Assembly: GCA_021794835.1 (NCBI GenBank)
Contig: JAJYQA010000041.1
Span: 1 to 64,000 of the forward strand
DNA length: 64,000 bases
Direction of reading: 5' to 3'
Source of the DNA: Actinomycetes bacterium
GTDB taxonomy: Bacteria; Actinomycetota; Aquicultoria; Aquicultorales; Aquicultoraceae
Shown in pieces: positions 1-64,000 of the stretch. Under the pieces are notes generated by a model. It worked only from the letters and a program-made list of their open reading frames with translations, ran no database searches and was not told the origin of the DNA. The translations under genes and the position numbers were made by a program. Each line of letters starts with the position of its first letter. Positions within the stretch are counted from its first letter, which is position 1.

Positions 1-140
1 TCTGCCGGCACTTACCGGGCCTCATGGCAGTCGTCCCTGGGTTGCTGCTCTGCGCGGTATTGCTGGATTGGGGGCACTCGCATAAGCACGAGACGAGATG
101 TTCCTACTAAACGTTGACAGTAACAAACACATTTCAGTAC

Positions 141-169
141 TTGACAGCAAACGTACGTTCGTTTAATCT
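141..169 (+). promoter_or_regulatory. recA promoter with LexA (SOS) box
   Basis: A -35 TTGACA (141-146) is followed by a 17-bp spacer and a -10 TAATCT (164-169). Lying in the spacer, CAAACGTACGTTCG (148-161) matches 13 of 14 positions of the Gram-positive LexA box CGAACRNRYGTTYG. LexA bound there would cover the RNA polymerase site. The promoter is inside the longest recA reading frame, which argues for the downstream start at 222. Confidence 0.85.
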
Positions 170-221
170 AAAAGAGGATTCTTCCACGGCTATCCGCCAA
201 ATCAAAACTCTGGGAGGGGAC

Positions 222-1265
222 ATGGACCGGGATAAAGTAATCGAACTAACCAAAGAACAAATAGAAAGAAAGTACGGCAAGGGGTCATTGATGCGCCTTG
301 GCGAGCATCCGGCAAGGATGGATATCTCCGTCATCCCAACAGGCACGCTCGCGCTTGACATTGCGCTGGGAGTAGGCGGCGTGCCCAGGGGTAGGGTTAT
401 AGAAATTTACGGTCCTGAGTCTTCCGGTAAGACTACTCTTGCGCTTCATATTATCGCTGAGGCCCAGAAGACGGGCGGCGCGGCGGCGTTTATAGACGCA
501 GAGCATGCACTCGATCCGGTATACGCCAAGCGATTAGGAGTTAACACCGACGACCTTCTCATATCGCAGCCAGATACCGGCGAGCAGGCATTAGAGATCG
601 CCGACATGCTGGTGCGCTCAGGTGCACTAGATGTAATAGTTATCGACTCTGTTGCAGCACTTGTCCCAAGAGCTGAGATCGAGGGTGAGATGGGTGATTC
701 CCACGTAGGTCTTCAGGCAAGGCTCATGAGCCAAGCTTTAAGAAAGTTAAGCGGTTCGATAAACAAATCAAAAACCACCGCTATATTTATCAATCAATTA
801 AGGGAGAAAATCGGTATTATGTTCGGCAACCCCGAGATAACTCCCGGTGGTAGGGCACTAAAGTTTTACGCATCGGTTAGGATCGACGTGCGCAGAGCCG
901 ATTCGATTAAGCAGGGCACAGAAGTTGTTGGGAACAGAGTTCGGGCAAAAATCGTTAAAAACAAGATAGCCCCGCCGTTTAAGCAGGCCGAATTCGATAT
1001 CATGTTTGGAGAAGGCATCTCCAAAGAGGGAAACATACTTGATTTGGCTGTCGAGCAGGGTATTGTTCAAAAGAGCGGCTCTTGGTACACATACGGCGAG
1101 GAGCGACTAGGACAGGGTCGTGAATCGGCAAAGCAGACCCTTCTCGATAACCGGGCTGTTGCAGCCGATATCGAGATCAAGGTAAGAGAAAAGGTCGGCT
1201 TAGTAAGCCCCGATGAAGCTGAGGGTGCTGAGAAAGTCACTGCTGAGCCCGAACCAGTTAAATAG
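222..1265 (+). CDS. recA: Recombinase RecA
   Basis: RecA is the ATP-dependent strand-exchange protein that also triggers LexA self-cleavage. The 347-residue product has the Walker A motif GPESSGKT at residues 64-71, the region with INQLREKIG, and an acidic C-terminal tail, which is the normal family length. I chose the ATG at 222 because GGGAGGGG stands just upstream and because the promoter and SOS box at 141-169 lie inside any longer version. recX follows about 200 bp downstream, as in many bacteria. Regulation by LexA is directly supported by the box in the promoter spacer. Confidence 0.97.
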
Positions 1266-1329
1266 TAGTGCGGTAAAATTAGGGTCCAGGGTGAAAGACT
1301 GTTGAAATGGTGAAAGGGTTTAGAAAGAG

Positions 1330-1357
1330 GTCATCCTTATAGGAGTCGAAGGATCTC
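1330..1357 (+). repeat. Dispersed GTCATCC...GGATCTC repeat, copy 1
   Basis: This intergenic copy begins GTCATCC and ends GAAGGATCTC. It resembles the copy at 15120-15147 and more distantly the one at 10519-10553. The following 30 bp, with CAAAAATTACTTGCTTTCA, also resemble the sequence after the 15120 copy, so the repeat unit is probably longer than the palindromic core. Confidence 0.6.
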
Positions 1358-1400
1358 TATATAATATATCAAAAATTACTTGCTTTCATGTTATTAATTC

Positions 1401-1459
1401 CTTCTGGCTTCTGACTCCTGGACCAACGTTACTTACCCTCATCCTATGACCTGTGACCT
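1401..1459 (+). repeat. Heptamer-periodic intergenic array upstream of recX
   Basis: Units of 7 bp can be read as CTTCTGG, CTTCTGA, CTCCTGG and, after a 23-bp block, CCTATGA, CCTGTGA. The block in between (1420-1442) is 22/23 identical to the reverse complement of 48791-48813. The array ends only about 10 bp before the recX start codon, and no Shine-Dalgarno is visible there. Confidence 0.55.
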
Positions 1460-1467
1460 AAAAATAT

Positions 1468-2115
1468 ATGCAACCAGAAAAAGTACACGTAATCACGGCA
1501 CTTGCCAAGCAAGAAAAAAGGCCCTGGCGAACATCCATCTTTGTCGATGGACGATTCTGGAGAGCCTATAACTCCGAGGCAATCGTCGAGCTAGGTCTTC
1601 ACGAGGGTCAATGCTTGACATTGAAAGAGCTCGATGAATTGGTGCATTCATTTGAGAGACGGCGTGCGATTGACCGCGCCGTTCTTCTTTTATCTTACCG
1701 CTCAAGAAGTATCTATGAGGTGCATGACCGGCTTAAAAAAGCCGGTTTTGAGCCGGATATTATCGATGAGGCGGTCGCAAAACTAAAAGATCTCGGCTAC
1801 CTCGACGACAACGCCTTCACCCAAGCCTGGACAAAGAACCGCATGGACTCAAAGCTATACGGTCCAAAACGGATTAAACAAGAGCTACGCCTAAAAGGCG
1901 TCCCGGATGAGATAATATCTAAAAAACTAGAAGAAAACAGCACGCTTGAGGATGAGTACAAGCACGCATTGCAGCTTGCCAAGTCCAAGCTACCTTCCTA
2001 CAAAAGTCTTGACAAAACCCAGCTTTTCCGCCGCCTAAGCCAATTCCTCATCCGCCGCGGTTACACCTCATCTGTTGTCTATGATGTGTGCAAGAAAGTA
2101 ACTAACAATATGTAG
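1468..2115 (+). CDS. recX: Regulatory protein RecX
   Basis: RecX binds and restrains RecA filaments. The 215-residue product has the family's helical repeats. They include a central segment with LLSYRSRSIYEV and VAKLKDLGYLDD (about residues 75-115) and a C-terminal RRLSQFLIRRGY motif. Its place directly after recA on the same strand agrees with this. The ATG at 1468 gives the expected N-terminus, although no clear ribosome binding site precedes it and a repeat array runs up to it. It may be co-transcribed with recA, because no terminator is seen between them. Confidence 0.9.
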   Translation: MQPEKVHVITALAKQEKRPWRTSIFVDGRFWRAYNSEAIVELGLHEGQCLTLKELDELVHSFERRRAIDRAVLLLSYRSRSIYEVHDRLKKAGFEPDIIDEAVAKLKDLGYLDDNAFTQAWTKNRMDSKLYGPKRIKQELRLKGVPDEIISKKLEENSTLEDEYKHALQLAKSKLPSYKSLDKTQLFRRLSQFLIRRGYTSSVVYDVCKKVTNNM

Positions 2116-2353
2116 TTGCCCATTTATAGGGTCTTCTACGGGATTTATATCCCTGACCGGCAGATTGCTACAAAGTCTTTCTCAACCACCTTTTAGCGGA
2201 CCTATACCTGAACCCTCGTTTCATTGGCTTTCTGGCCTTTACTTGACATTGGCACTTTGGCACATTATAACCTTGGCACCAAAAACGCCTGCGGAACTCT
2301 ATTCCCCAAGCCTTTTTCAACACCTTTAGCGTCTACATAGATTCTTAAATTTC

Positions 2354-2382
2354 TTGACTATATTTGGGTGTAATAATAGTAT
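2354..2382 (+). promoter_or_regulatory. Possible promoter of the rny leader
   Basis: TTGACT (2354-2359) and TAGTAT (2377-2382) are separated by 17 bp. The -35 is good and the -10 is weak. Transcription from here would produce the structured leader that ends at the terminator near 2560. Confidence 0.45.
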
Positions 2383-2384
2383 AG

Positions 2385-2560
2385 ACGTAGAGAATTGGCA
2401 GAAGCACTTTGCTAAGAAGACTCATTTAGTTTTACATAGATTGGACAAAACTAAAGATGAGATAAAGTATTAGCTTCCGGCTGCAGTAAAAATGCCGGTT
2501 AGGCTAGTCATTATTGCCTTAGTAAAGAGGTTTTTGCCGAGCAATAGCTCGGTTTTTTTA
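2385..2560 (+). ncRNA. Candidate structured leader RNA or small RNA upstream of rny
   Basis: Three stem-loops follow one another. The first pairs CTCAT+TTAGTTTT (2421-2433) with AAAACTAA+ATGAG (2447-2461) over 13 bp with a 2-nt bulge. The second pairs TAGC/CCGGC with GCCGG/GCTA (2471-2506). The third is a terminator hairpin. I could not match it to any riboswitch or T-box consensus I know. It may be an attenuator of rny or an independent small RNA; the boundaries are inferred from the promoter and terminator. Confidence 0.45.
2537..2560 (+). terminator. Intrinsic terminator just upstream of rny
   Basis: CCGAGC-AATA-GCTCGG is followed by seven T residues. It ends about 20 bp before the rny start codon and only a few bases before its ribosome binding site. 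It therefore acts as an attenuator for any transcript starting upstream, or as the 3' end of a small RNA. Confidence 0.8.
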
Positions 2561-2580
2561 TTTAAAAGAAGGGGGCAACA

Positions 2581-4122
2581 ATGAGTGCGATTGTGATCGT
2601 AATTGTAGCTGTTGTAGCAGTTGCGGTCGGTTTAGCTGCAGGTTACGTTGCACGTAAAATGACTGCCGAAGCAAAGTTTGCCTCCGCCGAAGAAGTTGCA
2701 AAAAGGATTATCTCTGAAGCAGAAAGGGAAGCAGAATCAAAAAAGAAAGAAGCTTTAATTAATGCTAAAGATGAAATTCATGCCCTACGCTCAGAAGCAG
2801 AGCGTGAGTTGCGCGACCGGCGGAATGAAATCCAACGCATAGAGAGACGTCTGGGTCAGAAGGAAGAGTCTCTTGATGCCAGGGCAAACAATCTGGATAA
2901 GAAGGAGCGGGCATTTACCGATCGTGACCGAGAAATCACAAGAATTGAGAACGAGCTCTCTGAAATCTATGACAAGGAACTAAAGCTGCTTGAGCAAATC
3001 GCAGGTCTCACCGGCGAAGAAGCACGTCAACTCCTCATGAAGAGGATCGAGGATGAGACTAAGCATGAGGCGGCAATGATGATCCGTGATATCGAGGCCA
3101 GGGCAAAGGATGAGGCCGAGAAGCGGGCCAGAAACGTTATTGCGCTTGCCATCCAAAGATGTGCGGCGGACCACGTAGCAGAAACCACAGTATCCGTGGT
3201 CCCGCTGCCAAACGACGAGATGAAGGGTAGGATTATCGGAAGAGAAGGCCGAAACATCAGGGCGTTTGAGAATCTATCAGGTATCAACCTGATCATCGAC
3301 GACACCCCCGAGGCGGTCATCCTGTCAAGCTTTGACCCGGTCAGAAGGGAGATTGCAAGGCTTGCACTTGAGCGGCTTATCGCAGATGGGCGCATACATC
3401 CGGCAAGAATCGAGCAGATGTACGAGAAGGCGCGTGACGAGGTTGAGACGCACATTCGCGAGGTTGGCGAGCAGGCCACATTCGATACCGATATCCATGG
3501 GCTCCATTCGGAGCTTGTGCGCGTCCTGGGCCGGCTAAAATACCGGACGAGCTACGGACAGAATGTGCTCCAGCACTCTATTGAGGTGGCACACCTAGCC
3601 GGTATGATGGCGGCCGAACTTGGCGCTGATATCAAGCTGGCAAGAAGGGCAGGTCTCTTGCATGATATCGGCAAGGCCATTGACCACGAGGTTGAAGGGC
3701 CGCACGCCGTTATCGGCGCAGAGCTTGCGAAGAGACTTCATGAGCAGGCAAGCGTTGTTCACGCAATTGAGGCGCACCATGGCGATACTGAACCTCAGTC
3801 GGTTGAGGCAGTCCTCGTTCAGGCGGCAGATGCGGTATCCGGTGCTAGGCCTGGTGCAAGACGGGAGACGCTTGAGAGCTACATCAAGCGACTTGAGAAG
3901 CTTGAGACCATTGCCGAGTCTTACGAGGGTGTCGAGAAGTGCTACGCCATGCAAGCTGGCCGTGAGCTTCGAATCATGGTAAAACCTGAGGATATTGATG
4001 ATGCTAGGGCGGCAATGCTTGCGCGCGATGTGGCAAAGCAGATTGAAGCTGAGCTTGAGTACCCAGGCCAAATCAAGGTAATAGTAATTAGAGAGCACAG
4101 GGCAGTTGAGTATGCTAAATAA
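2581..4122 (+). CDS. rny: Ribonuclease Y
   Basis: RNase Y is the membrane-bound endoribonuclease that starts mRNA decay in many Gram-positive bacteria. The 513-residue protein has the full domain order: an N-terminal membrane helix (about residues 3-25), a long charged coiled coil to about 190, a KH domain with [10 protein letters not shown], and an HD domain with [10 protein letters not shown] (His-Asp metal ligands). The ATG at 2581 follows AAGGGGG. A leader with a terminator stands in front, and a rho-independent terminator follows at 4147. The recA-rny-spoVS order is as in Bacillus. Confidence 0.97.
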
Positions 4123-4146
4123 CGTTTAGCTACTAAACAAATTGCT

Positions 4147-4172
4147 GGGTGGAGCTTGTCTCCACCCTTTAC
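4147..4172 (+). terminator. Intrinsic terminator after rny
   Basis: GGGTGGAG-CTTGT-CTCCACCC is an 8-bp perfect stem with a 5-nt loop, followed by a T-rich tract TTTACTTTTGTTT. It ends the rny transcript. Confidence 0.85.
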
Positions 4173-4183
4173 TTTTGTTTGGG

Positions 4184-4207
4184 GTGCCAAAGTTAAGACT
4201 TTGGCAC
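4184..4207. repeat. Perfect inverted repeat downstream of the rny terminator
   Basis: GTGCCAAAGT and ACTTTGGCAC form a perfect 10-bp stem around TAAG. It has no T tract and lies between the rny terminator and the next gene. TTGGCAC words also occur at about 2249-2280. It could be an operator or a transcript-stabilising hairpin; nothing in the sequence decides this. Confidence 0.5.
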
Positions 4208-4293
4208 ATCGAGGTCCCTTGATATATTGACAAAACAAACTTTCCACAGCACAATATAGACAGTATACGCAGCACTTACGCTAGGTTTTATAT

Positions 4294-5376
4294 ATGTCAG
4301 AGACCAAAAACAATCCGTTACTTAGCTTCGTAGCCAACCTAACCGGCGAGCAGTACCTCAAAATTGAGGAAGACCTTGGCCATGGTTTCGTCCGCCTGAA
4401 CACCAGCGAAGCAGAAAGACGCCAGGCCAAACATGATATCCAGTCCATGGAAGATATTGTTCTAGAGATGATGCGAAACTCCCGCGACGCAGGCTCAACT
4501 AGAATTTTTATTGCCTCTACTAAAGAAGACAATATCATTCGAAAGGTAACAATTATTGACGACGCATGGGGAATACCTCCTGACCTCCATAAACTAATAT
4601 TCGAGCCCAGGGTCACATCCAAACTCGAAAACGTCATAACCGACCGCTATGGAATCCACGGTAGGGGAATGGCACTTTTCTCAATTAAACAAGTTGCTGA
4701 TGAGGCCGAACTCGTTTTTTCTTCACCTGGGAGGGGCAGCGTATTCAGGGTACAAACTAGTACGGGCCTCTTGACTGAAAGAAAAGATCAATCCACATAT
4801 CCAACTATAAAGTATCGCAAAGGTGAGCCGATAATAATACGAGGACCGCATAATATTATAAGAACGGCACTCGAGTTCAACCTCGACTACCAGAACTTAG
4901 AGATTTACCTGGGTTCGCCGTCGGATATTTTGGCAACGATGTATTATCTATGCGCGCAGGATAAGGACAATAACGGGGGCAAATCCCAAGATTACAAGAT
5001 ATGGCGGTCTGTCAGCCAGGCTAAGTCCGCAGCAATTTTAGCCGATGTAGCCGAGCGAAGGCTGGGGCTTAAAATCTCGGTTAGAAACGCCCAGCGGATC
5101 ATGAGCGGTAGGGTCGGTCCTTTAAAAACAATGCTCGAGGCGCTCGGCAGGCAAGAAGAGCGCAAAGAGCCAAAAAGAAAAGTTGACCTTTTAAGGTCTG
5201 AGCCTCTTGCAAAGAGGATTTCCCAAGAAGATTTAGAGCAGCTAGCTGGGATTATTGGTAACAGTTTTAAGACTATAGCAGGCAAGTATTTTATGGAGTT
5301 AACCGAGGCTCCAGAGATAAAAACAGAGGAGAACTGTATAAAAATAACGATTAAGGTACAATCGTTAGGAAACTAA
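4294..5376 (+). CDS. GHKL-type ATPase of MutL/MORC-like type, function unknown
   Basis: The 360-residue soluble protein has an N-terminal GHKL ATP-binding domain. The N box reads EMMRNSRDAG (about residues 60-70), closer to the NSxDA of MutL/MORC/Hsp90 than to the NAxK of histidine kinases. The G1 box is IDDAWGIP, and the G2 box GIHGRGMAL sits near residue 118. No HisKA, receiver or membrane segment is present. The C-terminal half, with an EERKEPKRK basic stretch, matches nothing I recognise. It sits between rny and spoVS, where Bacillus has ymdB. ATP binding is well supported, the role is not. Confidence 0.75.
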   Translation: MSETKNNPLLSFVANLTGEQYLKIEEDLGHGFVRLNTSEAERRQAKHDIQSMEDIVLEMMRNSRDAGSTRIFIASTKEDNIIRKVTIIDDAWGIPPDLHKLIFEPRVTSKLENVITDRYGIHGRGMALFSIKQVADEAELVFSSPGRGSVFRVQTSTGLLTERKDQSTYPTIKYRKGEPIIIRGPHNIIRTALEFNLDYQNLEIYLGSPSDILATMYYLCAQDKDNNGGKSQDYKIWRSVSQAKSAAILADVAERRLGLKISVRNAQRIMSGRVGPLKTMLEALGRQEERKEPKRKVDLLRSEPLAKRISQEDLEQLAGIIGNSFKTIAGKYFMELTEAPEIKTEENCIKITIKVQSLGN

Positions 5377-5489
5377 TTCCATAATTTGTTATAATTTAGC
5401 AGGAACTAAAATGGCAGTGCCGAATATTGATATGACAGGCGTATAATGCAAAGTGTAATAGCCAAAGATGCGCCGTCAAGGAGGATAAA

Positions 5490-5750
5490 ATGGAAGTACT
5501 AAAGGTTTCAGCAAAGTCTAGTCCAAATTCTGTTGCTGGTGCTCTAGCTGGCGTTCTAAGGGAGCGTGGAGGAGCCGAGATTCAGGTGATTGGCGCAGGA
5601 GCTTTAAACCAGGCGATTAAAGCTATCGCGATTGCAAGGGGGTTTGTGGCGCCAAGTGGTCTTGACCTCGTCGTCGTACCTGCTTTCACCGATATCTTAA
5701 TTAGCGGCGAGGAACGCACTGCAATCAAGTTGATTATTGAACCAAGGTAA
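5490..5750 (+). CDS. spoVS: Stage V sporulation protein S
   Basis: SpoVS is a small Alba-like protein of 86 residues that affects sporulation and septation in Bacillus and is widely conserved also in non-sporulating bacteria. The whole sequence fits the family, including KVSAKSSPNSVAGA, VIGAGALNQAIKAIAIARG and the C-terminal RTAIKLIIEP. AAGGAGG precedes the ATG at 5490, and a TATAAT at 5442-5447 could be its -10 element. Proximity to rny and miaB repeats the Bacillus order. No other sporulation gene lies in the window. Confidence 0.95.
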   Translation: MEVLKVSAKSSPNSVAGALAGVLRERGGAEIQVIGAGALNQAIKAIAIARGFVAPSGLDLVVVPAFTDILISGEERTAIKLIIEPR

Positions 5751-5763
5751 ATCTATAGTTAAT

Positions 5764-6579
5764 ATGCCAGCCGATCTACACGTGCACACAACCGCATCTG
5801 ATGGCAGTATGAGCCCAGGGCAGGTTGTGGAACTTGCAGCCAACTTACATTTGAAGACCATCGCTATTTCCGACCACGACACAATCAAGGGAATAAGTGA
5901 GGCTTTGATATATGGAGTTCAGTTGGGGGTCGAGGTAATACCGGCAATTGAGCTTAGTTCAAAGTATAGTAGCCGAGATGTGCATATTCTCGGCTATTTT
6001 ATTGATTATAGGAGCAAAAAGCTTATAGATTACTTAAGAATTTTAAGAGAGGCACGCATCGACCGTGCCCAAAAAATCGTAAACTGCCTGCAAAAAAACG
6101 GTCTCGATATAACCTTCGATGAGGTTATGCACATAGCCGGCGATGCATCCATCGGGCGCCCCCATATTGCAAGGGCACTTCTCGCCAAAAACTACGTAGC
6201 TGATATAGGCGAGGCTTTCAGTAAGTATCTAAAAAGTGGGACCCCATGCTTTCTAGAAAAATTTGTCTACCCGACGGAAAAGGCAATCTTCGTAGTCCAC
6301 GAAGCAGGTGGCCTGGCCGTTTTTGCACATCCTGGGCTCGCTAAGCTTGACGAACAAATCCCTGAGTTTGTTAAGATGGGCTTAGACGGAATTGAAGCCT
6401 ACCACAGTGAACATACCCCAGAGCAAACAGAGCACTACCTAAAAGTTGCGCGAGAATACGGGCTGCTGATTACCGGCGGTTCGGATGACCATGGCCCGAT
6501 ATCTACGCACGGACTCAGGCTAGGAAGCGTACCCGTCCCTGACGAGATCGTGGACAGATTGAAAGAAGCAGCCGCCTAG
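5764..6579 (+). CDS. PHP-domain phosphoesterase (RNase AM / TrpH-like)
   Basis: This metal-dependent PHP phosphoesterase resembles proteins that trim 5' ends of RNA or hydrolyse 3',5'-nucleoside bisphosphates. Metal-binding motifs run DLHVHTTASDG at the N-terminus, ISDHDT, GRPHIARAL, FAHPG and GGSDDHG near the C-terminus. I use the ATG at 5764 because the HxH motif then lies five residues in. An in-frame TTG at 5737 overlapping spoVS is possible, and neither start has a strong Shine-Dalgarno. The gene is packed against spoVS and miaB, so a shared transcript is likely. The exact substrate is not shown by the sequence. Confidence 0.85.
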   Translation: MPADLHVHTTASDGSMSPGQVVELAANLHLKTIAISDHDTIKGISEALIYGVQLGVEVIPAIELSSKYSSRDVHILGYFIDYRSKKLIDYLRILREARIDRAQKIVNCLQKNGLDITFDEVMHIAGDASIGRPHIARALLAKNYVADIGEAFSKYLKSGTPCFLEKFVYPTEKAIFVVHEAGGLAVFAHPGLAKLDEQIPEFVKMGLDGIEAYHSEHTPEQTEHYLKVAREYGLLITGGSDDHGPISTHGLRLGSVPVPDEIVDRLKEAAA

Positions 6580-6616
6580 ACCTGCAATTCTCATGCGCGT
6601 TTGCTAAAATACTCCC

Positions 6617-7945
6617 ATGAAGAAGTTCCATATCACCACATTTGGGTGCCAGATGAACAAACATGATTCTGAGCGCATGGCCGGGCTATTGCGCGAGCGC
6701 GGCTATGCACCGGCCGATAGCCCCGACGATGCCCAGATCATTATATTTAATACTTGCATGGTTCGCGAGCATGCTGAGGAACGCTTTTTCGGCAACCTCA
6801 ACAACTTGCGCGCGCGCAAAAAAGCCGAACCCGACCTTATCATCGCGGTTGGCGGCTGCGTCGCACAAAAAGAGCGGGAGCTTATCTTTAGGAAAGCACC
6901 GCACACCGACATTGTCTTCGGCACGCATAACATGCCAAACCTCGGGCACATGATAGAATCCGTCGAGCAGGGGAGGCAAGCAATTTGCGATATCACGGAT
7001 GCAATTGAGACCATGCCGGCAACTTTACCAAGCATGCGAGAGGAAAAGCATCATGCATGGGTTCCTATCATTATCGGATGTAACAACTTTTGCGCCTACT
7101 GCATCGTGCCGCACACACGAGGCAGAGAGCTTAGCCGGCCAATTAAAGATATCCTCTCTGAGGTTGAGCGACTTATCGCCGATGGCGTCATCGAGATAAC
7201 GCTTCTTGGGCAAAACGTGAACTCGTACGGGCGCGATATCTACAAAAGGAGCGAGTTTGCAAGGCTGCTCCTTGAGCTCGAGAAAGTCGAGGGCCTTCGC
7301 CGTATCCGGTTCACGACATCCCATCCCAAGGACTTGACAGAGGATATCATCGGTGTGATTGCGGAAAGTAACAAGGTCTGCGAGCATATCCATCTTCCAG
7401 TGCAGGCTGGTTCAAATACTATCCTTAAAGCAATGAATAGGAAATATACTAAAGAGGATTATCTCAAGACAGTCGAGAAGATTTATGCCGCAATCCCCGG
7501 GGTAAGTCTAACCACAGATATTATGGTAGGCTTCCCGGGTGAGACGGAGGATGATTTTTTGCATACGCTCGACGTGGTGGAGAAGGCGCGTTATGACTCG
7601 GCATTTACGTTTATCTTCTCACCACGTGAGGGGACGCTTGCTGCCAGGATGGACAACCAGATACCGGCCCCCGTAAAGGCCGACCGTTTTGATAGGCTGG
7701 TTAAGCTGCAAAACAAAGTAAGCTTAGAAAAAAATAAAGGGCTTGTTGGTAGGGATATTGAAGTTTTTATAGAAGCTGTAAGCAAGAAAAACCAAAACAT
7801 GTTAACCGGGCGCACGCGCACCAACAAGGTTGTAAATTTCGCGGGTTCGACCGACTTAATCCATAAAGAGGCAATCATTAACGTAACTGAGGCGCATACC
7901 TGGTTCCTGAAAGGTGAACTAAAAGAAATCCTGTCGTTGAACTAA
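6617..7945 (+). CDS. miaB: tRNA-2-methylthio-N6-dimethylallyladenosine synthase
   Basis: MiaB is a radical-SAM methylthiotransferase acting on i6A37 of tRNA. The 442 residues contain an N-terminal cluster site with Cys11 (GCQMN), Cys47 and Cys81, then the radical-SAM motif CNNFCAYC (Cys155, 159, 162), and a C-terminal TRAM domain. The substrate i6A is made by MiaA, whose gene lies 1.5 kb downstream on the same strand. MtaB/RimO paralogs are less likely, because the N-terminal motif and the miaA neighbourhood fit MiaB. Confidence 0.95.
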   Translation: MKKFHITTFGCQMNKHDSERMAGLLRERGYAPADSPDDAQIIIFNTCMVREHAEERFFGNLNNLRARKKAEPDLIIAVGGCVAQKERELIFRKAPHTDIVFGTHNMPNLGHMIESVEQGRQAICDITDAIETMPATLPSMREEKHHAWVPIIIGCNNFCAYCIVPHTRGRELSRPIKDILSEVERLIADGVIEITLLGQNVNSYGRDIYKRSEFARLLLELEKVEGLRRIRFTTSHPKDLTEDIIGVIAESNKVCEHIHLPVQAGSNTILKAMNRKYTKEDYLKTVEKIYAAIPGVSLTTDIMVGFPGETEDDFLHTLDVVEKARYDSAFTFIFSPREGTLAARMDNQIPAPVKADRFDRLVKLQNKVSLEKNKGLVGRDIEVFIEAVSKKNQNMLTGRTRTNKVVNFAGSTDLIHKEAIINVTEAHTWFLKGELKEILSLN

Positions 7946-7956
7946 TTGGAGGGAAA

Positions 7957-9345
7957 ATGCCTGCTGTTATCGGCTGTTTGGTGCCTCATCCACCGATTAT
8001 TATACCGGAGGTCGGGGGAGAAAACCTGATCAAGGTGACTTCTACCACCCAGGCAATGCTCGATATTGCCAAGGAAGTAGCACAGACCAAGCCTGAGATG
8101 CTGGTGTTTATATCTCCGCATAGTGTGGGCTTTGCTAACAGCATCGCGATCAAAGCAAACCCCAGCCTTTCCGGCTCTTTTGCCAATTTTGGTGCGTCTG
8201 ACGTTAAGTTTTCAGTAAAAAACGACCTAGAGTTTATCGATACGTTTTTAAAGGCTGCAAATGACTACCAGCTATCCGTGACTAAAGTCGGCTCGGGGTT
8301 TGTCAACCTTATGGGTGCAGACGAGCTTGACCACGGGATCATGGTTCCGCTCTACTACCTGCAAAAATGGGTCGATGTCCCGATCGTCTCGCTTGCAATA
8401 AGCCACGGCGGCTTTGATGAGCATTACACGCTGGGAATTGCGATCCAGCAGGCAGCAAACGCCACCGGCAAGAGAGTTGCGCTTATCGCAAGCGGCGATC
8501 TATCCCACAGGCTGACTCCCGGCGCACCGGCAGGCTACGACCCACGGGCAGCTGACTTTGACGCAAAAGTCGAGGAGATTTTTGATACCGGATACTTTGA
8601 TGAACTGGGAAAACTTGACCCATTGTTAATTGAGGCAGCGGGTGAATGCGGACTTCGCTCAATCTACACACTTGCCGGTACGTTTAACAACCATGACGCC
8701 TACGCAAAGATACTGTCCTACGAGGCTCCTTTTGGCGTGGGATATATGGTTGCACCGGTTTATCCTGGGGCCGTATCATCTGCTAAGGACTTATATACCA
8801 CCGAGGTAGAAGACCTGCCGCCTAAAGAGCCTGAGCCGAACATACCGGTCAAACTTGCCAGGTACAGCCTCGAAAAATTTTATGAGCTCGGACATCCAGT
8901 TGATCCGCCCCTGGATACGCCGCCCGATTTGCTTAATAAAAGGGCGGGTGCGTTCGTCTGCATTAAGGTAGATGGAAACTTGAGGGGATGCGTGGGGACA
9001 ATCCAGCCGACGCAAGCCACCCTTGCCGAGGAAATCATGGCAAATGCCATCCAGGCTGCAACCGCCGATCCGAGGTTTAAGCCGGTGACGATAGACGAGG
9101 TACGAGCACTTACGTACTCGGTGGATATCCTCGATGAGCCGGAGAAAATTCCATCCAAGAACATGCTCGATCCAAAAGTTTATGGAGTTATGGTGAAGCG
9201 CGGCTATAACATGGGCCTGCTCTTGCCAAATATCGAGGGCGTAAACACGGCCGATGAGCAGATAGCCATCGCCAAACAAAAGGCGGGAATTGGACTGAAT
9301 GAAGAGGCCGAGCTGTATAGATTCCGCGTAACCAGATACGAGTAG
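7957..9345 (+). CDS. MEMO/LigB-like domain fused to AMMECR1 (AmmeMemoRadiSam protein A type)
   Basis: Two domains are joined in 462 residues. Residues about 1-270 resemble class III extradiol dioxygenase/MEMO proteins, with CLVPHPPIIIPEVG, FISPHS, ELDHGIMVPLYY and ASGDLSHRL supplying likely metal ligands. Residues about 290-460 form an AMMECR1 domain with the hallmark LRGCVGTI. In many anaerobes these two families occur with a radical-SAM partner as the AmmeMemoRadiSam set, of unknown chemistry; that partner is not in this window. A GGAGGG ribosome binding site precedes the ATG, 11 bp after miaB. A link to tRNA modification is only suggested by position. Confidence 0.85.
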   Translation: MPAVIGCLVPHPPIIIPEVGGENLIKVTSTTQAMLDIAKEVAQTKPEMLVFISPHSVGFANSIAIKANPSLSGSFANFGASDVKFSVKNDLEFIDTFLKAANDYQLSVTKVGSGFVNLMGADELDHGIMVPLYYLQKWVDVPIVSLAISHGGFDEHYTLGIAIQQAANATGKRVALIASGDLSHRLTPGAPAGYDPRAADFDAKVEEIFDTGYFDELGKLDPLLIEAAGECGLRSIYTLAGTFNNHDAYAKILSYEAPFGVGYMVAPVYPGAVSSAKDLYTTEVEDLPPKEPEPNIPVKLARYSLEKFYELGHPVDPPLDTPPDLLNKRAGAFVCIKVDGNLRGCVGTIQPTQATLAEEIMANAIQAATADPRFKPVTIDEVRALTYSVDILDEPEKIPSKNMLDPKVYGVMVKRGYNMGLLLPNIEGVNTADEQIAIAKQKAGIGLNEEAELYRFRVTRYE

Positions 9346-9478
9346 TGGCTGATTCATCGGGCCTCCCGCGGTAAGCGGTGGGCAAGATGTAGTTGTCTGG
9401 TTTATCGGGCACGCCATAGTACAGGTAAAACAGTGAATCGGTAAGCTGGTGAACCTTTTAAGAGGAGAGTAGTGTGAG

Positions 9479-10450
9479 TTGACCCCGAATCCCGGATCCA
9501 GGACCCCGTATCCTAAAACAAAACTTATAGCAATCGTCGGCCCCACTGCAACCGGTAAAAGCAACGTTGCGGTTGAGCTTGCAAAACGTATTGGCGGCGA
9601 GATTATATCTGCCGATTCGATGCAGGTATATAAAGGCATGAATATAGGCACCGCTAAAATCACCCCGGAAGAGATGCAAGGCATACCCCATTATCTCATT
9701 GATGTTATAGATCCCGCAGAGGCGTTTAGCGTCGCGGAATATCAGAGGCTGGCAAGACAGGAAATAAGCGGGATAGCGGCGCGGGGTAAAATCCCTATCC
9801 TGGTCGGCGGGACTGGACTATATGTACGCTCGGTTATAGACAAGCTGGAATTCCCAACCGGTGAGACCGCATCCAAAGTGCGGCGGCAACTTGAAGAGAG
9901 GGTAGAAAAGGAGGGCGCCGAGACCCTCTATAAAGAACTGGTTGGAAAAGACCCGGCAGCAGCCGATATCGTGCACCCCAATAACGTACGCCGGATTATT
10001 CGAGCACTCGAGGTTATTGAGCTCACCGGCAAGCCCTTCTCAGAGTTTCATCGCGAATGGGCTAATCGCGAGTCCATATATGACCTTGAGATGTTTGGGC
10101 TTACTATGGATCGGGAATTTTTGCGCCGGCGGATAAACGAGCGCGTGGATAAGATGGTTAGCGCGGGCCTGCTTGATGAGGTAAAGGATCTGGTGGCTCA
10201 CGACTATGAGGGATTTTTGACTTCCCAGCAGGCCATAGGGTATAAAGAATTAATCGGCTATTTAAAGGGTGAAGAGTCTTTTGGAGAAGCCATCGAAAAT
10301 ATCAAGGCCCGTACCAGGCAATATGCAAAAAGGCAGCTCACTTGGTTTAGAGCCGATCCGCGGGTTAAGTGGATAGATGTAGATGGTAAGTCTATTGGTA
10401 AGCTTGTCAGTAATATAATTGATAAGCTTAAGAAGGATGGATTTATTTAA
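9479..10450 (+). CDS. miaA: tRNA dimethylallyltransferase
   Basis: MiaA prenylates A37 of tRNA, the step before MiaB. The 323-residue protein has the P-loop GPTATGKS, the DSMQVYKG motif, GGTGLYVRSVID and the C-terminal RQYAKRQLTWFR. The only usable start is a TTG at 9479 behind AGAGGAGAG. The first 13 or so residues (rich in Pro, Arg, Thr) come from a 7-bp periodic repeat and are not typical of the family; the conserved part begins at KLIAIVGPT. Functionally it forms a pair with miaB upstream. Confidence 0.95.
   Translation: MTPNPGSRTPYPKTKLIAIVGPTATGKSNVAVELAKRIGGEIISADSMQVYKGMNIGTAKITPEEMQGIPHYLIDVIDPAEAFSVAEYQRLARQEISGIAARGKIPILVGGTGLYVRSVIDKLEFPTGETASKVRRQLEERVEKEGAETLYKELVGKDPAAADIVHPNNVRRIIRALEVIELTGKPFSEFHREWANRESIYDLEMFGLTMDREFLRRRINERVDKMVSAGLLDEVKDLVAHDYEGFLTSQQAIGYKELIGYLKGEESFGEAIENIKARTRQYAKRQLTWFRADPRVKWIDVDGKSIGKLVSNIIDKLKKDGFI
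9482..9516 (+). repeat. Heptamer array inside the miaA 5' end
   Basis: The sequence reads in 7-bp steps as GACCCCG, AATCCCG, GATCCAG, GACCCCG, TATCCTA. The same word family (GGATCC, GACCCCGG) occurs in the intergenic stretch near 39590-39620. Here it is translated as the N-terminal residues of MiaA. Confidence 0.6.
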
Positions 10451-10454
10451 AGGG

Positions 10455-10515
10455 TCCAGAGGCCAGGGCCCAGGGTTAAATATCGGCCAATAGGCAATAG
10501 CCAAATATCCAATGG
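10455..10515 (+). repeat. Heptamer arrays between miaA and dapF
   Basis: Two families stand side by side: TCCAGAG, GCCAGGG, CCCAGGG and then CCAATAG, GCAATAG, CCAAATA. Related words occur near 14981-15000 and at 15102-15120. Confidence 0.55.
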
Positions 10516-10518
10516 ATT

Positions 10519-10553
10519 GTCATTGCGAGCAGCAAAGCGACCGTGGCAATCTC
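10519..10553 (+). repeat. Dispersed GTCATTGCGAG...GGCAATCTC repeat
   Basis: A 35-bp imperfect palindrome starts GTCATTGCGAG and ends GTGGCAATCTC, with short ATTGC/GCAAT arms. Repeats of this wording are familiar from intergenic regions of many unrelated bacteria. It ends 25 bp before dapF and contains a GTG that falsely extends the dapF frame. Confidence 0.65.
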
Positions 10554-10578
10554 AATTAAAGCGATTGAGGAAAATAAC

Positions 10579-11418
10579 ATGCAAATCAATTTTGCAAAAT
10601 ATGAAGGCATAGGAAATGACTTCATAATCGTAAACAACTTGGATGGCGCAATCAACCTAAGTCAAGAACAAATTACCGGACTTTGCGACCGTCACTTTGG
10701 TATCGGATCGGATGGGTTAATGTTCGTGCGCCCGTCCAAAGTCGCGGAGTTCTTTATGGATTTTTATAACTCAGACGGTTCGGTTGCTGAGATATGCGGA
10801 AACGGTATCCGTTGTTTTGCAAAGTATCTGCATGATGAGGGACTAACCAACAAAACTATCATCGACATCGAGACAAGAGCCGGCACAAAGACGGTCGAGC
10901 TTATATTTGATGCCGGAAAGGCCGTTGGGGCAAGGGTAGACATGGACAAGCCAATTTTGGAATCGCAAAAAATACCGGTTAGGGCGGCAACTGAGAACCT
11001 TATAAACCAACCGATCGCCATTGACGGCACTAGCTTTAACGCAACCTGTGTCTCAATGGGGAACCCACATTGTGTTATCTTTGTCGAAGACGTAGATAGC
11101 GCTCCGGTTAAGACGCTTGGTCCAAAGGTTGAGACAAGTGAGTATTTCCCGCAAAAAACCAATGTCGAGTTTGTGCGCGTACTTAACCGAAACGAGATCG
11201 ACCTTCGTGTGTGGGAGCGGGGCTGCGGTGAGACGCTAGCTTGCGGTACGGGCGCGTGCGCAACTCTTGTAGCCTGCACGTTAAACAATAAAACCGGCAG
11301 GTCAGCTACAATTCATCTCCCCGGCGGAGATCTCAAGATAAGCTGGGAAGAGGACGATCGCATTATCCTTGAGGGACTGGCAAATAGGGTGTTTGTAGGA
11401 ATAATTAATGTCGATTAG
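10579..11418 (+). CDS. dapF: Diaminopimelate epimerase
   Basis: DapF converts LL- to meso-diaminopimelate for peptidoglycan and lysine. The product has 279 residues from the ATG at 10579, which follows GAGG and begins the typical MQINFAKYEGIGNDF. The two catalytic cysteines are present: Cys73 in ICGNGIRC and the second in GETLACGTGACA. The next gene, dapL, makes its substrate LL-DAP, so the two form a short lysine-branch pair. A longer GTG start at 10543 would lie in a dispersed repeat and is rejected. Confidence 0.97.
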   Translation: MQINFAKYEGIGNDFIIVNNLDGAINLSQEQITGLCDRHFGIGSDGLMFVRPSKVAEFFMDFYNSDGSVAEICGNGIRCFAKYLHDEGLTNKTIIDIETRAGTKTVELIFDAGKAVGARVDMDKPILESQKIPVRAATENLINQPIAIDGTSFNATCVSMGNPHCVIFVEDVDSAPVKTLGPKVETSEYFPQKTNVEFVRVLNRNEIDLRVWERGCGETLACGTGACATLVACTLNNKTGRSATIHLPGGDLKISWEEDDRIILEGLANRVFVGIINVD

Positions 11419-11659
11419 CCCTAAGTTGCTTATTCCAAGCCCCTATTCTATAAGAAACCTGTTTACTTCGGACCGTAGAGGGAATAATCAAACTACTCTA
11501 TCTCAATTGTAAGATCACTGAGCCTTGTCCACACTGTCCATTTCCTAATTTTTCTAATTATATCTAGCATTACCAGCTTAAAATGTGATAGTTTTAAAAA
11601 TATTATCTTGGTTAATCACCTCAGCCATTACTTAAACTCTAGAGGAGGCAAAACAAATA

Positions 11660-12817
11660 ATGAAACTTGCAAGGCGGATTGATAATCTTCCACCGTATCT
11701 TTTCGCGGAAATTGACAAAAAGGTTGTCGAGAAAAGGGCGCAGGGTGTCGATGTAATAAGCTTGGGTATCGGTGACCCTGTTGAGCCGACTCCGCAAAAC
11801 ATCATCGATAAGCTATGTGAACAGGCCAACAACCCGGCAAACCATCGCTATCCGTCATATTCCGGCCTCCCTGCGTTCAGGCAAGCAATCGCAAAATGGT
11901 ATAAGGAGCGTTTTGGAGTCGATCTCGACCCGGTTACGGAAGTTTTGCCGCTTATAGGATCGAAGGAAGGTCTGGCCCATATCGACCTGGCGGTTCTTGA
12001 CCCGGGCGACACCACATTGATTGCCGATCCAGGATATCCCAATTATAATACCGGCGCTATCTTGGCCGGAGTTAATCCGGTCCATGTTCCGTTGCTTGAG
12101 GAAAACGATTTCCTGCCGGACCTCGAAGGAATAGACGTGAAAACTGCCCGAGACGCCAAGATGTTTCTACTTAACTATCCCAACAACCCGACATCCGCCA
12201 TTGCAACCGATGGTTTCTTTAACGACCTTATCGCGTGGGCTGGCAATAATCAGGTTATTATCGGGCATGACAATCCATACTCAGAGATAACATTCGATGG
12301 CTATGTGGCACCGAGTTTCCTGCAATACCCGGGCGCAAAAGATGTGGGCGTCGAGTTTCATTCGCTCTCCAAAACATATAATATGACCGGCTGGCGTATC
12401 GGCTGGGTGTGTGGAAATGCACAAGTCGTCGAGGCGCTGGGAAGGGTAAAGACTCATATCGATTCGGGTATATTTAACGCGATTCAGTACGCCGGAATCG
12501 AGGCGCTTGAGGGGCCGCAGGACATCATTCAAGATATGCGCGAAATCTACACACGTCGCCGCAATACGGTTATGGAGGCGCTCGATAAAATCGGCCTTAA
12601 AGCGCGCAAACCGAAGGCGACGATATATGTATGGGCGAGAGTTCCCGAAGGGTACTCGTCCGCAAGTTTTGCTACACACGTCCTGGATACTGCCGGCGTT
12701 ATTGTGTCTCCAGGAAACGCATATGGCCCGTCGGGCGAGGGCTTCATTAGAATTTGCCTTAGCGTAAAAGATGATCGTCTTGCCGAAGCTCTAGAGCGAA
12801 TTAAAGATTCACTCTAG
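11660..12817 (+). CDS. dapL: LL-diaminopimelate aminotransferase
   Basis: This PLP-dependent class I/II aminotransferase of 385 residues converts tetrahydrodipicolinate directly to LL-diaminopimelate. Family signatures include the N-terminal LPPYLFAEID, SLGIGDPVEPTP, LNYPNNPTSA and the PLP-lysine in HSLSKTYNMTGWRIG (Lys near residue 239). AGAGGAGGC precedes the ATG at 11660. Adjacent dapF epimerises the product. Other aspartate-aminotransferase-like roles cannot be excluded from sequence alone, but context favours DapL. Confidence 0.9.
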   Translation: MKLARRIDNLPPYLFAEIDKKVVEKRAQGVDVISLGIGDPVEPTPQNIIDKLCEQANNPANHRYPSYSGLPAFRQAIAKWYKERFGVDLDPVTEVLPLIGSKEGLAHIDLAVLDPGDTTLIADPGYPNYNTGAILAGVNPVHVPLLEENDFLPDLEGIDVKTARDAKMFLLNYPNNPTSAIATDGFFNDLIAWAGNNQVIIGHDNPYSEITFDGYVAPSFLQYPGAKDVGVEFHSLSKTYNMTGWRIGWVCGNAQVVEALGRVKTHIDSGIFNAIQYAGIEALEGPQDIIQDMREIYTRRRNTVMEALDKIGLKARKPKATIYVWARVPEGYSSASFATHVLDTAGVIVSPGNAYGPSGEGFIRICLSVKDDRLAEALERIKDSL

Positions 12818-12947
12818 GGCGGTGCTGCCGTGCTGCAGTTTTACAACCTATTATGGATTGTTTTGTTGTCCCTGTTTTTGTAATCTACATATGCGACACT
12901 AAATTTCGCGATAAAAATATAAAAGCAGGAACAGAAGGGCGAAAATT

Positions 12948-14231
12948 ATTAAAGACCTATACGATAACAATATAAAAGAGGTCGAGCGGGCTGTCATTAT
13001 CGGCGTGCAGCTTGGAAGCGAATCCGAGTGGGAAGCCGAGCAGTCTTTAAATGAGCTTGGACAGCTAGTTCAAACCGCAGGTGCTGAAGTAGTTGGCTGC
13101 ATCATGCAGCGCATTGAAAAGCCTAACGTGCGCACATTCGTAGGCTCCGGAAAAGCCGAAAGGGTCATGCAGCTCGCAAGAGCTGAGCATGCCGACCTGG
13201 TCATTTTTGATGTCGATCTCTCCCCGTCTCAGCAAAGAAACCTCGAGGGTATCATCTCCAAAGTCAAAATAATTGACCGCACCGGGATAATTATTGACAT
13301 ATTTGCCCAGCATGCGCACTCAGCTGAGGGTAAACTTCAGGTTGAGCTTGCGCAGCTTAATTACCTGTTGCCAAGGCTAAGAGGAATGTGGCAGCACTTA
13401 GAGCGCCAGGGTGTCGGGGGTGTCGGCCTGCGTGGACCAGGCGAGACCCAGCTTGAGACAGATAAGCGGCTCATGAGAAAACGCATCCAGCGACTCAACA
13501 AAGAACTTGAGGAGCTGAAGCAAAACCGCTCAACCCAAAGAAAGCAGCGTAAGAGGCAAGGGATCTACAGCATCGCGCTTGTCGGATACACCAACGCCGG
13601 AAAATCCACGCTTCTTAACGCGCTTACCGGCGCAGATGTTTTGGTTGAAGACAAGCTCTTTGCTACGCTTGATTCCACCTCACGGAAGTTAAACATGGAC
13701 CATCATCGAAAAGAAGTTGTAATCTCGGATACCGTTGGCTTTATCAAGAAACTGCCCCACCAGTTGGTCGCGGCTTTTAGGTCAACCTTAGATGAGGTGA
13801 AGATGGCGGACCTTCTTCTCCATATTGTAGATGCGAGCCACCCACAACTCGAGGGACAGATCAAGGCGGTCGAGGATGTCTTAGAAGAACTCGAGGCAGA
13901 TCAGAAACCGCAGATTTTAATCCTTAACAAAATAGACCTTGTAGATAGTACCGACCGCACGCGTCTTAGAAAGCTTTATCCCGATGCCGTTCAAGTTTCG
14001 GCGGGGGAGGGCATTGGCTTTGATAAGGTAAGAGACGCCATCGATAAGCAGATGCGAAAGGGAATGGTTCGCCTGCATGTTCTTATACCCTACACAAGAG
14101 GGGAACTTATACAGAAACTTTATAGTCTCGGGCTTATCATATCTGAAGACCATACCGCCGAGGGCACCGACATAGTGGCCGATGTGCCGGAGGAGAACTC
14201 GTCCGAATTTTCCTCCTATGTCGCAAGCTAG
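12948..14231 (+). CDS. hflX: GTPase HflX (probable ATT start)
   Basis: HflX is a ribosome-binding GTPase that helps rescue or split stalled ribosomes. Domains in order are an HflX N-terminal domain (through RTFVGSGKAE), a coiled coil rich in Arg/Lys and Glu, the G domain with GYTNAGKST, DTVGFIKKLP and LNKIDL, and a short C-terminal domain. The first ATG/GTG/TTG start is the GTG at 13005. The frame is open above it, however, and encodes the conserved EVERAVIIGVQLG strand. AGAAGGG lies 5-8 nt before ATT codons at 12945/12948, so I place the start there. From 13005 the protein would lack its first strand. Confidence 0.9.
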   Translation: MKDLYDNNIKEVERAVIIGVQLGSESEWEAEQSLNELGQLVQTAGAEVVGCIMQRIEKPNVRTFVGSGKAERVMQLARAEHADLVIFDVDLSPSQQRNLEGIISKVKIIDRTGIIIDIFAQHAHSAEGKLQVELAQLNYLLPRLRGMWQHLERQGVGGVGLRGPGETQLETDKRLMRKRIQRLNKELEELKQNRSTQRKQRKRQGIYSIALVGYTNAGKSTLLNALTGADVLVEDKLFATLDSTSRKLNMDHHRKEVVISDTVGFIKKLPHQLVAAFRSTLDEVKMADLLLHIVDASHPQLEGQIKAVEDVLEELEADQKPQILILNKIDLVDSTDRTRLRKLYPDAVQVSAGEGIGFDKVRDAIDKQMRKGMVRLHVLIPYTRGELIQKLYSLGLIISEDHTAEGTDIVADVPEENSSEFSSYVAS

Positions 14232-14252
14232 CACTTTGCTGGAATAGGTAAC

Positions 14253-14873
14253 TTAAATTTTCCGCATTAACCCGACGACCTTACCGAGGATTGTGACATC
14301 CGAGACGATAATCGGCTCCATCGAATTGTTTTCAGGTTTTAGGACAATGCGATCGCGTTTTTTATAAAATCGCTTAACAGTTGATTCATCACCGATTAAA
14401 GCCACAACTATATCGCCGTCATTTGCAGTCGGCTGCTGCCTAACTATTAGAAAATCGCCGTTTAAGATACCTGCTTCAACCATACTGTTGCCTTTTACCC
14501 TTAGCATAAAGGCATTCTCACCAGCTATCTCAACGGGGAGCGCGAAGTTGTCTTCAATGTTCTCTTGCGCAAAGAGGGGGGTACCGGCGGCAACTCGGCC
14601 CACTAACGGCACGTTTTTTACTTTATCGGGACTTATACCTTTATCACTTAGACGAAAGTCGATTACCTCAAGGGCCCTCGGCTTTGTCGGGTCGCGCCTT
14701 ATATAACCCTTACGCTCAAGAGCGGCCAGATGGCTGTGCACCGTTGAGCTCGATGTCAGACCAACCGCCTGTCCGATCTCCCTAACCGATGGAGGATATC
14801 CTTTTCTATTGATTTCAGCAAGAATAAAATCCAGTATCTGCCGCTGGCGATCAGTTAAATTATCCTGGGACAT
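14253..14873 (-). CDS. lexA: LexA repressor
   Basis: LexA represses SOS genes and cleaves itself on contact with RecA filaments. The 206-residue protein has an N-terminal winged helix (to about residue 65), the Ala96-Gly97 cleavage site, Ser130 in VKGNSM and Lys167 in STVKRF as the catalytic dyad. The ATG at 14873 follows GGAGGG; a longer version adds six unlikely residues. Two LexA boxes upstream (14943-14972) indicate autoregulation, and the recA promoter carries the same box. hflX converges on it with only 21 bp between. Confidence 0.96.
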
Positions 14874-14924
14874 ATTTCCCTCCTTGAAGAGCATCTATAA
14901 GCCTTTAAAGTAGGCACATGCTAA

Positions 14925-14980
14925 CACAGGTCTAATATAACACAAAAACATGTTCGTGCAAACATAGGTTCGCCCGTATT
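14925..14980 (-). promoter_or_regulatory. lexA promoter with two LexA boxes
   Basis: On the minus strand, TTTGCA and TATATT are spaced by 17 bp. CGAACCTATGTTTG (14972-14959) overlaps the -35 and CGAACATGTTTTTG (14956-14943) fills the spacer. Each matches 13 of 14 positions of the box CGAACRNRYGTTYG. Their centres are 16 bp apart, about one and a half turns of the helix. Confidence 0.8.
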
Positions 14981-15008
14981 AGGGTCCAGGGTCTGGCGGA
15001 CAGGGGCT

Positions 15009-15097
15009 AGTGAACCGGTGAGCAGGTGAATCGGTGAATAGGAAAGATTGGTGAATCGGTGAATAGAAAGACCGGTGAAAGGGTGAAAGGGTCTAGA
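15009..15097 (+). repeat. Octamer array GGTGAATC/GGTGAATA
   Basis: About eleven 8-bp units follow each other almost without a break, including GGTGAGCA, GGTGAATC, GGTGAATA, GGTGAAAG and GGTGAAAG. Related words occur near 1291-1318, 9432-9455 and 26371-26390. The array lies between the divergent lexA and acetyltransferase genes and encodes nothing. Confidence 0.75.
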
Positions 15098-15119
15098 AGA
15101 AGCCAATAGCCAATGAATA

Positions 15120-15147
15120 GTCATCCCGAGCGTAGTCGAGGGATCTC
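15120..15147 (+). repeat. Dispersed GTCATCCCGAG...GAGGGATCTC repeat, copy 2
   Basis: A 28-bp element starts GTCATCCCGAG and ends TCGAGGGATCTC, with ATCCC/GGGAT arms. It is related to 1330-1357 and, in layout, to 10519-10553. The rest of the gap between lexA and the next gene (15148-15240) has only A/T-rich sequence without a clear signal. Confidence 0.65.
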
Positions 15148-15258
15148 AATAATACAGTCAAAAATCATTTACTCTCATTACTTGCTTCACTTTGTGAGCC
15201 GTGAGCTATATTATATCTTCTATACCGGCAACTATTAACTTACACATCGGAGGAACCT

Positions 15259-15813
15259 ATGGAAAAAGTAGAGCTTGCCAGCAAAACGTTTATTATCCGC
15301 AAATTAGAAGACAGCGACCTTGAAAGAGCGCTGGAGTTCGCGGATTATCTCAACGAATTGGTTGATGACCCAGAAGCCTTGATTCTGCAAAAAAGCAAGA
15401 AGACATCTGATGAGGAGAGGGAGTGGCTTCTGGGTAGATTGCCTGAGGCGAAATCTGCAAAATCGGTTATGCTTGTCGTTGAGTGCGATAGCTCGATCAT
15501 TGGGCTGGCAGGCGCGCATCTTCGGCCAGAGCGTGCAGACCACGTTGCCGAAGTTGGCGTCTCGATACTAAAAGGTTATCGCGGGATTGGACTGGGCTCC
15601 GTTCTGTTTGAAAAGATAATCGAGTCGGCAAAAGAGCTAAACCCAAGGCCGGCAATGTTAAGGCTCAGCGCCTTTGGCATCAACAAGCGCGCTATCTCTA
15701 CATACGAAAAACATGGCTTCAAAGAAGTCGCCAGGATACCGGACCAGTTCCAACTAGGCGACCAACTTGTAGATGAAGTCGTGATGGTAATATCCTTGTA
15801 TCCGACTAGCTAA
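15259..15813 (+). CDS. GNAT-family N-acetyltransferase
   Basis: The 184-residue protein has the GNAT fold: an N-terminal substrate region, a beta strand AEVGVSILKGYRGIGLGSVLFEKI with the acetyl-CoA loop (R/Q-G-x-G-x-G/A form, YRGIGLGS), and a C-terminal NKRAISTYEKHGFKEV segment typical of the family. GGAGGAACCT precedes the ATG. The acceptor cannot be told from sequence; the layout is like RimJ/RimL or small-molecule acetylases. Its 3' end overlaps the convergent gene by 8 bp. Confidence 0.85.
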   Translation: MEKVELASKTFIIRKLEDSDLERALEFADYLNELVDDPEALILQKSKKTSDEEREWLLGRLPEAKSAKSVMLVVECDSSIIGLAGAHLRPERADHVAEVGVSILKGYRGIGLGSVLFEKIIESAKELNPRPAMLRLSAFGINKRAISTYEKHGFKEVARIPDQFQLGDQLVDEVVMVISLYPTS

Positions 15814-16294
15814 CTATCCCACGAAAAAAGACGACTCGGTCCTGGCCTGGACCCGCATAGTCTTTAACCACTGGAATACCATCTTCGTTTGGCTCACCCA
15901 GTAAATCCATACCGAGATTCTTATGGAAAGATATCGATTCCTTATTGCTACTGGTTGTTATTGCTTTGACATATCTGTAACCATTCTCCTTTGCTTTTGC
16001 AATAAAATGTTCGTATAAGCGCTTTGCCAACCCTTGTCGCCTATAATCTCGATGAGTTGCGACGAATTGAACGTACGCGAGCGGTTCTGTCTGCGAGAAT
16101 AAGCCAAATAGATAGGACAGGACTTGTCCATCTTCTTTTATCACGAACGCATTGTCGCCTAATTCATATATCAGAATCGGATGATGAAGATGCTTTATTT
16201 TGTTTAGTCTCGCAGAGCTGAGATTACCCCAGAACGAATTAAGATTACTAAGTATCTGATCGAAATCGTCCTTAGTACAAGTTGTTATCTGCAT
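15806..16294 (-). CDS. GNAT-family N-acetyltransferase
   Basis: This second GNAT enzyme has 162 residues. Strand beta4 with VQFVATHRDYRRQGLAKRLYEHF carries the acetyl-CoA loop RRQGLAK, followed by YVKAITTSSNKESISFHKNLGM. A C-terminal GIPVVKDYAGPGQDRVVF segment is common in uncharacterised GNATs. It converges on and slightly overlaps the previous acetyltransferase, which is only distantly similar, so a recent duplication is unlikely. The substrate is unknown. Confidence 0.85.
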   Translation of the reverse strand: MQITTCTKDDFDQILSNLNSFWGNLSSARLNKIKHLHHPILIYELGDNAFVIKEDGQVLSYLFGLFSQTEPLAYVQFVATHRDYRRQGLAKRLYEHFIAKAKENGYRYVKAITTSSNKESISFHKNLGMDLLGEPNEDGIPVVKDYAGPGQDRVVFFRGIVS

Positions 16295-16369
16295 ATTCGT
16301 CCCATAATTTACAGTTTTTAGGATGTTTTTAGGATTTCACTAACTAATTGCTTGTTTAGGATAAACATA

Positions 16370-17317
16370 TTATCTCTGATAAACCGCGACAGTGCCATTG
16401 GAGCTTACCAGGTGAAGGCGGGGGCCGCCTTGTCCTAGTTGAATCTCGAACCTTCGATTTTGTAGGTCATTAAGATCGGTAGAGGTACCATTGTTGCTTT
16501 TGCTAGCTATTTCATCTTGCTCTTTAAAGGGAAGATCGCCAACGATTCCGCTTGCCTCAGCAATAATATTAGCATTTAATTCTACAGGCAAGGTGATGTC
16601 TAAGCTACCGTTGTTTTCTTTGACAAACCAATCCTTTTCTGCCTTATCTGCAACTACATCGATATTGCCCGAGATAGAGTCTATTTCTAGTGCGAGGTTA
16701 GCAGGCATCGTCACCTCAAGCGGACTTCTTACCACCCCATTATGTAAAAACCATTTCTCAGGTTCGGCCTGATGGGTTTCAATGATTAAATCCCTTCCTT
16801 GTCGACGCACGCTATATCCTTTATCGTCCTTAATTAGCCGACTGGCTTCGTCTCTGCTGGTTGCCAACATGCTCATGCTCCCACGTATCTCTACGTCACT
16901 GCTTTCCGCCACTTTTACTCTGAGGTTAGCCGAGTTGTTTTCAAGAACCACGCGGTCGATGTCTCCGTTAACCGGGATTTGATCCGGTGCTATATCGATA
17001 CTGTAGGTAGCATAACTTGGTATGTTTCGAACGACATCGAGCAGTCCGCTTGCCTGTAGCGTATATAGGCCAATAGCGGAGATACCAACCAGAAAAAGCA
17101 CGATCATGCTTATGATATCATATCGCATCTTATCGTCTTGTGATGTGCGGAAACGGTGATATAGAATCTCCGCTCCTAGAGCAACGAGGATAACTGGCCA
17201 GACCTCGATTAAAGCGTGCGCGAAACCGATATGGGTAATCAATTGAATAATAAGAAGCACTCCAAGAGTCACCAAGAACACGCCAACGGTCAAGGTCCCA
17301 ATACGCCTGTTAGTCAT
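16370..17317 (-). CDS. Membrane protein with LiaF-like N-terminus and adhesin-like beta domain
   Basis: The 315-residue protein has membrane helices near residues 9-27, 34-49 and 66-85 in a LiaI/LiaF-like arrangement. An extracytoplasmic domain follows whose alternating short strands (VVLENNSANLRVK, LEIDSISGNIDVVAD, VSSNGTVAV) resemble the DUF4097/LiaF C-terminal beta-helix. It starts 2 bp after the preceding gene behind GGGGCGA and is last in the ECF sigma operon. Families of this kind take part in sensing envelope stress; here that is inferred from context. Confidence 0.7.
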   Translation of the reverse strand: MTNRRIGTLTVGVFLVTLGVLLIIQLITHIGFAHALIEVWPVILVALGAEILYHRFRTSQDDKMRYDIISMIVLFLVGISAIGLYTLQASGLLDVVRNIPSYATYSIDIAPDQIPVNGDIDRVVLENNSANLRVKVAESSDVEIRGSMSMLATSRDEASRLIKDDKGYSVRRQGRDLIIETHQAEPEKWFLHNGVVRSPLEVTMPANLALEIDSISGNIDVVADKAEKDWFVKENNGSLDITLPVELNANIIAEASGIVGDLPFKEQDEIASKSNNGTSTDLNDLQNRRFEIQLGQGGPRLHLVSSNGTVAVYQR

Positions 17318-17319
17318 TA

Positions 17320-17784
17320 TTATTCGCCCCTTTCTTTTCTTGGCATAAGGATTTTAATTCCGCCCGCGATTAGTAGAATTGCCAAGAGTCCTATCTGGAT
17401 GTATTGGATGCTGTAGATCACTGGCAGTAGAGGTGACAGAACCCGCCTGATAATAAGGTAAGCTCCCAATGCTATCAATCCCCAGCCAATCCAGGTATCT
17501 ATAACCCTTAGCTTATCCCAGGGAATTACTGGAACGTCTTCAATAGATTCTTCGTCGCGGATAGCTGAAGCCATTTGTAGGGCATCAAACAGGGCATAGA
17601 ACCAGATAACCGGCATAAATACGGCAAAGCCTTGTAAGTCAAAAAAATCCATTAGAAAAATGCCGCCAAAAAACGCAATCATGAATTGCAGTCCCCGGTT
17701 CATAAGGCCAAGATAAAAATGGCCAACACCAGGAACAAGGGAAAGAATAAACATCAGAAACTTATTCTTTGCTCGTGCCGCCAT
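17320..17784 (-). CDS. Small multi-pass membrane protein (DUF5683/TM2-like)
   Basis: The 154-residue protein begins with a basic stretch and then LSLVPGVGHFYLGLMNRGLQ, a short TM2-like motif of two helices with a turn, followed by three to four more hydrophobic segments ending in ILLIAGGIKILMPRKE. AAAGGAGG stands in front of the ATG. It lies between the anti-sigma factor and the LiaF-like protein and is probably co-transcribed. The molecular role is unknown; a part in envelope-stress sensing is inferred. Confidence 0.7.
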   Translation of the reverse strand: MAARAKNKFLMFILSLVPGVGHFYLGLMNRGLQFMIAFFGGIFLMDFFDLQGFAVFMPVIWFYALFDALQMASAIRDEESIEDVPVIPWDKLRVIDTWIGWGLIALGAYLIIRRVLSPLLPVIYSIQYIQIGLLAILLIAGGIKILMPRKERGE

Positions 17785-17825
17785 ATTCTTAATCCTCCTT
17801 TTTACTTTACTTTCTATTCTTTCTA

Positions 17826-18275
17826 TTACTTAGCTTTTTGGTTTAGCCTCAATTTAATAAGGTCATCAAGGCTAAATCTAATGTTTTTAATGGAAACTTT
17901 TGTTGTTTCCGCAGTAACATCGTTTACATATCGATTAAAAGCATTGCTATAGTCCTTTGCAGAATGGAATACCAGGTTAAATCCACCAGATAGAACCATT
18001 GCAATCGTTACTACAGCAGCTGCGACGTAATGAATAAAAGTCAATTGCTTAACTTTCTTATTTTGCGGATTATTGCCAAGCGACAGGTTATCAAGACGGT
18101 CAAGTACGCTATCTGCAAAGCCGGCAGGCACTGGAGGTATTTCCCCAGATTCAATTTCCGAGAGAACCTGGTTCTCAAAGGCTTCCAAACAACCCGGACA
18201 CTCTAGTATTGCATTTAGCTCATTAAGATCAAGTTCCTCTTTAGACCATCTCTCAGGATGTCTGGGACATCTCAT
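17826..18275 (-). CDS. Putative zinc-finger anti-sigma factor
   Basis: The 149-residue protein has an N-terminal cytoplasmic part with Cys3/His6 and Cys26/Cys29 (ECPGC), suggesting a variant zinc-binding anti-sigma domain. One membrane helix follows at about residues 83-105 (YVAAAVVTIAMVLSGG), then a short outer segment. Its ATG overlaps the sigma gene stop by 4 bp (ATGA), the usual translational coupling of sigma/anti-sigma pairs. It most likely holds the ECF sigma factor at the membrane. The ligand pattern is not the canonical HxxxCxxC, so zinc binding is uncertain. Confidence 0.7.
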   Translation of the reverse strand: MRCPRHPERWSKEELDLNELNAILECPGCLEAFENQVLSEIESGEIPPVPAGFADSVLDRLDNLSLGNNPQNKKVKQLTFIHYVAAAVVTIAMVLSGGFNLVFHSAKDYSNAFNRYVNDVTAETTKVSIKNIRFSLDDLIKLRLNQKAK

Positions 18276-18838
18276 AGATACGTTCCTCCCCCTGGCTGCT
18301 CACGCAAAATTCTCTTACCTCGATAAAGCCGTGCCGCAATGGTCTTTACCGGCACTCCCTCAAGCTTAGCGATCTCCTTGCAAGATAATTCATCAAAGTA
18401 ACATTGGCATAAAGCCCGCTGGTAGATTTCAGGTAGTTTCTCAAGTTTTTGCATCAGTTGCTCTAAATCCTCTTTATTTAAAATAATCCTTTCAGGCAGG
18501 TCTTTGTGGGTAACCGATATATATTCAACATTCTCTTCAAGGATATCTCTAGCCAAACGCTGTTGCTTACGACGAAAATCCAATGCTTTATTAGTCGCCA
18601 TTCTAACCAGCCAGGTAGAAAACTTCGCTTCTCCCCTGTATTTGGGCAGCGATTGATACGCTTTAATAAAGGTCTCCTGGGCTAGATCCTCAGCGTCCTG
18701 ATAATTATCAACGATCTTAAGGATGACGGCGAAGACTAACTGCTGGTAACGGATAATCAATTCTCGATATGCTTCGTGGTTTCCATCAAGCGTTGCCTTG
18801 ATCAATTCTTCATCCGTAACCGCCATCACCTCCAGCAT
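18272..18838 (-). CDS. ECF-type RNA polymerase sigma factor
   Basis: An extracytoplasmic-function sigma factor of about 188 residues. Region 2 contains NYQDAEDLAQETFIKAYQSL and FSTWLVRMATNKALDFRRK; region 4 has LPEIYQRALCQCYFDELSCKEIAKLEG and a helix-turn-helix. It is first in a four-gene operon with its likely anti-sigma factor and two membrane proteins. Two ATGs are possible (18838 and 18826), and a GGAGGTG stands between them. No clear copy of an autoregulated ECF promoter was found. Confidence 0.9.
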   Translation of the reverse strand: MLEVMAVTDEELIKATLDGNHEAYRELIIRYQQLVFAVILKIVDNYQDAEDLAQETFIKAYQSLPKYRGEAKFSTWLVRMATNKALDFRRKQQRLARDILEENVEYISVTHKDLPERIILNKEDLEQLMQKLEKLPEIYQRALCQCYFDELSCKEIAKLEGVPVKTIAARLYRGKRILREQPGGGTYL

Positions 18839-18981
18839 CCGCTCAATAGATTAGACGATTAAAAAAAGCGATTGACTGCAATCATTTTACTTTTTTAGCA
18901 ATAAAAGGGGCAACTTGATGAGGGAAGGGGATGGTGGATGGGTAGTTTAGTATATTCAATCTTTCAAGAACGGCACCTTAT

Positions 18982-19015
18982 ATAAACGGCCCTATGTTAA
19001 CATAGGGCCGTTTAT
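18982..19015. terminator. 34-bp perfect palindrome, possible terminator
   Basis: ATAAACGGCCCTATGTT and its exact reverse complement stand back to back without a spacer. The element lies 42 bp after the rubrerythrin stop on the minus strand and about 145 bp upstream of the sigma operon. Short A/T runs flank it but no true T tract, so termination is likely rather than certain. As DNA it could also extrude a cruciform or bind a dimer. Confidence 0.6.
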
Positions 19016-19056
19016 CCGTTTCATATCCGTTTTGAATAATAGCTTTGCTTTAATTG

Positions 19057-19485
19057 CTAAAAGAATCTTTTTAGCAATCCTTCCAGGGCGCGGGCGTGGC
19101 GGGCTTCGTCGCGGGACATCTCGTCAAAGGCGTCGTGGGCTTCATCGATGCCTGCTTCTTTTGCCTGGGTAGCGCTGCTCTTTTTGCCGTTGCATGCTCC
19201 GATTTCGCCCTTGAGCATTTTCTCCAGATTCTCCTTGGTGCTGGAGCTGATTTTTCCATTTAGCTCGGCGAAACGCGCGGCGTGCCAGGCTTCTTCGATG
19301 GCAAATACTTTTAGGGATTCGGCAATTTCGGGGTAGCCCTCTCTTTGTGCTTGGCGTGCCATCGCAAGATAAAGACCAACCTCCATGGTCTCACCGCTAA
19401 AATTCTTTTCTACTGCCTCTTCAACAACTGTTCCTTGAGCTACACCAAGCCTGTTTTCGTTAACAATCTCCATCATGGTCTCCAT
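19057..19485 (-). CDS. Rubrerythrin-like ferritin-fold protein without rubredoxin domain
   Basis: Rubrerythrins reduce hydrogen peroxide in anaerobes at a di-iron centre. The 142-residue protein has the two four-helix-bundle ligand segments, GETMEVGLYLAMARQA with IEEAWHAARFAEL, and DEMSRDEARHARALEGL. The C-terminal rubredoxin-like CxxC domain is missing. The ATG follows GAGGAGG. A good promoter (19586-19614) and an inverted repeat (19505-19525) precede it. Its neighbours are cytochrome bd and an Fe-S type Rrf2 regulator, so it looks like part of an oxygen-defence group. Confidence 0.85.
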   Translation of the reverse strand: METMMEIVNENRLGVAQGTVVEEAVEKNFSGETMEVGLYLAMARQAQREGYPEIAESLKVFAIEEAWHAARFAELNGKISSSTKENLEKMLKGEIGACNGKKSSATQAKEAGIDEAHDAFDEMSRDEARHARALEGLLKRFF

Positions 19486-19504
19486 TTTATCCTCCTCATT
19501 ATCT

Positions 19505-19525
19505 ATGCGGTTTAATATTCCGCAT
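19505..19525. promoter_or_regulatory. Inverted repeat in the rubrerythrin 5' UTR
   Basis: ATGCGG and CCGCAT flank a 9-bp A/T spacer. It lies about 20 bp before the rubrerythrin start and downstream of its promoter, so it could be an operator or an mRNA hairpin close to the ribosome binding site. Confidence 0.4.
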
Positions 19526-19585
19526 GTTTAAAGATCTTGCTTTTTGTAAACATATAGGATATATTAGACCTAATTTGTATTATTT

Positions 19586-19614
19586 ACTATACAATAAATT
19601 TAGCTAATGGTCAA
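19586..19614 (-). promoter_or_regulatory. Promoter of the rubrerythrin-like gene
   Basis: On the minus strand TTGACC (19614-19609) and TATAGT (19591-19586) are 17 bp apart, a near-consensus housekeeping promoter. Just downstream, 19559-19568 carries ATATATTAGA, a word shared with the centre of the palindrome in front of the Rrf2 gene. Confidence 0.7.
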
Positions 19615-19777
19615 GCACCTAAAAGTAATAAGTCAAGGCACACATGGCACTTTATTTATTAGGTCACGCTAAAAACCAAGCGTAACTTTAAGGGTTTGAC
19701 TGAGTAAAAATTCTTTAAGGCCAAAGGGAACCGTACAAACGCATGGTCTGGTAAAGATATTGAGGGAGGTGGGCTAT

Positions 19778-19832
19778 ATGAAAGCATTTAAAAAGTACCA
19801 TTATTAAGCAGCTTACTAAGTACCATTATTAA
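19778..19832 (+). other. Nine-codon leader ORF and 15-bp direct repeat upstream of cydA
   Basis: GGGAGGTGGGCTAT precedes ATG at 19778, which opens a reading frame for MKAFKKYHY and stops at 19807. The last 15 bp, AAGTACCATTATTAA, are repeated exactly at 19818-19832. It may be a leader peptide or the remnant of a deleted gene. The remaining part of the 402-bp gap between rubrerythrin and cydA shows only A/T-rich DNA and no promoter I can defend for cydA. Confidence 0.35.
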
Positions 19833-19887
19833 CTTTCCATTTTTAATCAATTCTTAATCAATTATTTACTGAAGGGGGTAGAATACT

Positions 19888-21258
19888 GTGGATGCTGTAT
19901 TGCTTAGCAGACTACAGTTTGCCGTAACCGTTGGATTTCATTTTCTTTTCGTACCTTTAACTATCGGTTTCGCATTGCTTGTTGCCGTGTTGGAAACACT
20001 ATATATCCGGTCCGGCGACGCCAGGTATAAGAGTATGGCTAAATTCTGGGGAAAGCTCTTTACCATCAACTTCGTCCTGGGCGTAGTAACCGGGCTTACA
20101 ATGGAATTTCAGTTTGGGACCAACTGGTCCGAGTACTCCAAGTTTATGGGGGACATTTTCGGTTCGCCGCTGGCTATCGAAGCGTTGATGGCATTTTTCC
20201 TGGAATCAACATTTATCAGCATCTGGATTTTCGGCTGGGAGAGAGTGTCAAAGAAAGTTCATCTCTTTGCCGCATGGATGGTTGCACTCGGGACACACCT
20301 ATCGGCGGTTTGGATTATTGTAGCCAACGGTTGGATGCAAAATCCTGTAGGATATGTTCTTAGAAACGGCCGGGCCGAATTAAAGAGTTTCACGGCCGTG
20401 ATAACCAACAGCTATGCCTGGCATGAGTATTTTCACGTAATCTTGTCCGCTTATGTGCTTTCTGGCTTTGTTGCCCTTGGCATCTCTGCCTATCACCTGC
20501 TTCGGAAGCAAAACGTTGAGTTTTTCCAAAAAAGCTTTAGCGTCGCCCTCATAATTGCTTTAATCGGAGTTATAGGCACCCCCCTTACGGGCCACCTTAA
20601 TGGGCAGGAAACAGCCAGAATGCAGCCTTCAAAGTTTGCAGCTATGGAAGCGATATGGAAAACCGGGCGGGGCGTTCCGGCTTACCTGGTCGTTGTTCCT
20701 AACGAAAAAAGTGAGTCAAACCCGGTGGAAGCGATAGGTATTCCGGGGCTGACCAGTTTCCTTGCCTTTAATAATTTTAACGCCAAAATTACGGGCTTAA
20801 AGGACATTCCGCCGGCTAAAAGACCTCCCGTTGCGCCTGTCTTCTGGGGCTTTAGAATCATGGTGCTGCTGGGAATCTATTTTTTGGTCATGGCGGCTTT
20901 CGGATGGTATCTGCAAGCGAAAAACAAGCTACTGGATAGCACCCGATTCCTAAGGTTGCTACTCTATTCAATTCCGCTACCTTATATAGCGATAAATCTT
21001 GGTTGGATGGTAACCGAAATGGGACGCCAGCCGTGGACGGTTTATAACTTGATGACAACGGCAAAATCTGTCTCTCCAGTGCCAGCAAGCAACGTATTGC
21101 TTTCTTTAGCGGCCATGGTCGTGCTTTACTCTCTACTGGTTGTCTTGGATTTTTACCTGATAGCTAAGAACGCCAAAAAAGGCCCCGAATCCCTGAGCGA
21201 AGCTGAAGGCAAATCAACTGTAGTTAGCCCAGAGTTTGTTTTGTCCAGTAATAGCTAG
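19888..21258 (+). CDS. cydA: Cytochrome bd ubiquinol oxidase subunit I
   Basis: CydA carries the three hemes and the quinol site of the high-affinity terminal oxidase. The 456-residue membrane protein opens with LLSRLQFAVTVGFHFLFVPLTIG (heme-ligand His near residue 19), has a short Q-loop form, and contains GWMVTEMGRQPW, the classical CydA signature. GAAGGGGG stands before a GTG start at 19888; no upstream ATG is in frame. cydB follows after 31 bp. No cydDC or cydX is seen nearby. In an anaerobe this oxidase usually serves oxygen removal. Confidence 0.95.
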   Translation: MDAVLLSRLQFAVTVGFHFLFVPLTIGFALLVAVLETLYIRSGDARYKSMAKFWGKLFTINFVLGVVTGLTMEFQFGTNWSEYSKFMGDIFGSPLAIEALMAFFLESTFISIWIFGWERVSKKVHLFAAWMVALGTHLSAVWIIVANGWMQNPVGYVLRNGRAELKSFTAVITNSYAWHEYFHVILSAYVLSGFVALGISAYHLLRKQNVEFFQKSFSVALIIALIGVIGTPLTGHLNGQETARMQPSKFAAMEAIWKTGRGVPAYLVVVPNEKSESNPVEAIGIPGLTSFLAFNNFNAKITGLKDIPPAKRPPVAPVFWGFRIMVLLGIYFLVMAAFGWYLQAKNKLLDSTRFLRLLLYSIPLPYIAINLGWMVTEMGRQPWTVYNLMTTAKSVSPVPASNVLLSLAAMVVLYSLLVVLDFYLIAKNAKKGPESLSEAEGKSTVVSPEFVLSSNS

Positions 21259-21289
21259 CGGAGGATTTAAAAAGTAAGGAGGTTATACT

Positions 21290-22297
21290 ATGTCTGAGAC
21301 ATTGCTACCATCTATCTGGTTTTTTCTATGGGGGTTGGTCTGGGCGATATATTTTTCGCTAGATGGATTTGACCTCGGAGTTGGGATGCTGGCCAGGTTT
21401 TCGCCCCAGGACGAACAAAAAAAGCTTATCGGCTCCCTTGGCCCCTTCTGGGATGGCAACGAGGTGTGGTTGATTACTGCCGGAGGAGTAACCTTTGCTG
21501 CCTTTCCCACGCTGTATGCGGTCATGTTTAGTTCTCTTTACCTGCCGCTGATTATAATTTTGCTTTCCCTGGTTTTCCGAGCGGTTGCCGTAGAATTTTA
21601 CCACCAGTCCGAAGACAGAAGCTGGCAGAAAGCGTGGGCAACCGTACTGAGCGTGGGCAGTTTTCTTGTAGCGCTGCTGTTCGGAGTTGCTTTTGGCAAC
21701 ATATTCCAGGGCTTACTGCTTGATGGTACCGGCTATCATGGATCTATCTTCAGTCTGCTCAATCCATATGGTATTTTGACTGGCATACTGTTCGTTCTGA
21801 TTTTCGCCTACAACGGTAGCCTGTGGTTTACTCATAAGACAGGAAGCGAAAAGGGTTTTACCATTGCAAAGAGAATTTACCTGCCGTTGTTACTGGTGGC
21901 CGTATTATTTCTAATCTCTACTGCATTTGCCACCAACCTGTGGAGCAACTTCCTTAGCCTGCCGCTATTGTTTGTGGTGCCACTCCTTGCAGTGGTCAGC
22001 CTGCTTGCAACCCGCGTGTTGCTTGGCAGAGGGCAGGCTGTAGCTTCGCTCCTAACAGGTTCTTTAACGGTGCTGCTGACGGTTATCACCACTGTCATCG
22101 GCTTGTTTCCCAATATGTTTCCGTCAAAAATCAACCCTGCCTACAGCCTGACGGCATTTAATGCATCAAGCAGCCCGTACACTTTAAAGATCATGCTCGT
22201 GGCGACGATAATTTTCCTTCCGGTGGTACTTATCTATCAAGTCTGGCACTATAAACTGTTTTCATCGGCAAGGGTCGATGAAGAACCGCCATATTAA
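21290..22297 (+). CDS. cydB: Cytochrome bd ubiquinol oxidase subunit II
   Basis: CydB is the second integral subunit of cytochrome bd. The 335-residue protein starts with a helix IWFFLWGLVWAIYFSLDGFDLGVGML, a typical CydB N-terminus, then FWDGNEVWLITAGG and seven or more further helices. AAGGAGG precedes the ATG. A strong hairpin terminator follows at 22309. The pair cydAB is convergent with the Rrf2 regulator gene. Confidence 0.95.
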   Translation: MSETLLPSIWFFLWGLVWAIYFSLDGFDLGVGMLARFSPQDEQKKLIGSLGPFWDGNEVWLITAGGVTFAAFPTLYAVMFSSLYLPLIIILLSLVFRAVAVEFYHQSEDRSWQKAWATVLSVGSFLVALLFGVAFGNIFQGLLLDGTGYHGSIFSLLNPYGILTGILFVLIFAYNGSLWFTHKTGSEKGFTIAKRIYLPLLLVAVLFLISTAFATNLWSNFLSLPLLFVVPLLAVVSLLATRVLLGRGQAVASLLTGSLTVLLTVITTVIGLFPNMFPSKINPAYSLTAFNASSSPYTLKIMLVATIIFLPVVLIYQVWHYKLFSSARVDEEPPY

Positions 22298-22308
22298 AGA
22301 TGCAAAAG

Positions 22309-22343
22309 GTCGGCGGGAATTCTTGACAAGAATTCCCGCCGAC
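22309..22343. terminator. Bidirectional terminator between cydB and the Rrf2 gene
   Basis: Two 17-bp arms beginning GTCGGCGGGAATTCTTG are separated by a single A, giving a nearly perfect 35-bp palindrome. AAAACCTTTTT follows on the plus strand and CCTTTTGC on the minus strand, so it can stop transcription from both sides. Confidence 0.85.
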
Positions 22344-22371
22344 AAAACCTTTTTGATCAGCTAACTTTTGA

Positions 22372-22767
22372 TCAGACAACCTTGTCAAGAGTTACGGAAA
22401 GCTCCTTTAGCATCGCCTCTTGGGCGCGGTGCCATATCCAGTGAACCTTGCAACCTGGCTTTCTATCACATGCACCCGTAACACCCAGGCACATGTTTAA
22501 CTTAAATGGTCCTTCAATAGCTTCCACAACATCCTGGATTGTAATCTCAGAAGGATATTTGACCAACCTGATCCCTCCGCGAGACCCTCTCTGGTTTACA
22601 ATCAACTCTGCCCTTGCTAGCACGCTTAGTATTTTCGTTAAAAATACTGGAGGGATATCTTGGCGAGTCGCCAGCTCTTTTGCCGATATCAGTTTTCCGC
22701 CAGAGTATTCTCGGGATAGCTCCAGCATCGCCCGTATCGCATACTCTCCTTGCATAGTTAGTTTCAT
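22372..22767 (-). CDS. Rrf2-family transcriptional regulator, probable Fe-S sensor
   Basis: Rrf2 regulators such as IscR, NsrR and RsrR use an Fe-S cluster to sense iron-sulphur status, NO or redox state. The 131-residue protein has the winged helix MKLTMQGEYAIRAML...LSVLARAELIVNQRGSRGGI (in two parts) and a cysteine loop C-x6-C-x5-C (CLGVTGACDRKPGC). The ATG at 22767 follows AAGGA; a longer start is rejected. A large palindrome lies 27 bp upstream, pointing to autoregulation. cydAB and rubrerythrin nearby are plausible targets. Confidence 0.88.
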   Translation of the reverse strand: MKLTMQGEYAIRAMLELSREYSGGKLISAKELATRQDIPPVFLTKILSVLARAELIVNQRGSRGGIRLVKYPSEITIQDVVEAIEGPFKLNMCLGVTGACDRKPGCKVHWIWHRAQEAMLKELSVTLDKVV

Positions 22768-22793
22768 AGAATCATCCTTAAAAGACAATATCG

Positions 22794-22826
22794 ACCGAAT
22801 ATATCTAATATATTAGCATATTCGGT
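22794..22826. promoter_or_regulatory. Rrf2 autoregulatory palindrome (putative operator)
   Basis: Outer arms ACCGAATAT and ATATTCGGT enclose the perfect 12-bp palindrome CTAATATATTAG; the whole spans 33 bp. It sits immediately upstream of the Rrf2 gene. The core word ATATATTAG also occurs downstream of the rubrerythrin promoter (19559-19567). Confidence 0.65.
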
Positions 22827-22927
22827 TGGTGACTTATAGCGGTTTCAGGCAAAAGGTTACAATGTTTCTAAAACAGAAAAATGGCAGGCCAGCTGCCCTT
22901 AAACCACATTTATTTAGTAATCCTAAA

Positions 22928-23170
22928 CTATCTCCCCGTCAGTGCCGGGATAAGGTAGACTGCAAGAAAGTAGAGAATTGCAATAACTATAATAACGATG
23001 GCCGCATATCTAATCGCGGTAATTGCGACTAGGCTGTCTCTCTCCGGCTCGATGACCCTGCGCTCGTCATATCTATGCTCCTCAGCAGGTGAGACCGCTT
23101 GAGGGTCATTTGCTTCACGGTGTTCCTCGACTTCCTTATGGATATGTTCGTCTCTTAGAGGCTCGCCCAT
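22928..23170 (-). CDS. Small tail-anchored membrane protein, unknown
   Basis: The 80-residue protein has a very polar N-terminal part rich in Glu and His (for example HIHKEVEEHREAN, EEHRYDERR) and one C-terminal membrane helix from about residue 51 to 76 (IVIIVIAILYFLAVYLIPAL). GGAGGTGACAGGAA stands before the ATG, so translation is likely. I do not recognise the family. It lies between the Rrf2 gene and nrdR as a separate unit on the minus strand. A metal- or proton-binding role of the His/Glu segment would be speculation. Confidence 0.6.
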   Translation of the reverse strand: MGEPLRDEHIHKEVEEHREANDPQAVSPAEEHRYDERRVIEPERDSLVAITAIRYAAIVIIVIAILYFLAVYLIPALTGR

Positions 23171-23415
23171 TTCCTGTCACCTCCGTAAGTTATACGCTTG
23201 AACGCAATATACGATTATTTGTCCTTTAATTCCTTCATCTCCTGATTTTGAAGATTTAAACAGACATGGACCACATTTAGTAAGACATGGGTTCTAGTCT
23301 TTAATGGCTGTTTTTCCATGGCTTAAACCAATAAGCAAATGTTTTAATTTTTTTTAAAGCCGCTTCCTGCGATTATACCAACATCGCTAAAATTTATTAC
23401 CAAATCTGTTTAAAG

Positions 23416-23463
23416 CCCCTATATGTAGTGGTATACTAATGCTACACACTCAACATGTTGTGG
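23416..23463 (+). promoter_or_regulatory. Pair of NrdR boxes upstream of nrdR
   Basis: CCCCTATATGTAGTGG (23416-23431) and ACTCAACATGTTGTGG (23448-23463) both fit the NrdR box acaCwAtATaTwGtgt in the core. Their centres are 32 bp apart, the three-turn spacing normal for NrdR. They precede nrdR itself, so the nrdR-nrdD-nrdG unit is probably autoregulated by nucleotide-bound NrdR. The rest of the gap 23171-23500 shows only short repeats such as AGACATGG. Confidence 0.75.
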
Positions 23464-23500
23464 ATAAGTCTGTGGATAACTCGTTAATAAGGTGTTTAGA

Positions 23501-23947
23501 TTGAAGTGTCCTTACTGCGGGTTTAACGATTCAAAGGTTGTCGACTCAAGGCTTAACGAGACAAGTGGGGTTACACGGAGAAGGCGCGAGTGTCTCGAAT
23601 GCGGCAAGCGATTTACAACCTTTGAGAAAGTTGAAGAAATACCGCTTACGGTAATGAAGAAAAATGGGGAGCATGAACCATTCAGTAGAACTAAGCTTCT
23701 TGAAGGTATATTACGTGCACTCGTAAAAAGGCAGGTGGATCGAGAAAAAGCAGAACAAATCGTAGATGATATCGAAAGCAGTTTACGCAATGAGTTTAAA
23801 CACGAAGTAACGTCTAAAGAACTAGGCGATCGAGTTCTGAAAGTTCTAAAAGAAGTTGACAAAGTAGCCTATATTCGCTTTGCCTCTGTTTACAAGGAAT
23901 TTAAGGATCTTAAGGAGTTCACGCAAGAGTTGGAAAAGCTGATCTAG
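23501..23947 (+). CDS. nrdR: Transcriptional repressor NrdR
   Basis: NrdR senses ATP/dATP through its ATP-cone and represses ribonucleotide reductase genes. The product has about 148 residues with an N-terminal zinc ribbon (CPYCGF...CLECGKRF) and the ATP-cone VMKKNGEHEPFSRTKLLEGI. I place the start at the TTG at 23501, seven bases after AAGGTG, because the family begins MKCPYC or MRCPFC; a GTG nine bases upstream is the alternative. The downstream gene is nrdD, its expected target. Confidence 0.93.
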   Translation: MKCPYCGFNDSKVVDSRLNETSGVTRRRRECLECGKRFTTFEKVEEIPLTVMKKNGEHEPFSRTKLLEGILRALVKRQVDREKAEQIVDDIESSLRNEFKHEVTSKELGDRVLKVLKEVDKVAYIRFASVYKEFKDLKEFTQELEKLI

Positions 23948-24142
23948 TTCCGGTTGTAGCAGTGGCAGCAGGGTTGGCCTATAGTCGCAGGAATTAAATA
24001 CCAATCGTAATAGTAATTAAACATAAGTTCATAGTACTGGTAGATTGATATTTGGTTCGCAGCACCGTACAGAGCCAAACAGAGGCAGGGCGAGTTTTTG
24101 AACGTTCAAGGTAAGTGGTTCAAGAGGAGGTAGATATAAAAC

Positions 24143-26338
24143 ATGTCCGAATTTATGGTTGTAGCAGAATCTGGGACAGAAACTGAAGTAGACAGTAAAG
24201 CTTTACCTAAGAGAATCATCAACGTAGTTAAGACCTACCGTGAAGAGGGCGATGCAACTGATATCGCCCTGCTTGTAAGCACAACTTCAAAATCAGAGAT
24301 AAACATTTGGGATAAGTCAAAAATTGTTGACTCCCTTATCAAAGAGACGGGAGCTAGCGAGAGTCTAGCCAGCGAGATTGCAAGCGCGGTTGAGCGCAAG
24401 ATTTTTGAGAGCAACTTTAGCTCTATCACCACCAGCATCATCAGAGAACTTGTTGATCTTGAACTTCTTCAGAGAAACCTGACGATGATGCACAAAAAGC
24501 ACTCTCACCTCGGCCTACCAATGTTTGATGTCGAGGAAATCATCACGAATCCAAACAAGGAGAATAGCAATACCACACATAATCCTGAGTCCATAAATTT
24601 AACCCTTGCTGAGACCATCCTTAAGGAGTTCGCTCTAAGAAAGGTATTCGGCGAGGATGTAGCTCTAGCTCACCTTATGGGTGATATACACTTGCATGAC
24701 CTCGGTTTCATTATTCGCCCATATTGTGGGGGTCATTCGCTTGAATATATAAAGAAATACGGGATATCCCTTCCCAATATAACCAGTACTTCAAAGCCAG
24801 CAAAGCACGCGGAGGTCTTGATCGGGCATATGGTAAAGATGGCTTCAAGTCTACAGGCCCACTATGCTGGAGCGGTTGGCTGGGAAGCCGTTAACATGTT
24901 CTTTGCGCCTTACCTGGTTGATAAAAGCTATGACGAGATCAAGCAGCTGGCGCAGATGTTGATATACGAGTTCAATCAGCTGGCCGGGGCTAGGGGCTCG
25001 CAAGTGACGTTTACTGATTTCAATCTCTACTGGAACATCCCGAAACACTTCGCCGATACTCCGGCCATCGGCCCGGGAGGCGAGTATACCGGCAAAACAT
25101 ATAAGGAGTATGAGAAAGAGGCGCAGGCGTTCGTCAAGGCTATGTTTGAGATTTACCTTGAGGGTGATGCAAACGGCAAGACGTTTGTCTTTCCAAAACC
25201 GCTTCTTCATATCAACGAGGACTTTTTCCGGACCGATGGTTGGCAGGAGTTCCTCGAGCTTACATGCCTTGTCGCATCCAAACAGGGCATCACATATTTT
25301 GTCTTTGACCGGGGCGATGAAGTCACGGTTAGCCAGTGCTGCCGCTTAAAATTAAAACTAGGCGAGGAGGACCTCGAAGAGGCGAAGGCTCCTGAAAGAA
25401 TGCGTTTCTCGGCACTACAGAATGTAACTATCAACCTGCCAAGAATCGCTTATAAGGCACATGGCAACGATGAGCTTCTCTTTGCCGAGCTAAACAAGAC
25501 GATGGAGCTAGTTGCTAAAGCCCATGTCCAGAAAAAAGAGTTTATTGGCGAGCTCATGGATCTTGGACATGAAGGTCCGCTTGCCATGCTTAGTATGGCA
25601 AGGGACGGCGAGACGTATCTAAGGATGGATAGATTAACCTACCTCTGCGGGCTCCTTGGATTAAACGAGATGGTTCAGACACACAAGGGTATGGAGCTTC
25701 ACGAATCCGATGAGGCGTTAAAATTCGGGCTCAGGGTCATCTCGCACATGAATCTAAAAGCAAGACAGCTATCCGACCAGTATGGCATCAAGATGGTTCT
25801 TGAGGAGTCCCCGGCCGAGTCGTCTGGGTATCGCCTGGCTAAACTCGATATGAAGTATTATCCGGAGCAGACAAAACGCGTTATCAAAGGCAACCTCGAT
25901 ACAAACGAGTATTACTATACCAACAGCATCCATATCTCGGTCGAGGCCGATGTCGATTATGTCGAGAGGGTAAGAAAGCAAAGTCTTTTCCATCCGTTGA
26001 TTGAGGCCGGCGCGATCATCCATATCTGGCTGGGTGAAAAAGAGCCCTCGCCAAAGTCGATCGAGAACTTCGTCATGAAGACGTTTAGAACAACACACGC
26101 CGAGCAGATCGCATTTAGCCCCGAGTTTACTGTCTGCGAAAACTGCAGGCGTACATCAAGAGGACTGTATGAAGCTTGCCCAGAGTGCGGATCTGAAGAC
26201 GTCTACGGAATCACCCGTATCGTGGGCTACTTCTCAAAGATACCAACCTGGAACAAAGGAAAGGCAGGAGAGCTAAGAGACAGGATTAGAACCGGACTCA
26301 TAGCCGAAACCAGTGTGTCGGGCAATGGGCAATGCTAG
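24143..26338 (+). CDS. nrdD: Anaerobic ribonucleoside-triphosphate reductase
   Basis: NrdD reduces NTPs to dNTPs with a glycyl radical under anaerobic conditions. The 731 residues include an ATP-cone-like start (LPKRIINVVKTYREEG), the large barrel, a C-terminal zinc site CENCRR...CPECGS and the radical loop ending RIVGYFS, where Gly is the radical site. GAGGAGG precedes the ATG. nrdR lies upstream and the activase gene nrdG downstream. No aerobic NrdAB or B12-type NrdJ gene is in the window. Confidence 0.96.
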   Translation: MSEFMVVAESGTETEVDSKALPKRIINVVKTYREEGDATDIALLVSTTSKSEINIWDKSKIVDSLIKETGASESLASEIASAVERKIFESNFSSITTSIIRELVDLELLQRNLTMMHKKHSHLGLPMFDVEEIITNPNKENSNTTHNPESINLTLAETILKEFALRKVFGEDVALAHLMGDIHLHDLGFIIRPYCGGHSLEYIKKYGISLPNITSTSKPAKHAEVLIGHMVKMASSLQAHYAGAVGWEAVNMFFAPYLVDKSYDEIKQLAQMLIYEFNQLAGARGSQVTFTDFNLYWNIPKHFADTPAIGPGGEYTGKTYKEYEKEAQAFVKAMFEIYLEGDANGKTFVFPKPLLHINEDFFRTDGWQEFLELTCLVASKQGITYFVFDRGDEVTVSQCCRLKLKLGEEDLEEAKAPERMRFSALQNVTINLPRIAYKAHGNDELLFAELNKTMELVAKAHVQKKEFIGELMDLGHEGPLAMLSMARDGETYLRMDRLTYLCGLLGLNEMVQTHKGMELHESDEALKFGLRVISHMNLKARQLSDQYGIKMVLEESPAESSGYRLAKLDMKYYPEQTKRVIKGNLDTNEYYYTNSIHISVEADVDYVERVRKQSLFHPLIEAGAIIHIWLGEKEPSPKSIENFVMKTFRTTHAEQIAFSPEFTVCENCRRTSRGLYEACPECGSEDVYGITRIVGYFSKIPTWNKGKAGELRDRIRTGLIAETSVSGNGQC

Positions 26339-26400
26339 CGAATTGCGAGTTTTGAATGTCGAATTAACGATCGGTGAATCGGTGAATAGGATATTGTAAT

Positions 26401-26424
26401 TGCCCGATTTATCGGGCAAAAAAG
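26401..26424 (-). repeat. GCCCGAT hairpin in the nrdD downstream gap
   Basis: TGCCCGAT-TT-ATCGGGCA is followed by six A residues, so a T run follows on the minus strand. It looks like a minus-strand terminator although both flanking genes are on the plus strand. A related TTATCGGGCA word at 9400-9410 suggests a dispersed repeat. GGTGAATC units (26371-26390) lie just before it. Confidence 0.5.
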
Positions 26425-26512
26425 GTAGATAGGAAATATAGGGGCGGGGCCAAGAGCTTCGCCTTCTATAACCTACACCATATATAGCAATGTAGCAATG
26501 GAGGAAGCAAGG

Positions 26513-26758
26513 ATGCCAGAAAAAATCAAATTATTTTGGAAGGAAAATTGTGCAAAGTGCCCGGCGGCTAAAGCACTTGTCGCCGATAGCCCGAAGGCAG
26601 AGCTTTTCAATACAGACGAAGTGGATGGATTAACCGAAGCCGCGTTCTACGGAGTTATGTCGACGCCATCTATTATTATAACCGATGAGAGCGGTCGGGA
26701 GCTTGAAGCTTGGCGGGGCGAGGTTCCAAGCAGGGAGGCTATGACAAAATGGCTGTAA
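26513..26758 (+). CDS. Glutaredoxin/thioredoxin-like protein (NrdH-like)
   Basis: The 81-residue protein has a thioredoxin fold with the redox motif CAKC followed by PAAK at the N-terminus, the cis-proline strand MSTPSIIIT and a C-terminal helix. Such small redoxins sit beside nrdD/nrdG in many anaerobes and supply electrons or keep cysteines reduced. The ATG at 26513 follows GGAGG; an ATG five codons upstream is less well placed. Its 3' end overlaps nrdG by 10 bp, indicating coupled translation. Placement as the electron donor of NrdD is inferred. Confidence 0.8.
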   Translation: MPEKIKLFWKENCAKCPAAKALVADSPKAELFNTDEVDGLTEAAFYGVMSTPSIIITDESGRELEAWRGEVPSREAMTKWL

Positions 26759-27495
26759 AAGATGTTGCTATTAAGTCTTTTGGGGTTAAAGGATTTATCC
26801 CCTTAAGTATGCTTGATTGGGAAGGGCGGCTTGTCACGACTATTTTTATGGGTAATTGCAACTTTCGCTGCCCATTTTGCCATAACGCCTCGCTGGTTTT
26901 AGATCACCAGAATCTACCCGACATACCGCAGGATACATTAAAAGATATCCTCACATCAAAAGGTGGCTGGGTTGACGGTGTATGCATCACCGGGGGAGAG
27001 CCGACCTTAAGCAGCAGTCTCCCCGAGCTTGCGCGCTTTATAAAAAACCTTGGACTTCAGGTAAAGCTTGATACTAACGGGACGCAGCCCAGAATGTTAA
27101 AATCGCTTATCGACGAGAAGCTAATAGCTGCGGTTGCCCTTGATGTTAAGACTAGTTTTAGTAAATACCTCCTGGCTACACAGCGGCCCGACCTGTCCGA
27201 TAAGGTAAAACAGTCTATCGGTCTTTTAGTAGAGGCTGAACCTAATGGTAATCTGGAAGTTGAGTTTAGAACAACCGTTGTGCCGACGTTTGTAGAGCCA
27301 GATGACGTCTTAGAGATCGCAGCTTACCTGGCCAAAGCCGGTGCAAAACACTATTACCTGCAGCAGTACAATCCAAAGGTAACATTGGAGCCATCCGCTG
27401 CCAATATCAAACCATTAAGCAAGGATTTTTTGGCCGATCTAGCGCAGAAAGCTTCCAAATCCTTGCCGGTACACCTGCGTGGCCTGCGTGGCTAA
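26749..27495 (+). CDS. nrdG: Anaerobic ribonucleotide reductase activating protein
   Basis: This radical-SAM activase introduces the glycyl radical into NrdD. The 248 residues carry the cluster motif CNFRCPFC, then VCITGGEPTL and VKLDTNGTQP. That pattern is of the longer NrdG2/PFL-activase-like type, not the short E. coli NrdG. The ATG at 26749 lies inside the preceding gene and follows GGGAGG. A pyruvate formate-lyase activase is a formal alternative, but no PFL gene is present and nrdD is adjacent. Confidence 0.9.
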   Translation: MAVKDVAIKSFGVKGFIPLSMLDWEGRLVTTIFMGNCNFRCPFCHNASLVLDHQNLPDIPQDTLKDILTSKGGWVDGVCITGGEPTLSSSLPELARFIKNLGLQVKLDTNGTQPRMLKSLIDEKLIAAVALDVKTSFSKYLLATQRPDLSDKVKQSIGLLVEAEPNGNLEVEFRTTVVPTFVEPDDVLEIAAYLAKAGAKHYYLQQYNPKVTLEPSAANIKPLSKDFLADLAQKASKSLPVHLRGLRG

Positions 27496-27518
27496 TGATA
27501 TACGGCGTATACGCTAAA

Positions 27519-27574
27519 ACTAGTTTGTTAAAGCTGCTTAGCCCTTACTAGTTTGTTAAAGCTGCTTAGCCCTT
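27519..27574. repeat. Perfect 28-bp tandem duplication
   Basis: The units 27519-27546 and 27547-27574 are identical, each starting ACTAGTTTGTTAAAGC and ending TTAGCCCTT. The second copy contains the last codons and stop of the minus-strand gene 27556-27792, so its 3' end has been duplicated downstream of itself. Confidence 0.9.
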
Positions 27575-27792
27575 ATAATTGCCTCAACCTCGTCATCGTT
27601 TAGCCCCGGGTCATCGGCTATTTTATAACAGATAGATGACGGCTCGCCGCCTTTTTTCCCGCTTGCAAGCCGCTCCTGGTTATACATAAGCGGCGAGACC
27701 CTGCTTATCTTGATGATTATACCGTTATCAGGATTGTAATACACACCCGGCTCTTTCATACATTGATCAAAGCTAAGCTCCTCCGGCTTCAT
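27556..27792 (-). CDS. Hypothetical protein, 78 residues
   Basis: I do not recognise this family. The protein is soluble and mixed in charge, with CMKEPGVYYNPDNGIIIKISR near the start and a C-terminal acidic helix DDPGLNDDEVEAIIRAK. AAAACGGAGGTG stands before the ATG, a strong ribosome binding site. It is divergent from dut and convergent with nrdG. Two cysteines (residues 11 and 55) show no metal-site pattern. The stop lies in a tandem 28-bp repeat. Confidence 0.6.
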   Translation of the reverse strand: MKPEELSFDQCMKEPGVYYNPDNGIIIKISRVSPLMYNQERLASGKKGGEPSSICYKIADDPGLNDDEVEAIIRAKQL

Positions 27793-27918
27793 AAAAACAC
27801 ACCTCCGTTTTTATTTTACCCGCCCAATTCGCCTGTAAGCATATCCGTATATCTGGCTTTCTGCTAACATGTTTTCATTACGATAAATTAGTAAACAAAA
27901 ACAAGGAGGCTTAAGCTC

Positions 27919-28350
27919 TTGCAGATTAACATCAAACTTTTTGATAAAGATCTACCAGTTCCTAAATATGCCCACGAAGGTGATGCAGGATGCGACCTTA
28001 TGAGCAGGATCGACCAAACGATACCGCCTGGTGAACGGGCTCTTATTCCAACTGGTATAAGCATATCCATCCCGACCGGCTATGCGGGATTTGTGCAGCC
28101 AAGAAGCGGCCTTGCCCTAAAGCACGGTGTCAGCCTCGTAAATACGCCAGGTCTTATCGATAGCAAATATAGGGGAGAGATCGGGGTTATCCTTATTAAC
28201 ACCGATAAATCGGAGCCTTTTGAGATTAAAAAAGGAGACAAAATCGCCCAGCTAGTCGTACAGAAAGTCGAACAGGCTGAGTTTAACGTTGTCGAGGACT
28301 TAGATGAAACCGTTCGCGGAACAGGTGGGTTTGGCAGCACCGGTATTTAG
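27919..28350 (+). CDS. dut: dUTP diphosphatase
   Basis: dUTPase hydrolyses dUTP to dUMP, keeping uracil out of DNA and feeding dTMP synthesis. All five motifs of the trimeric family appear in 143 residues: HEGDAGCDL, PRSGLAL, NTPGLIDSKYRGEI, KKGDKIAQLVV and the C-terminal RGTGGFGSTG. The start is TTG at 27919 behind AAGGAGGC; no ATG is available in the conserved position. Nucleotide metabolism links it loosely to the nrd genes upstream. Confidence 0.96.
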   Translation: MQINIKLFDKDLPVPKYAHEGDAGCDLMSRIDQTIPPGERALIPTGISISIPTGYAGFVQPRSGLALKHGVSLVNTPGLIDSKYRGEIGVILINTDKSEPFEIKKGDKIAQLVVQKVEQAEFNVVEDLDETVRGTGGFGSTGI

Positions 28351-28381
28351 GTAAATAAAAGTAAAAAATAGAGGTGTTCCC

Positions 28382-28747
28382 ATGACCATCCTGGATTTAG
28401 AGGCGATTGCCACTTTTCATGCTGGTGCTCCAGCTCCTAAAATACTTGCCCAATCGGGCCATGCAAGAATAGTCATGTTTGCTTTCCGCAAAGACCAGTT
28501 TCTGGATAAACACAGCGCCAGCAGCCCTATAACCGTGCAGGTCATATCGGGCAAAATAGATTTCTCGACAGAAGAAGAACGGGTTACATTACTTCCCGGG
28601 GAACTGCTCATCCTTGAGCCGGAAGTGCCGCATAAAATTACTGCACTTGAAGAAACGATTCTCTTAGTCTACATAATACCTAATCCTAAAGCCCACACGC
28701 TTGAAAAAGAGGTCTTTGAGAAGCTGACACCGATGATTGAAATTTAA
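28382..28747 (+). CDS. Cupin-domain protein
   Basis: The 121-residue protein is a single cupin barrel: HSASSPITVQVISGKIDF forms motif 1 with a His ligand, and LLPGELLILEPEVPHKI forms motif 2 with a second His. The Glu of motif 1 is not evident, so metal binding may be partial. It lies 31 bp after dut behind GAGGTGTTCCC. The substrate is unknown; cupins of this size often bind small molecules or act in detoxification. Confidence 0.8.
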   Translation: MTILDLEAIATFHAGAPAPKILAQSGHARIVMFAFRKDQFLDKHSASSPITVQVISGKIDFSTEEERVTLLPGELLILEPEVPHKITALEETILLVYIIPNPKAHTLEKEVFEKLTPMIEI

Positions 28748-28819
28748 AATATTACCGCAAGGCTGGTACACGCCAAAGCATCTTGTTAAAAAATAGTGGG
28801 GATAGGAATAAATATTATC

Positions 28820-30544
28820 ATGGACTACGAGGAGCTTTATGAGTTAATTCAGGTAGCGCGCGGTATTGAGCCAGCCGAGATTGTGTTGAAAAACGCCGAG
28901 ATTGTTAATGTCTTTACCGGTGCTTTTGAGACTGTGGATGTTGCTATCCACCACGGCATAATCGCCGGTGTTGGCCGGTATAAGGGCTCGTTCGAGCGTG
29001 ATATCTCACGCTCGATTGTGGTACCGGGCTTTATTGATTCGCATATGCACATAGAAGCTTCTATGTTAAGGCCTGAGGAGCTTGCCATTGAGCTCATAAA
29101 GCACGGTACGACAACCTGTATTGCCGACCCCCACGAAATCGCCAACGTTGCCGGTATAACCGGTGTTAATTACCTCTCAAGAGCCACCCGCGATGTCCCC
29201 ATCGACTTCTTTTTTATGGCTCCTTCTAGTGTCCCCTCAGTCTCGCCGGATATCGAGACAACAGGAGCCGGCATCAGTAAAGACGAGATAGCAATGCTAC
29301 TATCCGACCCCGCCTTCATTGGACTGGGAGAAGTGATGGACATCTCTGGGATAATGGCCGGTCGTCCGTCGGTCCTTGAGAAAATACTAGCTGCGCAACA
29401 TGATATCATAGACGGCCACGCGCCAGAGCTCAAAGGTAAAAGGCTTAATGCCTACCTTGTAACTGGGCCGACAACAGACCATGAAACTGCCGAGCTTGCC
29501 GAAGGTCTGGAGAAAATAGGCAAGGGCGTATTTCTATTGGTTCGAGAAAGTTCTGTCGCAAAAAACCTAGACGCACTCCTGCCTGCAGCCAACTATATGG
29601 CGGCTCGCAACATGGCTTTGGTAACCGATGACCTAAGTCTTACCGATATCATGCAGAACGGCCATATCGACAGCATCGTTCGAAAGGCGATAGCCAAAGG
29701 TGTTGATATAAGGTTAGTGATTCAGATGGTTAGTCTTAACCCATCTCAACACTACGGACTTCACGATAGGGGGGCAATAGCCCCGGGTAGGATAGCCGAC
29801 CTTCTAATCCTTGAAGATCTGACCGAGGTGTATATAAGAACAGTGGTTAAAAATGGAGTTATTATCTACGACGTGGGTCAGGACCTCCAGTATGTTGAGA
29901 AATATAAACCTCCGGTTAGCCTACAAAACAGCATTATTACATCTAGGATTAGTCCAGAAGACTTTGCCCTCCCAGCCAAGGGAAAGCGGGTTAGGGCCAT
30001 AAAGCTCGTTCCCGATGAGGTAGTTACTGAGGAGGAGGTTGTCGCATCCCCGGCAATTAACGGGATGATTATAAGTGACCAGCGCGCAGACATTCTTAAG
30101 GTTTCAGTCATCAACAGATACAGCCGAGAGCCCAATCTCACGGTCGGCCTGGTTAAAGGATTTGGCCTGCGCTCAGGAGCAATTGCCTCAAGTGTGGCGC
30201 ATGATGCCCACAATATTGTGGTGGTTGGGGTGGATGATAGAGATACCGCTTTGGCCGCAAATACCGTAATTAATATGCAGGGAGGTCTGGCTGTCGTAGA
30301 CAAAGGAGAGGTGTTAGCAACGCTCTCCCTTCGCATAGCAGGGTTGATGTCGGAAGAAGAAGGGACTGAGGTTTATAACAAGCTAAAGACCTTGCAGCAA
30401 GTTGCCAAGGACCTTGGTGCAAAACCAAGCGATCCATTCATGGCTCTTTCATTTATTACGCTAGCTACGGTGCCAAGGCTAAAAATTACCGATAAGGGGC
30501 TGGTGGACGTCTCGATAGGCGAGCTGGTAAATCTGTTTGTTTAG
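28820..30544 (+). CDS. ade: Adenine deaminase
   Basis: Ade converts adenine to hypoxanthine and ammonia in purine salvage. It belongs to the bacterial amidohydrolase type of about 570-590 residues; this product has 574. Visible motifs are VVPGFIDSHMHIEASM (metal His pair), CIADPHEIANV, LVTGPTTDHET, LVTDDLSLTDI and the C-terminal IASSVAHDAHNIVVVG. I use the ATG at 28820 (MDYEELYEL) in place of one eight codons upstream, although neither has a strong Shine-Dalgarno. apt, another adenine salvage gene, lies 4.5 kb away. Confidence 0.93.
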   Translation: MDYEELYELIQVARGIEPAEIVLKNAEIVNVFTGAFETVDVAIHHGIIAGVGRYKGSFERDISRSIVVPGFIDSHMHIEASMLRPEELAIELIKHGTTTCIADPHEIANVAGITGVNYLSRATRDVPIDFFFMAPSSVPSVSPDIETTGAGISKDEIAMLLSDPAFIGLGEVMDISGIMAGRPSVLEKILAAQHDIIDGHAPELKGKRLNAYLVTGPTTDHETAELAEGLEKIGKGVFLLVRESSVAKNLDALLPAANYMAARNMALVTDDLSLTDIMQNGHIDSIVRKAIAKGVDIRLVIQMVSLNPSQHYGLHDRGAIAPGRIADLLILEDLTEVYIRTVVKNGVIIYDVGQDLQYVEKYKPPVSLQNSIITSRISPEDFALPAKGKRVRAIKLVPDEVVTEEEVVASPAINGMIISDQRADILKVSVINRYSREPNLTVGLVKGFGLRSGAIASSVAHDAHNIVVVGVDDRDTALAANTVINMQGGLAVVDKGEVLATLSLRIAGLMSEEEGTEVYNKLKTLQQVAKDLGAKPSDPFMALSFITLATVPRLKITDKGLVDVSIGELVNLFV

Positions 30545-30936
30545 GGATTATTTGCCCAAGTCGCGTGTACAACATCTATACTACAGTTATCTACAGTTAT
30601 TTCATTTAACCGTAGTTGCTCCATTCATGGATCCATTCACGGAGCTTCTTTGGCCTGATAAATCAGACGACTACACCTATAGATCGGGTAACTACAAGGC
30701 AGTACTAGCGTAGGGATAATAGGGGCTTTTAAGTGGGGATTAAGCTCGCAGATAGTTAGAGGAAAAAGGTAACGAACGGCAAAAAAAGAAATAAAGAAAA
30801 GAAGCAGAATCAAAATAAAGCGGTCTTGCAGACAAAACGCTATGTACCCATAAAACCGCATAAGTAATGGAAATTACTTAGAAGCGTTACTTACCATAAT
30901 ATATGTTATGTTAACTATTATTAATATTTTTTCACG
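30545..30936. other. 392-bp region without a supported gene
   Basis: Only a weak minus-strand frame (30637-30861) without ribosome binding site is seen. A small stem AAGTAAT-GGAA-ATTACTT lies near 30863-30880, and CCATTCA words recur near 30610-30640. No promoter, terminator or RNA could be assigned with confidence. Confidence 0.5.
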
Positions 30937-31362
30937 TTACAAGCTCTCATTCGAGGTGTCCTTAAGCCCGGAGAAATAAATTGTATTAGGCATCAAATCT
31001 GTAGAATTTACCCTGTCTTTGCTGTAGTCGCTTGTATCAGAGATATCAGAGATCTTATACTTCTTATCAAACTGCATCTTTGTGAGCTCACGAAGGTCTT
31101 CCTTCACTTTTCTTAACTTGCTTTTTACTTCTTTCCCACTGCGCAAATTTGCGATCTCGTGCGCAGTTCTGCCCTGCGTCAGGATATGTATCCGGTAGGT
31201 TACCTTTAGTTTGCTAGGATACGCCTTTGGTTCCCTAAAAAGGACGTCTTCCCGCCATTCTAAGTCGGCAGGTAGCTCCTCATGTACCTTAAGTACACGT
31301 ACGCGATAATAATCTCCAGCGATGCCAAATAACTTATTTTTTTCTTTCTCTTCGCGGTACAT
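30937..31362 (-). CDS. Hypothetical protein, 141 residues
   Basis: I do not recognise a family. The protein is hydrophilic and charged with no membrane segment. It starts with a stretch of Glu/Lys, contains a beta-rich middle (DYYRVRVLKVHEEL, KVTYRIHILTQGRT), a basic helix KVKSKLRKVKEDLREL (approximate) and a Ser/Asp-rich tail. The ATG follows GGGG. Its stop is close to a gene-free region and its start is followed upstream by heptamer arrays. Base composition is like the neighbours. Confidence 0.5.
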   Translation of the reverse strand: MYREEKEKNKLFGIAGDYYRVRVLKVHEELPADLEWREDVLFREPKAYPSKLKVTYRIHILTQGRTAHEIANLRSGKEVKSKLRKVKEDLRELTKMQFDKKYKISDISDTSDYSKDRVNSTDLMPNTIYFSGLKDTSNESL

Positions 31363-31424
31363 CGATTCCCCTTACGTCTTTTCTTATCCCACCCCAATCA
31401 AGCCTACTACTATAATCGAAGAAG

Positions 31425-31459
31425 AAAGTAGAAATTAGAGATTAGACCGATTAGAAATT
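31425..31459 (+). repeat. Heptamer array AAATTAG/AGATTAG
   Basis: Units AAAGTAG, AAATTAG, AGATTAG, ACCGATT, AGAAATT can be read in 7-bp register. They belong to the same family as 31479-31546 (opposite strand) and 42507-42534. Confidence 0.6.
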
Positions 31460-31478
31460 GCTCCTTGAGTCAAAATAA

Positions 31479-31546
31479 CTCTCATTAATCTAATCTATCC
31501 CTCAATAATTCAATCTACTTACTACTTTCTAATTTCTAATCTCTAG
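31479..31546 (-). repeat. 68-bp dispersed repeat, inverted copy of 42507-42572
   Basis: Read on the minus strand this block aligns with 42507-42572 over its full length with roughly 85 percent identity by eye, beginning GAGATTAGAAATTAG and ending near GAGAG. It can also be read as 7-bp units. It abuts the inverted-repeat element at 31543. Confidence 0.65.
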
Positions 31547-31640
31547 TACAGCGTCACTATTCTTTTGATTGATAAGCATTCTTACTACTGATAGGTAATC
31601 TGTAAAATAAACCTTCAATTTATATGTGACGCTGTACTAG
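31543..31640. mobile_element. 98-bp element with 15-bp perfect terminal inverted repeats (MITE-like)
   Basis: CTAGTACAGCGTCAC (31543-31557) and its exact reverse complement (31626-31640) bound a 68-bp A/T-rich core that encodes nothing. The outer CTAG may be a 4-bp target duplication, leaving an 11-bp inverted repeat. The stop codon of the minus-strand SH3-domain gene lies in the right end. A non-autonomous transposon remnant is the best reading; a large hairpin terminator without T tract is the alternative. Confidence 0.5.
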
Positions 31641-32125
31641 GGGGCTGCCCTTATAAACTCCGGGCTTGCTTTTAAATAGCCGACGTTACCTTGGGCTGTT
31701 CTTATCTTTATCCATTTGCTGCCCCCACCCAAAACCCGGACAACTGTCCCCTTGCTTAACGTTGTTACTATATTGCTTTTAATACTAGGCTCCGCCCTCA
31801 CGTTTAGCACGCTCACGATAACCTGGACCTTATCTGTTCCTGATGGCAAATTAATACCCCCCAAACCATGGTTTGGATTTTTTGGAATTTCCTTTTTCGG
31901 GGATTTCTCGTTTTTGCTTGGGTCGGAAGTCGTCCCGGTGGCATCTCTGCCAATATTTTTATTGGGTTTTTTTGGAAGCGCTGGCTCAGCCATTTTCCAT
32001 ACTATTGCCCCAAGTAAAATCAGAACGACCCAGGCAATAGCGCTTTTTACAACCTTGTTTTGGATCAGGTTATCCATGGCATTTTCGGTAATATTGTCGT
32101 ATTTTAAGCTTCCGTCCTCGCGCAT
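31637..32125 (-). CDS. Membrane-anchored SH3b-domain protein
   Basis: The 162-residue protein has a cytoplasmic start, one membrane helix near residues 32-50 (AIAWVVLILLGAIVWKM, approximate), a Lys/Pro/Asn-rich linker of about 45 residues, and a bacterial SH3 domain (VIVSVLNVRAEPSIKSNIV ... GGGSKWIKIRTAQGNVGYL). Such domains bind cell-wall peptides or other ligands. The ATG at 32125 replaces a TTG two codons upstream. Its stop codon lies in the terminal repeat of a MITE-like element, which may have trimmed or replaced the original 3' end. It follows iorB on the same strand. Confidence 0.75.
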   Translation of the reverse strand: MREDGSLKYDNITENAMDNLIQNKVVKSAIAWVVLILLGAIVWKMAEPALPKKPNKNIGRDATGTTSDPSKNEKSPKKEIPKNPNHGLGGINLPSGTDKVQVIVSVLNVRAEPSIKSNIVTTLSKGTVVRVLGGGSKWIKIRTAQGNVGYLKASPEFIRAAP

Positions 32126-32176
32126 TATCAAAATCGCCTTTATACCAAAATCATCAATTTCCTAACATCTATTGCA

Positions 32177-32773
32177 CTAATCGGCGGCCTTAACCAGCAG
32201 GCTATATCCTATATCAAAAGCCATCTTATTTATCTCAACTGTTTTCGGCGGAACCCTGCGCTCTATGTAGCTGTGCCAGACTTCTTTTCTGATCGGCAAG
32301 AAGTTTGCCAGACACCCTAAAAGAACTATATTGGCCGTTTTCTTGCTTCCGGCCTCTTCTGCAAGCTTATTGGCCTCAACTTCTACAAGCTCTAGGTCCT
32401 TTTGCTTTAACCGCTCGATTATGTTAGTGGGGTATTCGGCATTTCCCATAAGAACAGGTAGCGGCTTTATTCTTTCACTGTTCATAATAAGCTTGCCGCC
32501 GGGCTTTAAATAATTGCTCCAGCGAAGCGCCTCAAGCTGCTCAAAGGCTATTGTGTAATCAGCCTTACCCTTTTCAATAACTGGCGAGTATACTTTCGTT
32601 CCAAACCTTATCATGGCGTTTACGCTCCCGCCACGCTGGCTCATACCATGTATCTCAGACATCTTAACGTCGTATTCCGTACTAACAAGCACCTGGGCCA
32701 GAACATCAGTGGCCAAAATTATCCCCTGCCCCCCGACTCCAACTATTAGTATGTTTTTAACGTCGCTTGACAT
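32177..32773 (-). CDS. iorB: Indolepyruvate:ferredoxin oxidoreductase, beta subunit
   Basis: IorB is the gamma-type (GVGGQGI) subunit of the enzyme that oxidatively decarboxylates arylpyruvates to aryl-acetyl-CoA with ferredoxin as electron acceptor. The 198 residues begin with ILIVGVGGQGIILATDVLA and contain MSEIHGMSQRGGSVNAMIRFG, both diagnostic. It starts 34 bp after the end of iorA and is clearly co-transcribed. It marks amino acid fermentation or, in reverse, aromatic amino acid synthesis in anaerobes. Confidence 0.93.
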   Translation of the reverse strand: MSSDVKNILIVGVGGQGIILATDVLAQVLVSTEYDVKMSEIHGMSQRGGSVNAMIRFGTKVYSPVIEKGKADYTIAFEQLEALRWSNYLKPGGKLIMNSERIKPLPVLMGNAEYPTNIIERLKQKDLELVEVEANKLAEEAGSKKTANIVLLGCLANFLPIRKEVWHSYIERRVPPKTVEINKMAFDIGYSLLVKAAD

Positions 32774-32806
32774 ATAAGACCCCGCTTAATAACTTGCCAT
32801 ATTGGC

Positions 32807-34525
32807 TTATTCATACTTCACAATCGCGCCCTTCCTGCAAAGCTGGACACAAACCTCACAGCCCGCGCATTGCGAGGGCTCAATAACCGCCTTGCCGCTC
32901 TCCCATGATATAGCTGGACAACCCAGTTTAAGGCACGCTTTACAGCCATTGCATTTTTCATTTACCGCAAAAGGCGTGGCCTTTGATTTTTCAACCAGCA
33001 GACAAGCCCGCTTAAATATAATGACCGATGGCTCGTCCTTTCCCGTCTCCTCTTTTATAACCTTCTTAACAGCTTTCAGGTCATACGGGTCAATAACTTG
33101 AACTGACTCTACCCCTACCGCCCTAACAAGCCTCTCAAGATCAAGCTCGCGGCTCTCAATGCCTTTCAGCGTTCTACCTGTCCCCGGATGGTCCTGGCGT
33201 CCCGTCATCGCCGTGGTGCGGTTGTCCAGGATAATTACAGTTGATGCTCCCTGGTTATATACAATATCGATAAGCGGCGTTATCCCGGAATGGATAAACG
33301 TTGAGTCCCCTATTACCGCAACAACGTCTTTTCTACCTGTTGCTTTTTGAAGGCCCATTGCATTACCAATACTTGCGCCCATACAAACGCAGCTGTCCAT
33401 CGACTCAAGTGGTGGCAAAACACCTAAAGTGTAGCAACCGATATCGCCGGTAACTATAAGTTTTAGCCGGCGAAGCGTATAAAACACTCCGCGGTGCGGA
33501 CAGCCTGCGCAAAGCATCGGTGGTCTCACCGGCAGTCCACCATCATCCGGTAATTCTAATTCCTCATCTTTACTGCCTAGACTGGCAGCAATAATATCCG
33601 GACTTAACTCTCCCATATTAGGGATATATTGCTTGCCGCTTACCTGTAAACCCCACGACTTAATCTGTTCCTCTAAGTATGGCTCAAGCTCCTCGACAAC
33701 TATCGTTTCTTCTACTTGGTTGATAAACTCTGTAATAAGCCTCCTGGGAAGTGGATATGTCATGGTTAACTTTAAAACCGAGGCATTGGGATAAAGTTCT
33801 TTTACATACTGGTAGGATATACCGCTGGTTATAAAACCTGTATTACTGCTTCCCCACTCTACACGGTTCCCGGAGAAACACTCGCTATACTCGGCTAGCG
33901 CGGAAAGTTTGCTTTCAAGGAGCTTTCGGCGCTCCTTTGCGTTTGCCGGAATCATTACGTATTTCTTGGCATTTTTCTTGTAACCTAACTTTCTAACTAC
34001 GCGCTCTATATCAACATTTACCAATGACTTAGAGTGGTTCACCCTGGTGGTCGTCCTAATTATGACCGGTATATCAAAGTTCTCACTTATTTTAAAAGCC
34101 TCATCCATGAGGAACGCTGCTTCTTGGCTGTCGCTTGGCTCAAACATCGGCACCTTGGCTGCCTTTGCGTAGTACCGGTTATCTTGCTCGTTTTGCGAGC
34201 TGTGCATTCCCGGATCATCTGCAGATACTATAACTATTCCGCCGTTAACACCGGTATAGGCCAGCGTAAATAGTGGATCTGCAGCCACATTTAGGCCCAC
34301 GTGCTTCATGGTTACAAGAACCCGTGCTCCACCCAGCGATGCTCCTATGCCAACTTCCAAAGCCACCTTTTCGTTAGGAGCCCAAGAGGTATCCACGTCT
34401 TCGTATCTTGATAGGGCTTCCAGTATTTCCGTGCTAGGGGTTCCTGGGTAGCCTGTCGCAATAGTTACGCCGGCAGTATGCGCACCGTGGGCAATGGACT
34501 CATTACCGGACAAAAGAACTTTCAT
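32807..34525 (-). CDS. iorA: Indolepyruvate:ferredoxin oxidoreductase, alpha subunit
   Basis: IorA carries the TPP-dependent active site and Fe-S clusters. Of 572 residues, the first half resembles pyruvate:ferredoxin oxidoreductase domain I (VTIATGYPGTPSTEI, GARVLVTMKHVGLNV). The second holds CAGCPHRGVFY and the TPP motif TGDIGCYTLG...GDSTFIHSGI. The C-terminus has two 4Fe-4S sites, CNGCKACLKLGCP and CAGCEVCVQLC. AGGAAATAAC precedes the ATG. The enzyme is oxygen sensitive, in keeping with an anaerobic host. Confidence 0.95.
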   Translation of the reverse strand: MKVLLSGNESIAHGAHTAGVTIATGYPGTPSTEILEALSRYEDVDTSWAPNEKVALEVGIGASLGGARVLVTMKHVGLNVAADPLFTLAYTGVNGGIVIVSADDPGMHSSQNEQDNRYYAKAAKVPMFEPSDSQEAAFLMDEAFKISENFDIPVIIRTTTRVNHSKSLVNVDIERVVRKLGYKKNAKKYVMIPANAKERRKLLESKLSALAEYSECFSGNRVEWGSSNTGFITSGISYQYVKELYPNASVLKLTMTYPLPRRLITEFINQVEETIVVEELEPYLEEQIKSWGLQVSGKQYIPNMGELSPDIIAASLGSKDEELELPDDGGLPVRPPMLCAGCPHRGVFYTLRRLKLIVTGDIGCYTLGVLPPLESMDSCVCMGASIGNAMGLQKATGRKDVVAVIGDSTFIHSGITPLIDIVYNQGASTVIILDNRTTAMTGRQDHPGTGRTLKGIESRELDLERLVRAVGVESVQVIDPYDLKAVKKVIKEETGKDEPSVIIFKRACLLVEKSKATPFAVNEKCNGCKACLKLGCPAISWESGKAVIEPSQCAGCEVCVQLCRKGAIVKYE

Positions 34526-34677
34526 GTTATTTCCTAATTGTGGTTAATTTTAGCCTATAGTAAATTCTATATCACTTGCCCAGCTAAAAAGCAATTAATT
34601 CATCAGGTTAAAAATTATGTTTAAAACAACCATTCTGGGTAACTTCATATTGATAGTTCACTAAGGAGGTGACGTCG

Positions 34678-34941
34678 ATGCCGATGACATACAACCTCGA
34701 CAACATTATTGATGGCCTTTCTTATCCTGCGTCCGGTGATGACGTAATCGACGCTCTTAACCGGAACAACTTCCCGCAGGATTTCATGAGTGAGTTTAGC
34801 CCTATGGTTAAGGGTAAGAATTTTAACTCAGCTGATGACCTGCACGAGTGGCTGTCTTTGAACATGACTACTCATATGGCCGGTCTACTTGGCGGTGCGA
34901 CCGTCCATGACCTTATCACGAGGGCAAAGAAAACCGCCTAA
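34678..34941 (+). CDS. Small DUF2795-like protein
   Basis: The 87-residue protein resembles DUF2795: YPASGDDVIDALNRNNFP fits the family pattern YPASKxDLxxxAxxNxAP, and a later FNSADDLHEWL fits the YxSxxDL helix. DUF2795 proteins are small and common in Actinomycetota, with no known function. AAGGAGGTG lies six bases before the ATG at 34678, and a clean terminator follows, so this is a well-formed single-gene unit likely to be highly translated. Assignment to the family is by pattern only. Confidence 0.65.
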   Translation: MPMTYNLDNIIDGLSYPASGDDVIDALNRNNFPQDFMSEFSPMVKGKNFNSADDLHEWLSLNMTTHMAGLLGGATVHDLITRAKKTA

Positions 34942-34970
34942 TACATAACTCCTAGTGCTCTCGTGAAAAA

Positions 34971-35000
34971 AATAACCCCCTTTTAGGGGGTTATTTTACT
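34971..35000. terminator. Bidirectional terminator between DUF2795-like gene and apt
   Basis: AATAACCCCC-TTTTA-GGGGGTTATT is followed by TTACTTT, and six A residues precede it, so it can end transcription of both convergent genes. Confidence 0.9.
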
Positions 35001-35002
35001 TT

Positions 35003-35515
35003 CTAGTATTTGATTAACGAGTATATATCATAATTGTTTAACTTATCCCGGCCGTTTAAGAAGGCCAGCTCAATTAAAAACGCAATACCTACTACTTTGC
35101 CGCCCAGCTGCTCAACCAGCTTCACTTTTGCTGCTGCAGTGCCGCCCGTTGCGATTAAGTCGTCAACAACCAGGACTCTGTCGTTTGACTTAATCGCATC
35201 CTCGTGCATCTCAAGTGTGTCAGTGCCGTATTCCAAATCATACTCTGCGCTTAGCGTGTTGTAGGGTAGCTTCCCTGGCTTTCTTGCCGGCACGAAACCA
35301 CAACCCATCTTGTAAGCCAGCGCACTTGCAAGTATAAACCCTCGTGCCTCCGCGCCCAAAATCATGTCTATCTGCTTCCCTTTGTAATGGTCGGCTATTG
35401 AGTCTATGGCGTATTTAAAGCTGTCCCTATTTCCAAGTAGCGGCGTTATATCCTTAAAGACTACGCCCTGTTTCGGCCAATCCGGTATATCCCTAACATA
35501 GCTCTTTAAATCCAC
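35003..35515 (-). CDS. apt: Adenine phosphoribosyltransferase
   Basis: Apt makes AMP from adenine and PRPP. The 170 residues have the family start YVRDIPDWPKQGVVFKDITPLL, the dimer segment ILGAEARGFILASALAYKM and the PRPP loop VLVVDDLIATGGTAAA. The start is GTG at 35515 behind GGGAGG. In Gram-positive bacteria apt often neighbours relA/recJ; here it stands alone, beside a potassium channel gene on the same strand. Confidence 0.96.
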   Translation of the reverse strand: MDLKSYVRDIPDWPKQGVVFKDITPLLGNRDSFKYAIDSIADHYKGKQIDMILGAEARGFILASALAYKMGCGFVPARKPGKLPYNTLSAEYDLEYGTDTLEMHEDAIKSNDRVLVVDDLIATGGTAAAKVKLVEQLGGKVVGIAFLIELAFLNGRDKLNNYDIYSLIKY

Positions 35516-35653
35516 AGCAACCTCCCACTTATTTCTTGCGCAATTTGAACTTCACATCTATAAAATACTATTTTAAGTTATATAATGCTAGGGTTACAAG
35601 CGTAATTGAAAAACATCAGTAAAACATTAATTGGATAGATAATCTTAAATTTT

Positions 35654-36646
35654 CTAGAAAATTCTTTGCACTTCATCTAGTTGCTTCCTTGTGCCGAGTA
35701 TGACTACGCTGTCGCCTTCTTCAAGTGTAGCTTCCGCTGTCGGTGACGTGTTAAACTCACCCGTCTTTTTCTTTATCGCAAGGATTACTGCACCGGTCCT
35801 TTTTCTTAGATTTGTCTCACCAAGGGTCTTTCCCTTACAAGCCGATCTTCCACTAACACCTAGCTCTTCAAGCCTGTATTCAAGGGCATCGCCATAGGAG
35901 ACTACATCCAGATAATCCGACACGAGAGGTCTTAGTAAAATTGCAGCCATTCTTCGCCCTCCGATGATGCTCGGCGATACTACCTTATTTGCTCCTGCCC
36001 TTAACAGCTTCTCGCGAGACTCCTCCAGGATGCTTCTTGCAACGATATTTATAGTAGGATTTAAAACCCTGGCGGTTAAGGTTATAAAGACGTTATCCGC
36101 GTCGTTGTCAATTGCGGCCACAAGTCCGTGCGCCCTTTCAAGGCCAGCTTTTTGCAGTACCTCGTCGCTTGACGCATCCCCTTCGATACATAAGTATCCC
36201 TTTTGGCGGCACTCCTCAACCCGATCAGGGTTGTTTTCGATGACGACAAACGGCGCTTCCGATACCTTGAACTCTTCGGCTATGTTCTCACCAACTCTCC
36301 CATAGCCGCATAGTATATAATGGTTTTCTAATTTATTTATCTCTCGTTCCACTCTTCTCACCGTTAAAATTCCAGATAGATGCCCCTCGATCATAAATTC
36401 TGCAATTGATGCAAATAAATAAAACGCTGTGCCCACGCCAGCAAGCACGAGAAACATCGTAAAATACATGCCTGCCCCGTCTAGGGGGTGTACTTCACTG
36501 AAACCAACCGTTGTTATTGTTATGATAGTCATGTAGGCGGCATCTCTAAAAGACCACCCCTCAATTACTACATATCCTACTATTCCTACTCCTACGACTA
36601 AAATAAAAACCGCTAGTGCAAGCCTTAAACGTCTGAGCAGATCCAC
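35654..36646 (-). CDS. Potassium channel protein with TrkA-N/TrkA-C (RCK) domains
   Basis: The 330-residue protein has two membrane helices (about residues 9-27 and 57-78) around the pore loop TIITITTVGFSEV, whose TVGF is a K+ selectivity filter. A cytoplasmic RCK domain with the nucleotide-binding ILCGYGRVGENIAEEF and a TrkA-C domain at the C-terminus follow. Such channels are gated by NAD(H), nucleotides or Ca2+. The start is GTG behind GGGGATTAATA. This is the MthK/KtrA-like layout; a Trk regulator lacking the pore is ruled out by the N-terminal helices. Confidence 0.9.
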   Translation of the reverse strand: MDLLRRLRLALAVFILVVGVGIVGYVVIEGWSFRDAAYMTIITITTVGFSEVHPLDGAGMYFTMFLVLAGVGTAFYLFASIAEFMIEGHLSGILTVRRVEREINKLENHYILCGYGRVGENIAEEFKVSEAPFVVIENNPDRVEECRQKGYLCIEGDASSDEVLQKAGLERAHGLVAAIDNDADNVFITLTARVLNPTINIVARSILEESREKLLRAGANKVVSPSIIGGRRMAAILLRPLVSDYLDVVSYGDALEYRLEELGVSGRSACKGKTLGETNLRKRTGAVILAIKKKTGEFNTSPTAEATLEEGDSVVILGTRKQLDEVQRIF

Positions 36647-36959
36647 ACTATTAATCCCCCGATCCAGATACCAGACACCAGAGATCAGAAATCAGATTAA
36701 AAGGGTCTAGAATGCTGGCGCTAAATCCAGTTCCATTTTTAGGTTATATCTTCTAATGCTTTTATTCAACTTGATTTATCCGCAACCCGTCGCCATAACA
36801 GCGCTTACCATTGATGATTCGATGATTATTAAGCTGACCTTTCTTAGTTTCCTTTTTCTTTCACTTCCCTCTTGATCTAATTTCTTGTTTCTAGTTTCTT
36901 GTTTCTGACCTGGGGTATGTATTAGTTAACTGTTCCTCTATATCTCGAGGTGTGTCATT
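36647..36959. other. 313-bp gap with two heptamer arrays before lpdA
   Basis: 36662-36696 reads as ATCCAGA, TACCAGA, CACCAGA, GATCAGA, AATCAGA; 36874-36908 reads as GATCTAA, TTTCTTG, TTTCTAG, TTTCTTG, TTTCTGA. Between them there is plain A/T-rich DNA. No convincing promoter for lpdA was found, although the region 36909-36959 must hold its ribosome binding site (CGAGGTGTG). Confidence 0.6.
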
Positions 36960-38354
36960 ATGCAGCGATATGAAATTGCCATCATCGGCTCCGGCCCAGC
37001 AGGTTATGTTGGAGCTATTAAGGCAGCAAGAGAGGGCTTCCCCACTGCCGTTATCGAAAAGGGTGATTTTGGAGGCGTATGCTTGAATACAGGATGTATT
37101 CCAACCAAGGCTCTTGTCGCGTCGGCTAAACAGCTTAGAAATGTCCGGCGGGCGGCTGATTTTGGGATCGATTTAAAGGGTTCGGTATCTGCCATCTTCC
37201 AAAAGCTATATGAGCGCATGAATCATGTTGTAGATATTGAGAGAAAAGGCCTGGTAAAGCTGGTTGAGAACAGCGGAACTGAGATCATTAAGGGTCAAGC
37301 CAGTTTTGTTGACGATAATGTTTTAAAGATAAGTGGTGCAGATGGCGAGAAAACGATTAATGCTAAAAATATTATAATCGCCACCGGCTCAAACCCCAAA
37401 TCGCTACCATTCCTCCCCTTCGATGGGGAAAAGGTTGTATCAAGTAATGATCTTCTCTCACTCGAGAGTCTGCCTGAGTCGATGATTATTATTGGCGGCG
37501 GATATATCGGATGCGAATTTGCCTCGATCTTCTCCGCCCTGGGGACCAAGATCACGATCATTGAGGCTTTACCCAGCCTCCTTATGAACGTAGACGAGGA
37601 CATAGTCAAGGTCCTTACACGTGAATTTAAAAAGGAAGGTGTCGAAGTTAAGGCCGACAGCCAGATAGTGGGAGCAAAAGTTGCCGATAAAGTTACGGTT
37701 ACGTTAGCTGATGGGACGGATATTTCAGCCGATGTGTGTCTGGTCTCGGTTGGGCGTCGCCCTTTAACGGAAGGGCTTGCTATGGAAGGTATCGGCTTAC
37801 CTGTTTTGCCGGACGGCGCTATTAAAGTTAACGAGCGAATGATGACAGACATTCCTGGCGTTTTTGCGGTTGGCGATGTTGTCGGAAACCCGATGCTTGC
37901 CTATGTTGCCTCTGCAGAATGTAAAGTTGCCGTTGGAAATGCTCTGGGCAACCGTTTACTTATGGACTATACGGTTATACCTATCGGGATTTTTACCTAT
38001 CCTGAAATTGGAAGCGTTGGCGTTACCGAGAGGCAAGCAAGAAGCGCTGGGGTAGACGTTAAGACGGGCACCGTATTGCTTCGCAGCCTGGGTATATCCC
38101 ACGCTTCCGGCGATATAGTTGGGATGGCTAAGCTTGTTGCTGATTCGGTGTCGGATATGATTATCGGCGTCCATATTATCGGAGAGCGTGCGACTGATCT
38201 GGTACACGAGGCTGCGGTTGCAATGTACCAGGGGATGACCGCATCCGCATTCGGAAACGTACTCCACACCCATCCGACATTCTCAGAGATAGTGAGCGAG
38301 GCCGCCCACGCCGTAAACGGCACGGCCATATTTTCCGGCAAACAGGCCGCATAG
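36960..38354 (+). CDS. lpdA: Dihydrolipoyl dehydrogenase
   Basis: The E3 flavoprotein of 2-oxoacid dehydrogenase or glycine cleavage complexes; it reoxidises dihydrolipoamide with NAD+. The 464 residues contain the FAD site IIGSGPAGYVGAIKAA, the redox disulphide GGVCLNTGCIPTK, the NAD site IIGGGYIGCEFASI, FAVGDVVG and the C-terminal HTHPTFSE that supplies the active His-Glu pair. No E1, E2 or glycine-cleavage gene is close, so the partner complex is unknown. A related disulphide reductase is less likely given the intact C-terminal motif. Confidence 0.93.
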   Translation: MQRYEIAIIGSGPAGYVGAIKAAREGFPTAVIEKGDFGGVCLNTGCIPTKALVASAKQLRNVRRAADFGIDLKGSVSAIFQKLYERMNHVVDIERKGLVKLVENSGTEIIKGQASFVDDNVLKISGADGEKTINAKNIIIATGSNPKSLPFLPFDGEKVVSSNDLLSLESLPESMIIIGGGYIGCEFASIFSALGTKITIIEALPSLLMNVDEDIVKVLTREFKKEGVEVKADSQIVGAKVADKVTVTLADGTDISADVCLVSVGRRPLTEGLAMEGIGLPVLPDGAIKVNERMMTDIPGVFAVGDVVGNPMLAYVASAECKVAVGNALGNRLLMDYTVIPIGIFTYPEIGSVGVTERQARSAGVDVKTGTVLLRSLGISHASGDIVGMAKLVADSVSDMIIGVHIIGERATDLVHEAAVAMYQGMTASAFGNVLHTHPTFSEIVSEAAHAVNGTAIFSGKQAA

Positions 38355-38401
38355 CTATAAACGTGCACGCAAACAACGCAGAATTGTTTATGGGGGATTT
38401 T

Positions 38402-39562
38402 ATGGGCGATAAGCTGCCAATATATGCAGATTATAATGCCTCGACCCCGGTAGATCCGGCCGTGGCCGAGGAAATGCTTCCCTATTTAAGCAAGCATTTT
38501 GGTAACGCCTCAAGTAAACACTGGTATGGATATAAATCGCGAGAGGCTATTGAACTTGCCCGGATAAAGGTAGCTAAGTGTATCGGATGTAACCCGCATG
38601 AGATCGTCTTTACGAGCGGCGGGACGGAATCCAATAACTTTGCAGTAAAAGGAATTGCCTATGCCAACCGCCACCATGGCAACCACATCATAACCAGCAG
38701 CGTCGAGCACGGGTCGATTCTTCAGCCCTGCCAATATCTAACAACCCAGGGATTTGAGCTTACTGTTCTCCCGGTTGACGAGTACGGCATTGTTTCACCC
38801 GATGACGTTCGAAATGCAATCCGAGAAGATACTATTTTAATTACGATAATGCATGCAAATAATGAGGTCGGAACGATCGAGCCAATTGAGATAATTGGCG
38901 ACATCGCTAAAGAACTCGGCATATATTTTCACACCGATGCTGCGCAGACCATTGGCAAAATCCCGGTGAATGTAGATGACCTTTCGGTTGATTTGCTAAC
39001 CATAGCTGGCCATAAATTCTATGCGCCCAAGGGGATTGGCGCCCTTTATATAAGAGAGGGCACTGAAATAGACGCGCTTATTGGGGGCAACGGGCAGGAG
39101 TTTGGTCTCAGGTCCGGCACTGAGGCAGTTGCTTTAATCGTCGGCCTCGGTAAGGCCTGCCAATTGGTTACCGGATCACTGTCCGAGATGAGTAACCATA
39201 CATATAAGCTTACCCAGAGGCTTTATGAGCTTTTCGTCTCCGACATACCACTCGTTAAACTTAACGGCCACCCAACAGAGCGCGTCCCAAATACGCTTAA
39301 CTTTAGCTTCCCCGGCGTAGTAGCCCTGGATTTACTTACCAAATCACCCGAAGTTGCCGCCATGCCTTTATCTGAATGTAACGATGGTGCCTGCAAAATC
39401 TCGCATGTTCTCAAGGCGATGGGTATTCCAGAGAATTATGCACTCGGTGCTATCCGTTTTAGCTTCGGAAAATGGACCGTAGAGGACGACGTCGATGACA
39501 TCGTCGACTTTATATCCTCACGTTATGGATCGCTTTTAGAGAAGCAGCAACACATAGCATGA
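38402..39562 (+). CDS. Cysteine desulfurase, class V aminotransferase family
   Basis: The enzyme transfers sulphur from cysteine to its active-site Cys for Fe-S clusters or thio-cofactors. The product is about 386 residues from the ATG at 38402 behind GGGGGA. Motifs are ADYNASTPVDPAV, FTSGGTESNNFAVKG, HANNEVGTIEP, HTDAAQTIGK and the PLP-lysine in IAGHKFYAPKGIGALYI. The catalytic loop reads SECNDGACKISHVL: the first Cys aligns with the active site, a second Cys five residues on is unusual. It follows lpdA directly and has no IscU partner nearby, so the sulphur acceptor is unknown. Confidence 0.9.
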   Translation: MGDKLPIYADYNASTPVDPAVAEEMLPYLSKHFGNASSKHWYGYKSREAIELARIKVAKCIGCNPHEIVFTSGGTESNNFAVKGIAYANRHHGNHIITSSVEHGSILQPCQYLTTQGFELTVLPVDEYGIVSPDDVRNAIREDTILITIMHANNEVGTIEPIEIIGDIAKELGIYFHTDAAQTIGKIPVNVDDLSVDLLTIAGHKFYAPKGIGALYIREGTEIDALIGGNGQEFGLRSGTEAVALIVGLGKACQLVTGSLSEMSNHTYKLTQRLYELFVSDIPLVKLNGHPTERVPNTLNFSFPGVVALDLLTKSPEVAAMPLSECNDGACKISHVLKAMGIPENYALGAIRFSFGKWTVEDDVDDIVDFISSRYGSLLEKQQHIA

Positions 39563-39575
39563 ATGAGCTCGCAGC

Positions 39576-39625
39576 TAACAGCTCAGAGTCCGAAGATAGA
39601 CCCCGGTTTCTGGATCCTATTTTCG
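39576..39625 (+). repeat. Heptamer array after the cysteine desulfurase gene
   Basis: Units AGCTCGC, AGCTAAC, AGCTCAG, AGTCCGA run in 7-bp register, followed by GACCCCGG and GGATCC words like those in the miaA 5' end. Confidence 0.5.
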
Positions 39626-39694
39626 GTTAACCATCTTTTCGCACTAACTAACCTTAAAAACTAATTGACTCAGGTTAATTTCCGATATATTGTT

Positions 39695-39718
39695 ATATAT
39701 GAACATATGTTCATATAT
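39695..39718. promoter_or_regulatory. ArsR/SmtB-type operator
   Basis: ATATATGAACAT and its exact reverse complement form a perfect 24-bp palindrome immediately upstream of the regulator's ribosome binding site. The GAAC/GTTC half-sites within A/T flanks are typical for metal-sensing ArsR-family repressors. TTGACT at 39665-39670 could be the -35 of the promoter it covers. Confidence 0.85.
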
Positions 39719-39728
39719 GGAGGTAACT

Positions 39729-40124
39729 ATGACAACCGATATCTGCAGCGAATTACGGTTTGATAAGGATAAAATAGAAAAAATTAAAACCAAACTCGTG
39801 CCTAATGTTGTGGTCGATGGGCTTGCCGATACTTTTAAGGTACTTTCCGATCCCACAAGGGTAAAGATTGTCCTTGCACTTCTAGGCGGCGAGCTTTGCG
39901 TCTGTGAAATTGCTGAAGTTGTCGGTATGAGCCAATCCGCCATCTCGCACCAGCTTAGAAAGCTAAAGGACCTCCGTCTAGTAAAACGAAGAAAATCCGC
40001 AAAGATGGTCTATTACTCTCTTGATGATGATCATATTATCCAGCTTTTGACCGAATGCATGGGTCACGTACAGGAAGAATTTCGCGAGCCGATCAGTATG
40101 CCGCTTATTGAAAACGTGAAGTGA
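39729..40124 (+). CDS. ArsR/SmtB-family metal-sensing repressor
   Basis: The 131-residue winged-helix repressor begins MTTDICSEL behind GGAGGTAACT. It has the DNA-reading helix MSQSAISHQLRKLKDL. Two sets of potential metal ligands occur: Cys6 with Cys57/Cys59 (ELCVCEI, as in CadC/ArsR alpha3N sites) and Asp101/His102/His113 near the C-terminal helix (as in the alpha5 zinc site of SmtB/CzrA). The stop overlaps the start of the CPx-ATPase gene, so the pump and repressor are one operon released by Cd/Pb/Zn; the preferred metal is inferred. Confidence 0.92.
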   Translation: MTTDICSELRFDKDKIEKIKTKLVPNVVVDGLADTFKVLSDPTRVKIVLALLGGELCVCEIAEVVGMSQSAISHQLRKLKDLRLVKRRKSAKMVYYSLDDDHIIQLLTECMGHVQEEFREPISMPLIENVK

Positions 40125-42526
40125 TGTTTATGGAGACTAAGAGTCAGCATATCGATCCGCACAAAATAAACGAAGAAACTGTTCCAATATCGGGCCTTGA
40201 TTGTCCTGATTGCGCTCTAAAGGTTGAAAAAGCAATTCAGAAGATGCCGGGGGTTAAAGCCGCTACGGTAAACTTTACCGCATCGAACCTATACATCGAA
40301 TACGATCCGACGGTTAGCGGTAGAGAGAAGATTTTCTCAAAGGTGGAGGACTTTGGCTACGAAGTGGGCGCAACCGAAGAGACGCGTAAATCATCGTTTC
40401 GTGTTTACGGTCTTGACTGCCCCGATTGCTCCAAAAAGCTTGAGCGAAAAATCGCCTCTCTTCCAGGAGTCGATTCGGCAAGCCTGGTGTATGAGACCGG
40501 GAAGCTCACCGTAAAACACCACGAAGAGGTTATTACGATTTCTAATATTATCAAGGCGATTGAATCAAGCGGCTACGGGGCGGACCTTGAAGGCGCCATT
40601 CATCCCGAGTATTCAAAAAGGTCTTTCTGGATCTCTGATAAGCGTGCGCTGACAGTTATTGTCTCTGCGATTCCCCTGGCAATTGGAGGTATCACTAACT
40701 TTGTCTTTGGCGACAACATCTTTAGTATTACCCTTCTTCTTATCGCTATCGCCATCACTGGCTACAGGCCCACCAGAAGCTCTATCTCGTCGCTTAAATC
40801 GCGTGTCTTTGACATGAACGTCTTGATGACGATTGCCGTTGTCGGTGCGGTGTTTTTGCGCCAGTGGACCGAGGCGGCCACCGTTATGTTTCTTTTTGCC
40901 GTCGGCACCATGCTTGAGGCGTATACCATGGATAAAACAAGGCATGCAATCCGCTCGCTGCTTGAGTTTGCACCCAGTGAGGCTGCGGTTAAATGGAACG
41001 GCGATATAAAGCTGGTACCGGTAGAGGATGTTCATATCGGCGATATCGTGGTAGTAAAACCAGGCGAGCGCATCCCAGTTGATGGCGAGGTTGCCTACGG
41101 GCGCACATCCATAAACCAATCGGCAATAACCGGCGAGTCGCTGCCTATAACTAAGAATCCCGGCGATCTGGTCTATGCTGGCACGCTAAACCACGAGGGC
41201 TATATCGAGATTACAACAATCAAGCAATCACAGGATACTACTCTCTCACACATAATTCATCTTGTTGAGGAGGCCCAGTCAAAGAAGGCCCCGTCGCAAA
41301 GGTTTATTGACAGGTTCTCGGCCTACTACACGCCATCGGTCATTGCAGCAGCAATTCTGATCGCTGCCATACCCCCTATTATTGGCCTGCCCTTTATAAC
41401 CTGGATATATAGGGCTCTCGTTCTTCTAGTCATAGCTTGCCCATGTGCACTGGTTATCTCAACACCGGTATCGGTTGCGTCGGCTATCGGGGCGGCATCG
41501 CGCAGCGGTGTCCTTATAAAAGGCGGCTCTTACTTAGAGCAGGCCGGCCAGGTCTCAACGGTTGTCTTTGACAAAACGGGTACACTTACGTCAGGCCGCC
41601 TCTCAGTCACCGACATTGTGCCGCTTAACGGGTATGGGGAAAATGAGATTCTAGCTATCACAAGTTCGGTAGAAGCCAGGTCAGGTCATCCCCTGGCCGA
41701 AGCTGTTGTTAATTATGCCAAGGATAAAGGTCTCGAACTGCTTGAGCCGGCTAATTTTACATCAATGCCTGGGCTCGGCCTTAAAGCCGAGATAAACGAT
41801 ATAGCCTACTATGTGGGCAACCCAAAACTTTTCTCGGAACTTAAAATATACGATGCGGACTCGTATCTTCTGGTCTCAGCCATGCAAAAAGAAGGAAAAA
41901 CTGTCTTTATGCTCGGCACTAGGGATAAACTTCTGGGAATCGTTGCTGTTGCAGACAAATTGCGGGCGGGCGCGCGGCAAACCGTAAAACAGCTACGGGA
42001 AATCGGTATAGCAAACATTATCATGCTTACCGGAGACAACGCTGAAACCGCTAGAGAGATCGCATCCCAAGTAGATATTGATGATTACCGAGCCGAGCTT
42101 TTACCAGAAGAGAAAATCGCGGCCATCGAGTCTATCTCGCAAAAGTACGGCAAAGTCGCCATGGTTGGCGACGGCGTAAACGATGCGCCAGCAATTTCCC
42201 GAGCTGATGTTGGAATCGCCATGGGGGCGATCGGCTCCGATATCGCACTTGAGATATCAGATATCGCACTTATGGCCGATGAGCTATCCAATCTTCCTTA
42301 TACAATAAAACTTAGCCGTCGGGCACTTCGTATCATTAAACAAAATGTGACCGCATCTATTGCAGTAAAACTCGGCTTTATTGCCCTTGGTATTGCTGGC
42401 CTCGCTACACTCTGGATGGCAGTATTCGCCGACACGGGGATTGCGGTATTGGTTATATTAAATGGAATGCGCTTGTTTGCAGGGTCCGGGGACGGCCCTA
42501 CGGGCCAGAGATTAGAAATTAGATAG
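40124..42526 (+). CDS. Heavy-metal translocating P1B-type ATPase (Zn/Cd/Pb)
   Basis: The roughly 800-residue pump has two N-terminal HMA domains with metal motifs GLDCPDC (Cys27/30 and a second copy about 75 residues on). These are followed by membrane helices, the A domain with ITGESLPI, the ion-path motif ACPCALVIS, the phosphorylation site DKTGTLT and GDGVNDAP. CPC is shared by Cu and Zn/Cd pumps; the ArsR/SmtB partner favours Zn/Cd/Pb export. The ATG overlaps the repressor stop. The last six residues (QRLEIR) and the stop come from a dispersed heptamer repeat, so the C-terminus may have been replaced. Confidence 0.93.
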   Translation: MFMETKSQHIDPHKINEETVPISGLDCPDCALKVEKAIQKMPGVKAATVNFTASNLYIEYDPTVSGREKIFSKVEDFGYEVGATEETRKSSFRVYGLDCPDCSKKLERKIASLPGVDSASLVYETGKLTVKHHEEVITISNIIKAIESSGYGADLEGAIHPEYSKRSFWISDKRALTVIVSAIPLAIGGITNFVFGDNIFSITLLLIAIAITGYRPTRSSISSLKSRVFDMNVLMTIAVVGAVFLRQWTEAATVMFLFAVGTMLEAYTMDKTRHAIRSLLEFAPSEAAVKWNGDIKLVPVEDVHIGDIVVVKPGERIPVDGEVAYGRTSINQSAITGESLPITKNPGDLVYAGTLNHEGYIEITTIKQSQDTTLSHIIHLVEEAQSKKAPSQRFIDRFSAYYTPSVIAAAILIAAIPPIIGLPFITWIYRALVLLVIACPCALVISTPVSVASAIGAASRSGVLIKGGSYLEQAGQVSTVVFDKTGTLTSGRLSVTDIVPLNGYGENEILAITSSVEARSGHPLAEAVVNYAKDKGLELLEPANFTSMPGLGLKAEINDIAYYVGNPKLFSELKIYDADSYLLVSAMQKEGKTVFMLGTRDKLLGIVAVADKLRAGARQTVKQLREIGIANIIMLTGDNAETAREIASQVDIDDYRAELLPEEKIAAIESISQKYGKVAMVGDGVNDAPAISRADVGIAMGAIGSDIALEISDIALMADELSNLPYTIKLSRRALRIIKQNVTASIAVKLGFIALGIAGLATLWMAVFADTGIAVLVILNGMRLFAGSGDGPTGQRLEIR

Positions 42527-42572
42527 TAGAAGTAAATTAAATTATCAAGGGATAAGAATAGATTGATAAGAG
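42507..42572 (+). repeat. 66-bp dispersed repeat overlapping the CPx-ATPase 3' end
   Basis: Reads as AGAGATT, AGAAATT, AGATAGT, AGAAGTA and continues to GATTGATAAGAG. It is an inverted relative of 31479-31546. The ATPase stop codon (42524-42526) is inside it. Confidence 0.65.
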
Positions 42573-42639
42573 TTTTTTTGCTTAATGGTGGAGTAGTAGA
42601 GTCAGTGCTCACTAAGAGCGAAATGGCTAAAGGAAAGGT

Positions 42640-42843
42640 TTGAGAGGATTGATCAAAGCTACGGTTAAATTCGATAATTGCAAATATTGTAAGAAATGCC
42701 TTGCGCAGAAGGTATGTACCACCAAGGCTATTTTTAGATTGGATGAGGACGATCCGGTTGCTGTTGATACGAATCTTTGTTATGGATGCGCGAAGTGTGT
42801 TGCGGCATGCCCTTTTGATACTATGGCCATTAAGGAGTTTTAA
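42640..42843 (+). CDS. Small two-cluster ferredoxin-like protein
   Basis: The 67-residue protein has two sets of cluster cysteines. The second, CYGCAKCVAACP, is a standard 4Fe-4S motif. The first, CKYCKKCLAQKVC, has five residues in place of three before the last cysteine and no following proline, which is less usual. Start codons are TTG at 42640 or 42649; neither is strongly placed. Its stop abuts the stop of the convergent glycosyltransferase gene. Electron transfer is likely, the partner unknown (iorA is 8 kb away). Confidence 0.8.
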   Translation: MRGLIKATVKFDNCKYCKKCLAQKVCTTKAIFRLDEDDPVAVDTNLCYGCAKCVAACPFDTMAIKEF

Positions 42844-43503
42844 CTAGAGATCGCCTTTTTTATGTGCTATCTGTTTGGCAATATCGCTATACATTTTAAG
42901 CCTTGCCTTAAACCCTTGGATAACGCCAAGTTTCTCTTCTTTCATGACCTGGCTAACTTCAGAGATTAATACCTCTTTCACTTTAAAACCGCTACGTTTT
43001 GCATGTTGCGTAATTGCAACCTCAACGCCAAACCCTGCATCTGCGAGATTGGGTAGACCATTAAGAAACTTTCTTCTAAACACGCGCTGCCCAGATATAA
43101 ATGGGACAATCGCCTGGGCAAGGTCGGTAGATACCCGCCCGCCGGAGAACTTTCCGACGGTCATCATTAAATCAGGGCCATTTATGAGGGGTTTGATAAG
43201 ATTTTCGATATGCTCGGGCTTTAATCCAATAAGATCAGCATCAATAAAGGCGATTATGTCGGCATCGGTTGATTCGATGCCGGTTTGCATTGCAGCCCCC
43301 TTCCCACCGTTTCTTTCACGGTCTATGACCTTAACATTATACGACCTTGCCATTGCAGATGTATTATCCTTTGAGCCATCGTTTACAACGATTATCTCAT
43401 TAACAATCTTTACCTTAGTCAAGACATCCAGAACAGCCGCAATTTGGTTCTCTTCGTTATATGCCGGTACAATAACTACTACCTTACCCGGCTTTTCAAT
43501 CAT
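42844..43503 (-). CDS. Family 2 glycosyltransferase
   Basis: The 219-residue GT-A enzyme opens with VVVIVPAYNEENQI, has VNDGSKDNT, GKGAAMQTGI and the metal motif DADLIG near residue 90. It resembles polyprenyl-phosphate sugar transferases (DPM1/ARNT-class) but lacks C-terminal membrane helices. The ATG stands directly after the proS stop with GGAGG in front, so it ends the long minus-strand run. The donor and acceptor cannot be told. Confidence 0.85.
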   Translation of the reverse strand: MIEKPGKVVVIVPAYNEENQIAAVLDVLTKVKIVNEIIVVNDGSKDNTSAMARSYNVKVIDRERNGGKGAAMQTGIESTDADIIAFIDADLIGLKPEHIENLIKPLINGPDLMMTVGKFSGGRVSTDLAQAIVPFISGQRVFRRKFLNGLPNLADAGFGVEVAITQHAKRSGFKVKEVLISEVSQVMKEEKLGVIQGFKARLKMYSDIAKQIAHKKGDL

Positions 43504-45237
43504 CTAGTCCTCCGGCTTTAGACTCTCGTGCATTTGAATTACCAGGTCAGCTATCCTATCAACTGCTTGATCCAGGGGAAATTCCCTTCGATCGCCGGTC
43601 GCTCTTACTTTCACTTCAATGTTTCCGCTCTTTATAGTCCGCGCGCCAACGATTACCTGTAGCGGGAAGCCTATCAGGTCGGAATCGGCAAACTTCTTAC
43701 CGGCCGACTCAATTCTATCATCAAGGATTACCTCCACGCCTTTTTTCTCAAGGCCTTCATAAACGCTGTCGCCCATTTCTTTTTGCTCTTTTCTATCATA
43801 GTTAAGAACTATGATAGAAACCTCGTAGGGAGCTACCGAAATCGGCCAGATTATCCCATTTTCGTCGTGGTTTTGCTCTATCGACGATGCGGCCGTGCGG
43901 CTCACCCCAATCCCATACGAACCCATGATGTATGGCTTGACCTGGCCATCCTCGGTAATAAAGGTCGCACCCAGCGCCTCACTGTATTTAGTACCTAGCT
44001 GGAAGATTTGGCCTACCTCAATTCCCCTTGTTGAAAGCAGCGTCCCTTCACAATCCGGACACTTATCACCCGCCTTAACCAGCTTTACATCCGCCCACTC
44101 TTCTACCTGGAAGTCTTCGCCGACATTTACGTTTATTATATGGGTATCGGATTTATTTGCCCCAACGACAAAGTTTCTCATAACCGATATCTCGCTATCT
44201 GCAATTAGCCTTACCTGATCAGTTAAGCCAACCGGCCCAACATACCCTTGAATAAGCTCAGGGTAGTCCTCCCACTCCATGCCGGCCAGCAGGTGGAAAT
44301 CAGTTGTCCCTAATAAGGAAGCTAATTTTTCTTCGTTCACGTCTCTGTCGCCTCTAATTAGTACCGCAGCAATTTCCCTCGCCCCATATTTATAAATCAA
44401 TGTTTTTACTATCTTTGTTCCAGGCACATTAAGGAAGGCTGAAACCTCGGTTATGCTCTTCACACCAGGCGTAGAGATAACTTCTGGGCTCTTTATGGCT
44501 TCGGTAGACGGCTCCGGCAACCTAGTGGATGCAACTTCGTCATTTGCCGCATAATTACAGGAATCACAGTAAAGGATAGTGCTTTCGCCGGATTCTGCGA
44601 GAACTGTAAACTCCTGCGATACTTTCCCACCTATTAGACCTGTCGCAGCTTGTATAGCCCTGAAATCTAGCCCACAACGCTTAAATATGCGTGTATAAGC
44701 ACCGTACATGTCGTCGTAAGACTTTTGCAACTGCTCGATGCTAGCGTTGAAGCTATAGGCATCCTTCATAATAAACTCACGGCCGCGCATAAGACCGAAC
44801 CGTGGCCTTATCTCATCTCTAAACTTTACCTGGATCTGGTATATGGTAAGCGGTAGCTGCCTGTATGACTTGAGTTCGTCCATAACCAGAGCCGTAACAA
44901 GTTCCTCATGGGTGGGCCCGAGCGCAAATTCTCTCTCATGCCTATCCTTAAACCGCATCATCTCTGGACCGTATTGTGTCCAGCGCCCTGTCTTCCGCCA
45001 TACGTCCGCAGGCTGAATCACCGGCATTAGTATCTCTTGCGCGTCTACCCGGTTCATCTCTTCGCGGATAATTCTTTCGATCTTTTTTATTACCCTATAT
45101 CCAAGCGGCAAAAAAGTATACACGCCAGCAGCTACTTTTCTTATCATTCCTGCTCGCAAGAGCAGCTTGTGGCTGACAACCTCAGCCTCGGCTGGGCTCT
45201 CTTTTAACGTCGGCGCGTAAAGTAGCGAGAATCTCAT
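43504..45237 (-). CDS. proS: Prolyl-tRNA synthetase (bacterial type)
   Basis: ProRS charges tRNA-Pro. The 577-residue protein is the bacterial long form with class II motifs (YTFLPLGYRVIKKIERIIREE split over motif 1, FKDRHEREFALGPTHEE motif 2, GSYGIGVSRT motif 3). The editing INS domain lies between motifs 2 and 3 (STPGVKSITEVSAFL...). The ATG at 45237 follows GAGGAACAA; four residues upstream from a TTG are excluded. No T-box leader is visible in the 110 bp before it. ispG-rseP-dxr upstream on this strand is a common order. Confidence 0.96.
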   Translation of the reverse strand: MRFSLLYAPTLKESPAEAEVVSHKLLLRAGMIRKVAAGVYTFLPLGYRVIKKIERIIREEMNRVDAQEILMPVIQPADVWRKTGRWTQYGPEMMRFKDRHEREFALGPTHEELVTALVMDELKSYRQLPLTIYQIQVKFRDEIRPRFGLMRGREFIMKDAYSFNASIEQLQKSYDDMYGAYTRIFKRCGLDFRAIQAATGLIGGKVSQEFTVLAESGESTILYCDSCNYAANDEVASTRLPEPSTEAIKSPEVISTPGVKSITEVSAFLNVPGTKIVKTLIYKYGAREIAAVLIRGDRDVNEEKLASLLGTTDFHLLAGMEWEDYPELIQGYVGPVGLTDQVRLIADSEISVMRNFVVGANKSDTHIINVNVGEDFQVEEWADVKLVKAGDKCPDCEGTLLSTRGIEVGQIFQLGTKYSEALGATFITEDGQVKPYIMGSYGIGVSRTAASSIEQNHDENGIIWPISVAPYEVSIIVLNYDRKEQKEMGDSVYEGLEKKGVEVILDDRIESAGKKFADSDLIGFPLQVIVGARTIKSGNIEVKVRATGDRREFPLDQAVDRIADLVIQMHESLKPED

Positions 45238-45313
45238 TTGTTCCTCCAACCGGCCTCTTGAGCCTAGACCTAAAAATCACAGTCTATTATACAATAAAGC
45301 GGCTTACGCCGCT

Positions 45314-45348
45314 CGTTCATTGTTCATCGTTCGTAATTCGCCATTCGA
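45314..45348 (+). repeat. Heptamer array between proS and ispG
   Basis: CGTTCAT, TGTTCAT, CGTTCGT, AATTCGC, CATTCGA are consecutive 7-bp units ending exactly at the ispG stop codon. The preceding AGCGGC-TTAC-GCCGCT forms a short hairpin. Confidence 0.65.
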
Positions 45349-46422
45349 TTAATCCCTGGCTTCCTTTTCTTTCACATCATCTATTAGCTTCTCTATTTCA
45401 CCCATTAGTACCTCAACCATATCCTCTGCGGGAACCCTGCGTATGGCCTTGCCGCCTTTAAACAGAACGCCTTCCTGTTTGCCACCCGCGATACCTATGT
45501 CAGCATCTCTTGCCTCACCGGGGCCGTTGACAACGCACCCCATAATCGCGACCTTAAGCGGGGTTCGCATGGTCATAAGCCGTTTTTCGATTTCCTCAAC
45601 AACCGGGATAACATCAATATCGCAGCGTCCGCATGTTGGGCAGGATATTATCTCCGGACCGTATGACCTTAGACCCAAGGATTGCAGTATTTGATATGCC
45701 ACCTGAACCTCGTGAACGGGGTCTGCGGATAGCGACACCCTCATGGTATCACCTATCCCATCGGCAAGAAGCACGCCAAGACCTACCGCCGATTTTACAG
45801 TTCCCTTCATCAGCGAGCCCGCCTCAGTGATTCCAAGGTGAAGCGGGTAATCCGTTTGCTCTGATAGCATGCGGTATGCTTTTATTGAGTCGACAACTGA
45901 AGACGACTTAACCGAGAGAACGATATTGTGAAAATCAAATTTCTCACAGAACCTTATATACTCAAGGCAGCTTTTAACCAAAGCTGTCGGTATGTCCTCC
46001 TCTTTATAATATTTTGGGTGAAGTGATCCTGAGTTAACGCCTATCCTGATCGCGGTGTCGTGCTCCTTTGCCTTCTCGACAATCTTTGCGACAAGGTCTT
46101 CTCCACCAATGTTTCCCGGGTTGATACGAATTTTATCTACACCGGCCTCGATCGCTCCAACTGCATATTCCCAGTGAAAATGTATATCGGCAATCAGCGG
46201 AATATTTATTTCCTTCTTTATCTTTGGAAGAGCCTCTACCGCTTCACGGCTTGGCACCGCGACGCGAATTAGCTCACAGCCCGCTTCTTCAAGCCTTTTT
46301 ATTTGTTCAACCGTAGCTCTAACGTCTTCAGTCTTTTCGCTAGCCATTGATTGAACAGCGACGGGATTACCGCCGCCGATTACTACATTGCCTATTTTAA
46401 CTTGGCGCGTATTTTTGGTCAT
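45349..46422 (-). CDS. ispG: 4-hydroxy-3-methylbut-2-enyl diphosphate synthase
   Basis: IspG is the Fe-S enzyme of the penultimate step of the non-mevalonate isoprenoid pathway. The 357 residues include VQSMASEKTEDV at the start, ADIHFHWEYA, RINPGNIGG, and the cluster cysteines in CPTCGRCDIDV and MGCVVNGPGEA. Its ATG follows directly on the rseP stop. Together with dxr two genes upstream it forms the isoprenoid part of the operon, next to uppS which uses the product. Confidence 0.96.
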   Translation of the reverse strand: MTKNTRQVKIGNVVIGGGNPVAVQSMASEKTEDVRATVEQIKRLEEAGCELIRVAVPSREAVEALPKIKKEINIPLIADIHFHWEYAVGAIEAGVDKIRINPGNIGGEDLVAKIVEKAKEHDTAIRIGVNSGSLHPKYYKEEDIPTALVKSCLEYIRFCEKFDFHNIVLSVKSSSVVDSIKAYRMLSEQTDYPLHLGITEAGSLMKGTVKSAVGLGVLLADGIGDTMRVSLSADPVHEVQVAYQILQSLGLRSYGPEIISCPTCGRCDIDVIPVVEEIEKRLMTMRTPLKVAIMGCVVNGPGEARDADIGIAGGKQEGVLFKGGKAIRRVPAEDMVEVLMGEIEKLIDDVKEKEARD

Positions 46423-47568
46423 TTAACCACCACCCGGGATTAAAGACCCCTGGATTATCCTAGTTATATCTGAGAACACAAAATATACCATTATCGTAAG
46501 AAGGAGAGCCATCCCAACCGCGTTAACAGCTAAGATAACCTTTTTGTTTAGCGGCCCTCTGGCTATGCTTTCTAATCCAAGAATAGCTAGCCTCCCACCA
46601 TCAAGTGGAGGTACGGGAAGTAGGTTTAGTATCCCTATGTTTATTGTGACAATTGCCAGGAGCCACATAAAGTCCCAAAAACTCTTCTTAACTACCGTTG
46701 CTGACGTGTATACGATACCTACCGGGCCCGAACCCTCTTTGGCGAGAATCGCCGGCTTATGTACAATAGTATTATATATCGTCACGGCCATGAACTTCGT
46801 GAGGGCAGCTGTATCTGCAATCCCTTGATATATCGCTAAATGCGGGGGTAGCCTTTTATATTGAACTTCAGTGCTTGGATATATGCCTAAAACACCGTGC
46901 CCGTCATTTTTATCTTTATCTAGCACCGGTCTTTTGGTAAGCGTTTGGCCATCGCGTTTAACCACAACCGTTATCTGTTTCCCTGGCTTATCCTTTAACT
47001 GATTTACAATATCTTCCCAGTTTTTAATCCTTGTGCCATTAATTGATACTACCCGGTCACCTTTCTTTAATCCCACATGATCTGCCGGACTGTTCTTTAC
47101 AATGTTACCAAGGACGTTGGGACTCTCAGCAACCCCTTGTATCATAAACATCAAGGTAAAGATAACTACCGCAAAGACCATATTCATGAGCGGTCCGGAA
47201 AACATGATGATGGCCTTTTTCCAACGTGGCTGCGTGTCGTATTTTCGCTCGGGCGGTGTGTCTTTATCCTCTTCGTCTTCCTCTAGCTGCAACTCCGACT
47301 CCACCCCGGCAAACTTCACATATCCGCCAAACGGAATCATTGTTGCACCGTACTCCGTCTCGCCCCACCTAAAAGAGAACAGCCGGGGCCCCGGCAGCCC
47401 AAACATAAATTCTTTTACCTTTAAGCCCATTAATTTGCCTGCCGTGAAATGGCCACCTTCGTGAACGAATATTATTAGACCAAGACCGATTATAGCCACT
47501 AGGAAATAAATGATTTGGACCCACTCCTTTTTAGCTCTATTACCTGTCTTGCTTTGGCTCTTGCCCAA
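46423..47568 (-). CDS. rseP: Site-2 membrane metalloprotease RseP (start uncertain)
   Basis: RseP cleaves membrane-anchored regulators within the membrane. The protein has HEGGH as zinc motif in the first helix, a PDZ domain (PADHVGLKKGDRVVSINGTRI), and the second metal motif in LLPVPPLDGGRL. The span given uses the first conventional start (TTG at 47568), which overlaps dxr by 70 bp and has no Shine-Dalgarno. AAAGGAG (47530-47524) instead stands 9 nt before an ATC at 47514 and 12 nt before an ATT at 47511, which give a normal RseP N-terminus (IYFLVAIIGLGLIIFVHEGGH). A real start near 47514 (363 residues) is therefore more likely. Possible clients here are the anti-sigma factor or FtsL-like proteins. 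Confidence 0.9.
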   Translation of the reverse strand: MGKSQSKTGNRAKKEWVQIIYFLVAIIGLGLIIFVHEGGHFTAGKLMGLKVKEFMFGLPGPRLFSFRWGETEYGATMIPFGGYVKFAGVESELQLEEDEEDKDTPPERKYDTQPRWKKAIIMFSGPLMNMVFAVVIFTLMFMIQGVAESPNVLGNIVKNSPADHVGLKKGDRVVSINGTRIKNWEDIVNQLKDKPGKQITVVVKRDGQTLTKRPVLDKDKNDGHGVLGIYPSTEVQYKRLPPHLAIYQGIADTAALTKFMAVTIYNTIVHKPAILAKEGSGPVGIVYTSATVVKKSFWDFMWLLAIVTINIGILNLLPVPPLDGGRLAILGLESIARGPLNKKVILAVNAVGMALLLTIMVYFVFSDITRIIQGSLIPGGG

Positions 47569-48677
47569 TCCTCAGCTTCCAATAATATACCCAAATTGGC
47601 TTCGTCATCTGGCACGTGTCTGCTCATCGTCTCCTCTATAACAGCCGGTATATCGGTAAACTTAATTTTCTTATCCAGAAACGCCGCCACTGCCTCCTCG
47701 TTTGCTGCATTTAAAACAGCGGGATATGTCTTACCGAGTTTGATGGCATCAAGGGCATACTCTAGACAGGGGAAGCTCTTTATATCTGGAGATTCAAAGG
47801 TGAGCTTCCCTAACTTAACAAAATCCAGCGATGGAAGTGGCGATTCTAGTCTATCGGGATAGGATAGCGCGTACTGGATTGGTGTTCGCATGTCGGTTTG
47901 CCCTAAGTGTGCTTTAATTGAGCCGTCCTCAAATTCTACCATGGAGTGGATTATGCTCTGTGGGTGAACAACAACCTCTATCTTTTCGTAAGGGATATCA
48001 AATAACCAGTGTGCCTCAACAACCTCTAAGCCCTTGTTTATAAGGGTTGCCGAGTCGATTGTAATTTTTGGGCCCATCGTCCAGCGGGGGTGCGCTAGTG
48101 CCTCTTCCACCGTAACCGATTCGAGCTCTTCAAAGCTTCTACCCCTAAACGGTCCTCCCGAGGCAGTAATTATAAGTTTCTTTACCTCGCTTTGCTTCTC
48201 ACCTACGAGGCATTGAAAAATTGCGTTATGCTCACTATCGACCGGCAATATCGCAGCCCCGCTTGTCTTTTGCACCCTTTTTACGATCGCCCCACCGGCA
48301 ACCATTGATTCTTTGTTTGCCAGAGCTAGCGTTTTTCCAGATTTTAGGGCAGATAGAGTTGGTTGCAGGCCAACCGATCCTACCAGGGCATTCAGCACAA
48401 TATCGACTTCTGGGTACGCCGCCAAGCTCTCTAAGCCCTCGATGCCGGATAATATCTCTACTTTCTTATGGGCTCTTTCTTTTAGCTTGCTTGCAGCTTG
48501 TTCATCGGCGACAACAACTATTTTCGGCTTTAACTCAGCTATTTGCTCTTCCAGAACTTCTATGTTGCGATGAACTGCTAGGCCAATCACACGGAACTTA
48601 TCAGGGAATCTCTTTATGACATCTATAGCCTGTAGCCCAATAGAGCCAGATGAGCCTAGTATGACAATATTTTTCAA
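47499..48677 (-). CDS. dxr: 1-deoxy-D-xylulose 5-phosphate reductoisomerase
   Basis: Dxr (IspC) makes MEP, the committed step of non-mevalonate isoprenoid synthesis. The 392 residues start with the NADPH site VILGSSGSIGLQAIDVI and contain ALANKESMVAGG, ILPVDSEHNAIFQ, ITASGGPFRG and the ATLINKGLEVVEAHWLF region. The start is TTG at 48677 seven bases after AAGGA. cdsA lies upstream and rseP downstream, the usual cdsA-dxr-rseP order. Confidence 0.96.
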   Translation of the reverse strand: MKNIVILGSSGSIGLQAIDVIKRFPDKFRVIGLAVHRNIEVLEEQIAELKPKIVVVADEQAASKLKERAHKKVEILSGIEGLESLAAYPEVDIVLNALVGSVGLQPTLSALKSGKTLALANKESMVAGGAIVKRVQKTSGAAILPVDSEHNAIFQCLVGEKQSEVKKLIITASGGPFRGRSFEELESVTVEEALAHPRWTMGPKITIDSATLINKGLEVVEAHWLFDIPYEKIEVVVHPQSIIHSMVEFEDGSIKAHLGQTDMRTPIQYALSYPDRLESPLPSLDFVKLGKLTFESPDIKSFPCLEYALDAIKLGKTYPAVLNAANEEAVAAFLDKKIKFTDIPAVIEETMSRHVPDDEANLGILLEAEDWARAKARQVIELKRSGSKSFIS

Positions 48678-48790
48678 ATTACTGTCCTTTCAGCATTGCC
48701 AGAATATGGTATTAACATTTTATCATTATTAGCAATGCCATTGACAATTCAAGCCATAAATTAGAAACGGGCCGCAGCCCTATTTATGGA

Positions 48791-48813
48791 ATGAGGGTAA
48801 GTAATGTTGGTCC
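48791..48813 (+). repeat. 23-bp dispersed repeat
   Basis: The element starts ATGAGGGTAAGTAA and ends GTTGGTCC. It is 22/23 identical to the reverse complement of 1420-1442. Heptamer-like words (AATTCGTAATTCGAAATT) follow to 48836. Confidence 0.6.
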
Positions 48814-48847
48814 GAAATTCGTAATTCGAAATTATCCCTCGCTAGAC

Positions 48848-49654
48848 CTACTTTATCAACAGCCAGTAGTAATACCCGGCTACTGCCGTAAACAGCACGC
48901 TATCAAACCTATCCAGGAATCCGCCATGGCCCGGAATCAATGCGCCTGAGTCTTTAACCCGCATCTCGCGTTTGATACGCGACTCAACTAAGTCGCCCAG
49001 GGGAGCAAAAATTCCTATCATAATACCCATGCCGAATCCCTTAAGCAGAGTCAAAAATACCCCCTGCTGCTTTAGAAAGGGCAACCAGGGCAATAAGAAC
49101 AGCAAAGCCAGCACAATTGCCGGGGTGATAAGACCGGCAATACTTCCCCCAAGCGTCTTGTTTGCGCTTATCGCCGGGGCTATCTTCCTCTTTCCGAACG
49201 CGCTCCCTATGAAGTAGGCAAATATATCGCTTACCCAGGTCCCAATAAACACCAATAGGACGCCTATTCGTCCAAAACTTAAGTTATATTGCAACACCAT
49301 ATGACTTAACGTAAACGCCACATACAAAAGCCCGACTAAAGTTAATCCCGTATTGACTATACTGCCCTGCGTGAAAATCTGCCAAGTAAGTGCCACAAAC
49401 ACTAATAGTGCTACCACTGCGACCATGCCTGGTTTACCGCCGAATAGCGTGGCCGCTATCAAAGCTATTCCGCCCAATATACCGATCAACAGGCTTGGCT
49501 TATAATCTCGCAAGATAAAAATCGAATAAAGTTCGTCAAGGCTGATAATTGCAATTACCGTTATAAGAAACGCAAAGAAGTACTTTCCTAATAACAAAAA
49601 CAAGACAATTACTGGTATGCCAACCAGTGCACTAATAACTCTTTCTTTCAGCAT
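48848..49654 (-). CDS. cdsA: Phosphatidate cytidylyltransferase
   Basis: CdsA makes CDP-diacylglycerol for phospholipid synthesis. The 268-residue protein has seven to eight membrane helices and the family signature near the C-terminus, FGMGIMIGIFAPLGDLVESRIKRE...KDSGALIPGHGGFLDRFDS (in parts), with Asp pairs for metal binding. It follows uppS after 23 bp on the same strand. The order frr-uppS-cdsA-dxr is widespread. Confidence 0.95.
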   Translation of the reverse strand: MLKERVISALVGIPVIVLFLLLGKYFFAFLITVIAIISLDELYSIFILRDYKPSLLIGILGGIALIAATLFGGKPGMVAVVALLVFVALTWQIFTQGSIVNTGLTLVGLLYVAFTLSHMVLQYNLSFGRIGVLLVFIGTWVSDIFAYFIGSAFGKRKIAPAISANKTLGGSIAGLITPAIVLALLFLLPWLPFLKQQGVFLTLLKGFGMGIMIGIFAPLGDLVESRIKREMRVKDSGALIPGHGGFLDRFDSVLFTAVAGYYYWLLIK

Positions 49655-49677
49655 CTATGGCTCCTGTGTTGCCGCTA

Positions 49678-50460
49678 CTAATCTTCGTCTAGTCCACCAA
49701 ATCTTCTTCTTCTTTTTTGTAAATCTGCAACTGCCCTTAGGAAATCCTTTTTGTTAAAATCGGGCCATAACTTATCAGTTATCCATATCTCGACATAAGC
49801 AATCTGCCAGAGGAGGAAATTACTTACCCTTAACTCACCGCTGGTACGGATAAGCAATTCGGGATCCGGTATATCTGAAGTATACATGTAATGTGCGAAG
49901 ATTTCCTCATTAAAATCTAGGTTTTCTTTTCCTTCTTTTACCGCCTTACAGATTGCTCTTGCCGCATCTGTAATTTCTGCTCTTCCGCTATAGTTTAAAG
50001 CGATATTTAAATTCAGGGTTTTATTATCTTTTGTCCGTTCCTGTGCTTTTAAGAAAGCTTCTCTTGTGGATTCGGGCAATCCATCAATTCTTCCGATAAC
50101 CCGTATGCGGACCCCTTCGCTATTTAATTCATCGATCTCCTTGCTTAATTGCTCCTCAAATAGTTTCATCAGGCCTGATACCTCTTGTTTTGGCCTCTTC
50201 CAGTTTTCCGTCGAGAAGGTATATAGGGTGAGATACTCGACCCCAATCTCGGGTGCTATTTCAACAACTTGCCTTATCGCCTTAGCTCCCGCCCTATGTC
50301 CGGCTAGTCTTGGTTGCCCCTTACGTTTTGCCCATCTTCCATTGCCGTCCATAATAATAGCGACATGTCGTGGAACCTTCCTTTTCTTTATCTCATCTAT
50401 AGAAAGGTCTTCGCTCGATTTTTCAACCTTCCTGCGAAGACCCAGTTTACCCCTAACCAA
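49678..50460 (-). CDS. uppS: Undecaprenyl diphosphate synthase
   Basis: UppS extends farnesyl diphosphate to the C55 carrier for peptidoglycan. The 260 residues contain VAIIMDGNGRWAKRKGQPR (catalytic Asp), GAKAIRQVVEIA, LTLYTFSTENWKRP and LLIRTSGELRVSNFLLWQ. The start is TTG at 50460, seven bases after AAGAAGG; the first 30 residues are a polar extension before the conserved part. It uses isoprenoids made by dxr and ispG of the same run. Confidence 0.95.
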   Translation of the reverse strand: MVRGKLGLRRKVEKSSEDLSIDEIKKRKVPRHVAIIMDGNGRWAKRKGQPRLAGHRAGAKAIRQVVEIAPEIGVEYLTLYTFSTENWKRPKQEVSGLMKLFEEQLSKEIDELNSEGVRIRVIGRIDGLPESTREAFLKAQERTKDNKTLNLNIALNYSGRAEITDAARAICKAVKEGKENLDFNEEIFAHYMYTSDIPDPELLIRTSGELRVSNFLLWQIAYVEIWITDKLWPDFNKKDFLRAVADLQKRRRRFGGLDED

Positions 50461-50502
50461 ATTTTCAACCTTCTTTACAGACCCTTTAAGGTACGTAATT
50501 TC

Positions 50503-51060
50503 CTAGACTTCCATAATCTCTTTTTCTTTGTGCTGCAGAAGCACGTCTATTTCCTTGACGTATTTATCTGTCAGCTCGTCTACTTTTTTTTCGGCGCGTT
50601 TTCTTTCGTCCTCGGAGATCATTTTTTCATCTTCAAGGTCTTTCAGATCGTCTCTTGCCTCGTGTCTAACGTTTCGTATGGCCACCTTCCCGTCTTCCGC
50701 CATTTTCTTAACAACTTTTACAAAGTCTTTTCTCCTCTCCTCGCTGAGCGGTGGGAATGGGACTCTAATGAGATTACCGTCATTTGATGGATTGACGCCG
50801 AGGTCCGATGTCCTGATCGCCTTTTCAATTGCTGATATCGCCGACTTGTCCCAAGGCTGTATAATTGCCAGCTGTGCTTCCGGCGTGCTCACACTTGCTA
50901 TTTGTTTGAGCGGTGTTCTTGTCCCATAGTAGTCCACGGATATCCGGTCAAACAATGCGGCCGAGGCTCTTCCTGTTCTAACACCCGCAAACTCGCTTTT
51001 TATTGACGCTACGGCCTTCTTCATTTTATCCTCAGACTGCGCAAATACGTCTTGAACCAT
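50503..51060 (-). CDS. frr: Ribosome recycling factor
   Basis: RRF splits post-termination ribosomes with EF-G. The 185-residue product from the ATG at 51060 has the family motifs SEFAGVRTGRASAALFDRI, VDYYGTRTPLKQIASV, and VRNVRHEARDDLKDLE. GGGAGGT lies about 12 bases before the ATG; an ATG seven codons upstream would overlap pyrH. It follows pyrH immediately, the standard tsf-pyrH-frr order. Confidence 0.96.
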   Translation of the reverse strand: MVQDVFAQSEDKMKKAVASIKSEFAGVRTGRASAALFDRISVDYYGTRTPLKQIASVSTPEAQLAIIQPWDKSAISAIEKAIRTSDLGVNPSNDGNLIRVPFPPLSEERRKDFVKVVKKMAEDGKVAIRNVRHEARDDLKDLEDEKMISEDERKRAEKKVDELTDKYVKEIDVLLQHKEKEIMEV

Positions 51061-51061
51061 C

Positions 51062-52391
<1,330 letters not shown>

Positions 52392-52469
52392 CTCTAACCT
52401 CCTAAGATATCAGTAATTAAATATCAAAAGCAATAGAACGATCAACCTTGCTCCATTGCTCATTGCTCT

Positions 52470-52534
52470 GCGTGTAGGGCAGCTTAAGCTGCCCTACACG
52501 CGTTACCCGTTTTCATAACACGAAAACGGGTAAC
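52470..52534 (-). other. Two back-to-back hairpins between rpsB and tsf
   Basis: 52470-52501 is a perfect 32-bp palindrome with no spacer (GCGTGTAGGGCAGCTT and its complement). Directly next to it 52502-52534 has 13-bp arms GTTACCCGTTTTC around a 7-nt loop. No T tract follows on the minus strand, so these are probably not simple terminators; attenuation, mRNA processing or a repeat insertion are possible. TTGCTCCATTGCTCATTGC heptamer words precede them. Confidence 0.65.
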
Positions 52535-52587
52535 TTTCTCCAGTAATCATTACATTACGCCTTTACATAGTTACATAGCGTCCTACA

Positions 52588-53427
52588 TCAAGACTCTTGT
52601 TTCTTGGCTTCTTCGTTAACAGCCTCTTCTTCGGCCTCAAGACTTGCCGCCGGGGTATCCTTCACGTGAACGCTTAAAGTCTCAGCCGGAGCCTCTACCT
52701 CCGGTGCCGCCTCGGCAGCTTCCGCCTCAGCTTCAGCTTGAGCCTGCCAGGTCTCTTTGCCTTCGAGAGCAGCATCAGCAATAACCCGGGTTATTAAGGT
52801 AACCGCACGAATCGCATCGTCGTTGCCTGGAATCACATAGTCGATCTCATCCGGATCGCAATTTGTGTCGACGATGGCGACGATCGGTATCTCAAGACGC
52901 CTTGCCTCTTGAACCGCGATTCTCTCCTTCCTCGGGTCAATTATAAACACCGCACCGGGAAGCCTGCTCATGCTCCTTATTCCACCAAGGTTGCGATCAA
53001 GTTTCTCCCTCTCCGCATTGACCTTTAGAAGCTCCTTCTTCGACATGTGGGCCGGACTCTCTTCGCTTATCCTCTCCAAGTCCTCAAGCCTTTTAATGCG
53101 GCCATGAATTGTCCTGAAGTTTGTAAGTGTGCCGCCGAGCCAGCGGTAGCTGACATACGGCATTCCGCTTTTGACCGACTCCTCATGGATGGCTTCCTGT
53201 GCCTGTTTTTTTGTTCCAACGAAAAGGATTTGCTCTCCAGTAGCGGCAACATCTCTTACAAATGAGTAAGCCTTTTCTAATAGTTCAAGGGTTTTCTGAA
53301 GGTCGATGATGTAGATGCCGTTTCTTTCGGTAAAGATATACGGTTTCATTTTGGGATTCCACCTACGTGTCTGATGACCGAAGTGAACACCCGCTTCTAA
53401 AAGGTGCTTCATGGAAACAACCGCCAT
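52588..53427 (-). CDS. rpsB: 30S ribosomal protein S2
   Basis: S2 is an essential small-subunit protein. From the ATG at 53427 behind AAAGGGGG the product has 279 residues with [40 protein letters not shown] and [15 protein letters not shown]. The C-terminal 50 residues or so are an Ala/Glu-rich acidic tail, a frequent but variable feature in Actinomycetota. A 14-residue upstream extension is rejected. The 5' UTR is about 100 nt and could hold an S2 autoregulatory leader, but I could not confirm a known fold. Confidence 0.96.
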
Positions 53428-53527
53428 GGTTGCACCCCCTTTCTCTGGTTTTTCCTCCGCCGGCTTCAACTCCTATCCGACCCAGTGGGCACCAGAACAG
53501 AATTCACCAGCGTGTGTAATCTGGCAT

Positions 53528-53557
53528 AGTTTATCATAAAGGCTAGTATTAGGGCAA
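53528..53557 (-). promoter_or_regulatory. Possible rpsB promoter
   Basis: On the minus strand TTGCCC (53557-53552) and TAAACT (53533-53528) are 18 bp apart, about 100 bp before the rpsB start. The match is moderate. Confidence 0.45.
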
Positions 53558-53574
53558 GCCTACTGCGGAGGATA

Positions 53575-54378
53575 TTAGTCGTGATGGACAAGCTGGGCGC
53601 TTCTCATTTTTGCCTTCAGCCTTAAGATAGCCTTCGTATGCAGTTGTGATACCCTGGATTCGGTTACCCCTAGGATATCGCCGATTTCCCTTAGGGTAAG
53701 TCCATCGTAGTAGTAGAGGGAGATAACAGTTCTTTCCCTTTCAGGAAGTTTCTTTATCGCATCGGCCAGGATGTATTTTATCTCTTCAAATTCAAAAGTT
53801 TGCGCAGGGTCAGGGCTTGCTGTATCTTCAATGCTGTCTATCAGGCTTACTTTGTCATCTTTTTCACCCACGCTCCAAAGCTCCTCCAGCGCAAGAACCG
53901 ACGTGTAACTTAGCTGCGCCAAGAGTTCGTTATGCTCCTCGATGGTTATACCCATTGCTTTTGCGACCTCTTCATCGGTAGGTACACGCCTGAGCTCGTT
54001 TTCAAGCTCGTAATAAACGCGCTCAAGTTCCCGTGCCCGGTATCTGACTGAGCGGGGAACCCAGTCAAGTGCCCTTAACTCGTCAATGATCGCGCCTTTA
54101 ATACGAGTTATCGCATAAGTCTCAAACTTTATCGCACGGCTCATATCATATTTCTCGATTGCGTCGATTAAGCCAAAGATACCGTAGCTTACAAGGTCTC
54201 CTTGATCTACGCTTTGCGGAAGGCTTGCAGAAATTCGCCCGGCGATATACTTAACCAGCGGTGAGTAATGCAGGATCAATCTATCCCGTGTATCTTGGCA
54301 GTTATTGTTTTTGTATTCTCGCCAGAGCTCATTTATGTTGGTTTCTTTTTGTACGTTAGTTTCTTTTTGCATACCCAT
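53575..54378 (-). CDS. whiG: FliA/WhiG-family RNA polymerase sigma factor
   Basis: WhiG-type sigma factors direct sporulation or motility genes. The 267 residues from the ATG at 54378 (behind GAGGGC) include region 2, GDLVSYGIFGLIDAIEKYD and IKFETYAITRIKGAIIDEL, region 3 DWVPRSVRYRARELERVY and region 4 with LREIGDILGVTESRVSQLH. The N-terminus carries a short duplicated QKETN motif from a 15-bp repeat. The position next to rpsB-tsf-pyrH-frr equals that of Streptomyces whiG. No flagellar gene lies in the window, so FliA-like motility control cannot be excluded. Confidence 0.9.
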   Translation of the reverse strand: MGMQKETNVQKETNINELWREYKNNNCQDTRDRLILHYSPLVKYIAGRISASLPQSVDQGDLVSYGIFGLIDAIEKYDMSRAIKFETYAITRIKGAIIDELRALDWVPRSVRYRARELERVYYELENELRRVPTDEEVAKAMGITIEEHNELLAQLSYTSVLALEELWSVGEKDDKVSLIDSIEDTASPDPAQTFEFEEIKYILADAIKKLPERERTVISLYYYDGLTLREIGDILGVTESRVSQLHTKAILRLKAKMRSAQLVHHD

Positions 54379-54412
54379 TCTTGCCCTCGCGGACCGGCCA
54401 GTTCGGCGATTC

Positions 54413-55306
54413 CTACGCTCTAGGATGCGATCGCATGTAGACATCCTTAAGCCTCGTCTTACTTAAATGAGTATAAACTTGAGTTGACGATAAATCAACG
54501 TGTCCTAAGAGTTCTTGTATATATCTTAGGTCCGCTCCCGCCTCAAGTAGGTGAGTCGCAAAGGAATGACGTATCGTATGTGGAGTAATCCCCCTGCTTA
54601 AACCCACCGCCCTAACGTATTTTGCCATTATGCTTCTGGCTCCGTGGGCCGTAAGTCTCTCCCCTTTAAAATTCAAAAATAAGGCGGTTGTTGCCCCTTC
54701 TTTTCTCTTTTTAGCAAAAACTCTTCTGCCGTCTTTAAGGTAGGTGCGCACTGCGTCGGCGGCCACCTTGTGGATCGGTACAATTCTTTCCTTCCGACCT
54801 TTACCGAAAACTCTTACTTCTAGATTTTGGTAGTCGATGTTATCGAGGTTAAGATCTACGAGCTCACTTACGCGAATACCTGCCGCGTAGAGAATCTCAA
54901 GAATCGCTTTGTCTCGAAGACCTTGCGGGGTTGTTAGGTCGGGCGACGCCAGCAACTCGGCAACGGCATTTTCTTTTAGAAACTTTGGAAGCTTCTTCTC
55001 TATTTTAGGTGCCGAAATGATATCTGCGGGGCTTTTTTTATTGCCGGATTCTCTCTGGTTGAATTTATAGAAAGCTCTTATGGCCGACAGTTTTCTGGCA
55101 ATGCTCTTGCGGCTATAGTTTTTTGACTGCAGATGGCCAAGATAGTTTCTTATGATTTTATAATCAACGTCGCCAAGCTCTTTTTTACATTCTTTAATGT
55201 AGGTAAAAAACTGCTCAACGTCATGCTTATAGGCTGCAATTGAGTTCTTTGACAAATTGCGCTCGGCATATAGATATTTTAAGAACCTGTCTTCTGCCTC
55301 ATTCAT
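54413..55306 (-). CDS. xerC: Tyrosine recombinase XerC/XerD
   Basis: A Xer-type recombinase resolves chromosome dimers at dif. The 297 residues consist of an N-terminal SAM-like core-binding domain (YAERNLSKNSIAAYKHDVEQ) and a catalytic domain with Arg in AAGIRVSELVDL, Lys in GKGRKERIVPI, HTIRHSFATHLLEAG, LLGHVDLSSTQVYTHL with Tyr nucleophile. Whether it is the C or D type cannot be said from sequence. It lies directly upstream of whiG, as in actinobacterial xer-(dprA)-whiG-rpsB regions. Confidence 0.9.
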   Translation of the reverse strand: MNEAEDRFLKYLYAERNLSKNSIAAYKHDVEQFFTYIKECKKELGDVDYKIIRNYLGHLQSKNYSRKSIARKLSAIRAFYKFNQRESGNKKSPADIISAPKIEKKLPKFLKENAVAELLASPDLTTPQGLRDKAILEILYAAGIRVSELVDLNLDNIDYQNLEVRVFGKGRKERIVPIHKVAADAVRTYLKDGRRVFAKKRKEGATTALFLNFKGERLTAHGARSIMAKYVRAVGLSRGITPHTIRHSFATHLLEAGADLRYIQELLGHVDLSSTQVYTHLSKTRLKDVYMRSHPRA

Positions 55307-55378
55307 TGCTTCATTTATCCAGTATTTATGCTATCTATATTATTACTACTTATTATTCGACCGGCCCTGTCTTTTTCT

Positions 55379-55666
55379 TTAATCCTTAGTCTCGGGGATT
55401 ACCTGCGCGATTGCGTCTTTTGCAATCTTAAGCGTTACATCCTTATCCACCTGCAGCATTATGACGTCTTCCCGGATACTTTTTACTGTTCCAATAATGC
55501 CTCCGATTGTTACTACCTCGGAGTTAACCTTGAGGCTCTCGATCAGTTTTCGCCGTGTCTGTGCCCTTTTTCTTTGCGGTAAAACCAGCAGGAAATAATA
55601 TGCAGCCACAATTATTACGACGTAGAGGATGAGCAAGGCTTGCCCGCTTATTTGACTCTTTACCAT
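55379..55666 (-). CDS. yajC: Preprotein translocase subunit YajC
   Basis: YajC accompanies SecDF at the Sec translocon. The 95 residues have one N-terminal membrane helix (LLILYVVIIVAAYYFLLVLPQRKR) and the conserved SLKVNSEVVTIGGIIGTVKSI domain. GGGAGCTGG precedes the ATG. The tgt-yajC order is common in bacteria; secD/secF that often follow are absent here and xer comes next. Confidence 0.95.
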   Translation of the reverse strand: MVKSQISGQALLILYVVIIVAAYYFLLVLPQRKRAQTRRKLIESLKVNSEVVTIGGIIGTVKSIREDVIMLQVDKDVTLKIAKDAIAQVIPETKD

Positions 55667-55742
55667 TGTACCAGCTCCCGCCTATTTAAATTTAACGCTA
55701 CTATTATACTTTATTCTTCAACCGCTTCTTGTTAACCTGCTT

Positions 55743-56861
<1,119 letters not shown>

Positions 56862-56916
56862 CTATTCACCATTCCAACGTCTTACGGAGCTTTAGTCCTG
56901 CACTACAATTCGTAAT

Positions 56917-57939
56917 TTAGATTATAAACATTGCATCGCCAAAGCTGTAGAACCTATAGCGATTGCTTATTGCCTCATGATAGGCCTTTAACATTAAATC
57001 TCTTCCACCAAATGCGGCTACCAGCATAAGAAGCGTTGACCTCGGTAGGTGAAAGTTCGTAATCAAGGCGTCTACCATCTTAAACTTATACCCAGGATAA
57101 ATAAAAAGTCTCGTGTTGGCGGTTCCTGAAACCAGCCTGCCGGTCTCTCCCGCAGTCTCGAGCACTCGGACCGACGTCGTCCCCACTGCAACAATCCGGC
57201 CTCCGCGCTTTTTTGTCTCGTCTATAGCCGCCGCCGTCGCCTTGGTTACGCTGTAGAGCTCGCTGTGCATCTTATGATCCTCAACAACCTCTTCCCGAAC
57301 CGGCCTAAAGGTATCGATACCTACTCTTAATGTTACAGCAACAACTATAACGCCGCGCTTTTCAAGCCGCTCCATTAACTCCGGCGTGAAGTGCAACCCG
57401 GCTGTAGGTGCGGCAACCGAGCCGCGCTTTTCGGCATAAATCGTCTGGTACCTATCTAACTCATCCAGTGGTTTGGTTATATACGGTGGTAGCGGCACTT
57501 CACCAAGCTCATCTATTAGGCGGTTAAAGTCCCCATCATAGTGAAACGATACCAGCCTCTCGCCACCAGTAAGCCGCTTTTCTATCCTTGCAAGAAGACG
57601 ACCGCTGCCAAATATCACCTCGGTCCCTTGCGGGAGGCGACGGCCTGGCCTTACCAGCACTTCCCAGAGATCCTTTTCAACCTCGGCAAGTAAAAATATT
57701 TCAACCTGACCGCCGGTTTTTGCCTTCTGCCCTTTTAACCTTGCCGGAATAACTTTTGTGTTATTAACGACCAGGCAATCTCCCGGCTCTAAATACTGCT
57801 CAATGTCTCTAAATATTTTATGCTCTATATCGCCGGTGTCTCTGTGGATAATCATGAGCCGCGAGGCGTCCCGCGGCTCAATCGGGTCTTGTGCTATTAG
57901 CTCCTTCGGCAGCTCGTAGTTAAATTCTTCTGTCCTCAC
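56917..57939 (-). CDS. queA: S-adenosylmethionine:tRNA ribosyltransferase-isomerase
   Basis: QueA adds the epoxycyclopentane from SAM to preQ1 in tRNA. The 340 residues begin EEFNYELPKELIAQDP and include PRDASRLMII, LVNNTKVIPARL, GSVAAPTAGLHFTPELM and FHLPRSTLLMLVAAFGG. The start is GTG at 57939. It stands 56 bp before tgt and 7 bp after the DUF2905 gene. Confidence 0.97.
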   Translation of the reverse strand: MRTEEFNYELPKELIAQDPIEPRDASRLMIIHRDTGDIEHKIFRDIEQYLEPGDCLVVNNTKVIPARLKGQKAKTGGQVEIFLLAEVEKDLWEVLVRPGRRLPQGTEVIFGSGRLLARIEKRLTGGERLVSFHYDGDFNRLIDELGEVPLPPYITKPLDELDRYQTIYAEKRGSVAAPTAGLHFTPELMERLEKRGVIVVAVTLRVGIDTFRPVREEVVEDHKMHSELYSVTKATAAAIDETKKRGGRIVAVGTTSVRVLETAGETGRLVSGTANTRLFIYPGYKFKMVDALITNFHLPRSTLLMLVAAFGGRDLMLKAYHEAISNRYRFYSFGDAMFII

Positions 57940-57945
57940 TACTTT

Positions 57946-58182
57946 TTACCGCCTTAACAACCATAGAACCACATTTAGGACAATCGTTAGGATTATGCTT
58001 ATAAGTATAGACGTCACAATCGGGAAAAACACGCTCCACCCATCACGTTTATAAAAGATATCGCCCGGCAATTTCGTTATTCCAAAACCCTTACCGATAA
58101 GAAATACAAATATACCAACTACAGCAATAACCCCTGCAAATATTATCAAGAATCTACCCAGTTGCTCGAGACTCACCTTCAT
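57946..58182 (-). CDS. DUF2905-family small membrane protein
   Basis: The 78-residue protein has two membrane helices (about residues 10-30 and 50-75) around LPGDIFYKRDGWSVFFPI, the family hallmark. DUF2905 genes usually lie between ruvB and queA or queH; here ruvABC is absent but queA and queH are adjacent. The 5' end overlaps queH by 29 bp. Function unknown. Confidence 0.9.
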   Translation of the reverse strand: MKVSLEQLGRFLIIFAGVIAVVGIFVFLIGKGFGITKLPGDIFYKRDGWSVFFPIVTSILISIILTIVLNVVLWLLRR

Positions 58183-58738
58183 CGCTCCTTACCTGATTAA
58201 CTACGCGGTCAAGCTTTTTTGCATACCGCTCCAACTCACTGTAGACACAGCCACAGTAAGGCTGGCGGTACATGCCCAGCTCCTTTGCCCTGGCCTGACC
58301 CTCCCTAAATCCGGGCCGGAAATCCCAGTACTTAAACTCTATGCCATAAATATTCCCGATCGACTCGCCCAGCTCTTTTATAAGTTCGTGTTTTTGGTAC
58401 GGGCTTACAAGCAAGGTAGTTGTATAGATATCGTAGCCTTTTTCGGCAGCAAATTTCGCCGCCTCGTTTAGCCTTATACTATAGCATACGCGGCACCTAT
58501 CGCTCTCCTTGCCAGTGACTTCTTTAAAGTAAATTGTAGGGTCATACTCGCCAACCCTTAGCTCCACCCTGTTTAATGAACAAAACCAAGACAGGGCCTC
58601 AAGCCGCCTCATATATTCCATGGACGGATGGATATTGGGGTTAAAAAAGAAGCTCGTTATATTATAACTTTCCTGCAAAACGCCATACGGGTGCACAAAG
58701 CAAGGTCCGCAGCACGTATGAACAAGCAAATTTTTCAT
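58154..58738 (-). CDS. queH: Epoxyqueuosine reductase QueH
   Basis: QueH reduces epoxyqueuosine to queuosine in tRNA and replaces the B12-dependent QueG. The 194 residues carry the four cluster cysteines in HTCCGPC (9, 10) and CRVC, and the C-terminal YRQPYCGCVYS. AAAGGTGATGAA precedes the ATG. Together with queA and tgt it makes the late queuosine pathway complete; preQ1 synthesis genes are not in the window. Confidence 0.94.
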   Translation of the reverse strand: MKNLLVHTCCGPCFVHPYGVLQESYNITSFFFNPNIHPSMEYMRRLEALSWFCSLNRVELRVGEYDPTIYFKEVTGKESDRCRVCYSIRLNEAAKFAAEKGYDIYTTTLLVSPYQKHELIKELGESIGNIYGIEFKYWDFRPGFREGQARAKELGMYRQPYCGCVYSELERYAKKLDRVVNQVRSDEGESRATG

Positions 58739-58755
58739 TTCATCACCTTTTTGTA

Positions 58756-58834
58756 GCTTTCAGCCTTCAGCTATCAGCTGTCAGCTTTTATTTAATCCTG
58801 CTGATAGCTGATTGCCGATAGCTGATTGCTTAAT
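58756..58834 (+). repeat. Heptamer array GCTATCA/GCTGATT
   Basis: 58756-58790 reads GCTTTCA, GCCTTCA, GCTATCA, GCTGTCA, GCTTTTA; 58800-58834 reads GCTGATA, GCTGATT, GCCGATA, GCTGATT, GCTTAAT. The two halves are partly inverted (AGCTATCAGC against GCTGATAGCT) and could fold. They fill the gap between queH and the divergent metallo-beta-lactamase-like gene. Confidence 0.75.
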
Positions 58835-58948
58835 TTTATTTTATTTCCCCGAATATTTTATAGCAACGTCTGGAATATATAAGAGCAACCTGGTTAGGCA
58901 CAACGATTTTTCTCACGGTAAACTGTATAGGCTCTTGGGAGAGTTTGG

Positions 58949-59638
58949 ATGCTTCAAAACAACAAAAAAGGCGTTTATTGGATAGGGACATATATGCCGA
59001 TCTCCGGGCTATCGATAAACGCCTATCTTATAATCGACGATATGCCGACGCTTATAAATGCCGGTGCTCCCATTACGGTAGATAAGCTTATTAAAAAGCT
59101 AGAAACAATCATCGAGCCTAAGGAGCTGCAATATATCGTCTTAAACCAGGCCGATATTTCCTACGCTGGAGGTCTAAAAACCCTCACCACCCTTGCGCCC
59201 CAGTCTAGAATTGTTACAAGCAAGTATGAATCATACCGGTTGGGCCTCTACGAGCTTTTGATCCAGCCGCTTATAATACAGGACGAGGACACCTTAAATA
59301 TTGGGAACAATACGCTTTATTTCTACTCCGCGCCCTTTGTCGGCTCACCCGATGCGGTTTATGTCTATACCGACCTTGACGGCATTCTTTTCTCGGGAGA
59401 GGCCTTTTCGACAACAGTCTTAGGTTGGGAAACAGTTAATGCGCACGACCTAACTGAGCTTGTTGAGGCTTACTATGACATATATATAGGGGACTCTGAG
59501 ATCGCCCGCAACTCTATTGTAAGGTTGAAGGAGCTAGATATCCGGCTTATCGCACCTGGCCATGGGCCGGTGCTGAAAAATTATGTCCACAAATACATTG
59601 ATGCGCTAGGCAAAGGTTTCGCCTTTACGCTTGAATAG
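58949..59638 (+). CDS. Degenerate metallo-beta-lactamase-fold (flavodiiron-like) protein
   Basis: The 229-residue protein follows the fold of the ODP/flavodiiron metallo-beta-lactamase domain: GTYMPISGLSINAYLI, a ligand-loop position reading LNQADISYAGGL, PFVGSPDAVYVY, ILFSGEAFS and APGHGPVL. In active flavodiiron proteins the loop is NHxExDHSGSL; here nearly all ligands of HxExDH are replaced, as is the following His, and only the last His and an acidic residue remain. No flavodoxin domain is attached. It is therefore probably not an oxygen reductase but a sensor or binding protein. GGGAGAG precedes the ATG. Confidence 0.75.
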   Translation: MLQNNKKGVYWIGTYMPISGLSINAYLIIDDMPTLINAGAPITVDKLIKKLETIIEPKELQYIVLNQADISYAGGLKTLTTLAPQSRIVTSKYESYRLGLYELLIQPLIIQDEDTLNIGNNTLYFYSAPFVGSPDAVYVYTDLDGILFSGEAFSTTVLGWETVNAHDLTELVEAYYDIYIGDSEIARNSIVRLKELDIRLIAPGHGPVLKNYVHKYIDALGKGFAFTLE

Positions 59639-59665
59639 TAACATAACAATATTGTTTACCAAAAA

Positions 59666-60451
59666 TCACTTGGCAAGCCAATTGAGCAAATCCTGTACCT
59701 CGCCAACGTTTTGCACGACGTAATCGGCTTCACCTATTATACTTGGTTCAGCCTCGTCTGAGGCCACGGCAATTGAGACGGTCTCTACCCTACCTTCGTT
59801 CCTTAGGGCTTTAAAGGCCCTAAACGCATCCACATCGGTCATGTCGTCACCTAGATAAAGGGCCCTCTCGAGCCCTTTACGAAGCGCAACAACCGTCACC
59901 GCCTTGCCCTTATTTACATTAAGATCGGGCTTCAACTCAATCACATATCTGCCTTCAAGGCTTTTTAGGGGATATTTCTCAAGAAAAGGCTTTATACTCT
60001 GCTTGATGGATATCTTCGCTAATTTTTTATCCTGGGCCTGCCGATAGTGGATAGCGACGCCGAGTTTTTTCTTTTCAACAACCAGGTCGAAGCCATCAAG
60101 AATGGCCGTAAGCTCTACCGCAAGATTTGATGCAAGGCCGTAGAAGTCGAAGGCCTCCGGAACGTAGAACTGCTTGCCGTCATCCAGCCACTCGAGACCG
60201 TGATTGCCTATATAGATTATATCATCCAGTCCGACGACTTTTTTAGCTTCGTTGGAATCCCTTCCGCTTACAATACTAACCACTGCATATTTACCAGCTA
60301 ATCTTTTTATTATACTGCGCATCTCGTCAGTAATTATGGCATCGTCCGGCGTGGGGGCAATTTCGCTTAGGGTGCCGTCCAGGTCGCTGAATATTCCCGT
60401 CTTACGCGGATTTGCTATTTGCGGTTCCAGCAAATCGTATATATCGATCAT
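59666..60451 (-). CDS. otsB: Trehalose-6-phosphate phosphatase (HAD family)
   Basis: OtsB removes phosphate from trehalose 6-phosphate. The 261 residues have HAD motif I FSDLDGTLSEIAP, IVSGRDSNEAKK, GNHGLEW, and ALYLGDDMTDVDAF, all characteristic of OtsB. GGAG stands before the ATG. It overlaps the glycosyltransferase upstream by 50 bp. No otsA is in the window; the neighbouring GT4 enzyme might provide the sugar phosphate, or the substrate may be a related phosphate. Confidence 0.85.
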   Translation of the reverse strand: MIDIYDLLEPQIANPRKTGIFSDLDGTLSEIAPTPDDAIITDEMRSIIKRLAGKYAVVSIVSGRDSNEAKKVVGLDDIIYIGNHGLEWLDDGKQFYVPEAFDFYGLASNLAVELTAILDGFDLVVEKKKLGVAIHYRQAQDKKLAKISIKQSIKPFLEKYPLKSLEGRYVIELKPDLNVNKGKAVTVVALRKGLERALYLGDDMTDVDAFRAFKALRNEGRVETVSIAVASDEAEPSIIGEADYVVQNVGEVQDLLNWLAK

Positions 60452-61475
60452 TATCTCCTAGTATTTTTCGATAGTTTCTCTCGTAGTTATCCGCCATTAC
60501 CTCGGGACTAAAGTTCGCAAGTACATGTTCTCTGCAGGCTCTCGGATTAATTCTCCCTATATTCTTAACTGCATCAACCATCTCTTCAATCGTGTCTACA
60601 ATAAAACCGGTTTTACCGTCCTTCACAACCTCCGGCGACGCGCCATTTCTTATAGCGACAACCGGAGTCCCGCAAGCCATGGCCTCAGCCATAACCAATC
60701 CAAAAGGTTCCGCCCACTGGATTGGGAATATAAAACACTTGGCATGTTTTAGAAGCCGCCGCTTTTCATCCTCATCTATCTCACCCGTAAAGACTATTTG
60801 CTTTCCATCTACCTGCGGCTTTACCATCTCGTTGAAGTAGTCCATGTCTTTAAGGTCTACCTTCCCTATCAGGATTAGCCTCTCGCCAAGTTCTTTTGCA
60901 ACCCGAATTGCCAGATGGGTTCCCTTGATCGGGCATACCCTGCTCACCATAATCAAGTAATCTTCTTTTTCTTCTGAGTATGGGTAATTGTGGACGTCAA
61001 TTGCGTTGTAGATTGTGTCGACATAGTTAAGTATCGGGAGAGAGTTCCTTTGGTACTCGCTGATTGCATTATAGTAAACGGCGTCTTTGAAGTGAGCATA
61101 GAACAGCTTTGTATCACTGGTAAAAGGCCCATGTAGGGTGTGAAGAATCGGCCTTTTTACCTTATGGGAGAACGCCACCGTCAAAAATCCGCTGTTGTCG
61201 TGCACTATTTCAAACTCATCGGCGATCTTAAAGGCCTCGCTTACCTGCATCGAGTCGTACATCGTCGCACTAAGCGTCCCGAGCTTCGAGGTCTGCCCTG
61301 CCTCAAAGGCGTATTTCAGTTTTGCCTTTGTCTCCGAATCGCCAGTGGCAAACAAGGTAACATCATGGCCTCTTTTTGCAAGCTCGTCGGATAAAAGAGA
61401 AACAACCCATTCAATACCGCCATAGCCTTTTGGCGGGACGCTAATCCATGGTGGTGAAATCAATAGTATTTTCAT
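60402..61475 (-). CDS. Family 4 glycosyltransferase
   Basis: The 357-residue GT-B enzyme begins KILLISPPWISVPPKGYGGIEWVV and has LHTLHGPF, the EPFGLVMAEAMACGTPVVA donor-site motif of GT4 (Glu-x7-Glu) and NGASPEVVKDGKTGFIV. Its C-terminal 16 residues overlap otsB, which hints at coupled translation. Sugar and acceptor are unknown; pairing with a trehalose-phosphatase suggests compatible-solute or glycoside synthesis. Confidence 0.88.
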   Translation of the reverse strand: MKILLISPPWISVPPKGYGGIEWVVSLLSDELAKRGHDVTLFATGDSETKAKLKYAFEAGQTSKLGTLSATMYDSMQVSEAFKIADEFEIVHDNSGFLTVAFSHKVKRPILHTLHGPFTSDTKLFYAHFKDAVYYNAISEYQRNSLPILNYVDTIYNAIDVHNYPYSEEKEDYLIMVSRVCPIKGTHLAIRVAKELGERLILIGKVDLKDMDYFNEMVKPQVDGKQIVFTGEIDEDEKRRLLKHAKCFIFPIQWAEPFGLVMAEAMACGTPVVAIRNGASPEVVKDGKTGFIVDTIEEMVDAVKNIGRINPRACREHVLANFSPEVMADNYERNYRKILGDNDRYIRFAGTANSKSA

Positions 61476-61519
61476 TTATGCCTTTCTCCTTGCCGTTGTT
61501 TTTGTTAGTTATTTATACC

Positions 61520-62545
61520 CTAATCTACTTCCCAACTAATCCCGCGTATTTCTTCGGCGGCATCCCTCTGCATCAACTCAGACACGCAGGCGAACGGGTT
61601 CTTGTTTTCGTACAACACTTCGGCCACAAGCTCTGTTATTGGCATGTAGACATTTAGCTCAGCCGACAGTTTCCTTATCGCTAAAGCTGTTATTATTCCC
61701 TCTGCAACCATAACCATCTGGGATCTTACCTCGCTAAGCGACAGTCCTTTGCCAAGCATCTCTCCAACCCTACGGTTTCTACTGTGCTTGCTCATGCAGG
61801 TTACAACCAGATCTCCCATGCCGGTAAGTCCGGCAAACGTCCTAACATCCGCACCTAATGCTAAGCCCAATCTAATCATCTCAGCGAGGCCTCTCGTAAT
61901 AAGAGACGCTTTGGTGTTGTCACCGTATCCCAAGCCATCGGAGATACCTGCAGCTATTGCTATAACGTTCTTTGTGGCACCACCTATTTCAACCCCGGTA
62001 AGGTCGGGGTTCGTATACACCCTGAAATATGGAGTCATGAAAATATCCTGAAGCTCCTCTGCAACCTTGCGGCTTTTACTTGATACTACCGTCGCCGAGG
62101 GAATGTTTCTTATAACTTCTTCGGCATGGTTTGGACCTGAGAGAACAGCTATTTTGCTCTCCATCTCCGGAAGAAGCTCTTCTTTGAGAACCTCAGACAT
62201 CCTCTTTAGGCTGTTTTCTTCAACGCCCTTAGCAAGACTTAAGACTTTTTTATCTCCCTTTATTAGGTCTCTGGCCCGGGATGCGATCTCCCGCATTGCA
62301 TGCGATGGTACAGCCATGACTACAACGTCGGCAGGTTTTATAACATCCTCAAGGTCAAGAGTTGCGACCATATTCTTATGAATCGCGACGTCTTTGAGAT
62401 ACTTGGGGTTTTTTCTGTCCTTATTTATGCCATCGGCAACAGCGGCTTCCCTTGCCCATAGCCTAACTTTAAACCCCTTATTCGCCAATATATTTGCAAT
62501 TGCCGTACCCCAGCTTCCGGCACCGATAACAGCAATCTCTTCCAG
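61520..62545 (-). CDS. gpsA: Glycerol-3-phosphate dehydrogenase [NAD(P)+] (probable CTG start)
   Basis: GpsA reduces dihydroxyacetone phosphate to glycerol 3-phosphate for phospholipids. The 341 residues include IAVIGAGSWGTAIANILA, LSGPNHAEEV, GGATKNVIAIAAGISDGLGYG and GLTGMGDLVVTCMS. The family start M-x-x-IAVIGAGSWG coincides with a CTG at 62545, nine bases after GGAGG and one base past the plsY stop. The only conventional start, a TTG at 62578, lies inside plsY without Shine-Dalgarno. plsY upstream uses its product. Confidence 0.95.
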   Translation of the reverse strand: MEEIAVIGAGSWGTAIANILANKGFKVRLWAREAAVADGINKDRKNPKYLKDVAIHKNMVATLDLEDVIKPADVVVMAVPSHAMREIASRARDLIKGDKKVLSLAKGVEENSLKRMSEVLKEELLPEMESKIAVLSGPNHAEEVIRNIPSATVVSSKSRKVAEELQDIFMTPYFRVYTNPDLTGVEIGGATKNVIAIAAGISDGLGYGDNTKASLITRGLAEMIRLGLALGADVRTFAGLTGMGDLVVTCMSKHSRNRRVGEMLGKGLSLSEVRSQMVMVAEGIITALAIRKLSAELNVYMPITELVAEVLYENKNPFACVSELMQRDAAEEIRGISWEVD

Positions 62546-62546
62546 G

Positions 62547-63167
62547 TTAATCTTCCTCCACGCTTGGCTTCTGACCAATCTTCAGCTCATTGCCAGCAAG
62601 TAAGCGGGCAATGTTTGACCTATGCCTGTATACAAGTAAGATAGCCACAATTATTGTAAGGATAGTGTATTCCGTCCTTGGATATATTATCGTCACCAAG
62701 ATAGGAAGCATTACAGCTACTACTATTGAGGCAACCGAAACGTACCGTGTTACAGCTACTATTACAATCCATATTAACAAGAGCGATATTAAGACCACAG
62801 GCCAAAGCGCAAAAATAAAACCGGCGGCAGTGCTTATGCTTTTGCCTCCCGAGAACCTCAAAAATATCGAGTAGCTATGACCGGCAATAGCCGCTATTCC
62901 GGTTAGAACGCCTACCAGGGGGATTAGATCGGGCCTCACGATACTTTTGGCCAGTAACACCGGTACAAATCCTTTAAGGAAATCAGCAAGTAAGACACTT
63001 ATACCGGCGACCAAACCAAGCGTCCTGTAAGCATTAGTAGCCCCAATATTTTTGCTGCCATGCTCCCGTATGTCAGCGCGGTAAAATACCTTGCCGATAA
63101 TTAAACCAAACGGTATTGACCCTATTACATATGCTAATACTATGAGAGCGATTGATACGTACAACAA
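62547..63167 (-). CDS. plsY: Glycerol-3-phosphate acyltransferase
   Basis: PlsY acylates glycerol 3-phosphate from acyl phosphate. The 206-residue membrane protein has IGSIPFGLIIGKVF, DIREHGSKNIGATNAYRTLG, VLTGIAAIAGHSYSIFLRFSGGKSISTAAG (in parts) with five to six helices and the last motif RHRSNIARLLAGNE. The start is TTG behind GGAGAAACGC. The order der-plsY-gpsA is standard in many bacteria. Confidence 0.96.
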   Translation of the reverse strand: MLYVSIALIVLAYVIGSIPFGLIIGKVFYRADIREHGSKNIGATNAYRTLGLVAGISVLLADFLKGFVPVLLAKSIVRPDLIPLVGVLTGIAAIAGHSYSIFLRFSGGKSISTAAGFIFALWPVVLISLLLIWIVIVAVTRYVSVASIVVAVMLPILVTIIYPRTEYTILTIIVAILLVYRHRSNIARLLAGNELKIGQKPSVEED

Positions 63168-63229
63168 GCGTTTCTCCTAATTTCGTTCACTGTTCGTAGA
63201 GTGAAAGCAAGTAACGTTGTCCCTGGACC

Positions 63230-64000
63230 CTACTTATACTTACTTCTAAATCTTATATTAATTGGGCAACCTGTAAATCCATATGCACTTCTTATTTGAT
63301 TCTCAATATATCGTTCATAGGATGGAGTTACAAGCTGGGGGTGGTTTACAAAGAACACAAACGCCGGCGGTCTTGTACCAACTTGGGCAGCATAAGCTAT
63401 TTTAAGCGTGCGCCCCCCTTTAGATGGCTGAAAGCCCTCAGCCTTTATTTTTGCAACCATTCCGTTTATTGATGACGTCGAGACACGCTTATCATACTCT
63501 TCCATCACCTTTTTAAACAAGACAAACAGCCTTGCGATGCCGCTGCCAGTTTTTGCTGACGCCTTGAGCCTCGGCGAATAATTTAAAAACCTCATTTTGG
63601 TCTCGAGAATTTCCTCTACCTTGGCTGCCTTGCCCCGACTTGTAACCAGGTCCCATTTGTTCATCGCGATAATGCTCGCGCAGCCCCTCTCCTCCGCGAG
63701 ACCTGCTATCTTTTGGTCCTGACCCGATGGACCTTCCTCAGCATCTATAACCAGGAGCGCGATGTCCGCCCTATCCAGCGCCCTCATCGCCCTAATAAAG
63801 CTGTAGTACTCGATGTCTTCTTTTATCTTCGGCTGCCGCCTTAGGCCCGCTGTATCGATGAACCTGTAGGTGGCACTGTCTTTCTCAAATACGGTGTCGA
63901 TTGCGTCTCTGGTTGTACCGGGGACTTCACTTACAATAACCCGCTCTTCTCCTAAAAGGCGGTTTAGGATAGAAGACTTTCCGACGTTGGGTCTACCTAC
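63230..64000 (-). CDS. der: Ribosome biogenesis GTPase Der, C-terminal part (cut by window end)
   Basis: Der (EngA) has two G domains and a KH-like domain and helps 50S assembly. Only the second G domain and the C-terminus are inside: GRPNVGKSSILNRLLG, EVPGTTRDAID, DTAGLRR, NKWDLV, and the KH-like end with FVNHPQLVTPSYERYIENQI. The frame is open to base 64000, so the gene continues beyond. It heads the der-plsY-gpsA run on the minus strand. Confidence 0.95.
   Translation of the reverse strand, partial: VGRPNVGKSSILNRLLGEERVIVSEVPGTTRDAIDTVFEKDSATYRFIDTAGLRRQPKIKEDIEYYSFIRAMRALDRADIALLVIDAEEGPSGQDQKIAGLAEERGCASIIAMNKWDLVTSRGKAAKVEEILETKMRFLNYSPRLKASAKTGSGIARLFVLFKKVMEEYDKRVSTSSINGMVAKIKAEGFQPSKGGRTLKIAYAAQVGTRPPAFVFFVNHPQLVTPSYERYIENQIRSAYGFTGCPINIRFRSKYK

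Follow-up and report, generated by a model that had tools for sequence, protein, structure and literature searches.

In many Gram-positive bacteria, RNase Y initiates mRNA decay. To our knowledge, the setting of its level is known in detail only for Bacillus subtilis, where it is said to occur by mRNA cleavage. In B. subtilis, RNase Y regulates its own production: it cleaves its own message within the 5′ UTR and the early ORF (PMC10303841). The E. coli rne 5′ UTR (Rfam rne5) is likewise a structured feedback leader of a main decay endonuclease (as cited in PMC10303841), with control described as mRNA decay after stem-loop binding and not as attenuation. In attenuators such as riboswitch expression platforms, T-box leaders and L20 leaders, an alternative helix shares bases with the 5′ arm of a terminator.

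The leader described here precedes rny, the gene of RNase Y, and combines a terminator with a long-range helix (hereinafter designated P1). It resembles the B. subtilis leader in gene, in length (about 170 nt here, 164 nt there) and in holding a candidate site for RNase Y, which cuts the 5′ UTR there, whereas PMC10303841 mentions no terminator or antiterminator for B. subtilis and no P1-like long-range helix is described there. From the rne 5′ UTR it differs in enzyme and structure, and it has no Rfam match. It shares with attenuators the alternative helix that uses bases of the terminator 5′ arm, but the overlap is only 3 nt and is made by the RNA's own 5′ end, with no known aptamer, and the gene class of rny is absent from the structured-RNA surveys as far as their main text goes: in three such surveys of bacteria, the main text names neither rny nor RNase Y. 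Searches of open-licence papers found no rny attenuator.

Promoter, fold and terminator of the rny leader

In the window, the whole 64-kb stretch of DNA that was analysed, the gap between recX and rny comprises a sigma-70-type promoter, a predicted leader of ~170 nt and an intrinsic terminator (2354-2560). The computed elements and flanking genes are as follows (↓, cleavage).

222-1265, recA
1468-2115, recX
2354-2382, + strand, sigma-70-type promoter TTGACT-17-TAGTAT, predicted +1 at about 2389-2391
2397-2416, + strand, 5′ strand of P1, GGCAGAAGC-A-CUUUGCUAAG, beginning close to the RNA 5′ end
2421-2461, + strand, P2, a 13-bp hairpin, CUCAUUUAGUUUU/AAAACUAA..AUGAG, with core 2425-2433 paired to 2447-2455
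2436-2442, + strand, P2 loop motif AUAGAUU (G at 2439), a putative RNase Y G↓A cleavage site
about 2471-2507, + strand, P3, a sequence-variable hairpin taken from the fold and poorly conserved in sequence
2518-2538, + strand, 3′ strand of P1, CUUAGUAAAG-AG-GUUUUUGCC, its GCC common to the terminator
2536-2559, + strand, intrinsic terminator GCCGAGC-AATA-GCTCGGT plus T-tract (stem-loop 2536-2553)
2567-2576, + strand, Shine-Dalgarno-like AAGAAGGGGG, from sequence
2581-4122, + strand, rny, ribonuclease Y (TIGR03319 match, 772.6 bits; cut-off 454)

The TIGR03319 equivalog match identifies a true RNase Y gene directly 3′ of the leader. The initial annotation had proposed a promoter-like pair and, ~20 bp short of the rny start, the end of an intrinsic terminator, and both were found, the terminal T's running to 2559 and the rny ATG lying at 2581. 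A simple terminator scan returned 6 terminator-like sites against 4.4 expected, which is near chance, and the scan by itself is therefore no proof of a terminator; we accept this one as real because of the fold of the leader and its conservation across the class. The stem occurs once in the whole genome.

The 187-nt leader folds to −56.4 kcal/mol, compared with −38.5 ± 3.9 kcal/mol for 200 dinucleotide shuffles (z −4.63), and none of the 200 shuffles folds as well. P1 is a 19-bp long-range helix that pairs 2397-2416 with 2518-2538 and closes the whole RNA around P2 and P3. The 13-bp stem noticed initially corresponds to P2, and the second stem reappears as P3, which is less conserved than P2; both sit inside P1, the main element, which the initial annotation had overlooked.

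The promoter scan revealed no other + strand promoter-like site within the leader, and the 20 bp between terminator and rny are too short for a separate rny promoter. Since no promoter-like site lies between terminator and gene, rny expression depends on readthrough. As in an attenuator, an intrinsic terminator thus stands between the promoter and the first gene, with no later promoter.

Rfam 15 gave no match at gathering score in the 64-kb window, only sub-threshold, chance-level matches over 2116-2600, and none in eight related loci. This bears out the first impression that the leader fits no known riboswitch class, and a known riboswitch or sRNA family was rejected for lack of an Rfam match.

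Several further features were noted around the locus. Upstream of the conserved promoter, a promoter-like site TTGACA-17-TATAAC (2243-2271) occurs with three TTGGCAC repeats (2243-2280); it was rejected as a second upstream promoter, being absent from the genus mates G001 and G002. An inverted repeat 3′ of rny (4183-4208, TGCCAAAG-TTAAGA-CTTTGGCA) resembles the TTGGCAC repeats of 2246-2280 in sequence and may be an operator common to neighbouring promoters. The gene that follows rny (4294-5376), itself followed by a small SpoVS-like gene (5490-5750), encodes a 360-aa protein with a MutL/histidine-kinase-like ATPase N-terminus and weak NCBIfam matches only.

Conservation and covariation in the class

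When 60 relatives were searched at the DNA level, the region 5′ of rny was recovered in 23. Of 36 genomes belonging to the same GTDB class, 33 yielded RNase Y, and the upstream DNA was then read without regard to RNA, giving a class sample of 32 rny upstream regions from 13 families. A terminator lies directly 5′ of rny in all 32 loci read; its stem is GCCGAGC/GCTCGG in most of them, whereas the loop varies. A TTGACA-type promoter is found at the corresponding position in almost every genome of the class.

A covariance model built from seven sequences has its best match upstream of rny, on the correct strand, in 32/32 class regions, with E ≤ 0.04 in 31 of them and 0.52 in G022. In its own genome it matches once, upstream of rny (E 1e-36); the further matches there reach only E 1.8 and 2.6 and are unlinked to rny. 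A search of 397 genomes of the phylum gave 28 matches, 27 of them in the same class, and the class matches adjoin rny wherever rny shares the contig. The match outside the class (G037, E 0.004) is not 5′ of rny and was discarded as chance.

In an alignment of 21 sequences fitted to the covariance model, which favours the structure, 94.1% of cells are paired versus 40-55% when the structure is slid by 1-3 columns, two-sided change occurs at 16 pairs versus 6.9 ± 1.7 in shuffles, and the covariation score is 0.237 versus 0.132; none of 500 shuffles reaches the observed pairing, two-sided-change or covariation values. RNAalifold, run on a plain MAFFT alignment of 10 relatives, recovered P1 (with its GGC:GCC end), P2 and a 4-bp hairpin unaided. 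Within the P2 core, 7 of 9 pairs are changed on both sides in some relative, with 92.5% of cells paired. Compared with shuffled 5′ leaders, the P1 duplex is significantly better (p ≤ 0.045) in 28 of the 31 genomes tested; it is not significant in the other three, G016, G018 and G023. Loss of the stems in relatives had been named at the outset as grounds for dropping the idea; the structure is instead kept with covariation in the class, and the proposal of a structured RNA or attenuator 5′ of rny holds in that a conserved, covarying structure and a terminator lie between the only promoter-like site and rny. The leader is thus very probably a conserved cis-acting element of rny.

That the element is a passive terminator of upstream transcription, or a set of chance hairpins, without regulation, is a reading encouraged by the chance frequency of terminator-like sites in the simple scan; class-wide conservation with covariation and the position of the terminator between the only promoter and its gene make it barely credible. 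An independent small RNA would resemble this one in several respects, as stable sRNAs also have their own promoter, a closed 5′-3′ helix and a terminator, and the ~170-nt terminated RNA would then act in trans with rny merely downstream. We consider this improbable: the element is locked 5′ of rny in every class genome with both on one contig, exists as a single copy in the genome, is echoed by a similar hairpin 5′ of rny in Clostridia, and leaves no room after the terminator for rny to have a promoter of its own. A coding leader peptide was also considered and rejected, the ORFs 2354-2473 and 2492-2584 having no conserved counterpart, as judged by freely varying leader lengths and pairwise covariation.

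Overlap of P1 with the terminator and a model for control

GCC at 2536-2538 forms both the last three pairs of P1 and the first bases of the terminator 5′ arm, and full P1 and full terminator are therefore mutually exclusive; with P1 closed, the terminator shrinks from 7 to 4 pairs, leaving GAGC:GCUC. An alternative helix that shares 3 nt with the terminator is the second attribute of an attenuator found here. In almost every class genome, the best P1 pairing takes in 3 nt of the terminator arm, a reach that is not diagnostic alone since shuffled leaders often reach the GC-rich arm too. GGC starts the P1 5′ strand in nearly all genomes, and the bases before it vary. Divergent genomes keep the overlap with other letters: G012 (GCUU:AAGC, terminator AUAAGCUGAGC), G022 (GGU:ACC, terminator ACCCC-GAAA-GGGGU) and G019 (GGU:GCC). 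In families f4, f5, f6, f8 and f10 and in G033 (f11), GGC lies at or ≤2 nt from the predicted +1, which would make the 5′ terminus of the transcript itself the antiterminator.

When P1 or the full terminator is forced in the fold, the two states lie −5.1 to +5.1 kcal/mol apart, mostly −3.3 to +1.7, the full terminator being more stable by 3.8-5.1 kcal/mol in G022, G012 and G024. Near-equal modelled energies are what a switch would look like, with the proviso that an overlap of only 3 bp makes the difference small by construction.

Taken together, a cis-acting attenuator leader of rny is our best explanation, with a probability of roughly 0.55. From the computed elements, their overlap, the loop motif and the link to rny we infer a transcript, a readthrough ratio, a direction of the switch and a regulator. 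Transcription would start at ~2390, and the polymerase would have to pass the terminator (2536-2559) to reach rny. Closed P1 would cut the terminator to 4 pairs and make it leaky, acting as antiterminator, and the full terminator would form when P1 is absent or opened; that termination is regulated in this manner, with P1 as the antiterminator, seems somewhat better than an even bet. The likeliest input would be ribonuclease activity on the leader, by RNase Y (or RNase E/G) at AUAG↓AU of P2, and a cut in the P2 loop would yield negative feedback on rny via termination, by removing the protected 5′ terminus, or in both ways. A P2-loop cut alone would not open the 19-bp helix P1, and cutting would have to occur within seconds to influence termination.

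The loop motif itself is frequent: among 31 class leaders, 23 contain ATAGAT versus 2.7 expected from shuffles. In f1, as in several further families, it falls within the loop of P2, and it is missing from the leaders of f7, f9, f11, f12 and f13 among these 31. RNase Y weakly favours cleavage at G↓A where the RNA is AU-rich and unpaired, often with structure downstream (PMC11780869, PMC4608709, PMC11321564). As far as its letters go, the AUAG↓AU loop is compatible with this preference. The RNase E consensus is RN↓WUU, which AG↓AUU of the P2 loop would fit as well. Besides RNase Y, the genome encodes RNase E/G and RNase J (G000:C33:1324-2127 and G000:C41:3635-5272), and RNase E/G could be the actor on the leader instead of RNase Y. 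Given the loop and the analogy to B. subtilis, feedback of RNase Y on its own leader is plausible, and the chance that RNase Y is the sensed signal falls slightly short of even.

The same candidate cleavage site would also serve a scheme in which the terminator fixes readthrough at a basal level and the finished rny mRNA is regulated: RNase Y would cut the P2 loop, RNase J would enter at the end so created, and P1 would merely shield the 5′ end. Such a scheme has been published for B. subtilis (PMC10303841); the genome encodes RNase J as well as RNase Y, and in several families P1 begins on or beside the predicted +1, as 5′-end protection would lead one to expect. Control by stability alone leaves unexplained, however, the 3-base intrusion of P1 into the terminator, which is kept when both sequences change, and we regard it as rather unlikely. 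A riboswitch-like leader, in which P2 and P3 bind a ligand or protein effector and set P1 in response to a signal other than an RNase, would account for the three-way-junction-like layout, the conserved loop and the P1/terminator overlap, this being the usual layout of an expression platform. Such a leader is highly improbable here, as it matches no Rfam class, its conserved unpaired positions amount to about 7 nt in one loop, which is little for a small-molecule pocket, and the same single gene is always downstream.

The P2 loop of most f1 leaders also contains UACAUA (window 2433-2438), the sequence at which EndoA/MazF cuts in B. subtilis (PMC11780869). An EndoA/MazF-controlled transcript was rejected, the genome having no PemK/MazF match and UACAUA not being kept outside f1.

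rny loci outside the class

The spread of these features beyond the class was assessed in a sample of 80 rny loci, mostly from Clostridia, on which statements about that spread rest. A CCGAG-N(3-9)-CTCGG hairpin occurs within 160 nt upstream of rny in 13 of 79 such loci, mostly Clostridia. The other ~490 kb of the same loci contain one further CCGAG..CTCGG hairpin with a T-rich tail, in L093, all other matches being either those sites read on the opposite strand or stretches of GC-rich coding sequence. CTCGGT, ACTCGG, GCCGAG and CCGAGT rank among the most enriched upstream words of the 79 loci, behind promoter words, and TTGACA is present in 53 of the 79 upstream regions versus 5.9 expected. 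The Clostridia hairpin may be related to that of the class either by common descent or by convergence.

Tested against shuffled leaders, L030, L035, L038 and L103 clearly have a P1-like helix that extends to the terminator, the first three all carrying TGGGAGAAAATAGAAT near the start. It is weakly supported in L029 and L037 and unsupported in L034, L040, L045, L047, L080 and L093; L092 has a significant helix that ends short of the terminator.

In an out-of-sample test of the loop motif, ATAGAT was found 5′ of rny in 19 of the 79 loci versus 8.3 expected (z 4.1), the controls at the same loci giving 3 for the opposite strand, 8 for the region 3′ of rny and 2 within the gene. It ranks 48th of hexamers by z outside the class, far behind promoter and terminator words, and the out-of-sample support is therefore moderate.

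The class-wide terminator leader and the similar Clostridia hairpin suggest that RNase Y is generally controlled by premature termination, and the leader gives exact mutations for testing such control. The cell probably uses the folded leader to limit or tune the amount of RNase Y. In the broadest form of this idea, an old family of rny attenuators would extend across Actinomycetota and Clostridia and use the 5′ terminus of the transcript as antiterminator; since ribonucleases attack RNA 5′ ends and the loop has a preferred cut site, the leader would read out total decay capacity and set RNase Y synthesis to match. We offer this as speculation and deem it unlikely.

Minor observations from the same loci include a second CCGAG..CTCGG terminator-like hairpin just 3′ of rny at L093:3995, in a locus that has one 5′ too. 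The hexamers enriched upstream of rny include CATGCC and CCGACA, and the Bacillus-group leaders L074 and L087, which have no terminator hairpin, share TACATGCCGACATT 5′ of rny.
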